Part shown: piece by piece, positions 1 to 64,000 of the stretch | Position numbering within the stretch: position 1 is the stretch's first letter | Layout of the letters: each line of letters starts with the position of its first letter | NCBI GenBank assembly: GCA_017550655.1 | Contig: JAFZOK010000018.1 | Location: 310,001-374,000, forward strand | DNA: 64,000 bases | Direction: 5' to 3' | Source of the DNA: Bacteroidales bacterium | GTDB taxonomy: Bacteria > Bacteroidota > Bacteroidia > Bacteroidales > UBA932 | The notes under the pieces: generated by a model | The model's database searches: none | What the model was told of the DNA's origin: nothing | The model's input: only the letters and a program-made list of their open reading frames with translations | Made by a program: the position numbers and the translations under genes

Positions 1-729
1 ATCTCCGGCAGGATCCGCCACGCAAAAAACCTAGCGGCAAGGCTTGGGAAGAGGCTTATGGCAGATTCCACCGAGTTTATGGAGGTGTTCACCGATAACG
101 ATTACCTACAGACTCTTGGAGTCGATACCGCCAATGTCCTGAGTCTGATAATTCCTGAGAGCTACGAGTTCTACTGGACAGTTACCCCTAAGGATTTCCT
201 GGAGAGAATGAAGAAGGAATACGACAAGTTCTGGACAGACGAAAGAAAGCAGAAAGCCAAGAAACTGGGCCTGAGCCAGAAAGATGTGTCCATCCTTGCC
301 TCCATTGTTTACGGAGAGAGCAACTATGTTCCCGAGTATCCCAGGATTGCAAGCGTTTACCATAACCGCCTGAAGAAAGGCTGGAAACTGGGAGCAGACC
401 CTACCGTTATCTACGCTACCGGAGATTTCACAATTACAAGAGTTCTCAAGAAGCATCTGGAAACAGATTCTCCATACAACACATACAAGGTTTACGGCCT
501 CCCTCCAGGACCGATTATGGCTCCTACCAAGGATTGCCTGGACGGTGTCCTGAACGAGGAAAACACAGACTTCATGTTCTTCTGCGCAAGCCCTAAGTTC
601 AATGGAACTCACCGCTTTGCAAGGAACGAGAGGGAGCATTTTGCCAACGCCAGGGCGTACCGCCAGGGTCTCGATTCCCTGAACCGCGCCAAGGCTACAC
701 GTGCTGCCGCAGAAGCAGCAACAAAGTAA
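1..729 (+). CDS. mltG: Endolytic murein transglycosylase MltG, C-terminal part (5' end outside window)
   Basis: C-terminal ~242 residues of a YceG/MltG-family enzyme, which cleaves nascent peptidoglycan glycan strands on the outer face of the inner membrane. The frame is open to base 1, and family-like sequence (SGRIRHAKNLAARLG) precedes the in-frame ATG at 58, so the true start and membrane anchor lie upstream. Family landmarks are YHNRLKKGW, LGADPTVIYA, SPYNTYKVYGLPPGPI and a C-terminal FCASPKFNGTHRFA block. The usual SIVExE segment reads SIVYGES: the first Glu is Tyr and the second is kept. The gene ends in an Ala-rich tail and is followed by a cluster of GC-rich hairpins, then the SRP RNA gene. 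Identification is firm; catalytic competence is not established. Confidence 0.9.
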   Translation: MSGRIRHAKNLAARLGKRLMADSTEFMEVFTDNDYLQTLGVDTANVLSLIIPESYEFYWTVTPKDFLERMKKEYDKFWTDERKQKAKKLGLSQKDVSILASIVYGESNYVPEYPRIASVYHNRLKKGWKLGADPTVIYATGDFTITRVLKKHLETDSPYNTYKVYGLPPGPIMAPTKDCLDGVLNEENTDFMFFCASPKFNGTHRFARNEREHFANARAYRQGLDSLNRAKATRAAAEAATK

Positions 730-732
730 TAA

Positions 733-796
733 GGCGCGAAGCGCCCGGCCAGAGGCCGCATACCCCTTGAGGGGTGCTCACTGCGTGAGCGGGGTG
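733..796. repeat. Cluster of four short GC-rich hairpins
   Basis: Directly after the mltG stop there are four consecutive small inverted repeats: GGCGC-gaa-GCGCC, CGGCC-aga-GGCCG, ACCCC-ttga-GGGGT and GCTCAC-tgc-GTGAGC. They could terminate mltG transcription, although no long T-run follows, or they may be a dispersed intergenic repeat. They are much more GC-rich than the AT-rich promoter that follows. Confidence 0.6.
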
Positions 797-801
797 ACAA
801 C

Positions 802-843
802 AGATACACATTTTTTGACTTGTTCAAAAAATATGTATCTTTG
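802..843 (+). promoter_or_regulatory. Promoter of the SRP RNA, inside a near-perfect inverted repeat
   Basis: A Bacteroidota -7 element TATCTTTG lies at 836-843, and a TTG at 815-817 is a suitable -33. The SRP RNA 5' stem begins 5 nt after the -7 box. The promoter is embedded in a 17-bp inverted repeat (802-818 against 824-840) with one mismatch and a 5-nt loop, so the right arm carries most of the -7 box. Confidence 0.75.
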
Positions 844-847
844 CATC

Positions 848-946
848 GGGGTAAGTCATATACGACCAGCTCCCTCAAAACTCCCCCAGGATCGGAAGGT
901 AGCAAGGGTATGAGGTTGTAGCGGTGCGATATATGGAGCTTGCCCC
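848..946 (+). ncRNA. ffs: Signal recognition particle RNA (small bacterial 4.5S type)
   Basis: About 99 nt. The conserved apical region is visible (CCAGGATCGGAAGGTAGCA followed by AGGGTA, ~885-909). The outer helix closes by pairing GGGGTAAG (848-855) with CTTGCCCC (939-946), and a five-T run follows at 947-951 as a simple terminator. It scaffolds Ffh for co-translational targeting of membrane and secreted proteins. The upstream -7 box fits the predicted 5' end. mnmA begins 31 nt after the 3' end with no obvious promoter of its own, so some read-through is possible. Confidence 0.9.
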
Positions 947-977
947 TTTTTCGTGGACTGTATTCAATAGTATAGAT

Positions 978-2144
978 ATGAAGATAATTGTCGGGCTTAG
1001 CGGAGGCGTGGATTCCAGCGTTGCGGCATACCTGCTCAAGGAGCAAGGGTATGACGTTGAGGCGATGTTCATGCAGAACTGGCACGACATTACCGGCACT
1101 CTTCACGGAGAGTGCGAATGGGAAGAGGAAAAGCTTGTGGCCGAGATGGTGGCAAAGAAGATCGGCATTCCTTTCCACTTTGTGGACCTTAGCGACGACT
1201 ATCGTAAGCAGGTGGTGGACTATATGTTCAGCGAATATGCCGCAGGCAGGACTCCCAACCCGGATGTGCTGTGCAACAGCAAGATAAAGTTCGCATCGTT
1301 TCTGAAGAAAGTGGAAGAACTTGGTGGAGATTTCGTTGCTACGGGCCATTACTGCAAGAAGGATATTGTTGAAGTAGATGGGAAGCAGGTTTACAGAATT
1401 CTAGCAGGAGACGATCCCAACAAGGACCAGAGCTATTTCCTCTGCCAACTGTCTCAGGAGCAGCTTTCCAAGGCACTTTTCCCCATCGGCCATCTTACCA
1501 AACCGCAGGTCAGGGAGATAGCCCGCCAGGCAGGACTTCCTTCCGCAGAGAAAAAGGATTCCCAGGGAATCTGCTTCGTGGGCAAGGTGGATCTTCCGGT
1601 ATTCCTTCAGCAGTATCTTAAGCAGAAGGAAGGAAACGTGGTGGAGATATTCAAGGATGATTACGCCAAGATACTGAGCCGGGAATATAAAGACGAGTTT
1701 ACACCTATCCATTACATTCCTTCAGATGGAAAAGTCATTGGAAAGCATATCGGCGTGCAGTACTATACCATCGGGCAGAGGCACGGCCTCAATATCGGAG
1801 GGCATCAGGGAAGCATATTCATAATCGCGACAGATATCGCTACGAATACGATCTATGTCGGAGAAGGCAAAGACCATCCTGGCCTCTACCGCAAAGGCCT
1901 GAAGGTTAACGCATCTGAAGTTCACTGGATACGTCCTGACCTCAGGATGGAAATCGGTGAGGAAAGAAAATATCTTGTTAGGATAAGATACCGACAGCCG
2001 CTTCAGAAGTGCACACTGATGATGAAGGAAGACGGTATGTACTTCCTCTTTGACGAGCCGCAAAGAGGCGTAACTCCAGGACAGTTTGCCGTATGGTATT
2101 CTGATGATGGAGAAATGCTGGGCAGCGGCCCTATCAAGGATTAA
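978..2144 (+). CDS. mnmA: tRNA-specific 2-thiouridylase MnmA
   Basis: 388 residues, normal family length. The enzyme adds sulfur to U34 of tRNA-Lys, -Glu and -Gln in the cytoplasm. The N-terminal PP-loop SGGVDSS, the GHYC segment, the first catalytic Cys in NPDVLCN and the second in QGICFVG are all present, followed by the two small C-terminal beta domains. The ATG at 978 is chosen because MKIIVGLSGGVDSS is the normal N terminus; the frame is open upstream to 924 but that stretch runs into the SRP RNA terminator. It is followed after 12 nt by two small lipoprotein genes that may be co-transcribed. Confidence 0.97.
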   Translation: MKIIVGLSGGVDSSVAAYLLKEQGYDVEAMFMQNWHDITGTLHGECEWEEEKLVAEMVAKKIGIPFHFVDLSDDYRKQVVDYMFSEYAAGRTPNPDVLCNSKIKFASFLKKVEELGGDFVATGHYCKKDIVEVDGKQVYRILAGDDPNKDQSYFLCQLSQEQLSKALFPIGHLTKPQVREIARQAGLPSAEKKDSQGICFVGKVDLPVFLQQYLKQKEGNVVEIFKDDYAKILSREYKDEFTPIHYIPSDGKVIGKHIGVQYYTIGQRHGLNIGGHQGSIFIIATDIATNTIYVGEGKDHPGLYRKGLKVNASEVHWIRPDLRMEIGEERKYLVRIRYRQPLQKCTLMMKEDGMYFLFDEPQRGVTPGQFAVWYSDDGEMLGSGPIKD

Positions 2145-2156
2145 GATAAAAAGACC

Positions 2157-2690
2157 ATGAGAAATCTTACGATATTAGCCTTCATCCTGACCGCGTTTCT
2201 TGGGATTTCATGTTCCAAGAACTCATCCCGCTCATCAGACTCTGACGAGATTTTCTATTGTAACATAGAATCAGACGGACGTGTGTATCATTTTAACAAA
2301 ATGCCCGAATATGGCAAAAACAGCACAGATGTTCGGACATTCAAAGGATATGAACTTGCCGCAGGAACTTCGGGCGGTTACGAATACTATTTTATGATAA
2401 GGATGAAAGAAGTTCCCGCAACTCCAATTATAGGTTCAGGATGTGCATACCCTTTCACATACAATGATGACAGGAATCTTGACTACTGCGTTTGTGCAAT
2501 GCTAAAGAATAAGGACCATAACGGGAATTATGTATTCTATGAAACCACTCTTCAAAGGCATGTGATTGAGAGTATTTACTATGATGACACACACAGGTTT
2601 GTCATAGCCGGCAAATTCGAATTCAGATTCAAGCTCAGCGATTCAGAATACAAGACAATTGCAGGCAAATATAAACTTCCAATAAAGTAA
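2157..2690 (+). CDS. Small lipoprotein of unknown function (paralogue of the next gene)
   Basis: 177 residues. The N terminus MRNLTILAFILTAFLGISC is a lipoprotein signal with lipobox GISC, so the mature protein is probably anchored in the periplasm or outer membrane. After the Cys comes a Ser/Asp-rich linker (SKNSSRSSDSDE) that loosely resembles surface-export signals. The C terminus (GKFEFRFKLSD...IAGKYKLP) matches that of the next gene (GKFNIKFKDSE...ISGSFKN), so the two are likely diverged tandem duplicates. I do not recognise a named family. Codon use and base composition are more AT-rich than in mnmA, which could reflect horizontal acquisition or simply fast evolution. Confidence 0.8.
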   Translation: MRNLTILAFILTAFLGISCSKNSSRSSDSDEIFYCNIESDGRVYHFNKMPEYGKNSTDVRTFKGYELAAGTSGGYEYYFMIRMKEVPATPIIGSGCAYPFTYNDDRNLDYCVCAMLKNKDHNGNYVFYETTLQRHVIESIYYDDTHRFVIAGKFEFRFKLSDSEYKTIAGKYKLPIK

Positions 2691-2694
2691 TATT

Positions 2695-3321
2695 ATGAAA
2701 TCATTTTATCTGGCATTATTATCTGCTGTCATTTTGTTTGCAGGCTGCTCAAAAAGCAATCCAGAAATTAATAAAGACAATATTCCTCAGTATTCCTTGA
2801 GTATCAGTTATGACGGAAAAAATGTCTTTAACAACGACCGGCGTGTTTCCTACTGGCCTTTCCTTAATAATCCTACCGTGATTTACGATATGGTTTTCGA
2901 AACCTATCCGCTGATAAGCGGTAATACCGGAAGCCATGGTTACAAGACTCTTGCAGACGGCAACTGTTTCAAAGTGCTTCTGATGTTTTCCGGGACTCCT
3001 GCAGCCGGAGATTATAATGTAGGATATCTAGGTACCAACGTCGACATTCTTCTTAGCGCGAATAGCGTATCTTCCTTTAAGCCAAAACTATGCAGCATTT
3101 ACTATTGGGGCGCTTCTTCAGACAACAAAGAATGGACTCACATGGAGGGTAACTGCAAGATATCAAATCTCAGGAAAGTAGACTTCGAGAATCCTATTCC
3201 TGAAGGATTGAACAGAGTTAATTACAATATCTTGTTTGACGGTAAGTTCAATATTAAGTTCAAAGATTCCGAAGGCAAACAGCACACTATTTCCGGAAGC
3301 TTCAAAAACCAGATGTATTAG
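2695..3321 (+). CDS. Small lipoprotein of unknown function (tandem paralogue)
   Basis: 208 residues, starting 4 nt after the previous stop and so probably co-transcribed. The signal MKSFYLALLSAVILFAGC has lipobox FAGC, so the product should be a lipid-anchored envelope protein. It is predicted to be beta-rich, with a conserved C-terminal GKFNIKFK...ISGSF strand pair shared with its neighbour. No catalytic motif is visible. Its 3' end overlaps the 3' end of the convergent minus-strand lipoprotein by 20 bp. Confidence 0.8.
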   Translation: MKSFYLALLSAVILFAGCSKSNPEINKDNIPQYSLSISYDGKNVFNNDRRVSYWPFLNNPTVIYDMVFETYPLISGNTGSHGYKTLADGNCFKVLLMFSGTPAAGDYNVGYLGTNVDILLSANSVSSFKPKLCSIYYWGASSDNKEWTHMEGNCKISNLRKVDFENPIPEGLNRVNYNILFDGKFNIKFKDSEGKQHTISGSFKNQMY

Positions 3322-4204
3322 GTCTATAGAGTTGCCATCTACATAATTGTGCACTCCCATTGTTTCCATCCAGGTTACCTGATGCAAAAAACAGGAAAAC
3401 TCGTCCTATCCTACACTGATAATAGTCAGTAAAATCTGACGGCCTGCGATTCATGACCCTTTTCAGCACTTTTCCCTCTCCGTCTACGAGACGGTAATCG
3501 ATTCTTTGATACATTGAATACACACCATCATCATCACTTGGCGTAACTAAATAACCGTTATCGTCAAAATGCATCACATAAAATGGAGAATACTGCCCAA
3601 AGGAAATGATGGAACTGGCATCAGACCACTTTTCAGCACCATACGGCCTGTATTGCAACTTAGCCTTGCCTGAAAACGGAACTCCTCCACCATCATATAG
3701 AAGATTTACAAACATTCCGGCGAAGACAGAGTCAACACCTTTCTTGAAATCAGTAAAATTCCAGGTAGATGCCTCAAATGGACTCTTCTGAGGTATAATT
3801 AGCGGCAATTTTTCCAAGTCATAAACTATAATACTGTAAAAGCCGGCTTTAAGATAGAAGGTCTTGTCATAGACTGTTTGCCCTGACCTTATGAATTTCA
3901 AATTAATATCTCCGGCTTTTGAAGTGTATTTTGGCGTCAAATTACTGTTATACGCCCAACTAGGTAATGTAGAATATGTCTGCAGTATATAATTGGAATA
4001 ATCATACTGAGATTCCAGTTGATTGCCATTTATACTTATCGACGATATATAATTTTGAATCACATTACTTACTGGTTCCATATAAGATATCTGAAACTCA
4101 ACAGCATCTTGCAGATTTAGGTCGGGATTCACATCCTCGGGGGAACTTTCACTTTTTGAGCAAGCAACTGCAGCTACCAGTAAAAAAATATACAAATACT
4201 TCAT
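3302..4204 (-). CDS. Lipoprotein of unknown function
   Basis: 300 residues with signal MKYLYIFLLVAAVACSKSE (lipobox AVAC), indicating a lipid-anchored envelope protein. The mature part is beta-rich and aromatic, with an acidic linker (SESSPEDVNPD) just after the Cys. No domain is recognised. It is convergent with the two small lipoprotein genes, overlapping by 20 bp, and lies 16 bp upstream of nothing on its own strand except the S41 protease gene, whose stop is at 4221. Like the other two lipoproteins it is AT-rich. The three form a small variable block between mnmA and the rpsA group. Confidence 0.75.
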   Translation of the reverse strand: MKYLYIFLLVAAVACSKSESSPEDVNPDLNLQDAVEFQISYMEPVSNVIQNYISSISINGNQLESQYDYSNYILQTYSTLPSWAYNSNLTPKYTSKAGDINLKFIRSGQTVYDKTFYLKAGFYSIIVYDLEKLPLIIPQKSPFEASTWNFTDFKKGVDSVFAGMFVNLLYDGGGVPFSGKAKLQYRPYGAEKWSDASSIISFGQYSPFYVMHFDDNGYLVTPSDDDGVYSMYQRIDYRLVDGEGKVLKRVMNRRPSDFTDYYQCRIGRVFLFFASGNLDGNNGSAQLCRWQLYRPNTSGF

Positions 4205-4220
4205 AGCCGATATTTTTCAA

Positions 4221-5837
4221 TTATTCAAGGTTATCGGGAGATTCCAGACTGCCGAGGGCAATCTGGACTTCCTCATCAGTAAGGTTATCGTAACGGATAT
4301 AGTAGTCCAAGCCGTACAGATTGCGGACAATCAGGCCTTTGAGATAGTTCTTAAGATGGCTTCCTGATTTCTGAAGATCTTCTTCAGTGAATTCTATACC
4401 CTTCTCCTTTGCGTATGAGAGAAATTCGCTGAAGTATTTGTCGCTGACCGTGAAATTATTCACGAAAGAGTCATAGGAGCCGTATTTCTTCCCGAATTCC
4501 TTTCTGTGGCTATCTGAATAGATGCTGACAAAATCGCTGAGAACTCCCTTGTTGACAGCGGCAAGATATGGTTTGGAGTAATAGGAAGTGTCTATAGGGA
4601 CATAGACGTCAGGCATGATTCCGCCTCCGCCATAGACGGTACGGCCCTGTATCAAGGTCTTGAATACCAAGGAGTCGTTTATTTTTATGCTGTCCTGGTT
4701 AAAACTTTCTCCGGAAGTGTACCTGTCATAGATTTTGCGGTAGTATTCCTCTGCCTTTCCCATCTTGTAAGGAGTCTGGATAACCCTTCCGCTTGGGGTA
4801 TGGTATCTTGCTACGGTAACCCTTATCCTTGCCCCGTCCTGAAGCTGGAACTCCTGCTGTACCAGGCCCTTGCCGAATGAGCGGCGACCAATCAGGAGAC
4901 CGCGGTCCCAATCCTGGATTGCACCTGAAAGGATCTCGCTCGCCGAGGCTGAATTCTCGTCTATAATAACTGCTACCGGTACATTCTGGAGTTTTCCGTT
5001 TCCGTCTGCATAGTCATCCGTACGCTCAACTGCCCTACCCTCTGAAAAGAGGATGAGCTGCCCCCTCTCAAGGAACTCGTTAGCAAGCCTCAGGGCCGTA
5101 TGGAGATATCCTCCGCCGTTGCCTCTAAGGTCAACGATCAGGCCCTTGAGGTCCTTGCCAATAAGAGGAGTCATCACTTCGTCGTAGGTGTTGGCGCCGA
5201 AACTGCTGATGCGAACGTACATTATGCCAGGCCTGATTTCGTATGCGCTGGAAACCGTATTCAACGGAATCTTGTCTCTGGTAATTACAAGCTCCCTATC
5301 TTTTTCTCCGCGACGGATAATGCCGACTCTAACCTTGGTTCCCTTGTCTCCCCTAAGGTATTTCAGCACTCTGGTCTGAGTGAGCTTTGTGCCGCTAATT
5401 ACCTCTCCGTCAACGGTATTTATCTTGTCTCCGGCTCTGAGGCCTACCTTCTCGGAAGGGCCTCCAGGAATTACGCTCTGGACCGTGAGAGTGTCTCTGA
5501 TAATCGCATATTCAATGCCGATGCCTTCAAACTTTCCGAGCAGCGGCTCCTCCATATCCTTAACGTCCTTGGCGGAAATGTAAACGGAATGAGGATCCAG
5601 CTGCTGCATCATGGTGGCCATTGCCTCTTCGCTGAGCCTCTCGACATTCAGAGTATCAACGTATGCATTGGCAAGCAGGAAAAGGATCTGCTTGTATTTA
5701 GTGGCCTCATTGTTAAGGCGGCTGTTGTTGAAGCTGACGCTCTGGTTAACCCTTGGCTGAGCCATATAGCTCTGTGCCTGAGCGCTCAACACGGCGGCCA
5801 GTATGCATGCGGAAAGCAGAAGTATGTGTTTTTTCAT
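4221..5837 (-). CDS. S41-family C-terminal processing peptidase
   Basis: 538 residues. N-terminal signal peptide (MKKHILLLSACILAAVLSAQA), a PDZ domain around residues 95-180 (GIGIEYAI...GGPSEKVGLRAGDKI), then the S41 catalytic core. The nucleophile Ser lies in ENSASASEI and the general-base Lys in SFGKGLVQ; the oxyanion-type DLRGNGGG motif is present. It probably degrades or processes envelope proteins in the periplasm. The start overlaps the rnz stop by 4 nt (ATGA), so it is translationally linked to rpsA-rnz. The C-terminal ~130 residues are an extension commonly seen in Bacteroidota homologues. Confidence 0.9.
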   Translation of the reverse strand: MKKHILLLSACILAAVLSAQAQSYMAQPRVNQSVSFNNSRLNNEATKYKQILFLLANAYVDTLNVERLSEEAMATMMQQLDPHSVYISAKDVKDMEEPLLGKFEGIGIEYAIIRDTLTVQSVIPGGPSEKVGLRAGDKINTVDGEVISGTKLTQTRVLKYLRGDKGTKVRVGIIRRGEKDRELVITRDKIPLNTVSSAYEIRPGIMYVRISSFGANTYDEVMTPLIGKDLKGLIVDLRGNGGGYLHTALRLANEFLERGQLILFSEGRAVERTDDYADGNGKLQNVPVAVIIDENSASASEILSGAIQDWDRGLLIGRRSFGKGLVQQEFQLQDGARIRVTVARYHTPSGRVIQTPYKMGKAEEYYRKIYDRYTSGESFNQDSIKINDSLVFKTLIQGRTVYGGGGIMPDVYVPIDTSYYSKPYLAAVNKGVLSDFVSIYSDSHRKEFGKKYGSYDSFVNNFTVSDKYFSEFLSYAKEKGIEFTEEDLQKSGSHLKNYLKGLIVRNLYGLDYYIRYDNLTDEEVQIALGSLESPDNLE

Positions 5838-6772
5838 TGCTGGTTCTTTAACGGATTCTCCACAAGGGATACTTCAAATTTCATACCCTCCCGGGCAAGA
5901 TAAGACTCAGGGAAAATGTTCCTGGCTTCCTGAAGAAGAAGGTCCAGGCTGCGGTAGCGTGACGAGAAATGCCCGAGAACGAGAGTCTTGGCCCCTGCGG
6001 CAAGAGCAACCTTTGCGGCATCCTCGCTTGTGGAATGGGCGGTTGATTTGGAAAGAGCCTTTAGGTCAGAAGCGTATGTAGCCTCATGATATATCAGGTC
6101 TGTTCCCTTCACCCATTCCTGGAGTTTCGGGAACGGGCCCGTATCGCTGCAATAGGCAAAGCTGCGTGGCTCGAAAGGCTTGTAGGTAAGCTCTTTGCAA
6201 GGCAGAGTAACTCCATCGCGGAGGACATCATCTCCCCTTTTGAGAGTCGCAATCTCCTCCAGGGAAAGCTTATGAGAAGCGATGGCACTCTTTATTATAT
6301 TCAGCTGCGGCTCTTTTTCCCTGAAGAGATAGCCGTAAGTCTCGATTCTGTGACGCAAAGGGAATGCGTAGATTTCCAGGTTCTTGAACTCGCATACAAG
6401 AGTCGGCTCCTTGCATTTTACAGTGTGCAGGACCACCTCGAACTTGACCTCCCCGAAACTCTTGGAAATGTTTCCCAGTATCTCTCCCAGACCTTCCGGA
6501 GCATAGATATGGAGCGGAGAAAGCCTTCCGATCATATCGAGCGTGGATATCAGCCCGAACAGGCCGAATACGTGGTCTCCGTGAAGATGGGAGATGAAGA
6601 TATTGTCCAGCCTGGAGAACGGAACCTTGAACCTTGCCATCTGCATCTGGCATCCTTCTCCGCAGTCTATCAAGAACAAACGCCCACCCACGATCAGTGA
6701 GTGAGCGCTTGGGAATCTGTCAGATGTGGGACGCGCGGATGCGCTTCCCAATGTCGTCAGAGAGAACTCCAC
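5834..6772 (-). CDS. rnz: Ribonuclease Z (tRNA 3' processing)
   Basis: 312 residues, usual length for the short RNase Z form. This metallo-beta-lactamase-fold endonuclease matures tRNA 3' ends. Metal motif SHLHGDHVFGL, the family's SAHSLIVGG segment and the C-terminal metal ligands in the HEATY, HSTSEDAA and LGHFSSRY blocks are all present. The start is a GTG at 6772, directly abutting the rpsA stop codon; the sequence MEFSLTTLGSASA begins there and no ATG is available nearby. It sits between rpsA and the S41 protease and probably depends on the rpsA transcript. Confidence 0.95.
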   Translation of the reverse strand: MEFSLTTLGSASARPTSDRFPSAHSLIVGGRLFLIDCGEGCQMQMARFKVPFSRLDNIFISHLHGDHVFGLFGLISTLDMIGRLSPLHIYAPEGLGEILGNISKSFGEVKFEVVLHTVKCKEPTLVCEFKNLEIYAFPLRHRIETYGYLFREKEPQLNIIKSAIASHKLSLEEIATLKRGDDVLRDGVTLPCKELTYKPFEPRSFAYCSDTGPFPKLQEWVKGTDLIYHEATYASDLKALSKSTAHSTSEDAAKVALAAGAKTLVLGHFSSRYRSLDLLLQEARNIFPESYLAREGMKFEVSLVENPLKNQQ

Positions 6773-8680
6773 TTATTTGTTCTCCCCTTTTTCCAGCTCC
6801 TTCTTCAGGTCTGCAAGAGCGTCGATGTCACCAAGGGTGGTCTTCTCAACGCTTGCCTTTACCTTCTTGATAGCCTTCTTGGTGCTTTCAGCCTCTGCTT
6901 CCTTCTCCTTGAGAATTTCGCCGGCCTCTGCCCTCTTCTTGTCCTCGGCTATCCTGGTGTGGCTCAGGATGATCTTCTTGCTGGACTTGTTGAATTCTAC
7001 AACCTTGAAATCAAGTTTCTCCTCTGCCTTTGCAGTGGTTCCGTCTTCCTTGACAAGGCCCTTCATAGGAGCGAATCCCTCAATGCCATACTGGAGAGCT
7101 ACTGTAGCGCCCTTGTCGTTGAAGGAAACGATTGTACCCTCATGGATGGAACCCTGGGTGAATACGGTCTCGAAGGTATCCCAAGGATTGTCCTCGAGCT
7201 GCTTGTGGCCGAGTGAAAGCCTGCGGTTCTCCTCGTCGATGTCGAGAACTACAACCTCGAACTTCTCTCCAAGAGCGGTGAACTCGGATGGATGCTTGAT
7301 CTTCTTGGTCCAGCTGAGGTCTGATACGTGTACCAGTCCGTCTACGCCTTCCTCAAGCTCTACGAATACGCCGAAGTTGGTGAAATTCCTTACGATTGCA
7401 GTGTGGCGGCTTCCTACAGGATACTTGTCCTTGATGGTTGCCCAAGGATCTGCCTTCAGCTGCTTCATTCCAAGACTCATCTTGTGCTCGTCGCGGTCGA
7501 GGGTAAGAATCTGTGCCTCAACTTCCTGTCCGAGCTTCAGGAAATCCTGTGCGCTTCTCAGGTGTGAAGACCAGCTCATCTCTGAAACGTGGATGAGTCC
7601 CTCGATACCCGGCTGGATCTCTACGAATGCGCCGTAGTCTGTCAGAACCACTACCTTACCCTTAACGGTGTCACCGACCTTAAGATCTGGATTCAGAGCG
7701 TCCCAAGGGTGAGCAGTGAGCTGCTTCAGACCGAGAGCGATTCTCTTCTTCTCCTCGTCGAAGTCAAGGATAACGACGTTGATCTTCTCGTCCAGCTTGA
7801 CAACTTCCTCAGGGTTGCCGATGCGGCCCCAGCTGAGGTCTGTAATATGGATAAGTCCGTCAACACCGCCCAGGTCAACGAATACACCGTAAGAAGTGAT
7901 ATTCTTGACGGTTCCTTCGAGAACCTGACCCTTCTCCAGCTTGGAGATGATCTCGCTCTTCTGAGCCTCGAGTTCTGCCTCGATAAGTGCCTTGTGTGAG
8001 AGAACCACGTTGCGGAAGTCCTGGTTGATCTTTACAACCTTGAATTCCATGGTCTTCTCTACGTATACGTCGTAGTCGCGGATAGGCTTCACGTCTATCT
8101 GGGAACCTGGCAGGAAGGCCTCGATTCCAAATACGTCTACGATCATACCGCCCTTTGTACGAGCCTTGATAAAGCCCTTTACGATTTCGTTCTTCTCGAA
8201 TGCCTCGTTCACTCTGTCCCAAGACTTGAGTGAGCAAGCCTTCTTATGTGAAAGAATCAACTGACCTTTCTTGTCTTCCGGATTTTCAACCAGGACATCA
8301 ACCTTGTCGCCGACTTTAAGGTCAGGATTGTACCTGAATTCATTTCTCTGGATAACACCCTCGCTCTTGTAACCTACGTTTACAATAACCTCTTTTGCGG
8401 TCAGACCGGTTACTGTACCCTCGATAACTTCATTCTCAGCGATCTTTGAGAGACTCTCGCTGTACTTCTTCTCAAGTTCGTCCTTGCTCTCGCTTGAAGG
8501 AACATTGTTCTCGAATGCGTCCCAGTCAAACTTTGCAGGATCGATTGAAGCGTTGCTTCTTCTTTTCCTTGCTACCGGAGCAGCAGGTGCTTCTTCTCTG
8601 AAAGACTCTACAGTCTCTTCAGTCTTTGAAACGGGAATTTCAACTTCCTCGTTCTCAATGTTTTTGATTTCTTCGTTCAT
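6773..8680 (-). CDS. rpsA: 30S ribosomal protein S1
   Basis: 635 residues with six S1/OB RNA-binding repeats. The repeat signature YGAFVE/YGVFVD/FGVFVE followed by GLIHVS/GLVHVSDLSW recurs through the second half, each copy ending in KRIALGLKQL-like strands. S1 unfolds and delivers mRNA to the 30S subunit; in Bacteroidota, where Shine-Dalgarno use is weak, it is especially important for initiation. The N terminus carries an acidic low-complexity extension and the C terminus a Lys/Glu-rich tail. First gene of the rpsA-rnz-protease group. Confidence 0.96.
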   Translation of the reverse strand: MNEEIKNIENEEVEIPVSKTEETVESFREEAPAAPVARKRRSNASIDPAKFDWDAFENNVPSSESKDELEKKYSESLSKIAENEVIEGTVTGLTAKEVIVNVGYKSEGVIQRNEFRYNPDLKVGDKVDVLVENPEDKKGQLILSHKKACSLKSWDRVNEAFEKNEIVKGFIKARTKGGMIVDVFGIEAFLPGSQIDVKPIRDYDVYVEKTMEFKVVKINQDFRNVVLSHKALIEAELEAQKSEIISKLEKGQVLEGTVKNITSYGVFVDLGGVDGLIHITDLSWGRIGNPEEVVKLDEKINVVILDFDEEKKRIALGLKQLTAHPWDALNPDLKVGDTVKGKVVVLTDYGAFVEIQPGIEGLIHVSEMSWSSHLRSAQDFLKLGQEVEAQILTLDRDEHKMSLGMKQLKADPWATIKDKYPVGSRHTAIVRNFTNFGVFVELEEGVDGLVHVSDLSWTKKIKHPSEFTALGEKFEVVVLDIDEENRRLSLGHKQLEDNPWDTFETVFTQGSIHEGTIVSFNDKGATVALQYGIEGFAPMKGLVKEDGTTAKAEEKLDFKVVEFNKSSKKIILSHTRIAEDKKRAEAGEILKEKEAEAESTKKAIKKVKASVEKTTLGDIDALADLKKELEKGENK

Positions 8681-8782
8681 AATAAATAAATACTAATTAG
8701 TCGTTTAACTTTATTTGTAGATCAGCCCACCGGCTGAATTCAGCGTGCGAAGATAGTAAAAATCCGCTAATTGTCAATACAA
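8681..8782 (-). promoter_or_regulatory. Probable rpsA promoter and leader
   Basis: On the minus strand a -7-like TATCTTCG (8748-8755) has a TTG about 19 nt upstream. The implied ~60-nt leader contains a palindrome GCTGAATTCAGC and an overlapping CAGCC-ggtg-GGCTG hairpin, then an AT-rich stretch up to the ATG. S1 is often autoregulated through its leader; whether this hairpin takes part is inference. Confidence 0.45.
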
Positions 8783-9532
8783 AGAATCATTCAAGGCGAA
8801 ATCGGTGACAAATTTCACGATTCTGTCCATTACGGCTTCGATGTAGCGTTTGCCTTTTTCAGCGGTGGCTTTCTTAGGGTTGCCTACTCCCGTGTCTTTT
8901 GTTGTTTGAGCCCAGTCTCTTGGTGCCCACGCGGTTTTGTCGTTGAGGCCCTCTATCTTGAAGTCGTTGTGATGGCCGTCTCCGGCTTGGTTAAGGTTCA
9001 CAAGTTCAGGATAGTAGTGAAGCATCACACAGGTTTCCTGCTCTCCGCCGTGATCGTCGATCTTTTCCTCGAAGAAGTCTTTAAGCGGTAGGATGGAAAA
9101 CCAGGCAACGACCGTAATCAGAAAGCCGGGGTTCTTTATCATTATATCCCTGATCATGCCCTTGAAGTTGTTGCCGCCGTGGCCGTTCATTATAAGGAGC
9201 TTGTTGATCCCCTGCTTCTTAAGAGACTCCACAATGTCTTCCAGAACGGCAATCTGTGTCCTCTGCGATGCGTGGATGCAGAAAGGAAGTTCTATCTGGC
9301 CCGGATTCTGGCTGCCGAGAGGAATGCCCGGGAGAACCATTGCGTTGACTCCGTTCATTGCGGCCTTTTCCGCTGCCTCAAAGGCAACGGCCTGGGCGTG
9401 AAGCATATCCGTGCAGTAAGGAAGATGCAGATTATGAGGTTCAGTGCTGCCCCAAGGCAAAATTGCAAGATGGTAATGCATGTCTTTTACATCACCGTAT
9501 CTGGCCGTTGTTATATCGAACTTGGAATACAT
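8774..9532 (-). CDS. Creatininase-family amidohydrolase
   Basis: 252 residues. Creatininase-fold metal sites are visible: LPWGSTEPHNLHLPYCTD near the N terminus, NGHGGN in the middle, and a HGGEQETCVM block. The family includes creatininase, mycofactocin MftE and several amidases acting on cyclic or small amides, so the substrate cannot be read from sequence. It has no signal peptide, so it is cytoplasmic. It is the last gene of a minus-strand group with a GH3 glycosidase, a SIS protein, transporters and a ROK kinase, so a role in amino-sugar or cell-wall-fragment catabolism is plausible. Confidence 0.85.
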   Translation of the reverse strand: MYSKFDITTARYGDVKDMHYHLAILPWGSTEPHNLHLPYCTDMLHAQAVAFEAAEKAAMNGVNAMVLPGIPLGSQNPGQIELPFCIHASQRTQIAVLEDIVESLKKQGINKLLIMNGHGGNNFKGMIRDIMIKNPGFLITVVAWFSILPLKDFFEEKIDDHGGEQETCVMLHYYPELVNLNQAGDGHHNDFKIEGLNDKTAWAPRDWAQTTKDTGVGNPKKATAEKGKRYIEAVMDRIVKFVTDFALNDSLY

Positions 9533-9548
9533 ATCGTTGTTATTAGTG

Positions 9549-10835
9549 TTATTTGCCGGCTTTGTCGAATATCAGCGTAACATCCTCTCCACTTGGTTTG
9601 AGGTCAGGGTAAGGCTTGGTGGACTTCATCATCAGACGCCGCATCTTCTTGATCAGGCGGAAGTCTCTCCTTCTGGCTGCGGCAATCTTGCGGTCAAGGT
9701 TCTTGACGTGCGGGTTGTAGCCTTCTTCGAGATATCCAGCCCGAGCCTTGAGCATCAGGACTTTCCTGACTTTGTTGTCGAGTTCTTCCACTGAAAGTTC
9801 TCCCGATTCAACCGCCTTTGTCAGGGCCTCGATGCACTTTATCGGCTCGTCCGGCATCAGGATCATGTCCGAACCGGACTTGAAAACAGCCATGACGGCT
9901 TCGACAGATGTGCGGTTCTCGTTGGTAAGGCCCGCCATTGCAATGGCATCAGTGATAACCACTCCCTTGAACCCCTGCTCTCCTTTAAGAACATCGTTGA
10001 TAAGGGTACTTGAGATGGACATGGGCACACCGCTCGGATCAATGTCAGGCACTGCAATATGGGCCAGCATAATCATTTCCACACCGTTATCTATCAAATC
10101 GCGGAAAGGAACAAAGTCAACCGAATCAATATGGGCGCGGGAATTCATAATTACCGGCAGGGCAAAATGGGAATCAACCCTTGTTCCGCCATGGCCCGGA
10201 TAATGCTTGCCGCAGGCATATATGCCCGCGTCCTGCATACCCTTCATATAGGCAGTAGAGAGAGAGGCAACCTGCCGCGGGTCATCGCTAAATATCCTAA
10301 GAGACGGGTAATCGGTATAATGCGGGCTCACGTCCGCCACAGGAGCATAATTGACCATCACGTTAACGTCCTTTAACTCCCTGCCGACATTGCGGCCCAT
10401 TTTGTATAAAAGCTTCTCGGCTCCTTTTTCTATTCTGGACAACTGTCCCTGCCTTGGATAATGAAGGTATTCATTGAACCTCATCGCGGCACCCCATTCG
10501 CCATCCACAGCAACCATTATCGGAATCCGGGAGAGTGAATTGAGTTCATCCATCCTCTGCAGGAAATGGTGGATGGAGCCACCCATAAGGATTACATTTC
10601 CAAGGCCGTAATAACCAGCCAGGGAATCCTGGTAGGCTCTTGTCTCCGGACTTGGATTGCGGCATATCTCGACGACAAACAGCTGCCCGACTTTCTGCCT
10701 TACAGACATTTTTGAAAGTGCCTCCTCTACCTGCGCCCTGTGCCGGACTGAGTCCTTGTCCTGTGCAGGGGCAGCAATTGAAGACAGACAAATGATTGCC
10801 GCTGATAGAATCGTTAGAAAAAACCTGTTCATCAT
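9549..10835 (-). CDS. GH3 beta-N-acetylhexosaminidase (NagZ-like), exported
   Basis: 428 residues. A signal peptide (MMNRFFLTILSAAIICLSSIAA) suggests a periplasmic enzyme, unlike the cytoplasmic NagZ of Enterobacteria. GH3 landmarks are the KHYPGHGGTRVDSH block with the NagZ-type catalytic His and the nucleophile Asp in VITDAIAMAGL. The family removes terminal GlcNAc, for example from GlcNAc-MurNAc muropeptides. The stop of the SIS gene is immediately adjacent to the first ATG (10835/10836). With MurQ and MurK nearby it fits peptidoglycan recycling. No C-terminal beta-lactamase-like or second GH3 domain is present. Confidence 0.88.
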   Translation of the reverse strand: MMNRFFLTILSAAIICLSSIAAPAQDKDSVRHRAQVEEALSKMSVRQKVGQLFVVEICRNPSPETRAYQDSLAGYYGLGNVILMGGSIHHFLQRMDELNSLSRIPIMVAVDGEWGAAMRFNEYLHYPRQGQLSRIEKGAEKLLYKMGRNVGRELKDVNVMVNYAPVADVSPHYTDYPSLRIFSDDPRQVASLSTAYMKGMQDAGIYACGKHYPGHGGTRVDSHFALPVIMNSRAHIDSVDFVPFRDLIDNGVEMIMLAHIAVPDIDPSGVPMSISSTLINDVLKGEQGFKGVVITDAIAMAGLTNENRTSVEAVMAVFKSGSDMILMPDEPIKCIEALTKAVESGELSVEELDNKVRKVLMLKARAGYLEEGYNPHVKNLDRKIAAARRRDFRLIKKMRRLMMKSTKPYPDLKPSGEDVTLIFDKAGK

Positions 10836-11597
10836 TTATACTCCGGCAACTCTCTTGCGGTACTCTGCAAGGGCGGCATCCAGCCTCTCGTGAGCTGTAG
10901 TGTCGCCAGGAACGTTGTGAGATGGATGGATGTAAAGTTTTACTCCGCGGTCTGCAAGAATCTCGGCAACGGTGCAGATAGTCATCCATACTGTTGTTAC
11001 AAAGGCCATTGTGGAAAGAGGTCCGATCTTGTCGAAGTGGTTCTTCAGGTCTACGCTTGCATCCTGGAGCGGACAGCAACTGTCCACAACATAGTCTGCA
11101 ATCTGGAAGAGATTCTTGCCGCAGCTGTGGCGAGGAACCTTTGCACCTGTCTGGCCTGCAGATCCGTAGGCGATAACCCTCATTCCCATTCTCTGGGCTT
11201 CGAGGGCAACGTCAATGTTAACTGCATTGATTCCGGTATGGGAGAAAAGCCATACGAGGTCGTCCTTATGGAAGTTCCAGCTGCTCATAATGGCCTTGCC
11301 GTAGCCCTCTGCCCTCTCGAGCCAGAGGAACTGGTTGATACCCATCTCTCCGTTGATGTGGGTGAAGAAAGTAAGTGGAAGCTCGCAAAGGGGATGGAAG
11401 CCTACGAAACCGCCGATCCTAGGATACATCTCCTCAATCGGAAGATTTGCGTGTCCGCATCCGAATGTATGGATGAGATGGCCTGCCTGAAGGCAGTCTG
11501 CCATTACTTCTGCAACTTTTCTGATCTGGTCCATCTGAGTTGCCTCGATCTGGTCCATTACGCCTATGGCGTTCTTTTTCCACTGATTGGCTAACAT
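10836..11597 (-). CDS. SIS-domain phosphosugar-binding protein
   Basis: 253 residues with one SIS (sugar isomerase) fold. The N-terminal segment HTFGCGHANLPIEEM matches the phosphosugar-binding loop, followed by SSWNFHKDDLVWLFSHTGIN, where other SIS proteins carry their Ser/Thr-rich loop. It resembles the UPF0309-type group rather than MurQ, GmhA or AgaS. Cytoplasmic. Its reaction is unknown. Placement between two MFS permeases and a secreted GH3 hexosaminidase suggests a role on an imported amino sugar or its phosphate. Confidence 0.82.
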   Translation of the reverse strand: MLANQWKKNAIGVMDQIEATQMDQIRKVAEVMADCLQAGHLIHTFGCGHANLPIEEMYPRIGGFVGFHPLCELPLTFFTHINGEMGINQFLWLERAEGYGKAIMSSWNFHKDDLVWLFSHTGINAVNIDVALEAQRMGMRVIAYGSAGQTGAKVPRHSCGKNLFQIADYVVDSCCPLQDASVDLKNHFDKIGPLSTMAFVTTVWMTICTVAEILADRGVKLYIHPSHNVPGDTTAHERLDAALAEYRKRVAGV

Positions 11598-11634
11598 AAT
11601 TCTTGAGTTTTATCGTTTATTATATCTATTTCTT

Positions 11635-12825
11635 TTATGGTCTTATATCTGCCTGGTTTTTCTCTTCTGCTCTCTTCCTTCTGGCGCAGGCAAGGCAGGC
11701 GAATGGAGCGATTACCAGAATCGCGATTATCATACCCATAAGAAGATGGGTAAAGATATTGCCGGAACCATTGCTGAACAATTTGCCCATCAGGAAGTTG
11801 CCCAGGAACTGGCCGCAAAGTGCGATGAAAATGGCAGCTGAGAATGCGGAACCGCTCATGCGGCGGAATACTCCACCCAAACGGGCCAGCATCACAGGAT
11901 AGGTAGCCCCTACTCCGAATCCGATCAGAGCCATGGCAATCCAGCAAAGATGGACATCGGTGCGGAAGATTCCCATCATTGCAACTCCGGCCAGAGCTAT
12001 TATCATATATATGAACAGAACCAGAAGGTCCTTGCCCCTCTTCATCATTGCTCCAAGGGCAAACCTGCCGATCATCATGCCGATTGTAAAGAATGTAAGG
12101 CTAAGCACTGCACCGTCTTCAGGAAGTCCCCCTATCTGGGTAAGATAGGAAGTTGTGTAGCTCCCGCTAGTTCCCTCAAACGCACTCTGGAAGAAAAGTA
12201 CGAAAGCGACAAGAAGCAAGGCACCTGAAGTGAGCATGCTCCTGTATTCCTTTGAACTAGGCTTGGTAGCAGAGGAAATCTTTGCTTTCGGGAATTTAAT
12301 CGCGATGAAAAAGACAACGCTTATCAGCATTGCAATTGCACAGGCAATCAGCGGAATCTTGTAGTCCGGAATGAGATAGCAGGCAAGGGTCCAGACCATT
12401 GCGCCAATGCAGTAGCAGGCGCCAAGAATGCTCATCTTCCTCCCTCTTTTGTCTTCGTCATAGATATCCGAAACAATGGCGTTGGTTTCTCCGTTGAGGA
12501 CTCCGCCGCCAAGGCCCACGAAGAAAATGCCGGCGACAAGAAGGGTCCACTGGGTGGAATATGCCAGGATCAGCAGGCCGGCAAGCATGATCAGGCTGCT
12601 CAGGACAAGAAGCCACTTGTAGCCGTAGCGGTCCATAATTGGCCCGAAGATCACGGTTCCGAGAATGATTCCAATGCTCATATACATAGGAAGTCCGATG
12701 GCCTGAGGAACGGCCTTTACCAAAGGAGGCATAATGGCTCCGAGGCTGAGCATCGCCACTCCGAAGAACGCAATGCCCAGGCAGGCGGCCAGGTTTACTT
12801 TTTCTGTAGAATATCCTTTTGACAT
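11635..12825 (-). CDS. MFS transporter (first of a tandem pair)
   Basis: 396 residues, 12 predicted membrane segments. The MFS loop motif appears as GPIMDRYGYKWLL, and GLGGGVLNGETNAIVSDIYDED lies near helices 4-5. It is a clear paralogue of the next gene upstream: both share GxVxNxET, SILGA.YC.G and RYGYK signatures. The substrate is not readable; position beside a NagZ-like hexosaminidase, a SIS protein and a ROK kinase suggests a sugar or amino sugar. The C terminus is basic (ARRKRAEEKNQ). The gap to the SIS gene start is 37 nt. Confidence 0.88.
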   Translation of the reverse strand: MSKGYSTEKVNLAACLGIAFFGVAMLSLGAIMPPLVKAVPQAIGLPMYMSIGIILGTVIFGPIMDRYGYKWLLVLSSLIMLAGLLILAYSTQWTLLVAGIFFVGLGGGVLNGETNAIVSDIYDEDKRGRKMSILGACYCIGAMVWTLACYLIPDYKIPLIACAIAMLISVVFFIAIKFPKAKISSATKPSSKEYRSMLTSGALLLVAFVLFFQSAFEGTSGSYTTSYLTQIGGLPEDGAVLSLTFFTIGMMIGRFALGAMMKRGKDLLVLFIYMIIALAGVAMMGIFRTDVHLCWIAMALIGFGVGATYPVMLARLGGVFRRMSGSAFSAAIFIALCGQFLGNFLMGKLFSNGSGNIFTHLLMGMIIAILVIAPFACLACARRKRAEEKNQADIRP

Positions 12826-12829
12826 AATG

Positions 12830-14035
12830 CTAGAGGTTCATTTCTTTATATTTCTCGCTGTTGGATGAGCGCAGCACAAACGGGAACAGAAGGCTCACGG
12901 CAACAATCATCGCGCACATAACCCAAGGGAAAAGGCGGTGAACTCCTCCCTCAACGCTAGAAGGAAGAAACATCTTGCCAACCAGGAAGTTGCCAATCAG
13001 CATACCGACCTGTGCAACAACCACCGACAGGGAAACGGCAGCACCGCTGTGGCGCTTGAACACCCTTCCAAGGCAGTCGAAGATAACAGGAGCGGTAACC
13101 CCTATTCCGAATCCAAGGAGAGTCATTGACAGGAAAGCGCCCAGTTTGGAAGCAGGCATGAAAATCTGCAGGAGCGCACCCGCCAGGGCAATAGCCATAA
13201 ACAGGAACATCGCAAAGCTCTTTCCTCCGGTCTTCAGGCACAGAGGAAGGGTGAATCTTCCCACCGCCATACCTACTGTCATGAATATCAGCGATGTGAG
13301 AGCCATCTGAAGCCCGATTCCGTTCTCTATGTTCACATAATATGAAGTTGAGAAATTGGCGCTGATAGCCTCCAGAACTCCCTGGAAGAAGAACAACGCT
13401 CCGGCAATCGCCAGAATATGATACTTGAACAGTTTTACGGAATCCAGAAGGGAGAACTTGTCTTCCTTGGTTAGCTTAGCCTTAGGGAACGGGATGAAAA
13501 TGAATATCAGCGACAGCACTGCAATCACACCTGCGGACCATTTCATAGGAAGGTCCGGAGAGTAGGCAAACACCCTGCAGATAACCGTCCACAGCAGACT
13601 GCCAACGCAGTAGGATGCACCAAGGATTGAAAGCATCGTGCCGCGCAGATTGTCTCCGTAGATATCTGATATGATGGCTATTGTCTCGCTGTTGAGGACA
13701 CCGCCTCCGGCTCCGATGAGGAAGGCTGAGATAACCAGCTGCCAAAGCTCGTGGCAGAAAATGAATCCGCAAAGCCCTATGGCAAGGGCCAGGGAAGCGC
13801 TTACCAGAAGTGCCTTGTAGCCATAGCGGTCCATTACAGCTCCGCAGATAATCGTTCCCGCAATGATGCCCAGAGTCAATATCCACGGAAGGTTCTGCAC
13901 TCCTTGAATCGTCTCTCCCAATGTAGGAAGCATCGCTCCCCAGAAGAACATCGTCACTCCGAAGAATGCGCAGCCCAGGCAGGCGGCAGTAGCCACCAGC
14001 GGCCTGGAATAACCCTTTTCTGCTGATTTTGCCAT
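12830..14035 (-). CDS. MFS transporter (second of a tandem pair)
   Basis: 401 residues, 12 predicted membrane segments, with GAVMDRYGYKALL and GAGGGVLNSETIAIISDIYG matching the downstream neighbour, so the pair arose by duplication. Its start ATG overlaps the stop of the S9 peptidase gene by one base (TAATG), indicating translational coupling. The peptidase-transporter linkage suggests uptake of products generated in the periplasm, either peptides or sugars. The substrate remains unknown. Confidence 0.88.
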   Translation of the reverse strand: MAKSAEKGYSRPLVATAACLGCAFFGVTMFFWGAMLPTLGETIQGVQNLPWILTLGIIAGTIICGAVMDRYGYKALLVSASLALAIGLCGFIFCHELWQLVISAFLIGAGGGVLNSETIAIISDIYGDNLRGTMLSILGASYCVGSLLWTVICRVFAYSPDLPMKWSAGVIAVLSLIFIFIPFPKAKLTKEDKFSLLDSVKLFKYHILAIAGALFFFQGVLEAISANFSTSYYVNIENGIGLQMALTSLIFMTVGMAVGRFTLPLCLKTGGKSFAMFLFMAIALAGALLQIFMPASKLGAFLSMTLLGFGIGVTAPVIFDCLGRVFKRHSGAAVSLSVVVAQVGMLIGNFLVGKMFLPSSVEGGVHRLFPWVMCAMIVAVSLLFPFVLRSSNSEKYKEMNL

Positions 14036-16206
14036 TATTTGTCTGTCTTAAGATATCTGTCCAGCCACTCGAAAAATGTCCTCTGCCAGAGTATGCCGTT
14101 CTGAGGTTTCAGTACCCAGTGGTTCTCGTCAGGATAGAGTAGGAGTTCTGCCTCTATTCCCCTCATTCTGGCTGCGTTGAAAGCGCTCTCTCCCTGAGAT
14201 GCAAGAATCCTGTAATCCCTTTCTCCGTGGATGCAGAGAATTGGGGTGTCCCATTTGTCGACATACATGTGCGGAGAATGCGCGAATGTATTCTGGGCGG
14301 TCTTGAGGTCCTTTCTCCAGAACGCTCCGCCGAGATCCCAGTTTGCAAACCACATTTCCTCGGTCTCCACGTACTGCTGCATTTCGTTGAAAATTCCGTC
14401 GTGGGCTATGAAGGCCTTGAAACGCTTATCGTGGTTTCCGGCAAGCCAGTAAACGGAGAATCCACCGAAGCTTGCTCCGACGCATCCAAGATGCTCCTTG
14501 TCTACGTATGGTTCCTTTGCAATGTCGTCTATAGCAGACAGATAGTCCTTCATGCACTGTCCGGCATAGTCTCCGCTGATCTGCTCCAGCCACTCCATTC
14601 CGAAGCCAGGAAGGCCCCTGCGGTTAGGAGCTATTATGATGTAGCCGTTTGCGGCCATTATCTGGAAATTCCATCTGTAGCTCCAGAACTGTGAGACAGG
14701 AGACTGAGGGCCTCCCTCGCAGAAAAGAAGCGTAGGATAAGTCTTTGTTGAGTCGAAATGAGGAGGATAAACCACCCAGGAGAGCATCTGCTTCCCGTCC
14801 GTGGTCTTTATCCAGCGTTCCTTGACTTCTCCAAGTGCCAGCTTGTCGAGAATGTGCTTATTTTCAAAGCTTATCTGGGTTGCCTCACCGGAATTTACGT
14901 CAACTGAATAGATATCGTCCGGAAGCATCATCGAATGCCTCTTGGCAATGAGCTTGCCATCAGAAAACGCTATGCTTCCAAAGTCGTGCTGACCCTCGGT
15001 TACCTTGCAGACATCACCATTCAAATCTGTACGGTAAATCTGGGTGGTTCCCTGCCATACTCCAATGAAATACAGGGTATTGTCATCTGCCCAGATATAA
15101 TCGTCAACTCCGCTCTCGAACTTCTCGGTAACATATTTCTTTTCTCCACTATCCAGGTTTTTTACGCACAGGCGGGTGCGGTCGCTCTCATATCCGTCCC
15201 TTTCCATACTCAGCCAGGAAATGTTCTTTCCGTCCGGGCTGTAGCAAGGATTGGTGTCATAACCCATATTCAGGTCTTCCTTGTTCTTGTTCACCGACTG
15301 GTTCTCCAGGCTCTCGTCATACTTAACCTCAGGCCTTACATAGCCTTCCGGCTTGCAAAGGTTGACGGTCTTTCCGCTCTCGATGTCATATTCGTAAATA
15401 TCTGAATCAGTGCTTACTGCATAATCCAGACCAGTCATCTTCTTGCAGGAATAGGCAATCTTCTTTGAATCCGGGCTCCAGGCAATCTGCTCCTCGCCGC
15501 CGAAAGGCTTTGAAGGACACTCGAACATCTCGCCTTCAAGGATGTCCTTGACATTGGAGAAGGCGTTTCCGTCAAAATCAGCCAGGAAAGGATGCGGAAT
15601 TGCATCCACCCACTCGTCCCAGTGCTTGTGCATTACATCGGTGACAATCCTTCCTGTAGTCTTTGGAAGATCTTCATACTTTTCCTTTCCAAGAATCGTA
15701 GCGCCTGTCCAAGGAATCTGTGCGATCAGCACGACTTTCTTTCCGTCCGGAGAAATCCTGAATCCTTCAACGTCCTTGTCAAAACCGGTAATCTTGCGTG
15801 GAGCGCTACCGTCTTCATTCATTATCCAGAGGGAACTTGTTCCGTCCTCTCCAGATATGTATGCAATCTTTCCGTCTGGTGTCCAGACTGCTCCGGCCTG
15901 ACTCTTAGTGCTCTTTGTAAGTGTCTTCACGTCAGACCCGTCGGCATTCATCAGGCAGATAACGGTATGGCTCTTGTTTTCCGCTACGCTGTAGTAGGAA
16001 ACGTTGTAGAGGATCTTGCTTCCGTCCGGTGACGGCTGAACACCGCCGATTCTTCCCATTGCCCAGAGGGCTTCCGGAGTCATGAGGTCTGAAGCAAGAT
16101 TAACCTCCTGCTTTCCTATGAATACCTGCTGCTCCTCATTTTTCTCTGAACAGCCTGCAATTATAGCTGCTGACATTACCATCGCGATTATAAATATTCT
16201 TTTCAT
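14035..16206 (-). CDS. S9-family serine peptidase (DPP/acylaminoacyl type), lipoprotein
   Basis: 723 residues from the ATG at 16206, chosen because MKRIFIIAMVMSAAIIAGC is a lipoprotein signal; the frame extends upstream but without signal features. Residues ~40-450 form a WD40-like beta-propeller with repeated PDGKKI and WSPDSKKIAYS motifs. The C-terminal alpha/beta hydrolase domain has nucleophile GASFGGFS, Asp near HGERDYR and His in DENHWV. It should release short peptides in the periplasm. It sits between a ROK kinase and two MFS genes. Confidence 0.92.
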   Translation of the reverse strand: MKRIFIIAMVMSAAIIAGCSEKNEEQQVFIGKQEVNLASDLMTPEALWAMGRIGGVQPSPDGSKILYNVSYYSVAENKSHTVICLMNADGSDVKTLTKSTKSQAGAVWTPDGKIAYISGEDGTSSLWIMNEDGSAPRKITGFDKDVEGFRISPDGKKVVLIAQIPWTGATILGKEKYEDLPKTTGRIVTDVMHKHWDEWVDAIPHPFLADFDGNAFSNVKDILEGEMFECPSKPFGGEEQIAWSPDSKKIAYSCKKMTGLDYAVSTDSDIYEYDIESGKTVNLCKPEGYVRPEVKYDESLENQSVNKNKEDLNMGYDTNPCYSPDGKNISWLSMERDGYESDRTRLCVKNLDSGEKKYVTEKFESGVDDYIWADDNTLYFIGVWQGTTQIYRTDLNGDVCKVTEGQHDFGSIAFSDGKLIAKRHSMMLPDDIYSVDVNSGEATQISFENKHILDKLALGEVKERWIKTTDGKQMLSWVVYPPHFDSTKTYPTLLFCEGGPQSPVSQFWSYRWNFQIMAANGYIIIAPNRRGLPGFGMEWLEQISGDYAGQCMKDYLSAIDDIAKEPYVDKEHLGCVGASFGGFSVYWLAGNHDKRFKAFIAHDGIFNEMQQYVETEEMWFANWDLGGAFWRKDLKTAQNTFAHSPHMYVDKWDTPILCIHGERDYRILASQGESAFNAARMRGIEAELLLYPDENHWVLKPQNGILWQRTFFEWLDRYLKTDK

Positions 16207-16216
16207 ATTTAGACTT

Positions 16217-17107
16217 TTATAAATTTCCTGCAAGATAGGCCGCACCGAGGAGGGCGGCGTCGCTTCCCACTTCTGAAGCGCAGAAGCGGGTCTTTTTAAT
16301 TGTAATCGGCTGAGCCCATTTAAGAGCCTCGCGATATATATCCGGAATGAGTTCTCTGGCGGTTCCGCTGAACACGCCGCCGCCAAAGATTATAATCTCA
16401 GGGTTGAAGAGGCTTACAAGGTTTGCAGCACCCTTACCCCACATCTGGACCGCCTTGCGGATAACCTTGACGGCAATCTCATCCCCTTCTCCATAGCGTT
16501 TGAACACATCGTGCGAGGTTACCTGGCGGCCATAAAGCTTGGATGCCTGATAGCCTATTCCGTTACCGGAAGCAAAGGTCTCAAAGCATCCGCACTGGTA
16601 CCAGTCACTGTCATAATCGCTCTCCAGGGCCATCCATCCGGTTGCGCCCACAACATCGTCCGCTCCGTGAATTACCCTGCCGTCCAGGAGGATACCGGCG
16701 CCGATTCCGCTGCCTACTGCAAGGTATATGGCGTTGTCGCAATCCTTTGCGGCTCCCTTCCATTTCTCGCCGAGAATATAGCAGGTGCGGTCGCTTTCTA
16801 TGCCGATTTTGACATCGCCGAGAGATTCTTTAAGGCGAAGCCCAAGAGGATAGTCATCCCATCCCGGGATATTGGGACACCAGACGGTTCCCCTCTTGGA
16901 ATAAACAATTCCGGGGACGCATATTCCCGCCCCCGAAATGTCATATTCTTCTGCAAGTGATTTGATTACCTGGCACACAAGAGTGCCCGCGTCTTCTCCG
17001 GAGCGGCCTTCCAGAAGGCTGTAATGCCTCTGGAGGATATCCCCGTCATCGTTGAATATGGCGGCGGATATCTTGGTGGCTCCCAGATCTATACCTATAA
17101 GTGCCAT
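16217..17107 (-). CDS. ROK-family sugar kinase with a degenerate zinc motif
   Basis: 296 residues. The N-terminal ATP-binding motif is IGIDLGATKISAAIF, and the GSGIGAGILLDG and NPEIIIFGGGV motifs are ROK-typical. The usual CxCGxxGCxE zinc site is shortened here to QCGCFETFAS, so at least one usual Cys is missing. It phosphorylates a hexose or amino sugar in the cytoplasm, probably glucose, GlcNAc or ManNAc. The start overlaps the corA stop at 17107. Its neighbours (SIS protein, MFS pair, GH3) favour an amino-sugar substrate, which is inference. Confidence 0.88.
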   Translation of the reverse strand: MALIGIDLGATKISAAIFNDDGDILQRHYSLLEGRSGEDAGTLVCQVIKSLAEEYDISGAGICVPGIVYSKRGTVWCPNIPGWDDYPLGLRLKESLGDVKIGIESDRTCYILGEKWKGAAKDCDNAIYLAVGSGIGAGILLDGRVIHGADDVVGATGWMALESDYDSDWYQCGCFETFASGNGIGYQASKLYGRQVTSHDVFKRYGEGDEIAVKVIRKAVQMWGKGAANLVSLFNPEIIIFGGGVFSGTARELIPDIYREALKWAQPITIKKTRFCASEVGSDAALLGAAYLAGNL

Positions 17108-18069
17108 TACTTTATGGATTTTCTTTTCCTGAAAAGAAGCGATGCCACAAATACCGAAACCAGCATTATCAGAATAATCCAGCTGAAGTCCCTAAGGCCG
17201 TATTCCTCGCCGAATATCGGAAGCCGCACGTTCATTCCGAAGATACCGGAAATCAGGGTCGGCGGCATGAAGAGCAGGGAGACGAAGGTCAGGATCCTCA
17301 TAATCTTGTTCTGCTCCAGGTTGATAAGACCGAGTACCGTATTCTGCAGATATTCAAGTCTCTCGAAGTTGAAGTTTGTGTGGTTCAGAAGGGATGCGAT
17401 ATCGTTTACGAGAACATCCAGCCTCGGGCGGATATCGCTCGGGAACTTGTCGCTTCTGGTAAGGGCGGTAACGATTCTCTGCTTGTCCACAATGTTCTCC
17501 CTGACCATCATCGTGTTTTCCTGCATCTGGTTGATATCCAGCAGGAAGTCCTCGTTAACCTTGGCTCCGACATTAACATTGCGGCCGAACTTCTCGATCT
17601 CCTTGGCCATCACCTCTATCATGTCCGCATCAAGGTCCACCCTGTTTTCCATAATGGAAACAAAGATGTGGTATCCGGTAGGATAGAGCTTGTAGGAATA
17701 GCCCATCCTCTTCTGGAATTCTGTAATCGTGCGGAGCGGCGCCTGGCGTGTGGTTACCAGTACACCCTCGGCGATGACAAAAGAAACGCTTTCCTCGGAA
17801 TAGCTGTCAGGCCCCGGGGAAATGAAGTCCGTATTTGCAAAGATTGCGTTGTCTGTCTCGGAATAGCGGGATGAACTCTCTATCTCCTCTGCCTGGGCCC
17901 TGCTCTGGAGAGTGGTCTCCAGGAATTCCTCAACCGCTTGAGTCTCAACTCTATCAGGTTCGTACAAATCTATCCAGAGGACATCATCAAAACCTAAGTT
18001 TTCTGTCAATTCCTTAACATCCGAGGTAGTCAGAATCTGCCCCTTAGATTTGTAGAACACCTGAATCAT
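17107..18069 (-). CDS. corA: CorA-family divalent metal transporter
   Basis: 320 residues. Long cytoplasmic N-terminal domain, then two C-terminal membrane helices with the selectivity motif in GIFGMNVRLP, and a basic C-terminal RKRKSIK tail. It forms a pentameric Mg2+ (or Co2+/Ni2+) channel in the inner membrane. It is the first gene of the large minus-strand group running to the creatininase gene. It has a strong AAGGAGG Shine-Dalgarno (18077-18083, minus strand) 7 nt before the ATG, which is unusual in this phylum. Confidence 0.93.
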   Translation of the reverse strand: MIQVFYKSKGQILTTSDVKELTENLGFDDVLWIDLYEPDRVETQAVEEFLETTLQSRAQAEEIESSSRYSETDNAIFANTDFISPGPDSYSEESVSFVIAEGVLVTTRQAPLRTITEFQKRMGYSYKLYPTGYHIFVSIMENRVDLDADMIEVMAKEIEKFGRNVNVGAKVNEDFLLDINQMQENTMMVRENIVDKQRIVTALTRSDKFPSDIRPRLDVLVNDIASLLNHTNFNFERLEYLQNTVLGLINLEQNKIMRILTFVSLLFMPPTLISGIFGMNVRLPIFGEEYGLRDFSWIILIMLVSVFVASLLFRKRKSIK

Positions 18070-18076
18070 ACTCCAG

Positions 18077-18135
18077 CCTCCTTCTTTATGGTTATAGAGT
18101 TAGACATCGCTGATTTTACTTATCGCACAAATTTA
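18077..18135 (-). promoter_or_regulatory. corA promoter and strong Shine-Dalgarno
   Basis: A minus-strand -7 TAAATTTG (18128-18135) lies just beyond the stop of the upstream symporter gene and ~60 nt before the corA ATG. It separates the corA-led unit from murK-murQ-recR-symporter. A canonical AAGGAGG sits at 18077-18083 with 7-nt spacing to the start. Confidence 0.55.
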
Positions 18136-18136
18136 A

Positions 18137-19609
18137 CTATTTTTTCTTTGCAAACAGCAACATTCCCAGGAATGTAAGGCCCGCAATCACGAGAATCAGG
18201 GCAAATCCGAAATCGTAGCCCCAGCCGAACACCTTGTTCTGGATGCAGTAGCAGATTATCGGAACCAGCACCGCGATGAATGGAACGGCCTTGTCGCAGG
18301 TCTTGAGCTTTGTCAGGATACCGTACATGAAAATACCCAGGAGCGGACCGTAAGTGTATGATGCAATGGCATATACCATATTGATCACAGAGTCGCTCTT
18401 GAGGTAGTTGAACGCCACCATCATAGCCACGAACAGGATTGCCATCAGAATGTTGACTCTTTGGCGAACGTTCTTTTTCTTCTCCTCTCCCCAGTCCTTC
18501 TTCTCCATTCCGATAAGGTCAATGCTGGCCGATGTGGTCAGCGATGTGATTGCGTTGGCGCAGGAAGGATAGGCTGCTGAAATCAGTCCGATGAAGAAAA
18601 TCACTCCAACAATCGGCCTGAGGCTCAGTGCAACGGTCGGGAATATCTTGTCTGCCTCGACTCCGCCAGCTGCCTTGGTAACAGATGACAGAAGTTCAGG
18701 ATGGTTTACCATAAAGATGGCGAGAACTGCTCCGATGCAAAGGAAAAGAAGATTCACAGGAATCATCATCGCAACGGATGTCATCATGTTCTTCTGGCTC
18801 TCCTTCAGGTTCTTGCAACTGAGACTCTTCTGGATCATGCTCTGGTCCAGACCGGTCATTGCAACCGGAACAACCAGTCCGCTGATGAATCTCTTCAGCC
18901 AGTGTGTTCCGTGGCTCCAGTCCGTGTCAAATATATCCGAGTGCGGGTCAGAATGCACGTTGGAGAGCATATCGCCGAAGCCCCATCCCAGTTCCCTGCA
19001 GATGAACACAAGTGAGAGAACCACTGCCACAATCATAAAGGTAGTCTGGAATGTGTCGGTCCAGATGATTGTCTTCACGCCGCCCTTCAAGGTATAGAGG
19101 ATTGCAATCAGCACGAAGATGGCAGCAGCAACCCAGAAAGGCATTATATGGCTTCCGTCCGGACGGATAAGCACAAAGTTATAAAGCACGAACACTACCA
19201 GGAACGTTCTTACGGTTGCTCCCAGGAATCTGGAAATGATGAAGAAGGAAGCTCCGGTCTTGTAGCTGCATACTCCAAACCTCTTCTCCAGATAGGAATA
19301 GATGGAGGTAAGGTTCATCCTGTAGTACAGCGGAAGCAGCACCAGGGCGATAATCAAGTATCCGCCGATAAATCCTATCAGCATCGGGAGATACCAGAAT
19401 CTCTCGTTGTACACGTTGCCCGGAACACTCATGAAGCTTACGCCGCTCAGCGATGCCCCGATCATTCCGTAAGCCACCACAAACCAGTTGGATTTGCGGT
19501 TTCCGGTAAAGTACGAGCTGTTGTCTGCCTTCCTGCTTGTAATGTAGGCGATGAAGAAAAGGATCGCCGTATAGACCAGGAACGTCACAAGTAGTATTGA
19601 ATGGTTCAT
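18137..19609 (-). CDS. Sodium:solute symporter (SSS family), candidate amino-sugar or MurNAc importer
   Basis: 490 residues, about 13 predicted membrane helices. SSS features include GASLSGVSFMSVPGN near helix 2 and MTGLDQSMIQKSLSC in the middle. The family couples Na+ to uptake of sugars, sialic acids, amino acids or vitamins. It is the last gene of a group murK-murQ-recR-symporter, with 19 nt between recR and its start. This suggests import of MurNAc or a related amino sugar to feed MurK and MurQ. Substrate assignment is inference. Confidence 0.85.
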   Translation of the reverse strand: MNHSILLVTFLVYTAILFFIAYITSRKADNSSYFTGNRKSNWFVVAYGMIGASLSGVSFMSVPGNVYNERFWYLPMLIGFIGGYLIIALVLLPLYYRMNLTSIYSYLEKRFGVCSYKTGASFFIISRFLGATVRTFLVVFVLYNFVLIRPDGSHIMPFWVAAAIFVLIAILYTLKGGVKTIIWTDTFQTTFMIVAVVLSLVFICRELGWGFGDMLSNVHSDPHSDIFDTDWSHGTHWLKRFISGLVVPVAMTGLDQSMIQKSLSCKNLKESQKNMMTSVAMMIPVNLLFLCIGAVLAIFMVNHPELLSSVTKAAGGVEADKIFPTVALSLRPIVGVIFFIGLISAAYPSCANAITSLTTSASIDLIGMEKKDWGEEKKKNVRQRVNILMAILFVAMMVAFNYLKSDSVINMVYAIASYTYGPLLGIFMYGILTKLKTCDKAVPFIAVLVPIICYCIQNKVFGWGYDFGFALILVIAGLTFLGMLLFAKKK

Positions 19610-19628
19610 ATCGAAAGTTATTTAACTG

Positions 19629-20231
19629 TTAGCGAAATGGTTGCCTGTTTTCTATGCTCTTTGCCAAGGTCAGCTCGTCGGTGTATTCGAGGTCGTCTCC
19701 GAAAGCCACTCCCCTGGCAATTGCGGTAATGTTTATGTCGTATTTTTTCAGCCTGTTGTAGATGAAGTAGGATGTGGTCTCGCCCTCCATACTCGTGGAA
19801 AGGGCCAGCACCACTTCCTTAACCTCTCCCCCTTCTATCCTTTTTTCAAGTTCGGCGATGGGAAGGTCGCTCGGACCCACTCCGTCCATCGGGCTGATAA
19901 TGCCTCCCAGCACGTGGTACAATCCATTGTAGGTCTGCGTGTTCTCGATGCTGAGAACATCGCGGACACTTTCTACAACGCAGATTATACTGCGGTTGCG
20001 CCTGCGGTCCGAGCAGATCGGGCAGAGCGGACTGTCCGAAATCATATTGCACTCTGAACAGTACCTGACATTTTGTGCCAGATTAACCAGCGAGGAGGCG
20101 AACAGCTCGACATTCTCCTTCGGCTGCCTAAGCATGAAAAGCGCCATTCGCAAAGCGCTCTTCTTCCCTATTCCGGGAAGGGTGGAAAACTGGTCCACAG
20201 CCTTCTGCAGCAGCTCTGAGGAAAATGCCAT
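19629..20231 (-). CDS. recR: Recombination mediator RecR
   Basis: 200 residues, standard length. Helix-hairpin-helix FSTLPGIGKKSALRMA, four-Cys zinc finger (CSECNMISDSPLCPIC), Toprim domain (ICVVES, HVLGG) and a C-terminal Walker-like region are all in order. With RecO it loads RecA onto gapped DNA. ATG at 20231 (MAFSSELL) is preferred over the TTG two codons upstream, which is next to the murQ stop. It is the odd gene in an otherwise amino-sugar group. Confidence 0.96.
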   Translation of the reverse strand: MAFSSELLQKAVDQFSTLPGIGKKSALRMALFMLRQPKENVELFASSLVNLAQNVRYCSECNMISDSPLCPICSDRRRNRSIICVVESVRDVLSIENTQTYNGLYHVLGGIISPMDGVGPSDLPIAELEKRIEGGEVKEVVLALSTSMEGETTSYFIYNRLKKYDINITAIARGVAFGDDLEYTDELTLAKSIENRQPFR

Positions 20232-20237
20232 ATCCAA

Positions 20238-21059
20238 TTATTTGCCGGCCTTAAAAGCATTCACTCCTTTACGTACTGAACCATACTTGAGCAGATACTC
20301 CTTGGCCTTTTCATAATCCTTGATACCGGTCTCGTCCATAATCATGCGGGTACCCCTGTCCACCAGTTTGGCGTTGGACAGCTGCATATCCACCATCTTG
20401 TTGCCCTTCACGTGGCCGAGCTTAATCATCGCTGAGGTAGATATCATGTTGAGTATCAGTTTCTGGGCTGTACCGGACTTCATTCTTGTGGAACCTGTCA
20501 CAAACTCGGGGCCTACTACAGCCACCATCGGAATGTCCACAACCTCGGCGACTTTTGCTCCCGGGTTGCAGGTGATGCATCCGGTAAGCAGCCCCATCTC
20601 GCGGGCCTTAGCGCAGGCTCCCACAACGTAAGGGGTACTTCCGCTGGCTGCAATTCCCACAACGGAATCCCAGCCACCGATGTTGAACTTCTGCAGGTCT
20701 GCCCATCCCATATCGTAATCGTCCTCTGCATTCTCCACTGCCTTTCTGATGGCGCCGTCTCCGCCTGCTATAAGTCCGATAACCAGGTCAAACGGGGCAC
20801 CATATGTAGGAGGTATCTCGCTGGCGTCCAGAATGCCCAGCCTTCCGCTGGTTCCTGCTCCAAGGTAAAAGAGCCTTCCGCCCTTCTTCATTCTTTCCAC
20901 CAGAAGGTCCACAAACTTCTCCACCTGAGGAAGACATTTTTCAACTGCGTATGGTACTGTCTTGTCTTCCGCATTCATTCCACGAAGCAGATCTCCGGTA
21001 CTCATCTTGTCCAGATTGGAGTAGTTGGAAGCCTGCTCTGTTACTTTCTTTACACTCAT
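20238..21059 (-). CDS. murQ: N-acetylmuramic acid 6-phosphate etherase
   Basis: 273 residues from the ATG at 21059 (MSVKKVTEQ); a TTG start two codons upstream is also possible. SIS fold with the MurQ signatures GAGTSGRLGILDASEIPPTYG, ASGSTPYV and STRMKSGTAQK. It removes the D-lactyl ether of MurNAc-6-P to give GlcNAc-6-P in cytoplasmic peptidoglycan recycling. It lies 12 nt after a BadF-type kinase that is its likely partner. No murP-type PTS gene is present, so MurNAc-6-P must come from kinase action. Confidence 0.95.
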   Translation of the reverse strand: MSVKKVTEQASNYSNLDKMSTGDLLRGMNAEDKTVPYAVEKCLPQVEKFVDLLVERMKKGGRLFYLGAGTSGRLGILDASEIPPTYGAPFDLVIGLIAGGDGAIRKAVENAEDDYDMGWADLQKFNIGGWDSVVGIAASGSTPYVVGACAKAREMGLLTGCITCNPGAKVAEVVDIPMVAVVGPEFVTGSTRMKSGTAQKLILNMISTSAMIKLGHVKGNKMVDMQLSNAKLVDRGTRMIMDETGIKDYEKAKEYLLKYGSVRKGVNAFKAGK

Positions 21060-21071
21060 TTTCAACGATTT

Positions 21072-21926
21072 TTAATTCTCTTTTCCAAGATACTTTACCT
21101 TGTGGTACTCTATCAGTCCCTCGATCGGTGAACGGAGCACCTTTCCTACCTTGACACCGCACTCAGTGGCAACTTCTTCCAGTTCCCTGCGGAAAATGTA
21201 TGCAATGGAACCCACAACATTCATAGGATAGTCGTGATAGTTGTATCCGTAAACGTTCCTTGTGATGAATTCCCTGAATCCGCTCTTCAGCAGGCCCTGC
21301 ATATAGTCCGTATCCCTGTACTGCTCAATGAAATATGAGAACTGTGCCAGGAACCTGTTAGGAGAAGGCTGCTTGTAAACCCTGTCAACGATCTTCAGGT
21401 AGTCTAGGTCGTACTTCTCTATGAAAGCCTTCTCTATGTCCTTAGGGAACAGACCCTTGATAAAGTCTGAAATCAGCCTCTTTCCAAAGTATCCGCCGCT
21501 TGCCTCGTCGCCGAGGATAAATCCTCCGGCATTCACGTGCTCAGCCATCTTCTCCCCGTCAAAGAAGCAGGAATTTGCACCGGTTCCAATAATGCAGGCA
21601 ATGCCCTTTCCGTCTCCGCACAAAGCCCTTGCAGCCGCCAGCATATCTGATGCGGCAAAGCACTTCACGCCAGGGAAAACCTCCTGGAATGCGCTTTCCA
21701 GATCGCTTCCAACAGAATCTGACACAACTCCGGCACCGTAGAAATAAACCTCCGTAACATTGTCTCCAAGTATGGATTCCAGGCTGGTCCTGAGTATTTC
21801 AACGATTTTTTCCCTTGAAATGAAAACCGGATTGATTCCGGCGGTCTTAACGGACACGGTACTTCCGTCTTCCTTGATTGCAACCCAATCCACCTTGGTT
21901 GAGCCGCTGTCTGCTACTAATATCAT
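21072..21926 (-). CDS. murK: BadF/BcrA-family N-acetylmuramate/N-acetylglucosamine kinase (MurK-like)
   Basis: 284 residues from the ATG at 21926 (MILVADSGSTK); the longer frame lacks family sequence. ASKHA-fold kinase with phosphate-1 loop VADSGSTKVDW, the GTGANS phosphate-2 loop and the GDEASGGYFGK block of the GlcNAc-kinase-like group. Such kinases phosphorylate GlcNAc and/or MurNAc. Adjacency to murQ strongly suggests MurNAc 6-phosphorylation. It has its own upstream -7 box. The symbol is by analogy with known MurK-MurQ pairs. Confidence 0.85.
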   Translation of the reverse strand: MILVADSGSTKVDWVAIKEDGSTVSVKTAGINPVFISREKIVEILRTSLESILGDNVTEVYFYGAGVVSDSVGSDLESAFQEVFPGVKCFAASDMLAAARALCGDGKGIACIIGTGANSCFFDGEKMAEHVNAGGFILGDEASGGYFGKRLISDFIKGLFPKDIEKAFIEKYDLDYLKIVDRVYKQPSPNRFLAQFSYFIEQYRDTDYMQGLLKSGFREFITRNVYGYNYHDYPMNVVGSIAYIFRRELEEVATECGVKVGKVLRSPIEGLIEYHKVKYLGKEN

Positions 21927-21965
21927 TTTATAAAGTTTAAAATTATTTGCCTTCCTAAAAACGTG

Positions 21966-21993
21966 CAAATATACGAATTATTCCTAAAGGAAT
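21966..21993 (-). promoter_or_regulatory. murK-murQ promoter with small palindrome
   Basis: Minus-strand -7 TATATTTG (21966-21973) lies 39 nt before the murK ATG. Just upstream is ATTCCTAAAGGAAT (21980-21993), a 5-bp-arm palindrome between the -33 and -7 positions that could bind a regulator or act as a weak pnuC terminator. Confidence 0.6.
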
Positions 21994-21995
21994 AA

Positions 21996-22610
21996 CTACA
22001 CATACACGCCGTTCTTCTTCCAGTGAAAGTAGCCGTAGATGGCGCTGATGGTGTAGAATGTGTAAAGAGCCGCCATTACCGGCATTCCCTGGACGATGCA
22101 CATTGCAGTCAGAACAATGTCTCCTACCATCCAGGCAATCCATTGCTGGAGATACGACTTTATCAGCCAGATTGTTGCTATTATGCTGATTGTAAATACG
22201 ATGGCATCCATTATAGGATTGGCGTCGTTGAGCCATACAAGAATTCTCCAGACAATCGGAGCGGCCACAAGAAAACTGATTACGCTGATTAGAACGACCT
22301 TACTTGTCAGTCTTGTCAGGTGCACAGTCGGAGCCGCTTTATCAGATGATGATACGGAAGCCTTAAGTTTGCGCGCATCTTTTGCCCAGGTCCAGATGCC
22401 CCAGAAAGCTGTCACCAGATAATACAGGTTAAGCGCCATCTGGGCATACAGCCTCTCTGTAAAGAAAACGTATGCGGCAACAGAAGAAGAAAAAATGCAG
22501 ATGATCCACATCCAGTTCTTCTGCTTGATCTCGAATATCAGGAAAAGAATACCCGTAACCAAGGCGAATACCTCGTCCCAATTATCTGATATGAAATGAA
22601 TAAAGTCCAT
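21996..22610 (-). CDS. pnuT: PnuC-family vitamin transporter, probable thiamin importer (PnuT)
   Basis: 204 residues from the ATG at 22610, with about seven membrane helices (DNWDEVFALVTGILFLIFEI onward) and the aromatic FWGIWTWAKD stretch typical of the family. PnuC proteins are facilitative transporters of nicotinamide riboside, riboflavin (PnuX) or thiamin (PnuT). In Bacteroidota a TPP-riboswitch TonB receptor followed by pnuT is a recurrent arrangement, and this gene lies downstream of such a receptor, so thiamin is the likely substrate. An AAA ATPase gene sits between them. No thiamin pyrophosphokinase gene follows, unlike the usual cluster. Confidence 0.82.
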   Translation of the reverse strand: MDFIHFISDNWDEVFALVTGILFLIFEIKQKNWMWIICIFSSSVAAYVFFTERLYAQMALNLYYLVTAFWGIWTWAKDARKLKASVSSSDKAAPTVHLTRLTSKVVLISVISFLVAAPIVWRILVWLNDANPIMDAIVFTISIIATIWLIKSYLQQWIAWMVGDIVLTAMCIVQGMPVMAALYTFYTISAIYGYFHWKKNGVYV

Positions 22611-22615
22611 ATTTA

Positions 22616-23935
22616 TCAAAATCCAAGAATCGACTCATCCAGCAGGAACGGAATGACACCAGTATACGTAATACCATCTGAATCTGTCCATACTTTAACA
22701 TTACCGTCAAGAATGACTATCTTGCGGAAGAAGTCTCCGGAATTCTTCAAAGAAAATGTTTCCTGATTCTTCTTGTCTTCAGTATCGATATTCAGAGCAG
22801 ACTGGATATATATTTTCTCGGAGCCTGTGTTTACTACAAAGTCTATCTCATATTGTGATTGTCTGTTATAGCCGTCTTTTGAACGTGTAATTTCTACCAT
22901 TCCAACATCAACATTGTATCCCCTTCTTACGAGCTCGAGGAATATCAGGTTTTCCATCAGATGAGACTTTTCTTGCTGACGGAAATTCAGCTTGGAATTT
23001 CTCAACCCGAGATCCATTGCATAATACTTCCGCATGTTCTCGAAATACCTTTTTCCTTTTATGTCGTATCTTTTCGCACTTATAAACAAATACGCATCTT
23101 CAAGATAATCAAGATACTGCTTGATTGTATGATCGGAAGTCTTACGTTTCATAAGAGTACCTGCAGCATTGGCAAGATTATGAGGATTTGTAAGTGAACC
23201 CACTGCAGATGATAGAGAATCAATCAAAGAATCCAGAACTTCATCATCCCGAATCTTGTATCGTTCCACGATATCTTTGATGTAAACGTTTTTATTAAGT
23301 CCAGCAAGGTATTTACGTTTTTCCGTCTCGTTCTTTTCCAAAACCGCTAAAGGCATACCGCCATACATCAAGTATTCTTCCAAAGCCTCAGTCTTTTCCA
23401 AATCAGTCGAATAGAGAAATTCCTTATACGAGAAAGGATATACCCTTATTTCCGTTCCGCGATCCCGGAAATTGGTAACTACATCGGTCGACAGCATTCT
23501 TGAATTTGAACCTGTAACATAGATATCCAAATTCCTGCACTCCATCAATTCTGTCAGTATATCGTAGAAAGTGGTGTAAAGCATTTCCCTATCTTCTTCA
23601 GGAACCCGTTTTTCATCCACATCATCATTTTTAATCTTGTATGACAGCTGTATTTCATCAATGAAAACATAATAGCGCTTTTCCGTGTCCTTTGTCCGGT
23701 TGACAATGTAATTATACAGTTCGTGCGGATTTCTGTATTTTACATTAGCCCTTTTATCCAACGCTATTTCAACAAAACAATCATCACCGACACCCTCCGA
23801 CCTTAGATAATCCTTGTAGAGCGTATACAAAAGAAATGATTTCCCGCAGCGCCGAATACCAGTAATGATCTTGACCTTACCATTCCATCGCCTTTCAAGC
23901 AATGATTTTACATATTGTTCTCGCTTGATAATCAT
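22616..23935 (-). CDS. AAA-family ATPase with DUF4143 domain
   Basis: 439 residues. Walker A ITGIRRCGKSFLL near the N terminus, Walker B YYVFIDEIQ, a sensor-like VTGSNSRML, then a DUF4143-type C-terminal region containing a predicted nuclease-like fold (YEIDFVVNTGSEKIYIQ resembles a restriction-type D...xK arrangement). Members of this group (COG1373-like) are common, multi-copy and functionally unclear; toxin-like or mobile-associated roles have been suggested. The gene is more AT-rich than its neighbours. It has its own promoter and a perfect-armed palindrome, and it interrupts the thiamin receptor-transporter pair. Confidence 0.85.
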   Translation of the reverse strand: MIIKREQYVKSLLERRWNGKVKIITGIRRCGKSFLLYTLYKDYLRSEGVGDDCFVEIALDKRANVKYRNPHELYNYIVNRTKDTEKRYYVFIDEIQLSYKIKNDDVDEKRVPEEDREMLYTTFYDILTELMECRNLDIYVTGSNSRMLSTDVVTNFRDRGTEIRVYPFSYKEFLYSTDLEKTEALEEYLMYGGMPLAVLEKNETEKRKYLAGLNKNVYIKDIVERYKIRDDEVLDSLIDSLSSAVGSLTNPHNLANAAGTLMKRKTSDHTIKQYLDYLEDAYLFISAKRYDIKGKRYFENMRKYYAMDLGLRNSKLNFRQQEKSHLMENLIFLELVRRGYNVDVGMVEITRSKDGYNRQSQYEIDFVVNTGSEKIYIQSALNIDTEDKKNQETFSLKNSGDFFRKIVILDGNVKVWTDSDGITYTGVIPFLLDESILGF

Positions 23936-23951
23936 ATATTTATTAAAAATC

Positions 23952-24000
23952 TACTGCAAAAACAGTCGAATCATTCGACCATTTTTGCAGTACAAAGATA
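23952..24000 (-). promoter_or_regulatory. Promoter plus 41-nt palindrome in front of the AAA ATPase gene
   Basis: Minus-strand -7 TATCTTTG at 23993-24000. Immediately downstream, at the expected start of transcription, lies an inverted repeat (23952-23992): TACTGCAAAAA and its exact complement flank GTCGAAT-c-ATTCGAC, with one 2-nt mismatch between the two arm segments. It could be an operator for self-repression or an mRNA 5' hairpin. Confidence 0.7.
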
Positions 24001-24043
24001 TGATTATTCTTATAATAAGCAAATAAATCAGCTATTTATCCCT

Positions 24044-26275
24044 CTAAAAGAAAAACTGGATTTTCCCGATAAAATGGATCCGTGCCTGGGCGTAAACTCC
24101 CTTTTCCACATAGTCCGGAGAGCCGTCCTCAAACACGGCCCGGTAAATCCAGCCGTATGAGTAATACTTGCTGTTAAGGAGATTATCTACGCAAAATGAA
24201 ATGCGCAGTTTGTATTTGTCCCTTATCTGGAAAGTCTTTGCCGCATCCAGGCTCATAGTAAAGTATGAAGGCACTTTTGCCACATCCATTCCGGAGTTGT
24301 CCATAAACTGCTTGCCCACATGTTTTGCGGTAAGAGAAATTTCAGTGTTCTTCTCAGGACGGATGGAAATACCACCGGAAGCGATGAATTCTGGAGAGAG
24401 CGTGAGGTTGGATTTCTTAAGGAAAACCTGATGCTGGGCAACGGAATTCCAGTCTTCCGCATTGTCGTATGCGTCCACAAACAAGGTGTAATTCTTCAGT
24501 TTGTTCCTGGATATTGTGGTTGAGCCGAAGAAACTGATCTCTCTAACCGGCGAATAGGAAGTGGAAATCTCCACTCCCCTTCTATAACTGTCCGGTATGT
24601 TCTCCTGAATCACATAGCCGGTTTCCGTGAGCCTTCCCGTTGAAACCAGCTGGTTCCTGTAGTTCATCGAGTAAAGATTGATATCCAGGTTCAACTTCTC
24701 CCTGCGCATCTGGTATCCAAGTTCAAAGTCCAGCATCCTCTCGCTCTTGAGAAGATCCTGCTTCCCTGCCTTGATGGATTCCTTGATATCGCTGCGGCTC
24801 GGCTCGCGGTGTGCAACGGAAACCGAGAAGAATAGCCTGTCAGAAGGGCTTATATTCCAGTTGATTCCGGCCTTCGGGTTGAAGAAATTGTATTTGCTTT
24901 TGTTTTCCAGGGAAACAAAGTCCTTGTCCATTCCGCCCAGCTTGAAGTTGATGAAGCGGTACTGAAGGTCAACGAAGCCTGTCAGATCCTTGGCCAACGC
25001 AAACTCTGCCTTGGCAAAAAGGCTGGCATCCCCCTTTTGCCCGTTGTTGGTGTACCAGCGCCTGCTGTAATCGATGTTCTGGTTGTATTTGCTCCACAGT
25101 ACCCTTCCGAAGTGGTCTCCGTCATAGAAAGAATAGTTCACCCCTGACACAAAGTCAAATCCGTCAGCCTTGTAATTCAGGTTAAAGTTTCCGGCTAGGT
25201 AGGCATTGTCCATATTCTGCCTTATAATCACATCTGTCTTCTTGTAGGTTGTTCCGTCAATAACCTGTGGGTCAATGCCATACTTTGAGAACTTCACGTT
25301 GTACTTGTAGTTCTCGTAATAACCGTCTCCCTTGGTAAAGTGCAGGGTAGAATTGATACTCAGCGATGTGGAAAACTGGTGAATATAATGCAGCTGGAGA
25401 TGGTGCTGGGTATAATTGTCCGTCTCATTATCGTAATAATGTACATTGCCTTCATCGTCATAATACTCCCCCGCCACGTTGTATTTGCGGTTGGTGTAAT
25501 AAGTGTCTATCGGGCAGCCCTCCCAGGTGATTCCCGTATGCTGAGAGCCCATCATATAGATGAATTTCAGGCTGCTTCGTGAGTTTCTCCAGGAAGCGGA
25601 CAGAAGCAGAGAGTTCAGATTCGCCTTGGCGTTACGGATATATCCCCTGGTTAAAGCGTGGTTGTAAGCAATATCCACATTGAACCAGTTCCCGTCATCC
25701 CCATCAATAGCACCCGTTCCTGCAGCAACGCTCTGCATAAAGGTCTTGTAGCTTCCAGCCGAGAAATCAGCGGAGCTATAAGGAACAGAAGAAGCCGTCT
25801 TTGTCTGCATGTTCAGCGATGCTCCAAAAGCTCCGGGACCGTTGACGGAAGTTCCCGCACCCCTTTGCAGCTGAACGCTTTGCAGGAAGTTCGGCAGAGA
25901 CGGAATGTTTGCCCAGATGACTTCCTGACTCTCCCCGTCGTTGATTGCAATGCCATTCAAAGTAACGTTTGTCCTCGATGCATCACTTCCCCTAACCCTG
26001 AGGTTGCTGTATCCCAGTGCAAGTCCTCCTTCCGTGGTACTAACCACAGACGGCATCATATTCAGCATCATTGGAAGGGAATAAGTGGAAGGCCCTTTCT
26101 CCAGAACATCCCGGCTCAATGTCGTATTCGCAACAGGTGTCTTGGCTCCAGCCCTCGAAACAGAAACAATTATACTGTCCAGCCTCCGCTGGAAAAGCGA
26201 ATCCTGGCAAAATATATCCGTCGCTGAGCCAAACAGAACTCCAAAGAAAAGGGCAAAACAAAAAAACTTCTTCAT
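24044..26275 (-). CDS. TonB-dependent outer-membrane receptor, probable thiamin uptake
   Basis: 743 residues from the ATG at 26275 (MKKFFCFALFFGVLFGSATDIFCQ signal). Plug domain at ~35-150 (VSRAGAKTPVANTTLS, LRVRGSDASRTNVTLNG, VQLQRGAGTSVNGPGAFG), then a 22-strand barrel ending in the aromatic IGKIQFFF strand. There is no SusC-type carboxypeptidase-regulatory N-terminal domain. The gene is preceded by a TPP riboswitch, which marks it as the outer-membrane receptor for thiamin or a thiamin precursor. A PnuC-type transporter lies downstream. Confidence 0.9.
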   Translation of the reverse strand: MKKFFCFALFFGVLFGSATDIFCQDSLFQRRLDSIIVSVSRAGAKTPVANTTLSRDVLEKGPSTYSLPMMLNMMPSVVSTTEGGLALGYSNLRVRGSDASRTNVTLNGIAINDGESQEVIWANIPSLPNFLQSVQLQRGAGTSVNGPGAFGASLNMQTKTASSVPYSSADFSAGSYKTFMQSVAAGTGAIDGDDGNWFNVDIAYNHALTRGYIRNAKANLNSLLLSASWRNSRSSLKFIYMMGSQHTGITWEGCPIDTYYTNRKYNVAGEYYDDEGNVHYYDNETDNYTQHHLQLHYIHQFSTSLSINSTLHFTKGDGYYENYKYNVKFSKYGIDPQVIDGTTYKKTDVIIRQNMDNAYLAGNFNLNYKADGFDFVSGVNYSFYDGDHFGRVLWSKYNQNIDYSRRWYTNNGQKGDASLFAKAEFALAKDLTGFVDLQYRFINFKLGGMDKDFVSLENKSKYNFFNPKAGINWNISPSDRLFFSVSVAHREPSRSDIKESIKAGKQDLLKSERMLDFELGYQMRREKLNLDINLYSMNYRNQLVSTGRLTETGYVIQENIPDSYRRGVEISTSYSPVREISFFGSTTISRNKLKNYTLFVDAYDNAEDWNSVAQHQVFLKKSNLTLSPEFIASGGISIRPEKNTEISLTAKHVGKQFMDNSGMDVAKVPSYFTMSLDAAKTFQIRDKYKLRISFCVDNLLNSKYYSYGWIYRAVFEDGSPDYVEKGVYAQARIHFIGKIQFFF

Positions 26276-26299
26276 AACCAAACTTTTACAAAAGCCCAG

Positions 26300-26392
26300 G
26301 AATGACGAAGTTCTCCACTTTCCCTACGGCGGCATTGCCCGCATCAGGTTCAAGGGTATGATCTCAGCCTTCCGGCACCCCTAAGCGCCTGC
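26300..26392 (-). promoter_or_regulatory. TPP (thi-box) riboswitch
   Basis: The minus strand contains the thi-box landmarks in order: GGGGTGCC, GGAAGGCTGAGATCATACCC, TTGAACCTGATGCGGG and the 3' GTAGGGAAAGTGGAG element. It lies between a -7 box and the receptor ATG at 26275, so it controls receptor expression in response to thiamin pyrophosphate. The expression platform is short, favouring control of translation initiation or an overlapping structure rather than a clear terminator. Confidence 0.93.
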
Positions 26393-26398
26393 AAATAT
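26391..26398 (-). promoter_or_regulatory. Promoter of the TPP-riboswitch transcript
   Basis: Minus-strand -7 TATATTTG, positioned so that transcription starts at the 5' edge of the thi-box aptamer. Confidence 0.6.
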
Positions 26399-26430
26399 AG
26401 AACAATCTTTCCGAATTGTCGATTTTTTGA

Positions 26431-28091
<1,661 letters not shown>

Positions 28092-28092
<1 letters not shown>

Positions 28093-28868
28093 TGAGAATC
28101 CTTAAAACCATACTCATCGCCTCAGCGATGATGCTCTCCATTCTGGCATCTGCCCAGGATGCTCCCAAGGCACGCCGCCACAAGGTAAAGGTACTGGCAG
28201 AATATCCTCACGACACCAAATCCTATACCCAGGGCCTTTTCTTCTACGACGGATATATGTGGGAAACAACGGGCCAGAGGGGAGAAAGCTGCCTGAACAT
28301 GCTGGACTACAAGACCGGCAAGTGGAAAAGGAAATGGAAATTCAACCGCAGATATTTCATTGAGGGAAGCTGCGTTGTAAACGACAGGTTCTTCATCCTC
28401 ACCTGGGAGGAACACACCTGCTTCGTGTTCACCCTCAAGAACCCCGAGAACAAGCTCAAGGAAATCGGCCGGGCTTCCTATCCTACCGAGGGCTGGGGCC
28501 TTACTACAGACGGCAAGAGGCTTATAATGAGCGACGGATCTTCCCTGCTGTATTTCCGCGATCCGGCATCCTTCTACTGCAATTCCACAATCAAGGTAAC
28601 TCTGGACGGAAAACCACTTCCAAATCTCAACGAACTGGAATGGATCAACGGCAAGATCTGGGCAAACGTCTATCTGACAGACGATATTGTAATCATTGAT
28701 CCTGAAACCGGATACGTTACGGACGTGATTGACTGCAAGGGAATCCTCCCGGCAAGGCTCACCACCAAAGCAACCGATGTCCTTAACGGCATCGCCTACG
28801 ATCCGTCAGACAAAAGCATCTATGTAACCGGCAAATACTGGCCGAGACTCTACAAAATCACCTACTAA
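28092..28868 (+). CDS. Glutaminyl-peptide cyclotransferase (plant/papaya-type QC)
   Basis: 258 residues with signal peptide MRILKTILIASAMMLSILASA, so periplasmic. The five-bladed propeller family signatures are AEYPHDTKSYTQGLFF, ETTGQRGES, GWGLTTDGKRLIMSDGS and NELEWINGKIWAN, with the conserved Glu and Trp positions present. It cyclises N-terminal Gln of exported proteins to pyroglutamate; this modification is widespread in Bacteroidota secreted proteins. The start overlaps the pyrG stop, and the stop overlaps that of the convergent DASS gene by 3 nt. Confidence 0.92.
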
Positions 28869-30370
28869 AGCAGGTGCAGCGAACCAATCAGGTACAGCAG
28901 GCCGTATCCGAAGGCCATGCTGATAACTCCCATTATCACGCCTATCCTGCTCATGTCCTTCTGGCTTACCAGATTGGTGGCGAAGGCCAGGGCATTTGGC
29001 GGGGTGGAAATCGGGAGAATCATTGCGCTTGAAGCTGCTATAGCCACACCTATCAGAACTGTGGAAGTGCCACCAATTACGCCTAGGCTGTTTCCCATAG
29101 CGGTGCAGACAACAGCAAGGATTGGCATCAGCAAAGCGGCTGTCGCAGAGTTGGATATGAAGTTGGAAAGCGCATAGCAGATAAGTCCGGAAAGAATCAG
29201 GATGAACAGCGGGGAGAAGCTTCCGAACGGAATGCTCTTTACCGCCAGGTCTGCAAGTCCGGAAGCGTTAAGTCCGTAACCCAGGGCAAAACCGCCGGCA
29301 ACCATCCATATTACAGACCAGTTAATCTGTTCCAGGTCCCTTCGGTTAATCACTCCCGTGAGCGCAAACACCACAAACGGAATCAGTGCAACCGTATATG
29401 AATTTATGCCCGTAACGGAATCGAGGAGCCAGAGAATCACCGTAACGGCAAAGGTGACAATCACCACCTGTGTATGCCATCCCTTGTGAAGACTCTCTTC
29501 AATATGGAGTTCAACGGTCTTCTGGGTGAACGGGAACATCTTCTTTATAATGTACCAGGCCACAAACAGCAGCACGATAACCAGAGGGAACATGAACATC
29601 ATCCACTGACCGAATCCTATACCAAGGTTAAGTCCCTCAGGATCATTGAGGTATTTTATCGCGATGGTGTTAGGAGGAGTTCCGATCGGGGTTCCCATTC
29701 CTCCAAGATTGGCGGCAACAGGAATTGCCAGGGCCATCGCTATCCTTCCCTTACCGTTTGCAGGAAGTTGCTTGAATATCGGAGCAAGGAAGGTAAGCAT
29801 CATAGCGGCGGTTGCAGTGTTGCTGATAAACATGGAGAACAGTCCGGTAATCAGAAGGAATCCCAGCAGCACATTCTCGCTCTTCTTTCCGAACGGAGTA
29901 AGGAGAATCTTTGCCAGACGGGCGTCAAGGCCGGTCTTGGTGGCGGCAATCGCCAGGATGAATCCTCCGATAAACAACATGATCACAGGATCGGCGAAGG
30001 TTGCCATCACACCCTTGTAGCTAAGAAGCTTTCCGACTTTCTCGGCATCGCACATCGGCCCTATTCCGGAATCCGAGGTAAACAGCAAAAGCAATCCGAT
30101 TACAGCCACGGAAGTCGCCCAGGCTGGCACCACTTCCATAATCCACATCAGCATCGCGAAAACGAACACAGCAATAAGCCTCTGCTGCACCACCGTTATC
30201 CCTTCCAGCCCAAACCAGGAAGAAGGCATATTCCAAACGAAAAGCGTGACTATCAGCACCACCAGGGCCTGAAGAACCTTCCTCATCGCCTTGTCGGGAT
30301 GTGTCCACTTCTCGTAATACTTCTTTAATGCTTTTTCAACTTTCTCGAAACCAATATACTGTGTAAACAT
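28865..30370 (-). CDS. DASS-family sodium-coupled anion (dicarboxylate or sulfate) symporter
   Basis: 501 residues from the ATG at 30370. About 11-12 membrane helices in two inverted repeats. Each repeat carries a Ser-Asn-Thr-type binding motif (SNTATAAMM and SNSATAALLM) and a TPPN turn (GTPPNTIAIKYL and STPPNALAFATN). DASS proteins co-transport Na+ with succinate, malate, citrate or sulfate. The N-terminal ~50 residues are cytoplasmic. It has its own minus-strand -7 box, TATATTTG at 30401-30408, with a predicted 5' leader of roughly 25 nt. Confidence 0.92.
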   Translation of the reverse strand: MFTQYIGFEKVEKALKKYYEKWTHPDKAMRKVLQALVVLIVTLFVWNMPSSWFGLEGITVVQQRLIAVFVFAMLMWIMEVVPAWATSVAVIGLLLLFTSDSGIGPMCDAEKVGKLLSYKGVMATFADPVIMLFIGGFILAIAATKTGLDARLAKILLTPFGKKSENVLLGFLLITGLFSMFISNTATAAMMLTFLAPIFKQLPANGKGRIAMALAIPVAANLGGMGTPIGTPPNTIAIKYLNDPEGLNLGIGFGQWMMFMFPLVIVLLFVAWYIIKKMFPFTQKTVELHIEESLHKGWHTQVVIVTFAVTVILWLLDSVTGINSYTVALIPFVVFALTGVINRRDLEQINWSVIWMVAGGFALGYGLNASGLADLAVKSIPFGSFSPLFILILSGLICYALSNFISNSATAALLMPILAVVCTAMGNSLGVIGGTSTVLIGVAIAASSAMILPISTPPNALAFATNLVSQKDMSRIGVIMGVISMAFGYGLLYLIGSLHLL

Positions 30371-30400
30371 AGACCGTTTGTGTTTAAAATTTTTGCGCTG

Positions 30401-30408
30401 CAAATATA
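30401..30408 (-). promoter_or_regulatory. DASS symporter promoter (-7 element)
   Basis: Minus-strand TATATTTG in the AT-rich gap, 31 nt before the DASS ATG. Confidence 0.6.
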
Positions 30409-30435
30409 TAAAAAACTATATTTCTCGCTTCGCTC

Positions 30436-30502
30436 GCAAGATAGGCTGCGCCTCGGAAATTGCAAACAAGTTTGCATTTCTCTCGGCTTGCACTATCTTT
30501 GC
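30436..30502 (+). promoter_or_regulatory. rnpB promoter inside a ~67-bp imperfect inverted repeat
   Basis: -7 TATCTTTG at 30494-30501 and TTTG at 30471-30474 (19-nt spacing) place the start at the first RNase P helix. Both elements lie in the right arm of an inverted repeat: AAGATAG (30438-30444) pairs with CTATCTT (30493-30499) at the outside, and GCAAAC (30462-30467) with GTTTGC (30470-30475) at the centre, with partial pairing between. The segment is preceded by CTCGCTTCGCTCGC, a motif also seen near 48636. Confidence 0.7.
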
Positions 30503-30507
30503 GGCGT

Positions 30508-30839
30508 GGTACGGGAACTTTATCGCCGAGCAATCGGAGGAAAGTCCGGACAGGGCAGAGCAATGCGCTGTGGAAAGCACAGATGGGCGTAAGCTTATGT
30601 TCGGGGTAACAGAAAACAACCGCCCCTATCCGCAAGGCTAGAGGTAAGGGTGAAAACGCGAGGCAAGAGCTCACGACAGATAATGGCGACATTATCCGGG
30701 TACTCCGCCGCATCCTGCAAGGCTATGTATATCGGCAGTCAAGGGCTGCTCGTCCTTTGCCGAGGGGTAAGCTGCGCCAGATAAATGATAAAGACTGAAT
30801 GCGAAAGCACTCGGGACAGAATCCGGCTTAACCCGTACC
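30508..30839 (+). ncRNA. rnpB: RNase P RNA (class A)
   Basis: About 332 nt. The 5' and 3' ends close helix P1 (GGTACGGG, 30508-30515, with CCCGTACC, 30832-30839). The universal core is clear: GAGGAAAGTCCGGAC near the 5' end (30537-30551) and ACAGAATCCGGCTTA near the 3' end (~30816-30830), which form P4. This ribozyme matures tRNA 5' ends together with RnpA. It is followed at once by an intrinsic terminator. Confidence 0.96.
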
Positions 30840-30846
30840 TTAAAAT

Positions 30847-30882
30847 AGAGAGACTGCAAAATGCAGCCTCTCTTCTTTTTGG
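30847..30882 (+). terminator. Intrinsic terminator of rnpB
   Basis: Stem built from AGAGAG / CTCTCT and CTGCA / TGCAG around an AAA loop, followed by a TTCTTTTT run. Confidence 0.85.
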
Positions 30883-30931
30883 CCTAAATCGGCGAAGGTG
30901 CTCTGTAAGTCGCTGATTATCAACAGCCCCA

Positions 30932-30976
30932 GAAATAAGACATCAATAAAACAATCTCTTATTTCAGGGAACCCTG
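30932..30976. repeat. Two adjacent small inverted repeats in the 30883-31015 gap
   Basis: GAAATAAGA (30932-30940) is the exact complement of TCTTATTTC (30957-30965), with a 16-nt loop. It is directly followed by CAGGG-aa-CCCTG. They lie 40-84 nt beyond the stop of the minus-strand golvesin gene and may end that transcript. Nothing else is seen in the gap. Confidence 0.4.
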
Positions 30977-31015
30977 AATATCAGGCAGTTACAAGATACC
31001 ATCGCCCAGGCTACC

Positions 31016-34000
31016 TCACTTAGTAAAGAAATCTACCGTCTGGCCGATGAGTCTGTCTATCTGGTCCTGGGACTTGAGCGTCTCGATCGGGAAACCGAAA
31101 ACTGCCGTCTTGTAATCCTTTCCAGGATAGGCAACTGCGGCGCTGATGCTGGTCTGAGGATAACGCATTATGGTGTAGGAATCCTTGCCGGCAGGAGTGA
31201 AGGCATCCGGAGCCTCGCAGACATATTTCTTATCGTTGAGAGTGCTGTAGAACTCGAATGTTCCGTTGAATCCGAACTTGTTCATCACGGCAGAAGCCCT
31301 TCCGTCCTTTGCGGCAGAGTGAGTCATCCACTTGATCTTCAGCACATCGCCGAGGAACTTAGGACCTTCTTTTGCATCAACTTCATAAGCATCCACGAGG
31401 TCAGTGGCTATGTAAGCGCCGGAAATGAGAAGGTTCCTTCCATTTGCGCAGAAGTCCTTGATTGCCTTCTTCATTGCAGGAGTATAGACATGGTACTTTA
31501 CAAGCTTGGTAAGAGAGCCGTCGTTGCTCTGGCACTGCTTGCCCATAATCATATCGCAGATGGAATACTTTGTCATATCCGTCTTTCCGCTTTCCACAGC
31601 ACTTCTGGTGGAGGAAATGAAAGCGTAACCGTTATGCATGAAGCCAAGGCCGTGGTCGTATGCGTAGTCAAAGGTGTTGCCGGCAATGATATTTCCGGCC
31701 TCATCGCTGTAGCAGGCACCGAAGCCAGGAGCATCGTCGTCTGTCCAAGGAACGCTTCTGCGGTACTCGTACATCTTGCCGAGGTAGGAAGCGTCCTTGA
31801 TGTAAGGAACGCCGTGGTCATAATCTGCCAGGAAACCGGCGATTGTGGAATCCTTGCTCTGTATCCACTTAGGAGCGCCAACACGGTCAAACGCATTGAC
31901 AACAAGCACAATGTCATCAGATTTTCTCTGGCTTGGAACGCCAACTGCAACCACCTCTGAAGGGAAGCTCTCTCCACCGGCGTTGACTGCAGCAACTTTG
32001 AAGCGGTAGATATGATCCTTCTCGATCTTTACCCTGTATTTTGGCTCAGCGACGTATGTGCCCTGGTCGAATCCGTTGTCGTCTATTGCCGTGTAAACAA
32101 TATAACCTGTCGGAACTGCGGTAGGCTCAAGCTTGTCTTCTACGTTGCTCCAGGAAACGATGGCGTGGATTTCTCCCTCGCTGACCGCGTCAAACTCAAT
32201 AGACTTGGTTGAAGTAACTGTCTTCTTGCCCTTCTTGGTGTTCTGGGTGGTTTTTACATTGGTTTCAACCGCTCTCTTGGAAGGATTCTCCAGAACTACC
32301 TGCATATTGTTGACAGGCAGAGGCTGGACGGTGTAAGGAACATTGTTCTTCCAGGCCAGGAACTTAAGGATTCCCTTGTAGATTGCCCTGGAAGCGGTAA
32401 AGCGGAAGTCAGGGTCAAGGCCGAACTTCATATCCTGGTAATTGTGATGGGAAAGGAATTCCAGCAGCATGCCGGGAACCTGAGGAGAACGGCTCTCGGA
32501 ATAGGAGCGGTCCCAAAGCTGGCGGCGGCTCCAGTCAAAGCCATACTTGTCCGTTATGTCATCCACAAGCTGAGTCTGGACAATGTCGGCAAGATAACGG
32601 CCGAGGATCCTGTCATCTCCGTTAGGATATTTGTCATCTCCGCCAAAGTCCTTGCAGATCCTGGTGTAGATTGAGAGAGTTCCTATTATAGTATCGCTGA
32701 GAGCATTGCCCGCATCAGTATGGAATGCAAATGAAAGGTCTACAGGAATGTGGCGGCTCTCTGCGCCCCACTTAGGGATTGCGCGGCTCTGTCCGGCAAT
32801 AGCGTTTACGAACTTGCCCCTGGAAACATAGTCATCAGTATAGTCGTTGGCGTTGTGTGAAACGGAATAAACCGTATCGGCAAAGCCGCTCCACTGGAGA
32901 TAATACCTGGCTCCCTCGAGGAATCTTGGCATGCCGCTGACGAAGCCCTCGCCTTCTCCCCTGGCGATGTTGCCCATTCCGCCTCCGAACTTGCAGGCAT
33001 CAGACGTTACAGTACCGTAACTGTTTCTGTTGGTGAGGAATACGCCCTGGTCCTGGCTGCCGGCCTTGAAGTGGAAAGTACCGAGGTAAATCCACATGCT
33101 GCCGCCCATCTTCTGGTTGACGGAGAACTCTGCCTGGCCACCGTTATACTTTACAATATAGGTAACCTTGTCGGCACTGCTCGGAAGGGTCTTGTAGGAA
33201 ATGTAAACGGCATAGTCCCCGTCCTCATCAAATGTCGGAGTCCAGGTTATGGTGCTCTCGTTCAGGCTCTCCGAAGGCTCGCTCTGGCCTTTTGCCAGCA
33301 GACCTTCAACCTGAACATATGAACCCATCTTGAAAGGATTCTCCTTGAACACGTATGATTTCTTCGGGTGCGCAAAGCCCTCGCCGTCTCCCTTTGTCCA
33401 GCCGTATGAACCGTCTGAAGAACTGTAGCCTGCTGTCTGGGTATCATTATCAACGATTACCTCTACCCTGGTCCAGTCCCTTTCCTTTGGAATGAGAACC
33501 ACGGCACCTGCATTCTCAAGCATAGGAACCAGGAACGGCTCCACATAACTCATTGTATAGGTATCCTCCACCACTCCGAAGAGCCTGGCCCTCTGGAACT
33601 CCCAGCGGTCAAGCGTAGGCTCGTAAAACCATCCGTGGCTGTTCTGCATCGCGATATGCCTGTTCTGCAGACCCTTGGTAATAGCGTAAGGCTTGCCCTC
33701 CTGCTCCTTGAGGCGGATGCCTTTTGGCTTGTCCTCCTTTGTGCCCTCGCTCTGGATCCTGGCCCAGGAACCGCTCGTATTATAGAACGGTGTAACCAGA
33801 TTCTCAAGTCTGGAACCGTTGGAGAAAAGGGCCAGCTTCTTGTTCTTCAGCGATGCAGGAAGATTTGCCTTTACTGCCTCATATATCTTCTTTACACCGT
33901 CCTGTCGGATCGGAAAATCGGCGACATTGCGGTTGAAGTTGATGTAAAGGGAATCGTTGTTCTTGAATGTATAGGCGTTGTCAACCTTGATCGGAACCTT

Positions 34001-34207
34001 AACTCCATTGGAAAGAGTGCGAAGGTATGTCCTGACCTTTTGGCAAGCTGGATCGAATTGCTTCAAATCGGCGACCTTTACACTTGGCTTGTTTTTAAGA
34101 AGAGATTCCGGATAACTTTTATCCTGGGAAAACAACGTGGACGGAATCAGAATCAACGCTGCGGCAACCACGGCGGCTGCCCTTGAAAAGAACTTTGTAG
34201 AACGCAT
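31016..34207 (-). CDS. Large secreted protein with golvesin/xanthan-lyase-type, amidase-like and fibronectin III regions
   Basis: 1063 residues from the ATG at 34207, chosen because the signal peptide starts there (RSTKFFSRAAAVVAAALILI) and the upstream alternative overlaps the -7 box. Regions: N-terminal ~190 residues unknown; a golvesin C-terminal-like beta domain at ~235-380 (TAGYSSSDGSYGW, EGLLAKGQSE); a central part with HNANDYTDDYVSRG and SFAFHTDAG that resembles zinc amidase or xanthan-lyase-like proteins; a fibronectin III domain at ~690-775 (YRFKVAAVNAGGES); and a C-terminal ~280-residue region of unknown function. Likely periplasmic or cell-surface, acting on cell wall or polysaccharide. 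Activity is not proven. Confidence 0.82.
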   Translation of the reverse strand: MRSTKFFSRAAAVVAAALILIPSTLFSQDKSYPESLLKNKPSVKVADLKQFDPACQKVRTYLRTLSNGVKVPIKVDNAYTFKNNDSLYINFNRNVADFPIRQDGVKKIYEAVKANLPASLKNKKLALFSNGSRLENLVTPFYNTSGSWARIQSEGTKEDKPKGIRLKEQEGKPYAITKGLQNRHIAMQNSHGWFYEPTLDRWEFQRARLFGVVEDTYTMSYVEPFLVPMLENAGAVVLIPKERDWTRVEVIVDNDTQTAGYSSSDGSYGWTKGDGEGFAHPKKSYVFKENPFKMGSYVQVEGLLAKGQSEPSESLNESTITWTPTFDEDGDYAVYISYKTLPSSADKVTYIVKYNGGQAEFSVNQKMGGSMWIYLGTFHFKAGSQDQGVFLTNRNSYGTVTSDACKFGGGMGNIARGEGEGFVSGMPRFLEGARYYLQWSGFADTVYSVSHNANDYTDDYVSRGKFVNAIAGQSRAIPKWGAESRHIPVDLSFAFHTDAGNALSDTIIGTLSIYTRICKDFGGDDKYPNGDDRILGRYLADIVQTQLVDDITDKYGFDWSRRQLWDRSYSESRSPQVPGMLLEFLSHHNYQDMKFGLDPDFRFTASRAIYKGILKFLAWKNNVPYTVQPLPVNNMQVVLENPSKRAVETNVKTTQNTKKGKKTVTSTKSIEFDAVSEGEIHAIVSWSNVEDKLEPTAVPTGYIVYTAIDDNGFDQGTYVAEPKYRVKIEKDHIYRFKVAAVNAGGESFPSEVVAVGVPSQRKSDDIVLVVNAFDRVGAPKWIQSKDSTIAGFLADYDHGVPYIKDASYLGKMYEYRRSVPWTDDDAPGFGACYSDEAGNIIAGNTFDYAYDHGLGFMHNGYAFISSTRSAVESGKTDMTKYSICDMIMGKQCQSNDGSLTKLVKYHVYTPAMKKAIKDFCANGRNLLISGAYIATDLVDAYEVDAKEGPKFLGDVLKIKWMTHSAAKDGRASAVMNKFGFNGTFEFYSTLNDKKYVCEAPDAFTPAGKDSYTIMRYPQTSISAAVAYPGKDYKTAVFGFPIETLKSQDQIDRLIGQTVDFFTK

Positions 34208-34242
34208 ATCGTGAAATCTTTTTATTCTGTATTTAAGCATTC

Positions 34243-34262
34243 GCAAATTTAACTAAATTTGC
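34243..34262. promoter_or_regulatory. Back-to-back divergent promoters in one palindrome
   Basis: GCAAATTTA-ac-TAAATTTGC is a perfect 9-bp-arm palindrome. Its left half read on the minus strand is a -7 TAAATTTG (34244-34251) for the golvesin gene; its right half is a -7 TAAATTTG (34254-34261) for the PLP-enzyme gene. The plus-strand ATG is only 5 nt after the -7 box, so that mRNA is essentially leaderless. Confidence 0.7.
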
Positions 34263-34266
34263 TTTC

Positions 34267-35280
34267 ATGAAAAGAACAAGACTGGCAAATCTGCCGACAA
34301 AAATCTATCGCCTTGAAAGGCTCTCCAAAGAGCTTGGAGCAAACATCTGGATAAAGAGAGACGACCAGACCGGAACCGAGCTTTCCGGCAACAAGGTCCG
34401 CAAACTTGAATTCGAGACCGCAGACGCTATGGAGAAGGGCTGCGACCTCCTGATTACCTGCGGAGGCATACAGTCCAACCACTGCCGCGCAACCGTGGCG
34501 GCAGCCACCCAACTGGGAATGAAATCCGCTGTGCTGCTGAGGATCAGCGACGAACCTCCTGTAAAGGGCAACTACTTCCTGGACAGGCTGCTGGGTGCTG
34601 ACGTAAGGTTCTGCAACCAGGAGGAATACCGCCATCACCGCCAGGAGATTATGGAAGATATGGCCGAGAGCTACCGCAAACTCGGATTCAATCCGTACAT
34701 CATCCCTGAAGGAGCGTCCAACGCCATCGGAACCCTGGGCTACTACACCTGCATGCAGGAAATCCTCCAGCAGGAAAAGCAGATGGGAATCGAGTTTAAC
34801 ACAATAGTTGTAGCAACCGGAAGCGGCGGAACCATCGCCGGCCTCCATCTTGCCAACGAACTGGGACATCTAGGCAAGAGATGCATAGGAATGGCTGTCT
34901 GCGACAACGTGGAATACTTCACTGACATTGCAGACAGAATCTCCAACGAAGCCAAACCTCTGCTCAAGGAGTTTCTTGATACCAAAGACTATAGCGACGC
35001 AACGCTTCTGCGCAGCAATATAGAGATCAACGACAAGTATGTTGGCATCGGCTACGCTTTATCAAGGCCGGAGGAACTGGATTTCATCCGCAAGATTGCC
35101 CGTATGGAAAGCCTGATTCTGGACCCTGTCTACACAGGCAAGGCCATGTACGGCCTCTGGAACGAGCTACAGAAAGATGCTGACCAGGAAACCAGGATCA
35201 ACCCGGATGACAATATCCTGTTCATCCACACCGGCGGACTGTTCGGCCTCTTCCCTATAAGCGAAACCTTCCCTCTTTAA
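34267..35280 (+). CDS. D-cysteine desulfhydrase / ACC-deaminase-family PLP enzyme
   Basis: 337 residues, fold type II PLP enzyme. The PLP Lys lies in LSGNKVRKLEFE, followed by the GGIQSNHCRATVAAA substrate loop and a glycine-rich phosphate loop ATGSGGTIAGL. Family members deaminate D-cysteine to pyruvate, H2S and ammonia, or act on 1-aminocyclopropane-1-carboxylate; D-cysteine desulfhydrase is the more common activity in bacteria of this type. Cytoplasmic. The start codon is close to the predicted transcription start. MarC follows after 9 nt. Confidence 0.88.
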   Translation: MKRTRLANLPTKIYRLERLSKELGANIWIKRDDQTGTELSGNKVRKLEFETADAMEKGCDLLITCGGIQSNHCRATVAAATQLGMKSAVLLRISDEPPVKGNYFLDRLLGADVRFCNQEEYRHHRQEIMEDMAESYRKLGFNPYIIPEGASNAIGTLGYYTCMQEILQQEKQMGIEFNTIVVATGSGGTIAGLHLANELGHLGKRCIGMAVCDNVEYFTDIADRISNEAKPLLKEFLDTKDYSDATLLRSNIEINDKYVGIGYALSRPEELDFIRKIARMESLILDPVYTGKAMYGLWNELQKDADQETRINPDDNILFIHTGGLFGLFPISETFPL

Positions 35281-35289
35281 TCTCCGGTT

Positions 35290-35880
35290 ATGCAGCTGTA
35301 CCTTAGCATAAGAGAAATTGCCAGTGCCTTCATGGTGATGTTCGCCATCATAGACATCACCGGAAGCACCCCTATTGTTCTGGACCTCCAGGCTAAAGGC
35401 AAGAAAATCGAGGCCGGGAAGGCAGCCATCGGAGCCTTCATCCTGTTCATGTTCTTCCTGTTTGCCGGAAACTGGATGCTGGCCCTGTTCGGAGTTGAAA
35501 TCCACGAGTTTGCAACGGCCGGAGCTCTGGTAATCTTTGCCCTGGCGCTTGAGATGATTCTCGGAATCGAGATCTTCCGCTACAACGATTCCCCTGGCGG
35601 AAGCCCGACCATCGTGCCATTGATCTTCCCTTTGATAGCCGGAGCAGGAGCCCTTACCACAATGCTCTCGCTCAGAGCAGAATACTCAATCCTCAATATC
35701 ATTATCGCGATAGCCTTGAACATGATAATAGTGTTCATAGTGCTGAGGAATGTGACCTGGATAGAGAGGGTGCTCGGAAAGGGAACCGTCTATGTGCTGA
35801 GGAAGTTCTTCGGCATCATACTTCTGGCAATGAGCGTGAAGCTCTTCGCCACCAACATAATGAAGATTCTGCACCAATAA
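35290..35880 (+). CDS. MarC-family integral membrane protein
   Basis: 196 residues, six predicted membrane helices: MVMFAIIDITGSTPIVLDL at the N terminus, a central acidic GIEIFRYNDSPGGSPTIVPL loop, and a final LAMSVKLFATNIMKIL segment. This matches the NAAT/MarC family, whose transport function remains uncertain despite the historical multiple-antibiotic-resistance name. It lies 9 nt after the PLP enzyme and 10 nt before the nitroreductase fusion, so the three are probably co-transcribed. Confidence 0.88.
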   Translation: MQLYLSIREIASAFMVMFAIIDITGSTPIVLDLQAKGKKIEAGKAAIGAFILFMFFLFAGNWMLALFGVEIHEFATAGALVIFALALEMILGIEIFRYNDSPGGSPTIVPLIFPLIAGAGALTTMLSLRAEYSILNIIIAIALNMIIVFIVLRNVTWIERVLGKGTVYVLRKFFGIILLAMSVKLFATNIMKILHQ

Positions 35881-35890
35881 AACCGCATAT

Positions 35891-37075
35891 ATGAAAACGA
35901 CCAAGATTCTTCTGGCGCTCTGCATACTGGCTCTTGCAGTGCTGCTCTTCATCACCAGCCGTAAGGCAAAAGTATCGGAGACAGACAAGGAAAGCATTGT
36001 CCTCGAGAACATTGCAACAAGGACATCCATAAGGGCCTACACGGAAGCTCCAGTGGAGCAGGAGAAAATCGATAAACTCCTCAAGGCCGCTATGGCCGCC
36101 CCTACCGCAATGAACAAGCAGCCGTGGCATTTTGTGGTAGTCACCGACAAGGACCAGCTCAAGGCCCTCTCGGAAACCAGCCCGTATTCCGGAATGATAG
36201 CAAAGGCTCCTTTGGCGATAGTCGTCTGCGGAGACATGCTCAAGGCAATGGACGGAGGCGGTCGTGACTTCTGGATCCAGGACGCTTCAGCGGCAACGGA
36301 AAACCTTCTGCTTGCGGCCAATGCGATGGGCCTCGGTGCTGTCTGGACAGGCGTATATCCAGACCTTGACAGATGCAAGAGTATCGCTGAGGTAACTTCC
36401 CTTCCGGAAAACATAATACCTCTCAATGTTGTGGTTATAGGCTATCCGGCCCAGAATCCTACTCCTAAGGACAAATGGAAACCGGCAAACGTTTCCTACA
36501 ACAGATACGGAAGCGCAGACGGAAAAACAATAGATATGGAAAAGATGACTGAAAATACCGTATTCTCCGATTTCGACTATACAGACGACTTTACCGGCAA
36601 CCCGTTCCTGTGGTTCAAGGGAGACGGCCTGCTGCTTGCCGTTGGAGACAAGGAAAAGAGCAACGCGATGACTATCGGCTGGGGAGCCCTCGGAAACCTC
36701 TGGGGCCACGATGTCAACACCCTGACCGTTTACGTTTCTGAATCCCGTTTCTCCCAGCAGATGATGGAAGACTGCAAGTACTTCACCGTGATGACTTTCG
36801 ACGAGTCCAGAAAAGACATTCTCGAGTATATGGGAAGCCACAGCGGAAGGGATGAGGACAAGGCAAAGGCTCTCAATCTCCACACCCGCTACACCGAGCA
36901 CGGAGCCCCATACTACCAGGAAGCATACGAGGTCTATGAATGCGAACTCATCTACAAGGCTCCGTTCATCAAGGAAAATATGACAGGTCCTGGCAAGGAG
37001 TTCTATGAAAAGCGTCCTCAGACCAAGATCCACCATATGTACATCGGCCGCATCCTGAGCGCCAAGAGAAGATAA
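35891..37075 (+). CDS. Membrane-anchored nitroreductase - flavin-reductase-like fusion
   Basis: 394 residues. Residues ~4-22 (TKILLALCILALAVLLFIT) form one membrane helix, so the catalytic part is anchored and possibly exported. A nitroreductase domain follows (~38-190; RTSIRAYTEAPVEQEKI, APTAMNKQPWHFVVV, ASAATENLLLAANAMGLGAVWTG). A second domain (~215-394; NAMTIGWGALGNLWG, VSESRFSQQMM, YECELIYKA) resembles the FMN-binding flavin reductase or split-barrel family. Each domain could bind FMN, giving a two-flavin protein. The electron donor and substrate are unknown. It does not look like the lower-ligand enzyme BluB. Confidence 0.85.
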   Translation: MKTTKILLALCILALAVLLFITSRKAKVSETDKESIVLENIATRTSIRAYTEAPVEQEKIDKLLKAAMAAPTAMNKQPWHFVVVTDKDQLKALSETSPYSGMIAKAPLAIVVCGDMLKAMDGGGRDFWIQDASAATENLLLAANAMGLGAVWTGVYPDLDRCKSIAEVTSLPENIIPLNVVVIGYPAQNPTPKDKWKPANVSYNRYGSADGKTIDMEKMTENTVFSDFDYTDDFTGNPFLWFKGDGLLLAVGDKEKSNAMTIGWGALGNLWGHDVNTLTVYVSESRFSQQMMEDCKYFTVMTFDESRKDILEYMGSHSGRDEDKAKALNLHTRYTEHGAPYYQEAYEVYECELIYKAPFIKENMTGPGKEFYEKRPQTKIHHMYIGRILSAKRR

Positions 37076-37111
37076 TCAGCAGAGAGTTCTCTGCGGTTTA
37101 AAACAAATAGC

Positions 37112-38257
37112 ATGAGCATTGCAATATATACTCTCACATCCCCTCTTCACGACAAGAAAGCCCTTGAAGAGGCTACGCAAGCATTTCTATCTACACTGAC
37201 TGTCCCTTTCACCTATCGCGGAGAAAACTTCTCCACCTGGGGACAGTCTGACCTGGACATCATATTCGTGCGCACCGGCGGAACAGAGAACCTCTTCAAA
37301 AAGAGGCATATGGAAACGCCAAAGACAAGGCGTCCGGTATATCTTCTTTCTTGGGGCAGCAACAACTCCCTGGCCGCGTCTATGGAGATCCTTTCCTGGC
37401 TCCGCCAAAGGGAAACCAAGGGAGAGATTATCCACGGAACTCCGGAGCATATTTCTTCCGTCATCGCCGAGAAAGAACAGATTGAAAAAGCCCGCAAAAG
37501 CATTTTAAACTCCAGCGCCGCTATTATTGGTTCTCCTTCTGACTGGCTGATAGCAAGCAATATAGACGAAGAGGCCATTAAAGCCAAGATAGGTTTCTAC
37601 ATCAAGGTTATCCCTATCCGCCAGGTGGAAAAGGCCGCCGGAAAGGTGAAGCTGGGAAAGGAGGGTGCAGAGCAAATCTACGAAGCCCTGAAAAGTGTAA
37701 TTGAAGCCAACGGAGTGGACGCATTCACCATAAGGTGTTTCGACCTTCTTTCGTCTCTGAAAAACACCGGCTGCCTCGCCCTTGCAAAACTGAATGCAGA
37801 GGGCTACATAGCCGGCTGCGAGGGAGATATTCCTGCCATGCTTAGCATGCTGATCAGCCGCGCCGTTTCTGGAGTGAGCGGATTCCAGGCAAACCCTTCA
37901 AGGATAGACACGGATAAAGGTGAAGTGGTTTTCGCCCACTGCACCATCCCGCTGAATATGGTCGAACGATACGAGCTGGACACTCATTTCGAGTCCGGCA
38001 TCGGCGTGGGTATCAGAGGATTCATGAAGGAAGGCCCTGTTACCGTTTTCAAACTTGCCCCAGATGCCTCCCGCTTCTTCGCCGAGGAAGGAAAACTTGT
38101 GGAAAACCTCCGGGAGAGCAACCTTTGCCGCACCCAGCAGAAGATCAGGTTCAACGACAAGGGAGCCACAAAGTACTTCCTCACCAACCCTATCGGCAAC
38201 CACCACATTATCATCCCCGGCCACTGGAAGAAAATCCTCACCGAACTCCTTGCCTAA
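37112..38257 (+). CDS. L-fucose/L-arabinose isomerase-like protein
   Basis: 381 residues, much shorter than FucI (~590). Similar to the fucose-isomerase-like group (COG2407 type): N-terminal Rossmann-like half, then KLNAEGYIAGCEGDIPAMLSM and a C-terminal GIGVGIRGFMKEGPVTVFKL / PIGNHHIIIPGHW half with conserved acidic and His residues that could bind metal. No kinase, aldolase or permease for deoxy-sugars is adjacent, so the substrate is unknown. It is followed by a 110-bp inverted repeat and then the btuF promoter. Confidence 0.8.
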   Translation: MSIAIYTLTSPLHDKKALEEATQAFLSTLTVPFTYRGENFSTWGQSDLDIIFVRTGGTENLFKKRHMETPKTRRPVYLLSWGSNNSLAASMEILSWLRQRETKGEIIHGTPEHISSVIAEKEQIEKARKSILNSSAAIIGSPSDWLIASNIDEEAIKAKIGFYIKVIPIRQVEKAAGKVKLGKEGAEQIYEALKSVIEANGVDAFTIRCFDLLSSLKNTGCLALAKLNAEGYIAGCEGDIPAMLSMLISRAVSGVSGFQANPSRIDTDKGEVVFAHCTIPLNMVERYELDTHFESGIGVGIRGFMKEGPVTVFKLAPDASRFFAEEGKLVENLRESNLCRTQQKIRFNDKGATKYFLTNPIGNHHIIIPGHWKKILTELLA

Positions 38258-38259
38258 AA

Positions 38260-38369
38260 GGTGGCAGATAGTTACCTGTTTATCAGGCGTTTAATATATT
38301 GGTCCTGCAGAGATTTATCCGCAGGACCATATATTTAATCACCTGGTTATTAAAGTATTATCCGCCACC
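38260..38369. repeat. 110-bp imperfect inverted repeat between the isomerase-like gene and btuF
   Basis: Two 46-nt half-sites are imperfect reverse complements. The outer ends GGTGGCAGATA / TATCCGCCACC and the centre GGTCCTGC (38301-38308) / GCAGGACC (38321-38328, 12-nt loop) pair best, while the middle is partly matched. It could be a large terminator or a small palindromic mobile element. It starts 3 nt after the upstream stop codon. There is no coding potential and no B12 box in it. Confidence 0.65.
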
Positions 38370-38393
38370 GTTCCAAATATGGACGATTTTGAG

Positions 38394-38401
38394 TATATTT
38401 G
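38394..38401 (+). promoter_or_regulatory. Probable btuFCD promoter (-7 element)
   Basis: TATATTTG 20 nt before the btuF ATG. No cobalamin aptamer lies between it and the gene. Confidence 0.6.
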
Positions 38402-38420
38402 AAAGTTAATTCAGCAACTT

Positions 38421-39602
38421 ATGAAATTCAAGAATATCCTTATAGTAATAGCTACCGTAACACTCTGTCTGGCAGGGTGCAAGACCGGTCCAAAGATTTC
38501 TTCTGAGACTGCGGCCGACATTGCTGCAATCACTGATTCCGCAGCGCTGATTTCCCCTTCTTATGCAAAGGGCTTTTCCGTCCAGTATCTGGAGGACGGA
38601 ATCCGCCTTGTGGACATTCAGGATCCTCAGGCAGAAGAGGAAGACAAGATGCCGGTAGGATACCAGTTCGCCCTGATACCAAAAGGCCTGGACTCCTCCA
38701 TATACCAGAAGTTCGTTCCTGAAGGATATACAGTTGTGAAAGTGCCGATAACCAAGACCATCGCGATGACACTTCTCCAGCTGTCCAATTTCACGGCTCT
38801 GGATGCTCACGACTGCCTTTCCGCCATAACCACCACAAAGAACCTTTTCAACAAGGACATTCTCTCAAGGGTGGAGGACGGAACTCTTCCAAAGATTGGG
38901 CACGAGGGAGAATTCGATCAGGAAATGATTATGGCCGCTAATCCGGAAATCATATTTATATCTCCTTTCAAAAAAGGCGGTTACGATGCCATAAAGGAAA
39001 CAGGAATCACGCTTGTTCCGCATCTTGGCTACAAGGAACTCACTCCGCTTGGACAGGCCGAGTGGATTAAGTTCATCTCCATGTTCATAGGCAAGGAAAA
39101 GACAGCCAACGAAACCTTCTCCCAGATTGAAAAGAACTATATGGATATGAAGTCCCTGGCGGAAAACACGGAAAGCCGCCCTACCGTTTTCAGCGGAGAG
39201 ATGCATTCCGGCAACTGGTATGCCGTTGGCGGCAAAAACCATCTGGCCCAGATATTCAGGGATGCCGGAGCGGACTATCTCATCAAGGACGACAACACCG
39301 GCGGAGTAAATATAGAGTTCGAGAAGGTCTACGCAACCTGCGCAAAGGCAGACTACTGGAGGATCCTCAACAGTTTCTCCGGAGACTTCTCCTACGATGC
39401 CCTCAAGAAATCAGAACCTAGAAACGCCCTTTTCGATGCGTTCAAGAACAAGAAGGTCATCTACTGCAACATGAAGCAGACTCCTTACTACGAGCTTGCT
39501 CCAGTGCATCCAGACCTTCTGCTGAAAGACTTCATTGCCATCTTCCACCCGGAACTGGTGGAGGAAAACTACGAGCCCACGTTCTACAGAATACTCAAAT
39601 GA
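38421..39602 (+). CDS. btuF: ABC transporter substrate-binding lipoprotein (BtuF-like)
   Basis: 393 residues. Lipoprotein signal MKFKNILIVIATVTLCLAGC (lipobox LAGC) with no acidic surface-export signal after the Cys, so periplasm-facing. A class III substrate-binding fold with a long helix linker: VVKVPITKTIAM and LPKIGHEGEFDQEMIMAANPEIIFIS are typical of iron-siderophore or corrinoid binding proteins. Followed by FecCD-type permease and ATPase genes and adjacent to the cbi genes, so corrinoid uptake is the best guess; heme or siderophore cannot be excluded. It is expressed from its own promoter. Confidence 0.85.
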   Translation: MKFKNILIVIATVTLCLAGCKTGPKISSETAADIAAITDSAALISPSYAKGFSVQYLEDGIRLVDIQDPQAEEEDKMPVGYQFALIPKGLDSSIYQKFVPEGYTVVKVPITKTIAMTLLQLSNFTALDAHDCLSAITTTKNLFNKDILSRVEDGTLPKIGHEGEFDQEMIMAANPEIIFISPFKKGGYDAIKETGITLVPHLGYKELTPLGQAEWIKFISMFIGKEKTANETFSQIEKNYMDMKSLAENTESRPTVFSGEMHSGNWYAVGGKNHLAQIFRDAGADYLIKDDNTGGVNIEFEKVYATCAKADYWRILNSFSGDFSYDALKKSEPRNALFDAFKNKKVIYCNMKQTPYYELAPVHPDLLLKDFIAIFHPELVEENYEPTFYRILK

Positions 39603-39645
39603 AAGCGTTTTTAATAAATTATTGATAACCAACATGATAAATAAA

Positions 39646-39674
39646 TGAGGGGTATATGAAAAGCACACCCCTCA
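39646..39674. repeat. Hairpin in the btuF-btuC gap
   Basis: TGAGGGGT (39646-39653) is the exact complement of ACCCCTCA (39667-39674), with a 13-nt loop, in an otherwise AT-rich 100-nt gap. Without a strong T-run it may stabilise the btuF mRNA or cause partial termination, giving more binding protein than permease. Confidence 0.55.
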
Positions 39675-39702
39675 AATAAATAAGCAGTTAATAATCAAGT
39701 AA

Positions 39703-40731
39703 ATGCGTAAAACGCCAATATTAATACTCCTGGGTTTTCTGATACTGGTGCTGCTGGTTGTAAACCTGCTGCTGGGAAGCGTCAAGATTCCGGCGGGAGA
39801 TACACTGGCTATATTGTTTGGCGACAGGTCTAACGAGATTTTTTCCAATATCATACTTAAATCCAGGCTTCCGCAGGCACTGGTGGCAATAATGGCGGGA
39901 GCGGGACTGGCGGTTTCAGGCCTTCAGATGCAGACCGTCTTCCGCAATCCTCTGGCTGGACCGTCCGTTCTGGGTATCTCCAACGGAGCAAGCCTTGGAG
40001 TGGCAATCGTGGTGCTGATGTCCAGTTCACTTGCGGGAGTTTCCCTGTCCAGGATCGGTTACGCTGGCGATGCCGCAATCTCCATTGCAGCCATTATCGG
40101 ATCACTTGCGGTTATGACTCTGATAGTATGGGTTGCAAGGAAAGTCAAGGGAAACGTGACACTGCTTATCATAGGCGTTATGATAGGATATCTAGTGACT
40201 GCTATAGTTGGAGTGCTCAAGTTCTTCAGCGCGGAGGAAGATATAAAGGCATTTGTGGTATGGGGGCTTGGCTCGTTTGCCAGGGTATCCGGAGACAGGA
40301 TGCTGCTATTCGTTGGAATGATGGCGGTGCTTCTGCCTCTTAGTTTCCTGCTGGTCAAGACCTTGAACCTCATGCTGCTCGGCGATGACTATGCCAGAAA
40401 CCTCGGCCTGAACATTTCAAGGTCCAGAACGCTGGTGATCCTTAACTCAGGAGTTCTGGTTGCAATCGTTACCGCATATTGCGGACCGATAATGTTCATA
40501 GGACTGGCCGTGCCGCATCTGTGCAGGGCAATATTCCGGACCAGCGACCACCGGATTCTGGTGCCGGGAACTATTCTTACCGGAGCGGCTCTCGCACTGC
40601 TCTGCAGCCTGATTGCCCGTATGCCAGGCTTCGAGGGAGCACTTCCTGTCAACTCGGTTACCGCCCTTGTCGGAGCCCCGGTAATCGCTTCAGTTATATT
40701 CAGAAGGAGGAAAGACGATGTCAGGGAATAA
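39703..40731 (+). CDS. btuC: FecCD-family ABC transporter permease (BtuC-like)
   Basis: 342 residues with about 9-10 membrane helices. FecCD signatures include LKSRLPQALVAIMAGAGLAVSG, QTVFRNPLAGPSVLGISNGAS, and a C-terminal CGPIMFIGLAVPHLCRAIF. It forms a dimeric inner-membrane channel for corrinoids, heme or siderophores. The last 14 nt overlap the ATPase gene. Context with BtuF-like protein and the cbi operon favours corrinoid import, complementing the two outer-membrane BtuB-like receptors 8-14 kb away. Confidence 0.9.
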   Translation: MRKTPILILLGFLILVLLVVNLLLGSVKIPAGDTLAILFGDRSNEIFSNIILKSRLPQALVAIMAGAGLAVSGLQMQTVFRNPLAGPSVLGISNGASLGVAIVVLMSSSLAGVSLSRIGYAGDAAISIAAIIGSLAVMTLIVWVARKVKGNVTLLIIGVMIGYLVTAIVGVLKFFSAEEDIKAFVVWGLGSFARVSGDRMLLFVGMMAVLLPLSFLLVKTLNLMLLGDDYARNLGLNISRSRTLVILNSGVLVAIVTAYCGPIMFIGLAVPHLCRAIFRTSDHRILVPGTILTGAALALLCSLIARMPGFEGALPVNSVTALVGAPVIASVIFRRRKDDVRE

Positions 40732-41494
40732 GGAAACCATAAGGCTCGAGAATCTGGTCATCGGCTACGAGACAAAGACTGTTGCGGAAGGCATCAACGC
40801 TTCTCTTAATTCCGGGGAACTGACCTGTCTGATAGGCCCTAACGGAGCCGGCAAGTCCACACTTATGAGGACAATCTGCGCCTTCCAGAAAAAACTCGGC
40901 GGAAGCATATTCATAGAAGGTAAAGAACTCTCCGATTACCCGGACAAGGAACTTGCAAGGAAAATCGGAGTGGTTCTGACACACAGGCCGCAGATCCAGA
41001 ACATGAGCGTGGAAGAACTTGTAGCCCTTGGCCGCAGCCCTTACACCGGATTCTTCGGACGCCTGACAGAAGAAGACAAGCGAATTGTCGCCGAGGCAAT
41101 CGATATGATAGGCATAACTTCCCTCAAAGACAGGATGATTCAGAATCTCAGCGATGGAGAAAGGCAGAAAGTGATGATAGCCAAGGCAATAGCCCAGCAA
41201 ACTCCGCTTATTTGCCTGGACGAGCCAACTGCCTTCCTGGATTTCCCGTCCAAGATCGAAACCATGCAGCTGCTCAAGAAACTGTGCCGGGAACAGGGCA
41301 AGACCATATTCCTCTCCACTCACGACCTGGAACTCACCCTCCAGATTGCAGACCGCATATTCCTGATGCAGAACGGCACCATCACATCCGGAACTCCTCA
41401 GGAAACGGCACAAAGCGGAGCCCTCTCCTCCTTCATAGAACGGGAAGGCATTATCTTCGACAAGTTACAGATGAGGGTGAAAATCAGCAGATAG
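40718..41494 (+). CDS. btuD: ABC transporter ATP-binding protein (BtuD-like)
   Basis: 258 residues. Walker A GPNGAGKSTLM, Q-loop near VVLTHRPQIQNM, signature LSDGERQKVM, Walker B PLICLDEPTAFLDF and switch His in FLSTHDLEL. It energises the BtuC-like permease. The ATG at 40718 lies inside btuC; the AAGGAGG seven bases upstream (40704-40710) also encodes Arg codons of btuC, but it could serve as a ribosome site. The gene ends 2 bp from the convergent hypothetical gene. Confidence 0.93.
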   Translation: MSGNKETIRLENLVIGYETKTVAEGINASLNSGELTCLIGPNGAGKSTLMRTICAFQKKLGGSIFIEGKELSDYPDKELARKIGVVLTHRPQIQNMSVEELVALGRSPYTGFFGRLTEEDKRIVAEAIDMIGITSLKDRMIQNLSDGERQKVMIAKAIAQQTPLICLDEPTAFLDFPSKIETMQLLKKLCREQGKTIFLSTHDLELTLQIADRIFLMQNGTITSGTPQETAQSGALSSFIEREGIIFDKLQMRVKISR

Positions 41495-41496
41495 TG

Positions 41497-42225
41497 CTAT
41501 TTTTTGTGTTTCTTGAATTTTTCGCGTGCCTCTTTAAGCATGTCTTCAGCCTCATACATTTCCTGCATCATCTCATCAACTAAATAGTATGAGTTGTTAT
41601 TGTCATCAGAGACCTCTCTGAGTTCGCTGAATTCCCGAATTTCTTCATCAGTTAACTTCATAATTTTCACGCAATTGTCACGGAATTCAGATAAAGATGA
41701 AAGCCAAACGAAATTGTCAAAATACAAAGACGAAAAATTAACGTCCAACAATCCTTCATAAGAAAGGAGAATATTGTTCTTTTGTAATTCTTCTTTCAAA
41801 ACATCTATTACTTGAGACTTGTAACTGCTGCGGTTTTGATAAAATGAAGAAACATAGTTAACAAAGTTAACATTGCCTATGGTGCTGAATGTTTCTATAT
41901 TAGACGAGAATATCTTTTCTGTTATCATGGAAAATTCTTCACTTGAAATAAGCAAGGCCGGTACAATATCATTCTTTAGACTGTCATAAGAATCCGGGTT
42001 CTTTACAATGTCCAGTTGAGCCCTGCTTGCAATTTTCAATGCTGAATCAGCCTGCCGAGCCGTTTGCAAGGTTTTGTCCATATCATAGATAACGGTCAGA
42101 ACCAATCCTTTCTTTGCTTTATTATTCTTATAGTTGTCTATGATAGCAGCTACACCGAAAGTAAGGATAATGGAAATAGTTGTTGCCAGCAGAGAGAGCA
42201 AAAACTGTTTTGATGTATTCTTCAT
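41497..42225 (-). CDS. Hypothetical single-pass membrane protein with coiled-coil tail
   Basis: 242 residues from the ATG at 42225. One N-terminal membrane helix (FLLSLLATTISIILTFGVAAI), then a soluble region of alternating helices and an acidic/basic C-terminal coiled coil (MMQEMYEAEDMLKEAREKFK). It is AT-rich compared with the flanking cbi and btu genes. I do not recognise a family. It has its own -7 box, TATCTTTG (42233-42240), beginning just before the cbiJ-D stop. It therefore appears to be an independent insertion between btuFCD and the corrin operon rather than part of the pathway. Confidence 0.75.
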   Translation of the reverse strand: MKNTSKQFLLSLLATTISIILTFGVAAIIDNYKNNKAKKGLVLTVIYDMDKTLQTARQADSALKIASRAQLDIVKNPDSYDSLKNDIVPALLISSEEFSMITEKIFSSNIETFSTIGNVNFVNYVSSFYQNRSSYKSQVIDVLKEELQKNNILLSYEGLLDVNFSSLYFDNFVWLSSLSEFRDNCVKIMKLTDEEIREFSELREVSDDNNNSYYLVDEMMQEMYEAEDMLKEAREKFKKHKK

Positions 42226-42232
42226 AATGCTG

Positions 42233-42240
42233 CAAAGATA
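42233..42240 (-). promoter_or_regulatory. Promoter of the hypothetical membrane gene
   Basis: Minus-strand TATCTTTG directly beyond the cbiJ-D stop codon (42245), 7 nt before the hypothetical gene's ATG, so its mRNA should be nearly leaderless. Confidence 0.65.
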
Positions 42241-42244
42241 AAAC

Positions 42245-43999
42245 TTAATTGATGTTTCCGGCATCGTCTATCAGAAGAATGGTAAGACTTGCCTCCACAC
42301 ATAGATGTTCACATGTTTTTTTGCATCGCGATTTAACTTCATTTACAAATGATTGCAGAAGATTACCCGGAATTATTTCCCATAGTTCCCTGGCAAGTGT
42401 AATGCTATATGCCATGTCTGATATTTCTTTTGGACAGTTGATGGATTGAAGCAGCTCGGCGATGAAGTCCCTGTCCATTGTGACATTGCTGGAGTGAGTG
42501 TCCAGGTTTCCGGCAGCAAGCTTAACGGCCTTGCCGAGCATTATTCCGAGGGTTATTTTTCTGAACCCCAATTCGTACGCTATGGATATCGTATCCCCTA
42601 TCTTGTTACCGTACTGGACAAAGCACCGGGAAGGAAGGGTTGGATAATAATCTTTGAGGTACTTCTCGCTTTTTGCTCCGGAATTAATCACAACACGGTC
42701 TTCTCCGCTGGCCTTTGCCACTTCCATACATTTTCGGATGGAATTGATGAAACCCTCCTCGGAGAAAGGCTTGATGATGCCGCTAACGCCAATAATACTG
42801 ATTCCGCCCTCGATACCAAGTCTTGGATTGAAAGTCCGGTGGGCAATCTCCTCTCCTCCCGGAACGGAAATAATCACCTTGAATCCCTTATTGGGAAATC
42901 TTCTTCTGAGATTATCCTCAATCATCTTCCTCGGTGCCTTGTTGATAGCTGCTTCTCCTGGAGGGCAATCAAATCCCGGAAGGGTGATCCTGCCTACTCC
43001 GTCTCCGCCATCTATCACTATGTCAGGAATATCCAGCAGTTCAACCCTTGCATGGATTTCCATCTTGTCTGTGACGTCAGGGTCATCCCCGCTGTCCTTT
43101 ATAACGTATGCGTGTCCTTTTTCCGTGCAAACAGTATCGACAGGTATGCTTTCTCCATCGGGGAGCAAAAGATTGATTCTATCCGGATTTGTGCCATCTA
43201 AAAGGCTTTCGGCAGCGGCAAGAGCGGCGGCGGCGGAGCAACTTCCGGTAGTTAGGCCACTGTGAAGCAGATAGAACTCCGGTAGGAGTTTTTCCACCAT
43301 ACGCCTCATGCCGTAAGGACCGTTTACTGTGATGAAACTTTCAGGCATAGGAGGGCGCATAATTGCAAAAACCTTGATACCCTTGCTCAGTGCGGCATCC
43401 GCCTTTTCCTTGTAACCACCACTTAATCCGCTTTCTTTCAGAAGGATGGCATCAGGATTAATCTTGTCTATTTCAATATCTTCATCCTCTCCCTGATGAT
43501 AGAAACACAGATGAGATTGGTCTATGCTGTACTTCTTGGCAAGACTGATTGAAGACTCCCTGTCCAGAATGCGGTGGAAGATTTCCGTTCCAGTAAGAGC
43601 CTTGAGTTTTGGAATGGACTGCACTCCGGCAGTGGAAAGCAGACGCTTTGTTCCTATCATCTTCTCTACGGCATCCGGAAAATCCTTGCACCAGATAATG
43701 CGGCTGTCTCTTTCCGGATATATACGCTCGAACCTTATGACAGGAATTCCCAATTTGGAAATATTGGAATGAAGCTCACTAGCAAACGGATGGGCGGCAT
43801 CCACTATCAGCCTGATCTGATGCTCTTTGCAGAATTCGTCCATCCGATTTTTGTCCATTGCCCCGCTAACGGGCTTCCCGTGATGAAGGGGAATCTGCTG
43901 CTCTCCCCCTCGTGTGGAATACCAGAACAGGGAACCGGCCTCTTCCAGTTCCTTGGCAGCCATACGGCCCTCTGTCGTTCCGCCGAAAACAAGTATCAT
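42245..43999 (-). CDS. cbiJD: Fused cobalt-precorrin-6A reductase (CbiJ) and cobalt-precorrin-5B C1-methyltransferase (CbiD)
   Basis: 584 residues. Residues 1-~240 are CbiJ (MILVFGGTTEGR NAD(P)-binding start, DAAHPFA, GYKEKADAAL), which reduces the macrocycle after CbiD. Residues ~245-584 are CbiD (LTTGSCSAAAALAAAE, GGDGVGRITLPG, GVSGIIKPFSEE, TLGIMLGKAVKLAAG), which uses S-adenosylmethionine to methylate C1. The fusion puts two consecutive steps in one cytoplasmic protein. The start overlaps the cbiG-F stop by 4 nt. Last gene of the corrin-ring operon. Confidence 0.93.
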   Translation of the reverse strand: MILVFGGTTEGRMAAKELEEAGSLFWYSTRGGEQQIPLHHGKPVSGAMDKNRMDEFCKEHQIRLIVDAAHPFASELHSNISKLGIPVIRFERIYPERDSRIIWCKDFPDAVEKMIGTKRLLSTAGVQSIPKLKALTGTEIFHRILDRESSISLAKKYSIDQSHLCFYHQGEDEDIEIDKINPDAILLKESGLSGGYKEKADAALSKGIKVFAIMRPPMPESFITVNGPYGMRRMVEKLLPEFYLLHSGLTTGSCSAAAALAAAESLLDGTNPDRINLLLPDGESIPVDTVCTEKGHAYVIKDSGDDPDVTDKMEIHARVELLDIPDIVIDGGDGVGRITLPGFDCPPGEAAINKAPRKMIEDNLRRRFPNKGFKVIISVPGGEEIAHRTFNPRLGIEGGISIIGVSGIIKPFSEEGFINSIRKCMEVAKASGEDRVVINSGAKSEKYLKDYYPTLPSRCFVQYGNKIGDTISIAYELGFRKITLGIMLGKAVKLAAGNLDTHSSNVTMDRDFIAELLQSINCPKEISDMAYSITLARELWEIIPGNLLQSFVNEVKSRCKKTCEHLCVEASLTILLIDDAGNIN

Positions 44000-45750
44000 T
44001 CTCTGGCCTTGCGGAAAAGATGGGTAAAGTGCTTTGAATAAAGTTCAGACAGTCCCTTGCGGTTGTCAATGGACTCACCCACAACCAGCATTGTGGTAAG
44101 TGTCAGATGGTTATCCTTGACGATCTTTGCTAGGTCCTTGAGTATTCCGCGATATATCTTCTGGTCCGGCCAGGTAAGATGGTAGCAGGCTGCAACCGGA
44201 GTGTCCTCCGGATATTCTATAAGTAGCTCTTTCTGAACGTCATCCACAATGGCTGCTGAAAGGAAGATGCACATCGTGGAATTGCTTCTTGCAAGAAGAT
44301 GGAGTTTTTCCTTTTCCGGCATAGGCGTGCGTCCCTCTCCCCTTGTGAGGATTATGGTCTGGCATTTCTCCGGAATGGTGAACTGGCTCCTGAGCTCTGC
44401 CGCGGCGGCAAGGAAGGAAGATATTCCCGGAGTTATGTGGTAACTCATATTGTGCTTGTCGAAGAAAGCCATCTGCTCCTGGATAGCCCCGAAGATGCAA
44501 GGGTCTCCTGTATGAAGCCGTACTATGAACTTGCCCCTGTCATAGAAATCCTTCATCAGGGCGCATTGCTGCTCAAGGTCCAAATCCGCAGAGGAAACAA
44601 CCGTCGCTCCGGGCTTGGCGCAAAGCGTAAGTTCCTTTGGCACAAGGCTTCCGGCATAAAGAATAAGGTCAGCCTTCTGAAGCATTTTCCTTCCCCTAAC
44701 GCTTACAAGGTCTGGGTCTCCCGGTCCGGCTCCCACAATCTCTATATGAGCCTGGCGGACAAATCTGCTGTCCAGAGCCGCGGCAACAGTCCAGTTGCTC
44801 CCCTTCTGCTTTTGAAGGAGAAGTTCCGGATTCCCGGAAGACAGGATAGCAGAGGCCTCGGAAACGGATGGGGTGCCTATACACTTTTCAACCACGCTGC
44901 TTGGAGTAGGAACTTCAACTCCGGAAAGTTCTTCAGCAGTATAGAACTTTATGTCAAACTCTTTCTCAAGCAGTTTTACAACCGGCTCGTCTTTCTTTAT
45001 CTCGGCAGATGAAATGCCGGCAATTGACTCTTTGCAGATTCCGTTGTCGCTGATGCAGTTGAAAATTTCTTCAATCACCTTTTCCGCAGGGCCTGCCTGG
45101 CGGGCAAGGCCGATTCCAAGGTGAACACATCGCGGAGTCCACTGGATATTCGGAATCTCAACCTTTCTCCTTCTCGGCGACACAGTTAGCAGAAGGCTGA
45201 ACTTCTTCAGGTCAATGTCTTCAAATCTATAGAAGAAACTGATGTTGCCTGCCGGATTATCTTCCATCCATTTTGTTCCCTCGTCCTCAACTTCAAGAAG
45301 AATGGCTACCGGCTTTCCATCAGCATAAAGGAAAATCTGGCGGTTCAGGTCATCCGATTCCTGAACCCACCCGAATCTCCGGGCCATAAGGTCCAAAGGC
45401 CAAAGCCTGCTTCCGTCTGTCTGTGTGGTGATTACAGGATGCGCTCCAAGTTCCAGTGCCAGTTTTGAGGTTATCCCGTTTGCCCCGCCAACGTGGCCGG
45501 AAAGAACTGAGACAATTTCTTTTCCACTGCTGTCTATACAAATAACGGCAGGATCCGTATGCTTGTCCTTAAGCAGTGGAGCTATTGTCCTTACGCAAAT
45601 CCCCATAGCTCCCACAAACACAATGCAGTCCATGTCATTCCACAATGCAGGCACCTCTGTTCTGCGGACAATATCACCACCAAGACAGGCGGCAACCTTT
45701 TGAGCCGTCTGTCTTCCCTGCCCAGATATCAATACAACTGCCGTTTTCAT
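43996..45750 (-). CDS. cbiGF: Fused cobalt-precorrin-5A hydrolase (CbiG) and cobalt-precorrin-4 C11-methyltransferase (CbiF)
   Basis: 584 residues. Residues 1-~335 are CbiG (LSGHVGGANGITSKLALELG, GIGLARQAGPAEKV, SSAEIKKDEP), which opens the delta-lactone and releases the C20 fragment as acetaldehyde. Residues ~342-584 are CbiF (IEIVGAGPGDPDLVSVRGRKML, AGSLVPKEL, RLHTGDPCIFGAIQEQM), an SAM-dependent class III methyltransferase acting at C11. The start overlaps the cbiE-T stop (ATGA). CbiF acts just before CbiG, so this is again a fusion of consecutive steps. Confidence 0.94.
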   Translation of the reverse strand: MKTAVVLISGQGRQTAQKVAACLGGDIVRRTEVPALWNDMDCIVFVGAMGICVRTIAPLLKDKHTDPAVICIDSSGKEIVSVLSGHVGGANGITSKLALELGAHPVITTQTDGSRLWPLDLMARRFGWVQESDDLNRQIFLYADGKPVAILLEVEDEGTKWMEDNPAGNISFFYRFEDIDLKKFSLLLTVSPRRRKVEIPNIQWTPRCVHLGIGLARQAGPAEKVIEEIFNCISDNGICKESIAGISSAEIKKDEPVVKLLEKEFDIKFYTAEELSGVEVPTPSSVVEKCIGTPSVSEASAILSSGNPELLLQKQKGSNWTVAAALDSRFVRQAHIEIVGAGPGDPDLVSVRGRKMLQKADLILYAGSLVPKELTLCAKPGATVVSSADLDLEQQCALMKDFYDRGKFIVRLHTGDPCIFGAIQEQMAFFDKHNMSYHITPGISSFLAAAAELRSQFTIPEKCQTIILTRGEGRTPMPEKEKLHLLARSNSTMCIFLSAAIVDDVQKELLIEYPEDTPVAACYHLTWPDQKIYRGILKDLAKIVKDNHLTLTTMLVVGESIDNRKGLSELYSKHFTHLFRKARE

Positions 45751-46949
45751 TTCTCCGCCTTTAGTATGTCTATCGGGTTATTGTTGTCAAGTATAACGTG
45801 CATTGGTTCCGCCAGCTTCATTCCCAGGGAATTTGCTATTTGAATAAAATCATCCTTACTGCCAGCCGCAACAAGGTTGGAAGTCACGCTGTTGAATACT
45901 ATGCAGCCTCCTGGAGCAAGATGAGAGTGTACCTTACGCATAATCCCTTCCAGATGCCCGCCGTGCCCGCCTATGAAAGTGGCATCGCAGGTTTCATCTA
46001 TCTCAGTTTCAAGAAAATCACCGATATGGTATTCAATGCCCGGAGTAGAGAATTTCCTTGAATTGCTCTCCATAAGATCCTTGCCTTCCGGCCTTATTTC
46101 AAAAGCCTTAATGTCCAGATGCGGAAAGGCCAGCCTTGCCTCGATGCTGATGCTGCCGGTGCAGAAGCCAATATCCCAAAATGTCTTCCTTCTGTAAAGT
46201 TCAAGTGCCTGGAGAGTCAGAAGCCTTACCGGCATCTTGGTAATCATCTTCTGCCGTCCGTCCAGAAGATCGAACTCGCTTTCCGGAATCCCGAACCGCC
46301 TTGCGGGAGCATTGTCTTGTATTGTAAGTATCAGACAATTAGGGTTGGAGAAAGTTGCTTTTGAGGCGTCTTCTATACTCAGCGATGATATCTGCTCGCT
46401 TTCCGGATTTCCGAGGTGCTCGCCGATATGCATACTGTAGAAAGTGAAGCCGTAGTCCTTCATCCTGCGGGCAATCTCATCCGGAGTCTTCTTGCGGTCT
46501 GTAAGCAGTCCTATCTTTTCCCTGTGCTCAATCAGGGCATTGTCAAATTCCTTCCACGGCCGTCCGGTAAGGGATACGATGTGCATATCGTGATAAGGCA
46601 TCAGAAGCTTGTGGGCGAGAATCTGGAGAGAGTTGAAATAAGGATAGACTTTCATTGGAACATCCGGCATAACCCTTTGCAGAGTCGATGCAAAGCCAAA
46701 GAACAGAGGATCTCCTGAGGCAAAGACTATTATGTGGCAGTCTTCCTTGCGGTACTTTTCATAAACATCATCCAGCGGAACAGTTATGTCTATCCAAAGG
46801 CTGTCCCGGGGGAGCAGGCTCTCCACTATCTGGTGATGACGCTTTCCTCCTGAAAATACCCTTCCGCAAGAAATGGCATCCAGAGTCTCCCTGCTGAAAG
46901 AAGGCCTCGGATTGTCGCTCATCCCTATGACTGTGAAACTCAGTGCCAT
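45747..46949 (-). CDS. cbiET: Fused cobalt-precorrin-7 C5-methyltransferase (CbiE) and C15-methyltransferase/decarboxylase (CbiT)
   Basis: 400 residues. Residues 1-~200 are CbiE-type tetrapyrrole methyltransferase (VFASGDPLFFGF, SLTGRPWKEF). Residues ~205-400 are CbiT (KTFWDIGFCTGSISIEARL SAM site and GDFLETEIDETCDATFIGGHGG). Together they methylate C5 and C15 and decarboxylate the C12 side chain. CobL of the aerobic route is organised the same way. Its start overlaps the cbiH-C stop by one base, so translation is coupled. Cytoplasmic. Confidence 0.94.
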   Translation of the reverse strand: MALSFTVIGMSDNPRPSFSRETLDAISCGRVFSGGKRHHQIVESLLPRDSLWIDITVPLDDVYEKYRKEDCHIIVFASGDPLFFGFASTLQRVMPDVPMKVYPYFNSLQILAHKLLMPYHDMHIVSLTGRPWKEFDNALIEHREKIGLLTDRKKTPDEIARRMKDYGFTFYSMHIGEHLGNPESEQISSLSIEDASKATFSNPNCLILTIQDNAPARRFGIPESEFDLLDGRQKMITKMPVRLLTLQALELYRRKTFWDIGFCTGSISIEARLAFPHLDIKAFEIRPEGKDLMESNSRKFSTPGIEYHIGDFLETEIDETCDATFIGGHGGHLEGIMRKVHSHLAPGGCIVFNSVTSNLVAAGSKDDFIQIANSLGMKLAEPMHVILDNNNPIDILKAEK

Positions 46950-48352
46950 TACAGGTCCCTCCCCGGATTAAGGTTACGGGCATCGTCAAATGTCAGGACC
47001 GCGTTGCAGAGAGTTGCGGCAAGGTTGCTCCCGCCCTTTCTGCCCTTGACAATAATCTTTGGAATGTCCTTGAAAGGCAACAGCATGTGCTTGGATTCCT
47101 CCACGTGTACAAAGCCCACGGGAGCTGCAACAATTCCTGCAGGATGAGCCTTGCCCTGCCGGATCAGGTGGCATAGTTCCATAAGAGCCGTAGGAGCGTT
47201 TCCGAAAGCGAACAGTGCGTCAGGATGTTCCTCCACTGCCAGGCGTATTCCGGCCTGAGCCCTTGTAATGTTCTCTTGAGATGTCATTTGGGCGACTCTC
47301 GGATCCATCAGGTAGCACTTGGCCTCTATTCCAAGCCGTGAAAGTGCCCCCTTGCGGATTCCGGTTGCAGCCATAGTTACATCAGTGACAATTGTCTTGA
47401 GATCTCCCTTTGCCACCTTTTCATAGATCCTTTCCACTGCGTTCTCGTCCGTATAGAGAATCTTCTCCATCTCAAAGTCCGCCGTGGTATGTATGGCGTG
47501 AAGCAGAGCCCACTTATGCCCCAGAGGATAATCCGTTTGCCTGAGTTCAGAAGCAATTGTCCGGAAACTCTCGTTCATTATGTCCTGCCCGATTTTTCTT
47601 CCGGAAGTCTTCTCCTCAGAGTAATATCCCCTTGGAGTAATCATCTTTCCGCCGTCCAGATATGTCCTGGAATTGCCGATAATCAGCACAGTGAACATAT
47701 CCACATCCTCAGGATTAAGGGCGGAAAGCGTTGTTGTCCAGACCTTTTCATCTTCCCTTCCGGCCTGACGAACGCATCCCACAGGAGTATCGGCACTTCT
47801 TCCTTCCTCCAGAAATATCTCCACAAGGCGATAAAGCTGCCAGTAGCGTCCCTGGCTCTTCGGGTTATAGACAGCGGTAATGAAATCAGCCTGAGCAGCT
47901 GCCCTGATTCGCTTTTCAATCAGACTCCACGGAGTCATAAGGTCAGAAAGGGAAATCAGACAGAGATCGTGGCCTATTGGGGCTCCCAGCAAGGAGGCGG
48001 CTTTCTGGAACGCACTAATACCCGGAAGTGTCTCTATCTCCACATCAGCTCCGCTTACAGTCTTCATTTCCCAGAGCAACGGTGCCATACCGTATATTCC
48101 TGAGTCACCGCTGGATATGACGCACACATCCTTGCCTGACAGAGCCAGTTCCATAGCCTGTGCGGCACGGTCCCTTTCCTGGCGCATTCCGGTATCTATG
48201 CACTCGGCACCAGGCTTCAGATACTTCTCTATGAACCTGAAATAGTATTTGTAGCCCACAACCGCATCTGCCTTGGAAACAGCTTCTATGACTGCAGGAG
48301 TTATATCCTGCTGGCTTCCCGGACCTATGCCCGCAACAATGATCTTTCCCAT
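46949..48352 (-). CDS. cbiHC: Fused cobalt-precorrin-3 C17-methyltransferase (CbiH) and cobalt-precorrin-8 methylmutase (CbiC)
   Basis: 467 residues from the ATG at 48352. CbiH (1-~245): IIVAGIGPGSQQDITPAV, ISSGDSGIYGMA, TAVYNPKSQGR. CbiC (~255-467): ALLHAIHTTADFEM, VTDVTMAATGIRKG, FGNAPTALMEL, GFVHVEESK with the methylmutase His. The open frame continues upstream through a hairpin-repeat region, but that translation is repetitive and not CbiH-like, so it is excluded. First gene of the four-gene corrin-ring operon; its 377-nt upstream gap holds four hairpins and a branched inverted repeat. Confidence 0.94.
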   Translation of the reverse strand: MGKIIVAGIGPGSQQDITPAVIEAVSKADAVVGYKYYFRFIEKYLKPGAECIDTGMRQERDRAAQAMELALSGKDVCVISSGDSGIYGMAPLLWEMKTVSGADVEIETLPGISAFQKAASLLGAPIGHDLCLISLSDLMTPWSLIEKRIRAAAQADFITAVYNPKSQGRYWQLYRLVEIFLEEGRSADTPVGCVRQAGREDEKVWTTTLSALNPEDVDMFTVLIIGNSRTYLDGGKMITPRGYYSEEKTSGRKIGQDIMNESFRTIASELRQTDYPLGHKWALLHAIHTTADFEMEKILYTDENAVERIYEKVAKGDLKTIVTDVTMAATGIRKGALSRLGIEAKCYLMDPRVAQMTSQENITRAQAGIRLAVEEHPDALFAFGNAPTALMELCHLIRQGKAHPAGIVAAPVGFVHVEESKHMLLPFKDIPKIIVKGRKGGSNLAATLCNAVLTFDDARNLNPGRDL

Positions 48353-48405
48353 ATTCTTTGCAATGTAACACTTTTTACCGGAAGTCTGTCCTTTCACTAT
48401 ATACT

Positions 48406-48582
48406 GTTCCTGTCGTCCCGTTTTCTGTACCGACAGGAACATTTTCGGCCATTTTTGCTCCTGTCGTCCTACTTTTTGTGCCGACAGGAACACTTACCGC
48501 TCCTTCTGTCCTATTCTATGTGTCAGAAGGATCATTTCAGGGCATTTTTGCTCTCTCTGTCCCAATCTGTGTGTCAGAAGAA
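48406..48582 (-). repeat. Four tandem hairpins with covarying stems and a conserved 15-nt loop
   Basis: Four stem-loops lie in a row: 48407-48439, 48459-48489, 48501-48531 and 48552-48582. On the minus strand (cbi direction) the stems are TTCCTGTCG/CGACAGGAA in one, a similar stem in the next, TCCTTCTG/CAGAAGGA in the third and a weaker wobble stem in the fourth. Every loop is 15 nt, begins RYACA and ends GGA. Two of the three spacers share GCAAAAATG. Stem sequence changes on both sides keep pairing, which suggests the structure is selected. Location: leader of the corrin-ring operon. Confidence 0.75.
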
Positions 48583-48609
48583 TCACTAAGCAATATAAGT
48601 TGTACGCTT

Positions 48610-48728
48610 AAGAGCAGTCTGTCATATCCTATAGCCCTCGCTACGCTCGTCACGACCTGCCTGAAGTCAGGCCACCCATTCATGTGGCCATGGGCGGCCA
48701 CAGGCTCACGGATATGAAGACTGCTCTT
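48610..48728. repeat. 119-bp branched inverted repeat next to the second BtuB-like gene
   Basis: Outer arms AAGAGCAGTCT / AGACTGCTCTT plus TCATATCC / GGATATGA make a 19-bp stem with one bulged base. Inside are hairpins GCCTG-aagt-CAGGC (48659-48672 region) and GTGGCC-atgggc-GGCCAC (48684-48701), and the motif CTCGCTACGCTCG. It begins 1 nt beyond the stop codon of the upstream receptor gene. It may be a terminator or a palindromic intergenic element. It and the hairpin array account for most of the 377-nt gap. Confidence 0.7.
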
Positions 48729-48729
48729 C

Positions 48730-50784
48730 TTAGTCAAATAGTATTCTTAGGCCGGCAATTATCATACGGCCTGGAGAAAAGAGCGCATACTTCCTCAGCG
48801 ATGAATCCGGGCGGCTGTCCTTGCGGTCGAAAATGTTGTCCACCCCAAGGCTCGGCTCAATCACGAGCTTATCGCTGAGCCTGAATTTGTGGGTGGTATT
48901 GATATTCCAGAGTCCGTATCCCGGAGCGTTCTCGTAACCAGGATAATAAGTCTTGCTCTGGAGCCTTGCACTAAGCTGGATATTAAGGTCATACAATCCC
49001 CAGCTGTGGTGCCAGTCAGATGAAAGAGTCAGGGTGTTGCGCACGGAGCGCTCCAGGACAGACCACTCCTCCCCGCTCCTGGTCCTTGCGTAGTTCCACG
49101 CCCAGTTAAGGCCAAACTCCAGGTCTCTGGCAGCTATGGCGCTGATATTAAGGTTAAAACCCTGTACCCTACCCTTGTCGCTATTGGAGTACAGAGCGTA
49201 TTTTTCAAGTTTGGCGGCCTGTTCCTCAGTCATTTCCGGGAACATCGCCATCAGTTTTGCACGCATCGCATCATCTACCGCGATGTTATTCTTGATAATC
49301 ATTCCATCCACATAGTTCAGGAAACCGGTAGCCGAAACGGTAAGAAAGTCCGTGTGATATTCGGCATTGAGAGAGAAATAGTCTGAAGTTTCCGGTTTAA
49401 GATCCGTAGAACCGATGGAAATCTGGGGCTTGCCCCTGTAGAGGCTGAAATAGTTATAGTGGAGTTCATCCAGTCCCGGAGTGCGGAATCCCCGGCTGTA
49501 GGTAGCCCTGAAACGGAAATCCCCGGGAGAATACATCAAGGCGGCCTTAGGGGAGAAATTGCTTCCGAAATCCTGGTGGGCTGTGAGTCTTGCTCCGGCA
49601 GTAAGGCTCAGGCCCTTTACAATGGTCATCTCGTGCTGGAGATAAGCCGCGAATGTGTTTGCTCCGTTGTCAATGTTTCCGCTGGAAGACTCCAGTTCAT
49701 CTCTGCGAAAGTCTATTCCGGCAATGGAAGTGCTGGTTGGAGTCAAGTGCATAATACCCTGGAGATTCCCCGAATAAGCCTCCTGTTTCTTTGAACGGGT
49801 GTAATCCCCTTTTTGGTATGTCTTGCCGTCTACCCGGTACTCTCTGCCGTAGCGGTAGCGGTCTGCATCCAGATTAAGCTGGATCGAATAGTTCCTGTTG
49901 AACTTGTAGATTCCCCCGGCACTTGCCTTGGCTCCGCGATACCGCATTTCGTAATCGGTGCCACCGCTAACATCTTCCCTAGTGCGCGGACGGGAGGTAA
50001 TCTTGTCGTAATAGTCGAATCCGGCGTTCATCGCCAGGCTCTTGGAGGCTTTGAAAGACAGCCTCTCGGAGAAATTGTTAGCCCTGTATCCGGAGAAAAG
50101 AGGAGCGATTGTTCTCTGGAGGACAGTCTCCCCGTCTTTTGTCACTTCTTCATAGACGTTGTTGGAGAAGCTGTCTGCCCTGCTGTGGGAGAAGGAGGTG
50201 GCAGAGTTAACTCCCCCTTTTCCCACATTCAGGCTGGCAGACTGGACAAACCGGCCCTTTCCCGAGGCAGAGGTTTGGGATCGGGCGCTGACATTGTCCG
50301 TGGTGCGGTCATCGGTGATGATATTGATAACTCCACCGATAGCATCTGATCCGTAAAGGGATGAAGCGGCGCCGTCAAGAACCTCGATTCTCTTGACCCT
50401 TGAGAGGTCTATCCGGTCGAGATCCACATTGCCGGCCATATCGCCGATTATTCTCCTCCCGTTTACGAGTATAAGGGCATACTTGTTTCCCAATCCGTTA
50501 AGCCTCAGGAAGTTTCCCATAGAGGACGGAGTCATCTGGATCTGCGGAAGCATCTTTATCAGAGCGTCCTTCAGACTGGTGATTCCCTGCTCCCTGATAT
50601 GGGCTGCGGAAAGCACCCTCACCGGAGATGCCGTGCTTTTCAGCCTCTGGTGATGGCCGCTTCCCGTTACCACAATCGGATTCAGCTTGCTGGCCTTTGA
50701 TGTGTCAGAAGATGTATGTATCTGGCCGTAAGCTGCTGCCGAGCAAAACAGAACTATGGTAAACAGTATTGCCCTTACGTTCAT
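48730..50784 (-). CDS. TonB-dependent receptor, BtuB-like (second copy)
   Basis: 684 residues. Signal peptide MNVRAILFTIVLFCSAAAYG, plug domain at ~30-150 (LNPIVVTGSGHHQRLKSTAS, LRLNGLGNKYALILVNGRR, LDGAASSLYGSDAIGGVINI), then a beta-barrel ending in GRMIIAGLRILFD. The YALILVNGRRI and SLYGSDAIGGVIN blocks match BtuB and related receptors. It follows an exported CbiK-like gene by 15 nt, so it is probably on the riboswitch-controlled transcript. The ligand is probably a corrinoid or another tetrapyrrole; it is diverged from the first receptor of the unit. Confidence 0.88.
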   Translation of the reverse strand: MNVRAILFTIVLFCSAAAYGQIHTSSDTSKASKLNPIVVTGSGHHQRLKSTASPVRVLSAAHIREQGITSLKDALIKMLPQIQMTPSSMGNFLRLNGLGNKYALILVNGRRIIGDMAGNVDLDRIDLSRVKRIEVLDGAASSLYGSDAIGGVINIITDDRTTDNVSARSQTSASGKGRFVQSASLNVGKGGVNSATSFSHSRADSFSNNVYEEVTKDGETVLQRTIAPLFSGYRANNFSERLSFKASKSLAMNAGFDYYDKITSRPRTREDVSGGTDYEMRYRGAKASAGGIYKFNRNYSIQLNLDADRYRYGREYRVDGKTYQKGDYTRSKKQEAYSGNLQGIMHLTPTSTSIAGIDFRRDELESSSGNIDNGANTFAAYLQHEMTIVKGLSLTAGARLTAHQDFGSNFSPKAALMYSPGDFRFRATYSRGFRTPGLDELHYNYFSLYRGKPQISIGSTDLKPETSDYFSLNAEYHTDFLTVSATGFLNYVDGMIIKNNIAVDDAMRAKLMAMFPEMTEEQAAKLEKYALYSNSDKGRVQGFNLNISAIAARDLEFGLNWAWNYARTRSGEEWSVLERSVRNTLTLSSDWHHSWGLYDLNIQLSARLQSKTYYPGYENAPGYGLWNINTTHKFRLSDKLVIEPSLGVDNIFDRKDSRPDSSLRKYALFSPGRMIIAGLRILFD

Positions 50785-50799
50785 AGATATCGTTTAATG

Positions 50800-51879
50800 T
50801 TATTCCGGATCCTTTGAGTGATAGTAATCCAGAGGCTCGCCGTTGATAGCGGCAGTTGTATGGTTCATCCAAACCTGACGAACTGTAGGGAGCTCGAGCA
50901 GACCCTTCACAATCTGGGTGTTGTTGTTGCAGGTGTAACCGTTGGCGGCAAAGTAGCACTTCCAGCTGGTATCCTCAACCTCGCCCTCCTCGTTAGGAGC
51001 GCCGTTCTCGTTGTCGTCACCAGCCATGTCGTTGTGGGCGTGGTCACCGGCAATAGACATCAGAGCAGTGCAGTAAACGGTACCGGAAGTGATGCCGGCT
51101 GCCTGCATTCTAGCCAGAACGTTGGTCTTGAAGTTCTCAGGCATATCAACAGTACCTACAAAATAGTTAGGGCTGTAGGTCTGGAGAGCTTCCTCAAGCT
51201 GAGTGTAACGGACATTTGCCTTGTAGGTGTCGTAAGAGTCAGGGTTACCGTGACCCATGAAAGCAACAACAGCGCTTGCAGCCTTGTCCTTGTAGATGTT
51301 GTCGAGAGCCTTTGCTACTGCATTTACATCTGCGTCTGCATCCTGAAGCAGCGGAACGCCGAGTTTCAGCTTAACTCTTGACAGGTAGCTGTCGTCGAGG
51401 TCTCCGTTGGAGTTGTTTGCAAAGTCCTTGATGTAGTTAATTACGCGGGTGTACTCCTCGCCAGGGATAACCTGAAGACTCTGGATAACAATCTCGGAGT
51501 ACTTTACGCCGTCCTGTGCAAAAGCGGTAAGCCAGAAAGGAGGAGCGTAGAAATTCCTTGGAGCTACGTTCTCGCCGGCAGCTGCACGGTTGATGCAGAT
51601 AGCGGAAGAGAATGACAGGAACACGTCATAGCTTGGGAAGGCGCTCTTGTAAGCGGCTACAGTAGCGTCAAATGCATCGTAAGCCTGCTGCCAGGTACTT
51701 CCGAAAGCAACAAGGAGAATAACCTTGTCGTGAGCCTTCTGGCTCTTTACGGTTGCATTCACAGCCTTCTGATAGGCATCGTAGTTTGATTCCGGATTAT
51801 CGTCCTTTGAACAGGAAGACAAACCGAGCAGCATGGCCAAAGCCATTACTGACATAATGATTTTAGTTTTCATCTTCAT
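50800..51879 (-). CDS. cbiK: CbiK-like sirohydrochlorin cobaltochelatase, exported lipoprotein (copy 1)
   Basis: 359 residues, ~90 longer than enteric CbiK. Lipoprotein signal with lipobox LSSC; the residues after the Cys (SKDDNPE) resemble the Bacteroidota surface-export signal (K/S followed by acidic residues). The chelatase fold is clear: VILLVAFGSTWQQAYDAF, AFMGHGNPDS with the first metal His, and IAGDHAHNDMAGDD with the second. Cobaltochelatases insert Co2+ into sirohydrochlorin; a lipid-anchored form must act outside the cytoplasm. It overlaps the btuB 3' end by 17 nt (or 11 nt from the second ATG). It may bind or process tetrapyrroles for the flanking receptors. Confidence 0.88.
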   Translation of the reverse strand: MKMKTKIIMSVMALAMLLGLSSCSKDDNPESNYDAYQKAVNATVKSQKAHDKVILLVAFGSTWQQAYDAFDATVAAYKSAFPSYDVFLSFSSAICINRAAAGENVAPRNFYAPPFWLTAFAQDGVKYSEIVIQSLQVIPGEEYTRVINYIKDFANNSNGDLDDSYLSRVKLKLGVPLLQDADADVNAVAKALDNIYKDKAASAVVAFMGHGNPDSYDTYKANVRYTQLEEALQTYSPNYFVGTVDMPENFKTNVLARMQAAGITSGTVYCTALMSIAGDHAHNDMAGDDNENGAPNEEGEVEDTSWKCYFAANGYTCNNNTQIVKGLLELPTVRQVWMNHTTAAINGEPLDYYHSKDPE

Positions 51880-53998
51880 TGAAATTTTGTGTCGATTTTA
51901 TCTTGTTGATAGTCTTTCTTCCGTTTGTAAATGTCAGTATCACACCGGCATAGAATGTTCTTCCAGGAGAGGTTGTTCCCAGATGCAGGCCGTGAGGCGT
52001 GCGGTCAACATAATCGAATATGTTGTCTATTCCGGCTTGGATACTGATCTTCAGATTTTTTATGCTTGTGAAATCGTGAGTTGTGGAAAGCCTCCAGAGC
52101 TGGTAGGCCTTGCCGTCTCCGTCTGTCTGGTAATAGCGCTTGGATGAAGCCCTTCCGTAAAGGCCGGCTCCAAACTGGTAATCCTTGGTGAAATTGTGTG
52201 TCCACAGCAGGGAGAAACTTCCCTTGTGGTGAGCCACGCCGTCTATCTTCACCCTTCTTAGTTTCTCGTGGTCAGTATCATACTGGTCCGCTTCGGTATC
52301 AATGTAGCTATAGCCGGCATTGAGCAGGAACTCACCGATTTTCCATCGCAGAGAAACATCCCCACCGTAAGTCTTGGCCTTGTCCATATTCTGGTACTGG
52401 CGTGTCTTTATCGGGTCAAACCTTGAGATAAGGTCTGCAGGAGCCTCATACGTAGGGATGGTTACAAGCGTTATCATGTTATCCAGCTTGTTGTAGTGTC
52501 CGCCGATTGTCAGCACCATACCGCCTGAAGAGTACTCTGCACTGGCAGAGAAATAGTTGCTGGATTGCGCCTTGAGGTTCTTGTTGCCGAGATACAGGTA
52601 AGTGCCCGTCATCTGCTTGACATACATATAGTAAAGCTCTTTAGGCACCGGAGTCTTGAATCCCTGGTTCCAGGAAGCCCTCAGCCTGAGGTCCTTCTCG
52701 GGAGCCCACATTACGGAAACCTTAGGAGTGGCCTTGAATCCGAACTGGTGGTTCTGCGTAGCCCTGAGTCCCACTGTAATGTTGAAGTTCTTTACGGGAT
52801 TGTATTCATCCTGAACATAAACGGCTGCTGTCCAGTCGTCTGCAGTCTTGCCTTCAACCCTGTTAGGGGCCTTGAGATAATCATAGCGGAATTCGGCTCC
52901 CCCGCTTAACCGGTTGGCGTAAGGCAGAGAAAACACCCCTTTGGCAGAGAGCAGGGTACGCTGCTGGTCGCTCTGGAGAGCCTCCTGTCCCGCTAGATAA
53001 GGATAATATGGATAGTATTTTGTCCCTTCACTCTTTTCATAATCCTCGACAAGTGTCTCCGATGTGAAGTGGTAATAATATGCGTGGCGGTTCCAGTCCG
53101 CGTCAAAACTGATGTAGTCGTTGCCCTGAAGTCCCCACTTTCCACCGATGGAAGCGGAAGCGTCCTGATATGCAAGGTCGTATGTAGTCACGTCATAGTG
53201 AGGATACTTGCCGGAAGGGCGGAAAATCCTCTTGCCGTATATGCTTCCCTGGGCATAATATTCGCCGATGCGGCCGCCATCGTACACCAGGCGCTCGGCC
53301 ACCTGCCAGTTTGTAAAACGGTTTCGGGTCTTGTTCCTGGAGTCGGTAATAGGATCTTCAACCGCAGTGGTATGCTCCACTGATGTATTCTGCCATCCGT
53401 CAGTATGCTGAAGCTGGAAGTTTGTGTAGCTGTTCCATCTTCCGCTGCGGATTCCGATTCCGTTGTGCTGGCGGATATCCCCGTAGCTTCCCACGCGGGT
53501 GGAATTCTCCAGGAAGAGCCCGTCATCGTGCTTTCTTGTGATGATATTTATCACTCCGGCAATGGCGTCACTACCGTAAAGAGCCGATGACGCGCCCTTT
53601 ACAATTTCTATCTTCTCAATGTTCTGTGGATCTATCAGCTGAAGGTCGTTGTCTCCTCCCTGGTCTCCATTAAGGCGCTTGCCGTCCACCAGAATCAGTA
53701 TGTAGGAATTTCCCAGGCCGTTCATCTGGATATGGCTTCCCATATCATCCTCGTTGAAATCGAAGCTCACGGCCAACTGGGAGAGAATATCCTGAAGACT
53801 GCTTCCGGAATAATTCTTTAGCTGGCTCCTGGTTATGACTTCCGTCTGCACAGGGGCATCCTTCAGGACATGGAGCGTACCAGTACCGGTAACCACAATT
53901 TCCTGAAGGTCATACTTCTTCAGCGTATCCTGAGCCATCGCGCCCTGCCAAACGCAAATAGCCAGGGCCAAAAGGCCTGACATCAATAATCTTTTCAT
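51863..53998 (-). CDS. btuB: TonB-dependent receptor, BtuB-like, under a cobalamin riboswitch
   Basis: 711 residues from the ATG at 53998 (MKRLLMSGLLALAICVWQGAMAQ signal); the frame runs further upstream through the riboswitch but that is not coding. Plug at ~25-140 (YDLQEIVVTGTGTLHVLK, IQMNGLGNSYILILVDGKR, GASSALYGSDAIAGVIN) and a barrel. After the last strand (YAGVILTFTN) there is an unusual ~17-residue polar tail. It imports cobalamin or other corrinoids across the outer membrane. First gene of the btuB - cbiK - receptor unit. Confidence 0.93.
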   Translation of the reverse strand: MKRLLMSGLLALAICVWQGAMAQDTLKKYDLQEIVVTGTGTLHVLKDAPVQTEVITRSQLKNYSGSSLQDILSQLAVSFDFNEDDMGSHIQMNGLGNSYILILVDGKRLNGDQGGDNDLQLIDPQNIEKIEIVKGASSALYGSDAIAGVINIITRKHDDGLFLENSTRVGSYGDIRQHNGIGIRSGRWNSYTNFQLQHTDGWQNTSVEHTTAVEDPITDSRNKTRNRFTNWQVAERLVYDGGRIGEYYAQGSIYGKRIFRPSGKYPHYDVTTYDLAYQDASASIGGKWGLQGNDYISFDADWNRHAYYYHFTSETLVEDYEKSEGTKYYPYYPYLAGQEALQSDQQRTLLSAKGVFSLPYANRLSGGAEFRYDYLKAPNRVEGKTADDWTAAVYVQDEYNPVKNFNITVGLRATQNHQFGFKATPKVSVMWAPEKDLRLRASWNQGFKTPVPKELYYMYVKQMTGTYLYLGNKNLKAQSSNYFSASAEYSSGGMVLTIGGHYNKLDNMITLVTIPTYEAPADLISRFDPIKTRQYQNMDKAKTYGGDVSLRWKIGEFLLNAGYSYIDTEADQYDTDHEKLRRVKIDGVAHHKGSFSLLWTHNFTKDYQFGAGLYGRASSKRYYQTDGDGKAYQLWRLSTTHDFTSIKNLKISIQAGIDNIFDYVDRTPHGLHLGTTSPGRTFYAGVILTFTNGRKTINKIKSTQNFNEDEN

Positions 53999-54059
53999 TG
54001 TGCAATATTTTCTCTGATCGCCGAGGCTCTTCTTCCTGAGAGGCGGCCACTCGAAACGA

Positions 54060-54226
54060 GGCAGGCAGGTCTTCTGACTCTTCCCATCTGTTACACCTTC
54101 CCGGAGAATTCCAGTGGCATTAAAGTAACAGACACAAGACGGGAAATACAGCTGCAGGTACAGTTCCGGCCTTTCACCGGATTCCCTTTCACCGGAATGA
54201 AAATCACGCCGGTTACCTGAATCACC
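54060..54226 (-). promoter_or_regulatory. Cobalamin (AdoCbl-type) riboswitch
   Basis: Minus-strand aptamer with the conserved parts in order: GGTGAAAGGGAATCCGGTG, the GCCACTGG core with CGGGAAGGTGT, and the B12 box AGTCAGAAGACCTGCC at ~54064-54079. It sits between a -7 box and the btuB start, about 60 nt before the ATG. When cobalamin is plentiful it should lower expression of btuB and the linked cbiK and second receptor. Confidence 0.94.
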
Positions 54227-54227
54227 G

Positions 54228-54235
54228 CAAATGTA
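54228..54235 (-). promoter_or_regulatory. btuB promoter (-7 element)
   Basis: Minus-strand TACATTTG with a TTG ~21 nt upstream; transcription would start at the 5' edge of the cobalamin aptamer. Confidence 0.65.
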
Positions 54236-54301
54236 ACAACTTTGTTTCTTAAAAGCAAATGTCAAAAAAACGCTTTTGGGATTAAATAAAAACATTCTCC
54301 C

Positions 54302-54309
54302 TAACTTTG
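54302..54309 (+). promoter_or_regulatory. Promoter of the late cobalamin operon (-7 element)
   Basis: Plus-strand TAACTTTG ends 9 nt before the cbiA ATG (54319), with TTTTG upstream. The mRNA would have almost no leader, so no riboswitch can fit on it. Confidence 0.6.
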
Positions 54310-54318
54310 TGTGCGCGT

Positions 54319-55596
54319 ATGAGACAGACACCTCAATTCCTGATAGCGGCGCCCTCTTCAGGGAGCGGAAAGACCACCATCTGCGTTGGGCTTATGGAGA
54401 CCCTTGCGCAAAAAGGCCTGAAGGTGCAGCCTTTCAAATGCGGACCTGACTACATAGACACCAAGTTCCACGAAAATGCCTGCGGAAGACCGTCTGTCAA
54501 TCTGGACAGTTTCTTTGCAGAAGATAATCATATCAGGCAGATTTACAGAAGGTTCTCAGATGGGGCGGATGTCTGTGCCGTGGAAGGAATGATGGGCCTG
54601 TTTGACGGCTATCAAAGAGCTAAAGGATCTGCCGGGGAAATAGCCTCCATACTCGGAATTCCAGTGGTTCTGGTCGTGGACGCCAAAAGCACCGCCTACT
54701 CCATCGCTCCGCTTCTGAAAGGATTCAAGGAATTCTCTCCGAATGTTAAGATTATCGGCGTGATATTCAACAAGGTAGGCTCTCATAAACATCGCCTTAT
54801 GCTGGAGGAGGTCTGCACTGACTGCGGCCTTGAAGCCTTCGGATTCATACCAAAGAAAAAGGAAGCGGAGAACCCGTCAAGATACTTGGGTCTGGACTTC
54901 TCGGAATTGGACACATCTGCCGCCGCAGGTCTTGTCGCTGAGAATGTTGATATTGAAAGACTTCTGGAATCCTCTAAACAGAACTCTCCGGATTTGTCAT
55001 CATTTCCAGAAGGTCACCTTTCCATCTCCAGCCATAAGGTTCTCGTAGCCAAAAACAGCGAGTCCTTCTCCTTTATCTATCACGAGCATTTGGCAGGATG
55101 GCAAAACGTGGAGTTCTTTGATCCGGAAAAGGATGTTGAGATTCCACAGGACACAGATCTGCTTTACCTGCCCGGAGGATATCCGGAAAAGCATCTTAAG
55201 GAACTGTCTGCCAAGACAATGCAATCTGTCGGAAAGTACGCTGAAAATGGAGGAAGAATCCTGGCCGAGTGCGGTGGAATGATGTATCTGTGCCAAAGCA
55301 TCCTCAGCGACGAGGGAGAATACCCGATGTGCGGAGTCCTGCCTTACAGGATTTCCGCCCGGAAAGAAGACAGGAAACTGCACCTCGGCTACAGGTCTTT
55401 CACGTATAACGGACTGGATTTCAAGGGACACGAGTTCCACTATACAAAGTTCCCGGACCCGCAGCCGGAAAGCGTCGCCCAGGTTTATGACGCAAGGGGC
55501 AACAGTACGGACACCCCTATTATTAGAATAGGCAACACCATAGCATCCTACACCCACCTCTACTGGGGCGGCGAGGACATATTCAAATTATTCTGA
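54319..55596 (+). CDS. cbiA: Cobyrinate a,c-diamide synthase
   Basis: 425 residues from the ATG at 54319 (a TTG four codons upstream lies inside the -7 box). N-terminal P-loop APSSGSGKTTICVGL, KCGPDYIDTKFHE and EGMMGLFDG; C-terminal class I-like glutaminase domain with Cys in RILAECGGMMYL and a GHEFHYTKF His. It uses ATP and glutamine to amidate the a and c side chains of cobyrinic acid. First gene of the late operon, expressed divergently from btuB. Confidence 0.95.
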   Translation: MRQTPQFLIAAPSSGSGKTTICVGLMETLAQKGLKVQPFKCGPDYIDTKFHENACGRPSVNLDSFFAEDNHIRQIYRRFSDGADVCAVEGMMGLFDGYQRAKGSAGEIASILGIPVVLVVDAKSTAYSIAPLLKGFKEFSPNVKIIGVIFNKVGSHKHRLMLEEVCTDCGLEAFGFIPKKKEAENPSRYLGLDFSELDTSAAAGLVAENVDIERLLESSKQNSPDLSSFPEGHLSISSHKVLVAKNSESFSFIYHEHLAGWQNVEFFDPEKDVEIPQDTDLLYLPGGYPEKHLKELSAKTMQSVGKYAENGGRILAECGGMMYLCQSILSDEGEYPMCGVLPYRISARKEDRKLHLGYRSFTYNGLDFKGHEFHYTKFPDPQPESVAQVYDARGNSTDTPIIRIGNTIASYTHLYWGGEDIFKLF

Positions 55597-55602
55597 ATCA
55601 GC

Positions 55603-56100
55603 ATGAAAGAGATATACACAAAGACGGGGGACAAGGGAACGACCTCACTCAAGGGAGGAGTCAGAGTTCCGAAGGATGACATCCGTATAGAGACCAACGG
55701 GATGATAGACCTTCTTAACTCCCATCTGGGTCTTGTAAGGGCCGCTGTCGCTGAGAAAGATGTGAAAGAATTCATCCTTTCTCTCCAGAAAGAACTGATG
55801 ATAATAATGAGCCACGTGGCAACTCCGCAAGGAATTGAAAACCAGAAAGAACTACACTGTGCATCACTTGTTGCAAAAATGGAGGAGAAGATTGATTCCA
55901 TGCCTCATCCCGATGGTTTTGTAATCCCCGGAGAGAATCAACTTTCCTCACAAATCCATATTGCCAGGAGCACTGCGAGAACAGTGGAAAGAAGGCTCTG
56001 GACACTTAATGATAAATACGGAGTAAAGGAAGAGATTCTTGTCTTTTTCAACCGCCTCAGCGATTATCTATTTACTCTGGCCGAAAAGTACTCGAAATGA
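55603..56100 (+). CDS. pduO: ATP:cob(I)alamin adenosyltransferase, PduO type
   Basis: 165 residues, single-domain. N-terminal YTKTGDKGTTSLKGG is the PduO ATP-binding motif, and the C-terminal ARSTARTVERRLWTL and FFNRLSDYLFTLAE helices carry the conserved Arg/Glu/Asn positions. It transfers the 5'-deoxyadenosyl group to reduced corrinoid. It starts 6 nt after cbiA and overlaps cbiP by 4 nt. No CobA/BtuR-type enzyme is present in the window. Confidence 0.93.
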   Translation: MKEIYTKTGDKGTTSLKGGVRVPKDDIRIETNGMIDLLNSHLGLVRAAVAEKDVKEFILSLQKELMIIMSHVATPQGIENQKELHCASLVAKMEEKIDSMPHPDGFVIPGENQLSSQIHIARSTARTVERRLWTLNDKYGVKEEILVFFNRLSDYLFTLAEKYSK

Positions 56101-57590
56101 AAACCGGACTCCATAACCTGATGCTTGCCGGAACCGGCAGCGACGTTGGCAAAAGCATAATAGCCACCGCATTATGCCGCATCCTTCTTCAGGACGGCTA
56201 TGCCCCGGCTCCGTTCAAGGCACAGAATATGGCCCTGAACTCCTTTGCCACTAAGGATGGGCTTGAAATCGGACGTGCCCAGGCAGTTCAGGCCGAGGCG
56301 GCCGGACTGGAATGCCATACGGATATGAACCCCCTGCTGCTCAAGCCACAGAGCGACCATACTTCCCAGGTAATACTGAACGGAAAACCGATTGGAAGCA
56401 GCAGTGCATACGACTATTTCCGCAAGGAAGGAAAGGAGGAGCTCCGGGTTGCAGTATGCAAAGCATTCGACAGGCTTTCAAAGTGTTACAATCCTATAGT
56501 GATGGAGGGAGCGGGCAGCATCTCCGAACTAAACCTTGCGGAAAGCGACATCGTGAATCTGCCAATGGCCAAATATGCCAACGCTGACGTGTTTCTTGTT
56601 GCAGACATAGACCGCGGCGGAGTATTCGCCTCCGTCTACGGCAGCATCGCCCTGCAGAAACCTGAGTATAAAAGCCTTATCAAGGGCATAATAATCAATA
56701 AGTTCAGGGGAGACCTCAGGCTATTTGACGAAGGACGGAGAATACTGGAAGACATCTGTAAGGTACCTGTTCTGGGAGTTATCCCATACTACAAGGACAT
56801 ATACATAGAGGAAGAAGACAGCGTGGACCTTGCCCGAAAATCCTTTTCGATGGAAAAGGGCAAGATAAACGTGGCGGTGGTTCTGCTCAGGCACATCTCC
56901 AACTTCACGGATTTCAACTCGCTGGAAAGGGATCCGAGAGTGCATCTCTACTACACTTCCAACACTGAAGACATAAAAAAGAGCGACATTATCATTATCC
57001 CGGGAACAAAGTCCACCATCGACGACCTCTATGAACTTAGGCGCAACGGATGCGCACAGGCTATCATCTCCGCTCACCGCAGCGGAGCCACTGTCCTGGG
57101 TATCTGCGGCGGATACCAGATGATGGGAACCCAGATACTGGATCCTGATCATATTGAGGGAGATACACCAATGCTGCCAGGCCTTGGGCTTCTTCCTGTA
57201 GTTACCACAATGACTGCAGAAAAGACCACCCGCCAGACCACATTCCGCTTGGCAAAAGAAGACTCCGGGAAACTGAAAGGCTACGAAATCCACATGGGAG
57301 AAACCTCTCCTGCGTCCGGTTATGAAATCCAGCCTCTTGCAATCCTGGACAGCGGAAAGGAAGAAGGCTGCATCGTTGACACCAAGACTATGGGCTGCTA
57401 TCTCCACGGCATACTGGACAACCCGCTGTTTATAGATTTTCTTCTGGAACCATTCAAGGACAAGACGGAAGCCAAAACCCTGGCGGAAGACTACACTGCC
57501 TTCAAGCAAAGGCAGTATGACCTGCTTGCGGACCACGTGCGTAAGCATATAGATATGAACCTGTTATATAAGATTCTGAGCAATGATTGA
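56097..57590 (+). CDS. cbiP: Cobyric acid synthase
   Basis: 497 residues, full length. N-terminal dethiobiotin-synthetase-like P-loop GTGSDVGKSIIATALC with KAQNMALNSFAT; C-terminal glutaminase-like domain with VLGICGGYQMMG and KGYEIHMGET. It amidates the b, d, e and g side chains of adenosylcobyrinic a,c-diamide. It overlaps the preceding adenosyltransferase by 4 nt and cobD by 8 nt, consistent with tight operon coupling. Also called CobQ. Confidence 0.96.
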   Translation: MKTGLHNLMLAGTGSDVGKSIIATALCRILLQDGYAPAPFKAQNMALNSFATKDGLEIGRAQAVQAEAAGLECHTDMNPLLLKPQSDHTSQVILNGKPIGSSSAYDYFRKEGKEELRVAVCKAFDRLSKCYNPIVMEGAGSISELNLAESDIVNLPMAKYANADVFLVADIDRGGVFASVYGSIALQKPEYKSLIKGIIINKFRGDLRLFDEGRRILEDICKVPVLGVIPYYKDIYIEEEDSVDLARKSFSMEKGKINVAVVLLRHISNFTDFNSLERDPRVHLYYTSNTEDIKKSDIIIIPGTKSTIDDLYELRRNGCAQAIISAHRSGATVLGICGGYQMMGTQILDPDHIEGDTPMLPGLGLLPVVTTMTAEKTTRQTTFRLAKEDSGKLKGYEIHMGETSPASGYEIQPLAILDSGKEEGCIVDTKTMGCYLHGILDNPLFIDFLLEPFKDKTEAKTLAEDYTAFKQRQYDLLADHVRKHIDMNLLYKILSND

Positions 57591-58566
57591 AGGACACGGA
57601 GATGACGCATACAAGTACGGGAACATCAGACTGAACTTCTCGTCCAATATCTACCCGAGGGCAGACATTACCCCTGTGGTGGAGTATCTGAAGCAGCACC
57701 TTGACTCAATCCGCAGCTATCCGGAGCCAAATGCGGCATCCCTGGAAAAGGCCATAGCCGCAAAACTGGGCATCGCCGAGGAAAACGTGCTTGTCACAGC
57801 CGGGGCTACTGAGGCCATCTACCTGATTGCCCAAACTTTGCGTTCCTGGCAGACTTTCACTGTCAAATATCCGGCATTCAGCGAATATGAAGATGCCTGC
57901 CGCCTGAATATGTACAGGGAAGACTCCTACGGAAACCTGATGTGGGTATGCAATCCCTGCAACCCTACCGGAGAAGTGTTTCCGCAGAGCTACATAGAAG
58001 ATCTCCTGCAGAAGCATCGCTATGTGATTGTAGACCAGTCCTATGAAGACTTCACTCAGGAAAGGGTGATGACTCCGGCCGAGGCCATTCGCAAGCCGAA
58101 TCTCATCCAGATCCATTCCCTGACAAAGAAATATGCGATACCCGGCCTTAGAATAGGATACATAACAGCCAACATTGCAGTAACCCGCCTTCTGAGGCAG
58201 AGCATTCGTCCCTGGGCAATCAACTCTCTTGCTATGGAAGCAGCCAAATTCCTGCTGGAGGGCAACTTCAGCGCAGTTCCGGATATGGCGGCATATCTGA
58301 GAACAGCCCAGAGGCTGAGATTCGCACTGGCACAGATGGACGGTCTGGAAACAAAGCCGACCAAGACAAACTTCGTCCTCTGCCGCCTGAAAAAAGGCAA
58401 GGCCGCAGACCTAAAGGAATTCCTTGCCAGGGAAAAGGGAATACTCATCCGCGATGCTTCAAACTTCCGCGGCCTGTACGAAGGGCATTTCAGGGTGGCT
58501 TCCTCCAATGACGAAGACAACGCCGTTCTTATAGAAGGAATCAAAGAATATCTGGACAGACAATGA
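57583..58566 (+). CDS. cobD: Threonine-phosphate decarboxylase-like PLP enzyme
   Basis: 327 residues, fold type I aminotransferase family. Start GHGDDAYKYGNIRLNFSSNIYP is typical of the CobD group; PLP sites are NPCNPTGEVF and the Lys in SLTKKYAIPGLRIGY. It should make (R)-1-aminopropan-2-ol phosphate for the nucleotide loop. It is close to histidinol-phosphate aminotransferases, but the cbiP/cbiB overlap on both sides settles the role. No threonine kinase (PduX/BluE) lies nearby. Confidence 0.92.
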   Translation: MIEGHGDDAYKYGNIRLNFSSNIYPRADITPVVEYLKQHLDSIRSYPEPNAASLEKAIAAKLGIAEENVLVTAGATEAIYLIAQTLRSWQTFTVKYPAFSEYEDACRLNMYREDSYGNLMWVCNPCNPTGEVFPQSYIEDLLQKHRYVIVDQSYEDFTQERVMTPAEAIRKPNLIQIHSLTKKYAIPGLRIGYITANIAVTRLLRQSIRPWAINSLAMEAAKFLLEGNFSAVPDMAAYLRTAQRLRFALAQMDGLETKPTKTNFVLCRLKKGKAADLKEFLAREKGILIRDASNFRGLYEGHFRVASSNDEDNAVLIEGIKEYLDRQ

Positions 58567-59519
58567 CCAACGCCCTACTGCTCTACGCCCTGCCGATAGT
58601 CATCGGATGGATTCTGGATCTTCTCCTGGGAGACCCGGATTTCCTTCCGCATCCGGTCGTGCTGATGGGGAAAGTCATAGCGTTTTTCGAAAAGAGGCTG
58701 AACAAGGGAAAAGACAAGGTTTTCAAGGGAGCAGTTTCCGCAATTCTTCTGGTTGCAATTACAATAGTTTTCTTCTTTTTCCTCATACACTATTCTGATA
58801 AACTGCCTATTATTTGCGCAATATTAATACGCAGTATCTTCGTTTTCTTCTTCCTTGCAGGAACTACTTTAATAAGGGAAGTAAGGGCTGTTTTCAAGGC
58901 GGTAGACCGCTCTCTGGATGAGGGAAGGAAGCAGGTGGCGAGAATCGTCGGAAGGGAAACCTCCAGCCTTTCCGCCCAAGAAATAAGAACCGCCGCACTG
59001 GAAACTCTGGCGGAAAATCTCAGCGATGGAGTTATCGCTCCCCTGTTCTGGCTTATGGTCGGAGGCATTCCCGGAATGGCCGCATACAAGATGGTAAATA
59101 CCCTGGATTCCATGATCGGTTACAGGACGGAGAGATATAAGGATTTTGGACGGTTTGCCGCAAAATTGGACGATATCGCCAACTGGATTCCAGCAAGGCT
59201 GACCGCCATCCTGATGGTTATCGCCAGCGGAAAACTGAAAACTTTCAAATTTGTCAGAAAGTACGCCAGGCAGCACGCCAGCCCCAACAGCGGCTATCCG
59301 GAATCGGCTCTGGCCGGCATTCTGGACGTGCAGTTCGGCGGGCCTCACACCTATTTTGGAGAAGTGATAGACAAGCCGTTTATCGGGGAGAACCCAAGGC
59401 CGCTGACGAGCGAAGACGCGGATAAAGCCATCAAAATTAACAGGATTTCAGAAGTAATGATGATAGTCCTGACAATTGCCGTTGGAGCTGCCGCGCGTTA
59501 CCTTATATTTTGGACTTGA
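58563..59519 (+). CDS. cbiB: Adenosylcobinamide-phosphate synthase
   Basis: 318 residues, membrane protein with several helices. Family signatures: LLGDPDFLPHPVVLMGKVIAFFEKRLN, ETLAENLSDGVIAPLFWLMVGG, and MIGYRTERYKDFGRFAAKLDDI. It joins aminopropanol phosphate to adenosylcobyric acid. It overlaps cobD by 4 nt; its stop lies 17 nt before the cobU start. Confidence 0.95.
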   Translation: MTNALLLYALPIVIGWILDLLLGDPDFLPHPVVLMGKVIAFFEKRLNKGKDKVFKGAVSAILLVAITIVFFFFLIHYSDKLPIICAILIRSIFVFFFLAGTTLIREVRAVFKAVDRSLDEGRKQVARIVGRETSSLSAQEIRTAALETLAENLSDGVIAPLFWLMVGGIPGMAAYKMVNTLDSMIGYRTERYKDFGRFAAKLDDIANWIPARLTAILMVIASGKLKTFKFVRKYARQHASPNSGYPESALAGILDVQFGGPHTYFGEVIDKPFIGENPRPLTSEDADKAIKINRISEVMMIVLTIAVGAAARYLIFWT

Positions 59520-59536
59520 TTGATTATAAAGCATAT

Positions 59537-60061
59537 ATGAAAAAGATTATACTCATAACGGGAGGAGAACGGTCAGGTAAAAGCAGTTATGCTGAGGGCC
59601 TTGCCCTAAGCATAAGCCCTAACCCGGTTTACATAGCAACCGCCCATATCTGGGATGATGAGTTCCAGCAGAGAGTACATCTCCATCAGCTAAGGAGAGG
59701 CCGGCAGTGGACAAACATTGAAGAAGAAATCAACCTCTCCGGCTGCAAGATAGAAGGAAGGTGCGCAGTCATTGATTGCGTAACCCTCTGGCTTACAAAC
59801 CTTATCCAGCCGCACCTTTCCAAAGGCGGAAACTTTGATGTTAAGGCAGTTCTGGAAAACGCAAAGCGCCAGTTTGACGAGTTCACGTTCCAGGATGCTA
59901 CATTCATATTCGTATCCAACGAGATTGGAAGCGGCGGGGTGAGCCCGAATCCTATGCAGAGAAGGTTTACGGACCTTCAGGGATGGATGAACCAGTACAT
60001 AGCCGGAAAGGCGGATGAAGTTTTTCTTATGGTATCCGGAATACCAATTAAAATCAAGTGA
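59537..60061 (+). CDS. cobU: Adenosylcobinamide kinase / guanylyltransferase
   Basis: 174 residues from the ATG at 59537 (MKKIILITGGERSGKSSYAEG contains the P-loop). VIDCVTLWLTNL and FVSNEIGSGGVSPNP match CobU, including the region around the guanylylated His (HLHQLRRGRQW). It phosphorylates adenosylcobinamide and transfers GMP. Its stop overlaps a possible GTG start of cobT. Confidence 0.95.
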   Translation: MKKIILITGGERSGKSSYAEGLALSISPNPVYIATAHIWDDEFQQRVHLHQLRRGRQWTNIEEEINLSGCKIEGRCAVIDCVTLWLTNLIQPHLSKGGNFDVKAVLENAKRQFDEFTFQDATFIFVSNEIGSGGVSPNPMQRRFTDLQGWMNQYIAGKADEVFLMVSGIPIKIK

Positions 60062-60063
60062 TT

Positions 60064-61113
60064 ATGATCGCGGAGTTTGACATTCAAAGGCCGGACTGCA
60101 AGATAAGGCAGGCCTCTCAGGACAAGATAGACAACCTCAACAAGCCAAAAGGCTCGCTCGGGGCTCTGGAGGAAATTGCCCTTCAGCTTTGCCTTGTGCA
60201 GCAGACGCTCTCTCCTAAACTGAAGCATCCGTGCCATCTGCTTCTGGGCGGAGACCACGGCATAGAAAAGGAAGGAGTCAGCCAGTCCCCGAGAGAGGTT
60301 ACCTGGCAGCAGATGATAAACTTCACAAATGGAGGCGGAGGCGTAAACATGTTCTGCCGCCAGCACGGTTTTGACCTTAAACTGATTGACTGCGGAGTGG
60401 ACTATGATCTTTCATCCTACTCGGCGATAAGGGATTGCAAGATTGACTACGGAACCGCAGACTTCCTGTACGGGCCTGCTATGACCGAGGTCCAGTATCT
60501 GGAAGCCCTGGAAAACGGAAGGGCTCTGGCGGACGAATGCATAGATGAAGGCTGCAACATTCTCTCGATTGGAGAGATGGGCATTGCCAACACATCCCCG
60601 AGCAGCATCTGGATGAGCCTTATGGGAAACATTCCGCTGGACGAATGCATCGGCGCAGGTTCCGGTCTTGATTCCAAAGGTATAGAGCACAAAAAACAGG
60701 TACTGGAAAAAGCCGTGGAAAAATTCCTGACGGAGTATCCCGAGCCAACTGATGAAGAAATAATAACGTACTTTGGCGGATTCGAGATGGTTACAGCCAT
60801 CGGGGCAATGCTCCAGGCCGCTTCCAGAGGAGCTGTCGTCCTTGTTGACGGCTTTATAATGAGCGCCTGTGCCCTTGCCGCCACAAGACTCTATCCGGAA
60901 AGCCGGGACTATATGATATTCTGCCACTGTGGAGACGAATCCGGACACCGCAGGATGCTTGAACTCCTAAACGCAAAGCCGCTTCTAAGCCTGGGCCTGA
61001 GGCTCGGGGAAGGAACCGGAGCGCTATGTGCATACCCTATTATAGAGTCTTCCGTGAGGATGATAAACGAAATGAACAACTTCCAAAATGCAAAAATCAC
61101 CAAATATTTTTAG
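60064..61113 (+). CDS. cobT: Nicotinate-nucleotide:dimethylbenzimidazole phosphoribosyltransferase
   Basis: 349 residues from the ATG at 60064 (GTG at 60058 is possible). Characteristic motifs: KPKGSLGALEEIALQLC, GGDHGIEKEGVSQSP, EGCNILSIGEMGIANT and RLGEGTGALCAYPI with the catalytic Glu. It activates the lower-ligand base as an alpha-ribotide. No DMB-synthesis gene (bluB or bza) is in the window, so the native base may be imported or may be adenine. It overlaps cobS by 26 nt. Confidence 0.96.
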   Translation: MIAEFDIQRPDCKIRQASQDKIDNLNKPKGSLGALEEIALQLCLVQQTLSPKLKHPCHLLLGGDHGIEKEGVSQSPREVTWQQMINFTNGGGGVNMFCRQHGFDLKLIDCGVDYDLSSYSAIRDCKIDYGTADFLYGPAMTEVQYLEALENGRALADECIDEGCNILSIGEMGIANTSPSSIWMSLMGNIPLDECIGAGSGLDSKGIEHKKQVLEKAVEKFLTEYPEPTDEEIITYFGGFEMVTAIGAMLQAASRGAVVLVDGFIMSACALAATRLYPESRDYMIFCHCGDESGHRRMLELLNAKPLLSLGLRLGEGTGALCAYPIIESSVRMINEMNNFQNAKITKYF

Positions 61114-61879
61114 CCGGATCTGGGCAGCATTCATATTCCTGACCAGACTTCCTTTCTGGAGGCTCTACCAGCCGCCTAAAGAAGCCTACGAGAGCGTAAC
61201 TGAGCACTGGCCTCTGGTGGGCTGGCTCACCTCAGCGATTATGGCCGCAGTGCTCTATTTCATAGCACCTAACAATCTCCTCATTGCTGTTGTTGCAGCC
61301 ATAACGGTAAGGATTCTTGTTACCGGAGCCCTTCACGAGGACGGGCTTGCAGACTTCTTCGACGGCTTTGGAGGTGGCGGAAAAGACCGGGAAAGGATTC
61401 TTGCGATAATGAAGGATTCCCATATAGGAACATTCGGAGTCCTGGGACTGATAATCTACATCCTGCTTCTTGGATGCAGCCTGTTCTGCATCGCCAGCCT
61501 TAGCCCAAAGTTTGCGGCACTGACAATCATAATGGCGGACCCTTTCGCCAAGATGCTTGCCGCACAGACCGTTATGGCAATGCCGTACGCAAGGAAGGAA
61601 GAAGAGTCCAAGGCAAAGAACATCTATCGCAGAGCCAAGTTCCCGCAATACATCCTGCTGATCATTGAAGGCCTGATTCCTTTGGGGCTTTTCATCTGGC
61701 TGGCCCAACCTTCACCAGAGAAAATTATGCTTCTGGTTGCCATCCCCGCCGTTTTATGCACCCTCCTCAACCTTTTCATATACAGAAGGATAAAAGGCTA
61801 TACCGGAGACTGCAACGGAGCCATTTTCCTTCTGACCGAACTAAGCATTTACCTTACTGCAACATTCCTTTTCCAATGA
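61088..61879 (+). CDS. cobS: Adenosylcobinamide-GDP ribazoletransferase (cobalamin synthase)
   Basis: 263 residues, about six to seven membrane helices. Signatures FIFLTRLPFWR, LVGWLTSAIMAAVLYF, GALHEDGLADFFDGFGGGGKDRER with metal-binding Asp residues, and GYTGDCNGAIFLLTE. It joins AdoCbi-GDP to alpha-ribazole phosphate. It starts inside cobT and its stop overlaps the cobC start by 4 nt. Confidence 0.95.
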   Translation: MQKSPNIFSRIWAAFIFLTRLPFWRLYQPPKEAYESVTEHWPLVGWLTSAIMAAVLYFIAPNNLLIAVVAAITVRILVTGALHEDGLADFFDGFGGGGKDRERILAIMKDSHIGTFGVLGLIIYILLLGCSLFCIASLSPKFAALTIIMADPFAKMLAAQTVMAMPYARKEEESKAKNIYRRAKFPQYILLIIEGLIPLGLFIWLAQPSPEKIMLLVAIPAVLCTLLNLFIYRRIKGYTGDCNGAIFLLTELSIYLTATFLFQ

Positions 61880-62406
61880 AACTGATACTGGTCAGACATA
61901 CCACTCCCGATGTACCCAAAGGCACCTGCTACGGCTGGAGCGATGTTGATGTTGCCCCTTCATTCGTCGCCGAGGCAAACGAGACCCTAAAGGAATTGAA
62001 AAAGCTCCTTCCTGTTGACAAGGCTTTCTCGTCCCCTCTCCAGAGAGCCAGGAAACTGGCGGATTTCTGCGGATTCGCTGACGCTGAGGCAGATGAGCGC
62101 CTAAAGGAAATGAATATGGGGGACTGGGAACTGCAGTTCTACGACAAGATTAAGGATCCTGCCCTTCAGGCCTGGTATCAGGACTATATGCACCTCCCAG
62201 CGACCAACGGGGAGAGTTTCCCTATCCTCTATGCAAGGGTTTCGGAATTCCTGAATGAGCTTAAAGGCAAGCCTTTCAAGAGGGTAGCTATTTTTGCCCA
62301 CGGCGGCCCGATTGTCTGTGCAGGGCTGTATGCAGGACTATTCAAGGAAGAAGACGCTTTCCGCCACCTTGTTCCATACGGCGGAATACAGATAATTGAA
62401 TTATGA
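61876..62406 (+). CDS. cobC: Alpha-ribazole phosphatase, histidine phosphatase family
   Basis: 176 residues from the ATG at 61876, where the family N terminus MKLILVRHTTPD begins; the frame is open further into cobS but without similarity. Catalytic His in LVRHTTP, then SSPLQRARKLADF, MGDWELQFY and the second His in FAHGGPI. It removes phosphate from alpha-ribazole-5'-P or adenosylcobalamin-5'-P. Overlaps both neighbours. Confidence 0.92.
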   Translation: MKLILVRHTTPDVPKGTCYGWSDVDVAPSFVAEANETLKELKKLLPVDKAFSSPLQRARKLADFCGFADAEADERLKEMNMGDWELQFYDKIKDPALQAWYQDYMHLPATNGESFPILYARVSEFLNELKGKPFKRVAIFAHGGPIVCAGLYAGLFKEEDAFRHLVPYGGIQIIEL

Positions 62407-63221
62407 AAAAGATACTGATTATACTTGCGATTTGCTTTGCCGCTGCCTCCTGCTCCAACCAGGAGGAAAACGGCAAAAAAGCAATTCTTATGGTCCATTT
62501 CGGGACTACTCACGACAGCACAAGAGCACTTACCATTGATGCAATCAACTCCCAGATGGAGAATGCATTCCGGGAGTCTGACGTTTTCGAGGCCTATACT
62601 TCCAGAATCGTGATCAAGAGGCTCAAGGAAAGAGGCATAGTAAAGCGCACTCCTGTGCAGATGCTGGATTCGCTTAAGAAAACCGGATATACTTCAGTAA
62701 CTATCCAGCCTACACACATCATTCCCGGTAAAGAGTACAAGATGCTCGTCGCCGAGGCGGATTCAATAAAAAAGGAGTTCAAGTCTCTTAAAGTGGGCAA
62801 GCCGCTGCTATTCAGCGATGAAGACTTGAAAACCGTTGTTGAGATTCTGGAAAAGAGGAATCCTTCATCAGAGCCTGACCACCATATCCTTTATGTGGGA
62901 CACGGAACTGAAGATGCGGCAACAGAGATTTATGTAAGGGCAGACTCCCTGTTCAACTCCAACTCCCACGTTGCCACGATTGAGGGTATCCCTACCCTGG
63001 ACGATGCCGTTGCAAAACTGAAAGAGGCAGGAGCAAAGAAAGTAACGCTTGTGCCGTTTATGTTCGTTGCCGGAGACCACGCCGCAAACGACATATCAGT
63101 AGACTGGAAAAACGAGCTGGAAAGCAACGGATTCCAGGTCGAACTAAAACTTGAGGGCCTTGGCCAGGTTCCTGGGATCCGAAACCTCTTCCTTGAGCAC
63201 ATCCTCAGCGCCGCTGAATAA
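62403..63221 (+). CDS. cbiK: CbiK-like sirohydrochlorin cobaltochelatase, exported lipoprotein (copy 2)
   Basis: 272 residues. Signal MKKILIILAICFAAASC with lipobox AASC, followed by SNQEENG, a weaker acidic patch. Chelatase motifs are AILMVHFGTTHDSTRAL, VTIQPTHIIPGKEYKML, LYVGHGTEDAAT and FVAGDHAANDIS with both metal His residues. Its start overlaps the cobC stop (ATGA), so it is part of the late operon. It is clearly paralogous to the copy next to btuB, but shorter and close to enteric CbiK length. Being exported, it cannot simply supply the cytoplasmic corrin pathway unless its signal is not used. Confidence 0.9.
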   Translation: MKKILIILAICFAAASCSNQEENGKKAILMVHFGTTHDSTRALTIDAINSQMENAFRESDVFEAYTSRIVIKRLKERGIVKRTPVQMLDSLKKTGYTSVTIQPTHIIPGKEYKMLVAEADSIKKEFKSLKVGKPLLFSDEDLKTVVEILEKRNPSSEPDHHILYVGHGTEDAATEIYVRADSLFNSNSHVATIEGIPTLDDAVAKLKEAGAKKVTLVPFMFVAGDHAANDISVDWKNELESNGFQVELKLEGLGQVPGIRNLFLEHILSAAE

Positions 63222-63240
63222 GATTGGCATTTGTGATTTT

Positions 63241-63267
63241 TTTGCGTAAGTTTGTAGAGTACGCAAA
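63241..63267 (+). promoter_or_regulatory. Promoter with a perfect palindrome across the -7 box
   Basis: -7 TAAGTTTG at 63247-63254 and a TTG at 63224-63226. The exact inverted repeat TTTGCGTA (63241-63248) and TACGCAAA (63260-63267) flanks an 11-nt centre and overlaps the -7 box, a geometry typical of repressor operators. Confidence 0.6.
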
Positions 63268-63279
63268 TTATCGCTGATT

Positions 63280-64000
63280 ATGTCCAAATCCTACTTCCAA
63301 AAGCTGAAATATACCCTTAAGCATCCTATTATCCTGTTGCCGACGCTCATTATCACGGCAATCTGGATTGTATTGGGAATCATCCAGTCAAGATACCAGG
63401 AAAGCCAGGCGCTGTCCTGGATGAATTTCTTCACTTTCGCCCAGGGAGGCCTCTTTGGAGGCGTTGCGGGTGCAATCGGCGGCATTGTCGGCAAGATACT
63501 GATTGCCTCGCTGCTGACTGCTCTGTTGACTCCGCTGTTCATTCGCGGAAGCAAGCCTTTCGCCAAATTCGGGAGCGGATTCAAGGGATTTTTCAAAAGC
63601 TTTGCTTTCAGCAGCTTCTCGGCGGTAGCGGTTTTCCTGCTGGGTATGGCTATAGCCCTGCTGATATACAGTTTCCTAAACATCACCCAGCGGTGGCAGG
63701 AGTCCTTGGTTGGTATTGCGGGTGCAGTTGTACTGATAAGGAACATCGGCCAGAAAGGCGGCCTTCTGACAAGCGGCCTCCTAAGCCTGATATCAAGGAT
63801 ATCCAAGAAAAACGTTCCGTCGCAGACTGCCATCATCCGCTTTTTAAGCGGCATGACTTTGGGGTTTCTTGCCGGAACAGGCCTTAACTTCATGAATTTC
63901 AAGTGGGCCATCCTTATCGCTATTTGCGCCCTTGTTATTTCTTTGCTATTCTTCATTCTCAACTCTACCAGAAGAACAGCCGTTGCAGGAGCCTTCATTG
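63280..64000 (+). CDS. Integral membrane protein of unknown function (3' end outside window)
   Basis: At least 240 residues, open to the end of the window, starting at ATG 63280 (MSKSYFQKLKYTLKHPIIL). Several hydrophobic segments alternate with glycine-rich stretches (GGLFGGVAGAIGGIVG); a cytoplasmic basic patch (SRISKKN) is also visible. The first helix is followed by an amphipathic stretch and a long loop. No family recognised; permeases and lipid-linked scaffolds are both possible. Its own promoter with an overlapping palindrome separates it from the cob operon. Confidence 0.8.
   Translation, partial: MSKSYFQKLKYTLKHPIILLPTLIITAIWIVLGIIQSRYQESQALSWMNFFTFAQGGLFGGVAGAIGGIVGKILIASLLTALLTPLFIRGSKPFAKFGSGFKGFFKSFAFSSFSAVAVFLLGMAIALLIYSFLNITQRWQESLVGIAGAVVLIRNIGQKGGLLTSGLLSLISRISKKNVPSQTAIIRFLSGMTLGFLAGTGLNFMNFKWAILIAICALVISLLFFILNSTRRTAVAGAFI

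Follow-up and report, generated by a model that had tools for sequence, protein, structure and literature searches.

What are four similar hairpins doing in the gap between a btuB-like receptor gene and the corrin-ring gene cbiH of a gut Bacteroidales bacterium? They lie in a stretch of 64,000 nt that was analysed as a whole (the window). A sequence-only reading had placed them in the leader of the cbiH-C operon, as a possible cis-regulatory element or repeated protein-binding module, and had named a dispersed intergenic repeat with no role in B12 control as its main alternative. The hairpins themselves are where that reading put them. There are four, with a common 15-nt loop and differing stems, the arms that it named are exact, and the array extends to 48587.

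The array occupies 48403-48587 on the minus strand, which is the sense strand of the flanking genes (Table 1). Read on this strand, the hairpin unit is an 11-bp stem around a 15-nt loop, RYACAN7GGA. The units lie at 48405-48441, 48456-48492, 48498-48534 and 48549-48585, with start-to-start spacings of 51, 42 and 51 nt, and form two 92-nt dimers (u4-u3 and u2-u1) whose stems differ by compensatory changes. The arms TTCCTGTCG/CGACAGGAA of u1 and TCCTTCTG/CAGAAGGA of u3 pair exactly, and the stem of u2 differs from that of u1 at a single position. Unit u4 is imperfect and its nine pairs are not formed as such in minimum-energy folds. The spacer of dimer u4-u3 is A-rich on the sense strand, as is that of u2-u1. 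Possibly the latter is also the loop of an alternative hairpin built from the arms of the neighbouring units, comparable to the 26-nt offset hairpins described below. Elsewhere in the genome (L030/L058, L057, L052, L060) some spacers are A-rich and others T-rich on the loop strand; the orientation of the spacer is thus not fixed to that of the loop. A 514-aa ORF (GTG 48493) appears to extend cbiH back through two units, which it can do because the repeat keeps frame; the cbiH start shared by relatives is ATG 48352.

Table 1. The hairpin array and its surroundings (window coordinates).
Feature	Coordinates	Strand	Basis or remark
cbiH-type corrin-ring gene, downstream of array, start ATG 48352 (name from the sequence-only reading)	46949..48352	-	context, outside the element
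Unit u1: hairpin, 11-bp stem TGTTCCTGTCG/CGACAGGAACA, loop GTACAGAAAACGGGA	48403..48443	-	R1 54.6 bits, E 2.9e-14
14-nt spacer inside dimer u2-u1, A-rich on sense strand	48442..48455	-	sequence
Unit u2: hairpin, GTCG/CGAC subfamily, dimer partner of u1	48454..48494	-	R1 51.8 bits
Unit u3: hairpin, TCCTTCTG/CAGAAGGA subfamily	48496..48536	-	R1 54.4 bits
14-nt spacer inside dimer u4-u3	48535..48548	-	sequence
Unit u4: imperfect hairpin, dimer partner of u3	48547..48587	-	R1 51.3 bits; 9 pairs
Second dispersed element: conserved ~70-nt core in ~20-bp inverted repeat	48610..48728	-	own copies L143-L148; relatives L251-L278
TonB-dependent-receptor-like gene, btuB-like by reading, upstream of array	48730..50784	-	adjacency kept in 12 same-genus relatives
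Cobalamin riboswitch, upstream of receptor/cbi gene run	54047..54235	-	RF00174, 85.3 bits

On either strand, the array region has a much better fold than its dinucleotide shuffles (z -5.1 and -5.3), none of 200 being as good. The claim that a conserved loop with compensatory stems marks a hairpin structure is borne out by 45 units of the same genome, 44 of them distinct (two of 47 were left out of the alignment, one indel-shifted and one degenerate). In these, 54 cells are changed on both sides versus 28.8 in shuffles, with 0/500 shuffles as high, and 87% of cells are paired versus 31-56% when slid. A smaller set of 20 units gave 22 both-side-changed cells versus 11.1. Two other measures on the 45 units, the number of pairs with a double change (7; 91/500 shuffles as high) and of further pair types (18; 115/500), are not above shuffles. 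The compensated variation is concentrated in four pairs adjoining the loop-closing pair.

Could the array be a cis-regulatory RNA leader of the corrin operon? Its position on the sense strand, about 50-235 nt ahead of cbiH, and its good folding speak for this. However, it is absent from all 12 same-genus relatives found with a receptor gene before cbiH, and in nine of these the gap is shorter than about 45 nt. On this ground a conserved operon leader was rejected. In addition, two genomes (G015 and G022) have a cobalamin riboswitch directly before cbiH, and in the window such a riboswitch stands upstream of the gene run (Table 1). Rfam gave no match at the gathering score at the array, where a single sub-threshold match appeared at E<=10 (E 0.19, 17.6 of 50 bits); a known RNA family was set aside, the three sub-threshold matches in 48300-48800 at E<=10 being taken as chance. 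When the covariance model of the hairpin (R1, see below) was run over 17 cbiH loci, it matched its own locus and, weakly and partially, one other (L140; E 0.03).

The three longer receptor-cbiH gaps of relatives hold other repeats. Two contain the second element of Table 1 (G047 and G016, in G016 in the other orientation). The third, in G043, contains a hairpin with a TCCAGGTG stem, and the same stem flanks one of that genome's own RAYTs (REP-associated tyrosine transposases; L182, assigned by coordinates). The gap in the window, 48353-48729, holds the R1 array and the second element. Different repeats have therefore entered the same btuB-cbiH gap.

The second element has features of its own. 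Its core runs GCCTGTGGCCGCCCATGGCC...GAGCGAAGCGAG, and the enclosing arms mostly differ from copy to copy: within a copy, the left and right arms match with a median score of 32.5, whereas arms taken from different copies reach 12 (among the 32 rows, two are one place and one has no arms). Double changes occur in 6 of 18 predicted core pairs in an alignment of 22 of the 32 rows. The element is present in 9 of 39 genus genomes, and no Rfam match came near the gathering score. Convergent genes flank 15 of 27 copies, so the arms may serve as terminator stems that carry the core in their loop.

How widely is the hairpin itself dispersed? A plain DNA search of its own genome returned 18 rows for the repeat. 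R1, which was built from 20 units, returned 49 at E<=0.1, three of which are the opposite strand of listed units. This leaves at least 46 distinct places, a lower bound because 150 of 929 first-look candidates were scored. Forty-five of them are grouped in 19 arrays, each with one to five units and usually a 51-nt step, and the 46th (on contig C8) belongs to another stem family. In the window, R1 matches only the four units, plus one of them on the opposite strand. At E<=0.001 there are matches in 5 of 41 genomes (own included) and in 7 of 23 further ones, all of the same genus. Further copies thus exist both in this genome and in its congeners. The genes beside the copies are unrelated, and some copies lie inside two reading frames. 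Together with the relatives that lack the array, this makes a leader role very improbable, and the part of the sequence-only reading that concerned control of the corrin operon is not supported. At the cbi locus the array would have inserted between two cistrons, and whatever it did to the mRNA would be incidental.

The copies inside genes also show presence and absence between close relatives. They lie in a 613-aa GH3-like protein and a 334-aa ferredoxin-reductase-like protein (names from a reading of the sequence), and both are in-frame insertions. Frame is kept because 51 nt is 17 codons without stops. Among 11 relatives compared, only G047 gave a full-length single match, and in the other ten the match is split around the array. 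Aligned relatives without the segment are L230 and L232 for the first gene and L241, L243 and L245 for the second; the ORF pattern gave 3 and 5 of the 11 relatives, respectively, the rest depending on split matches. A comparable segment occupies the in-gene sites of G047, and in the second gene a different short segment is present in G043. The insertions carry extra non-repeat sequence at their ends, which obscures the exact ends, the target site and any target duplication. At one and the same position of the reductase-like gene (L053:4569-4711; L240 of G047), two related species have in-frame hairpin insertions of different sequence. This position is a repeated target.

The other 17 of the 19 arrays are intergenic. 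Eight lie between co-directional genes on the gene strand and three on the opposite strand; three are between convergent and two between divergent genes, and one is unclear. A gene 3' end is no more than 25 nt away in 11 of the 17. The window array is 142 nt from one because the second element intervenes. What if the hairpins act mainly as RNA, as stabilisers of mRNA 3' ends or intercistronic regions or as pause or termination elements kept by host selection? The closeness to gene 3' ends would suit this, and so would strand: the loop strand coincides with the gene strand in both in-gene arrays and in 8 of the 11 that lie between co-directional genes. Nevertheless, three of the 11 arrays are antisense, presence between close relatives is patchy, and in the window the sense strand has A-runs rather than U-runs after the hairpins (TTTT spacers occur in some other arrays). 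Moreover, around RAYT genes the stem sequence follows the RAYT, as described below. The strand bias was rejected as proof of an RNA role, 10 of 13 being too weak; in this count an overlapping 126-aa antisense ORF was disregarded for one array. A mainly RNA-based function is therefore unlikely. An RNA role as such is compatible with a mobile origin, however, as REPs can have both roles.

A mobile origin is suggested by what lies between two arrays of similar hairpins at another place in the genome (L052; G000:C15:547383-548246). This is a gene for an HUH-tyrosine protein of ~290 aa, a relative of the RAYTs. In relatives G020 and G003 (L064, L068) the same kind of gene directly adjoins an array, and the proteins have in common an SNHVH motif and a downstream Tyr motif. 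The NCBIfam model REP_Tyr_transpos (NF047646) matches the L052 protein with E 2.4e-10 over 137 of 146 model positions, below the curated cut-off. Its matches to the genome's three paralogs, L052 included (E 2.4e-10, 6.7e-7 and 5e-11), cover most of the model and reach 29-43 bits against a cut-off of 80. The Pfam family Y1_Tnp (PF01797) is weak and exceeds its cut-off in one of the three, and IS200-type transposases were reached by a PDB profile search at no better than E 0.2. A PF01797 scan of the genome picked up the RAYT paralogs L009 and L010 and the more distant L011, and missed the cognate RAYT at 547383, which was later found via its array.

Each full paralog has hairpins of its own. With the L052 protein as query (100%), the other two are 55 and 51% identical. 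The second is flanked by CTGTCAGGTCCC...GGGACCTAGCAG hairpins with a 52-nt step, and the third is followed by GATGCCGGT...GGGAC...ACCGGCATC hairpins about 51 nt apart. No R1-type units lie near L009, L010 or L011, which by itself would argue against a link to RAYTs, but L009 and L010 have their own, different hairpins. In the Y...NP motif the L052 protein and L010 have NP and L009 and L068 have NS; none of five proteins compared has a W between HUH and Tyr. The RAYT-like gene L011 (G000:C30:327386; 201 aa) has long palindromes of another kind on either side. Yet another tandem family of hairpins in this genome, with a GTGCAAGGTG stem, is found at and around L062:2911-2951 (G000:C8); it resembles the hairpins flanking RAYTs of G018, G045 and G053 (L096-L098), and it was not seen beside any of the genome's three full RAYT paralogs.

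To which RAYT do the window hairpins belong? The stem of u3 and u4 (TCCTTCTG) is similar, not identical, to that flanking the L052 gene. The GTCG/CGAC type of u2 flanks a RAYT of relative G047 (L079; L157), where the u1/u2 stem (CCTGTCG/CGACAGG) recurs with a similar loop in one unit. Since the two dimers resemble hairpins of two different RAYTs, their compensatory difference is probably a boundary between two element subfamilies. The L157 protein shares 53% identity with the L052 protein and likewise 53% with the L010 paralog, and the window's genome, which is 88% complete, shows no closer copy of it, a point against the explanation given below. Units u1 and u2 may therefore be orphans; alternatively, the missing part of the genome may contain their gene.

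A wider survey points the same way. When contigs of genomes were scanned with these proteins, 279 places matched, and the best 80 of the 279 were kept. Judged by title, every one of the 80 is an uncultured or MAG record from Bacteroidales or Bacteroidia (Prevotellaceae in one case), and a ruminant stomach sample is named in 40. At each of the 80 loci an open frame contains the SNHxH motif. A hairpin of fixed geometry, defined as 11-bp arms (score 9 or more) around a 15-nt inner segment within 500 nt upstream or 300 nt downstream, is present at 66 of the 80, compared with 7 on average when the flanks are shuffled and with 15 among 79 control pieces of the window. It is upstream in 50 cases, downstream in 47 and on both sides in 31. 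The 14 loci without this geometry, and the 15 control pieces that have it by chance or otherwise, count against a tie between gene and hairpin. Distances between hairpin centres peak at 26 (35 cases), 51 (33) and 52 nt (21), and the 26-nt distance is that of the alternative hairpin from the arms of neighbouring units. In 53 non-redundant loci, almost all Watson-Crick combinations occur at stem pairs 2-9, and there is little change in the G-C pair that closes the loop or in the terminal G-C and T-A pairs; as pairing was a selection criterion, only the diversity of pair types counts as evidence here.

The stems also follow the proteins. RAYT distance correlates with stem distance over the 61 of 80 loci used with a hairpin (r 0.34, p 0.0005) and over the 53 that remain after dropping RAYTs more than 85% identical (r 0.35). 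Pairs with similar outer flanks were removed to lessen shared locus ancestry, the similarity being judged by DNA only. This left r 0.30 (permutation p 0.0002; 1795 of 1830 pairs) in a set of all 61 loci that includes near-identical contig ends such as L163/L164. Without flank-similar pairs, the mean stem distance is 0.13 for 22 pairs at a RAYT distance of 0.20-0.35 versus 0.50 at 0.45-0.55. Co-occurrence agrees. Among 39 genus genomes, nine have both R1 hairpins and a close RAYT, three and three have one of the two and 24 have neither (Fisher p 1.7e-4, a value inflated by genome relatedness, with some R1 matches weak). The thresholds (RAYT E<=1e-78, R1 E<=0.001) were chosen after seeing the results, and the R1 filters were stricter for the first genome set than for the second. 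G004, G016 and G048 have an R1 match and no close RAYT, G013, G018 and G042 the reverse; in G045 and G053, R1 matches weakly (E 5e-4 to 8e-4).

Perhaps the RAYT is a bystander and the hairpins are a miniature transposon of another transposase class, such as a DDE element. Dimer ends often read AGTG...CACT, like short terminal inverted repeats. Against this, arrays of every size from one to five units occur, and many RAYTs, though divergent, carry hairpins of this geometry with matching stems in their flanks, which leaves a foreign transposase highly unlikely. The best explanation, with a probability of about 0.86, sees the window hairpins as two dimers of a dispersed, REP-like element that RAYTs specific for stem and loop would spread. 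The L052 RAYT-like protein would recognise the folded, single-stranded hairpin by its stem sequence and GGGA-containing loop, cut the single strand next to it and spread copies, often just 3' of genes. Each RAYT lineage would have its own stem. This would be why stems differ, and both arms would change together because the folded hairpin is what is recognised. The alternative named by the sequence-only reading, a dispersed intergenic repeat without a role in B12 control, was thus the right one, with a cognate RAYT-like gene now added. The hairpin structure and the repeated module that this reading described survive as well, and the module is probably recognised by a protein; only regulation of the corrin operon found no support, the array being absent from the 12 relatives.

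A broader proposal has roughly even odds. Uncultured, largely ruminant Bacteroidales may have a distinct RAYT class in which recognition uses, in place of a GTAG foot, a tag at the loop edge (GGGA or GTCC/GGAC) together with a stem that is free to diversify, each enzyme lineage having its own stem 'barcode'. In that case there would be a natural lock-and-key library of HUH enzymes and their hairpins, perhaps hundreds of pairs. The best 80 of the 279 matched loci give many enzyme-hairpin pairs, with different stems and a common geometry, and therefore the recognition rule could be readable from natural covariation and testable by hairpin swaps. There is also a caution: covariation of a hairpin in the leader of an operon does not by itself make it a regulator.

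How does the element compare with known systems, as far as the parts of three papers drawn on here describe them? REPs, REPINs and BIMEs form REPtrons with their RAYT (TnpAREP) genes (PMC6006769; PMC3733652; PMC8266576). Like the present hairpins, they are short palindromes with many intergenic copies and clustered units. They often follow coding regions, with some in genes, they flank a cognate HUH-tyrosine gene, and each RAYT has its specific repeat family. Canonical REPs show the same preference for sites near gene 3' ends (PMC3733652). Correspondingly, the hairpin is a short palindrome in many dispersed, mainly intergenic copies (at least 46 places; 17 of 19 arrays), its RAYT is flanked by its own family (L052 on both sides; 66 of 80 loci with the geometry, 31 on both sides) and the protein has the HUH motif and catalytic tyrosine of RAYT/TnpAREP (class 2 TnpAY1). 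However, canonical REPs are defined by a GT[AG]G foot (PMC6006769), and the present hairpins have neither this nor CGTC: no such foot is in the consensus of 45 units (AnTGCTCC...GGAGCAnT, including two bases outside the stem on each side), nor was one seen by eye in the array flanks. They differ further in a conserved tag at the edge of the 15-nt inner segment (GGGA, or TCC...GGA / GTCC...GGAC in other lineages), in a 51-52-nt tandem period and in having some tens of copies. Rickettsia palindromic elements (PMC3733652) likewise lie inside coding genes, but are of the CGTC type. A literature search found no description of these hairpins or their geometry, a weak result with most subscription papers and supplementary files outside its scope.

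The proteins also fall between described groups. In an alignment of 48 of the 80 RAYTs, SNH[VLI]H is present in all 48 rows and the Tyr column is invariant. NP follows in 10 of 46 rows that match the Y---NP pattern, the others having NS or NC, and any W between HUH and Tyr occurs in only 9 of 46, so that the W[EQ] motif is missing. This would fit hairpins without GTAG. The choice of hairpin by RAYTs is known from a few proteobacterial pairs, which rely on GTAG to differing degrees, and loop bases matter for some (PMC8266576). TnpAY1 subclass 2.6 resembles the present system in its Bacteroidetes hosts, in NH[LIV]H and in flanking 'atypical secondary structures' with copies elsewhere in the genome, but has a median length of 179 aa, YIH[QN]NP and WQ, whereas the present proteins have about 290 aa, Y-x-x-M-N-[SCP] and no conserved W[EQ] (PMC6006769). 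The structures of subclass 2.6 may be identical to the present hairpins. Subclass 2.1 (Bertels group 1 in a table of PMC6006769) shares NHVH and a long protein with a C-terminal extension (median 238 aa). The same source gives atypical structures for the short subclass 2.6 and none for the long subclass 2.1, which it reports without any REP; here, in contrast, hairpins flank most genes examined. As there is no GTAG foot and no conserved W[EQ], and NP is present in the cognate protein and in a minority of rows, the element is called REP-like here, with a RAYT-like partner, and is not classed with the canonical GTAG or CGTC REPs.
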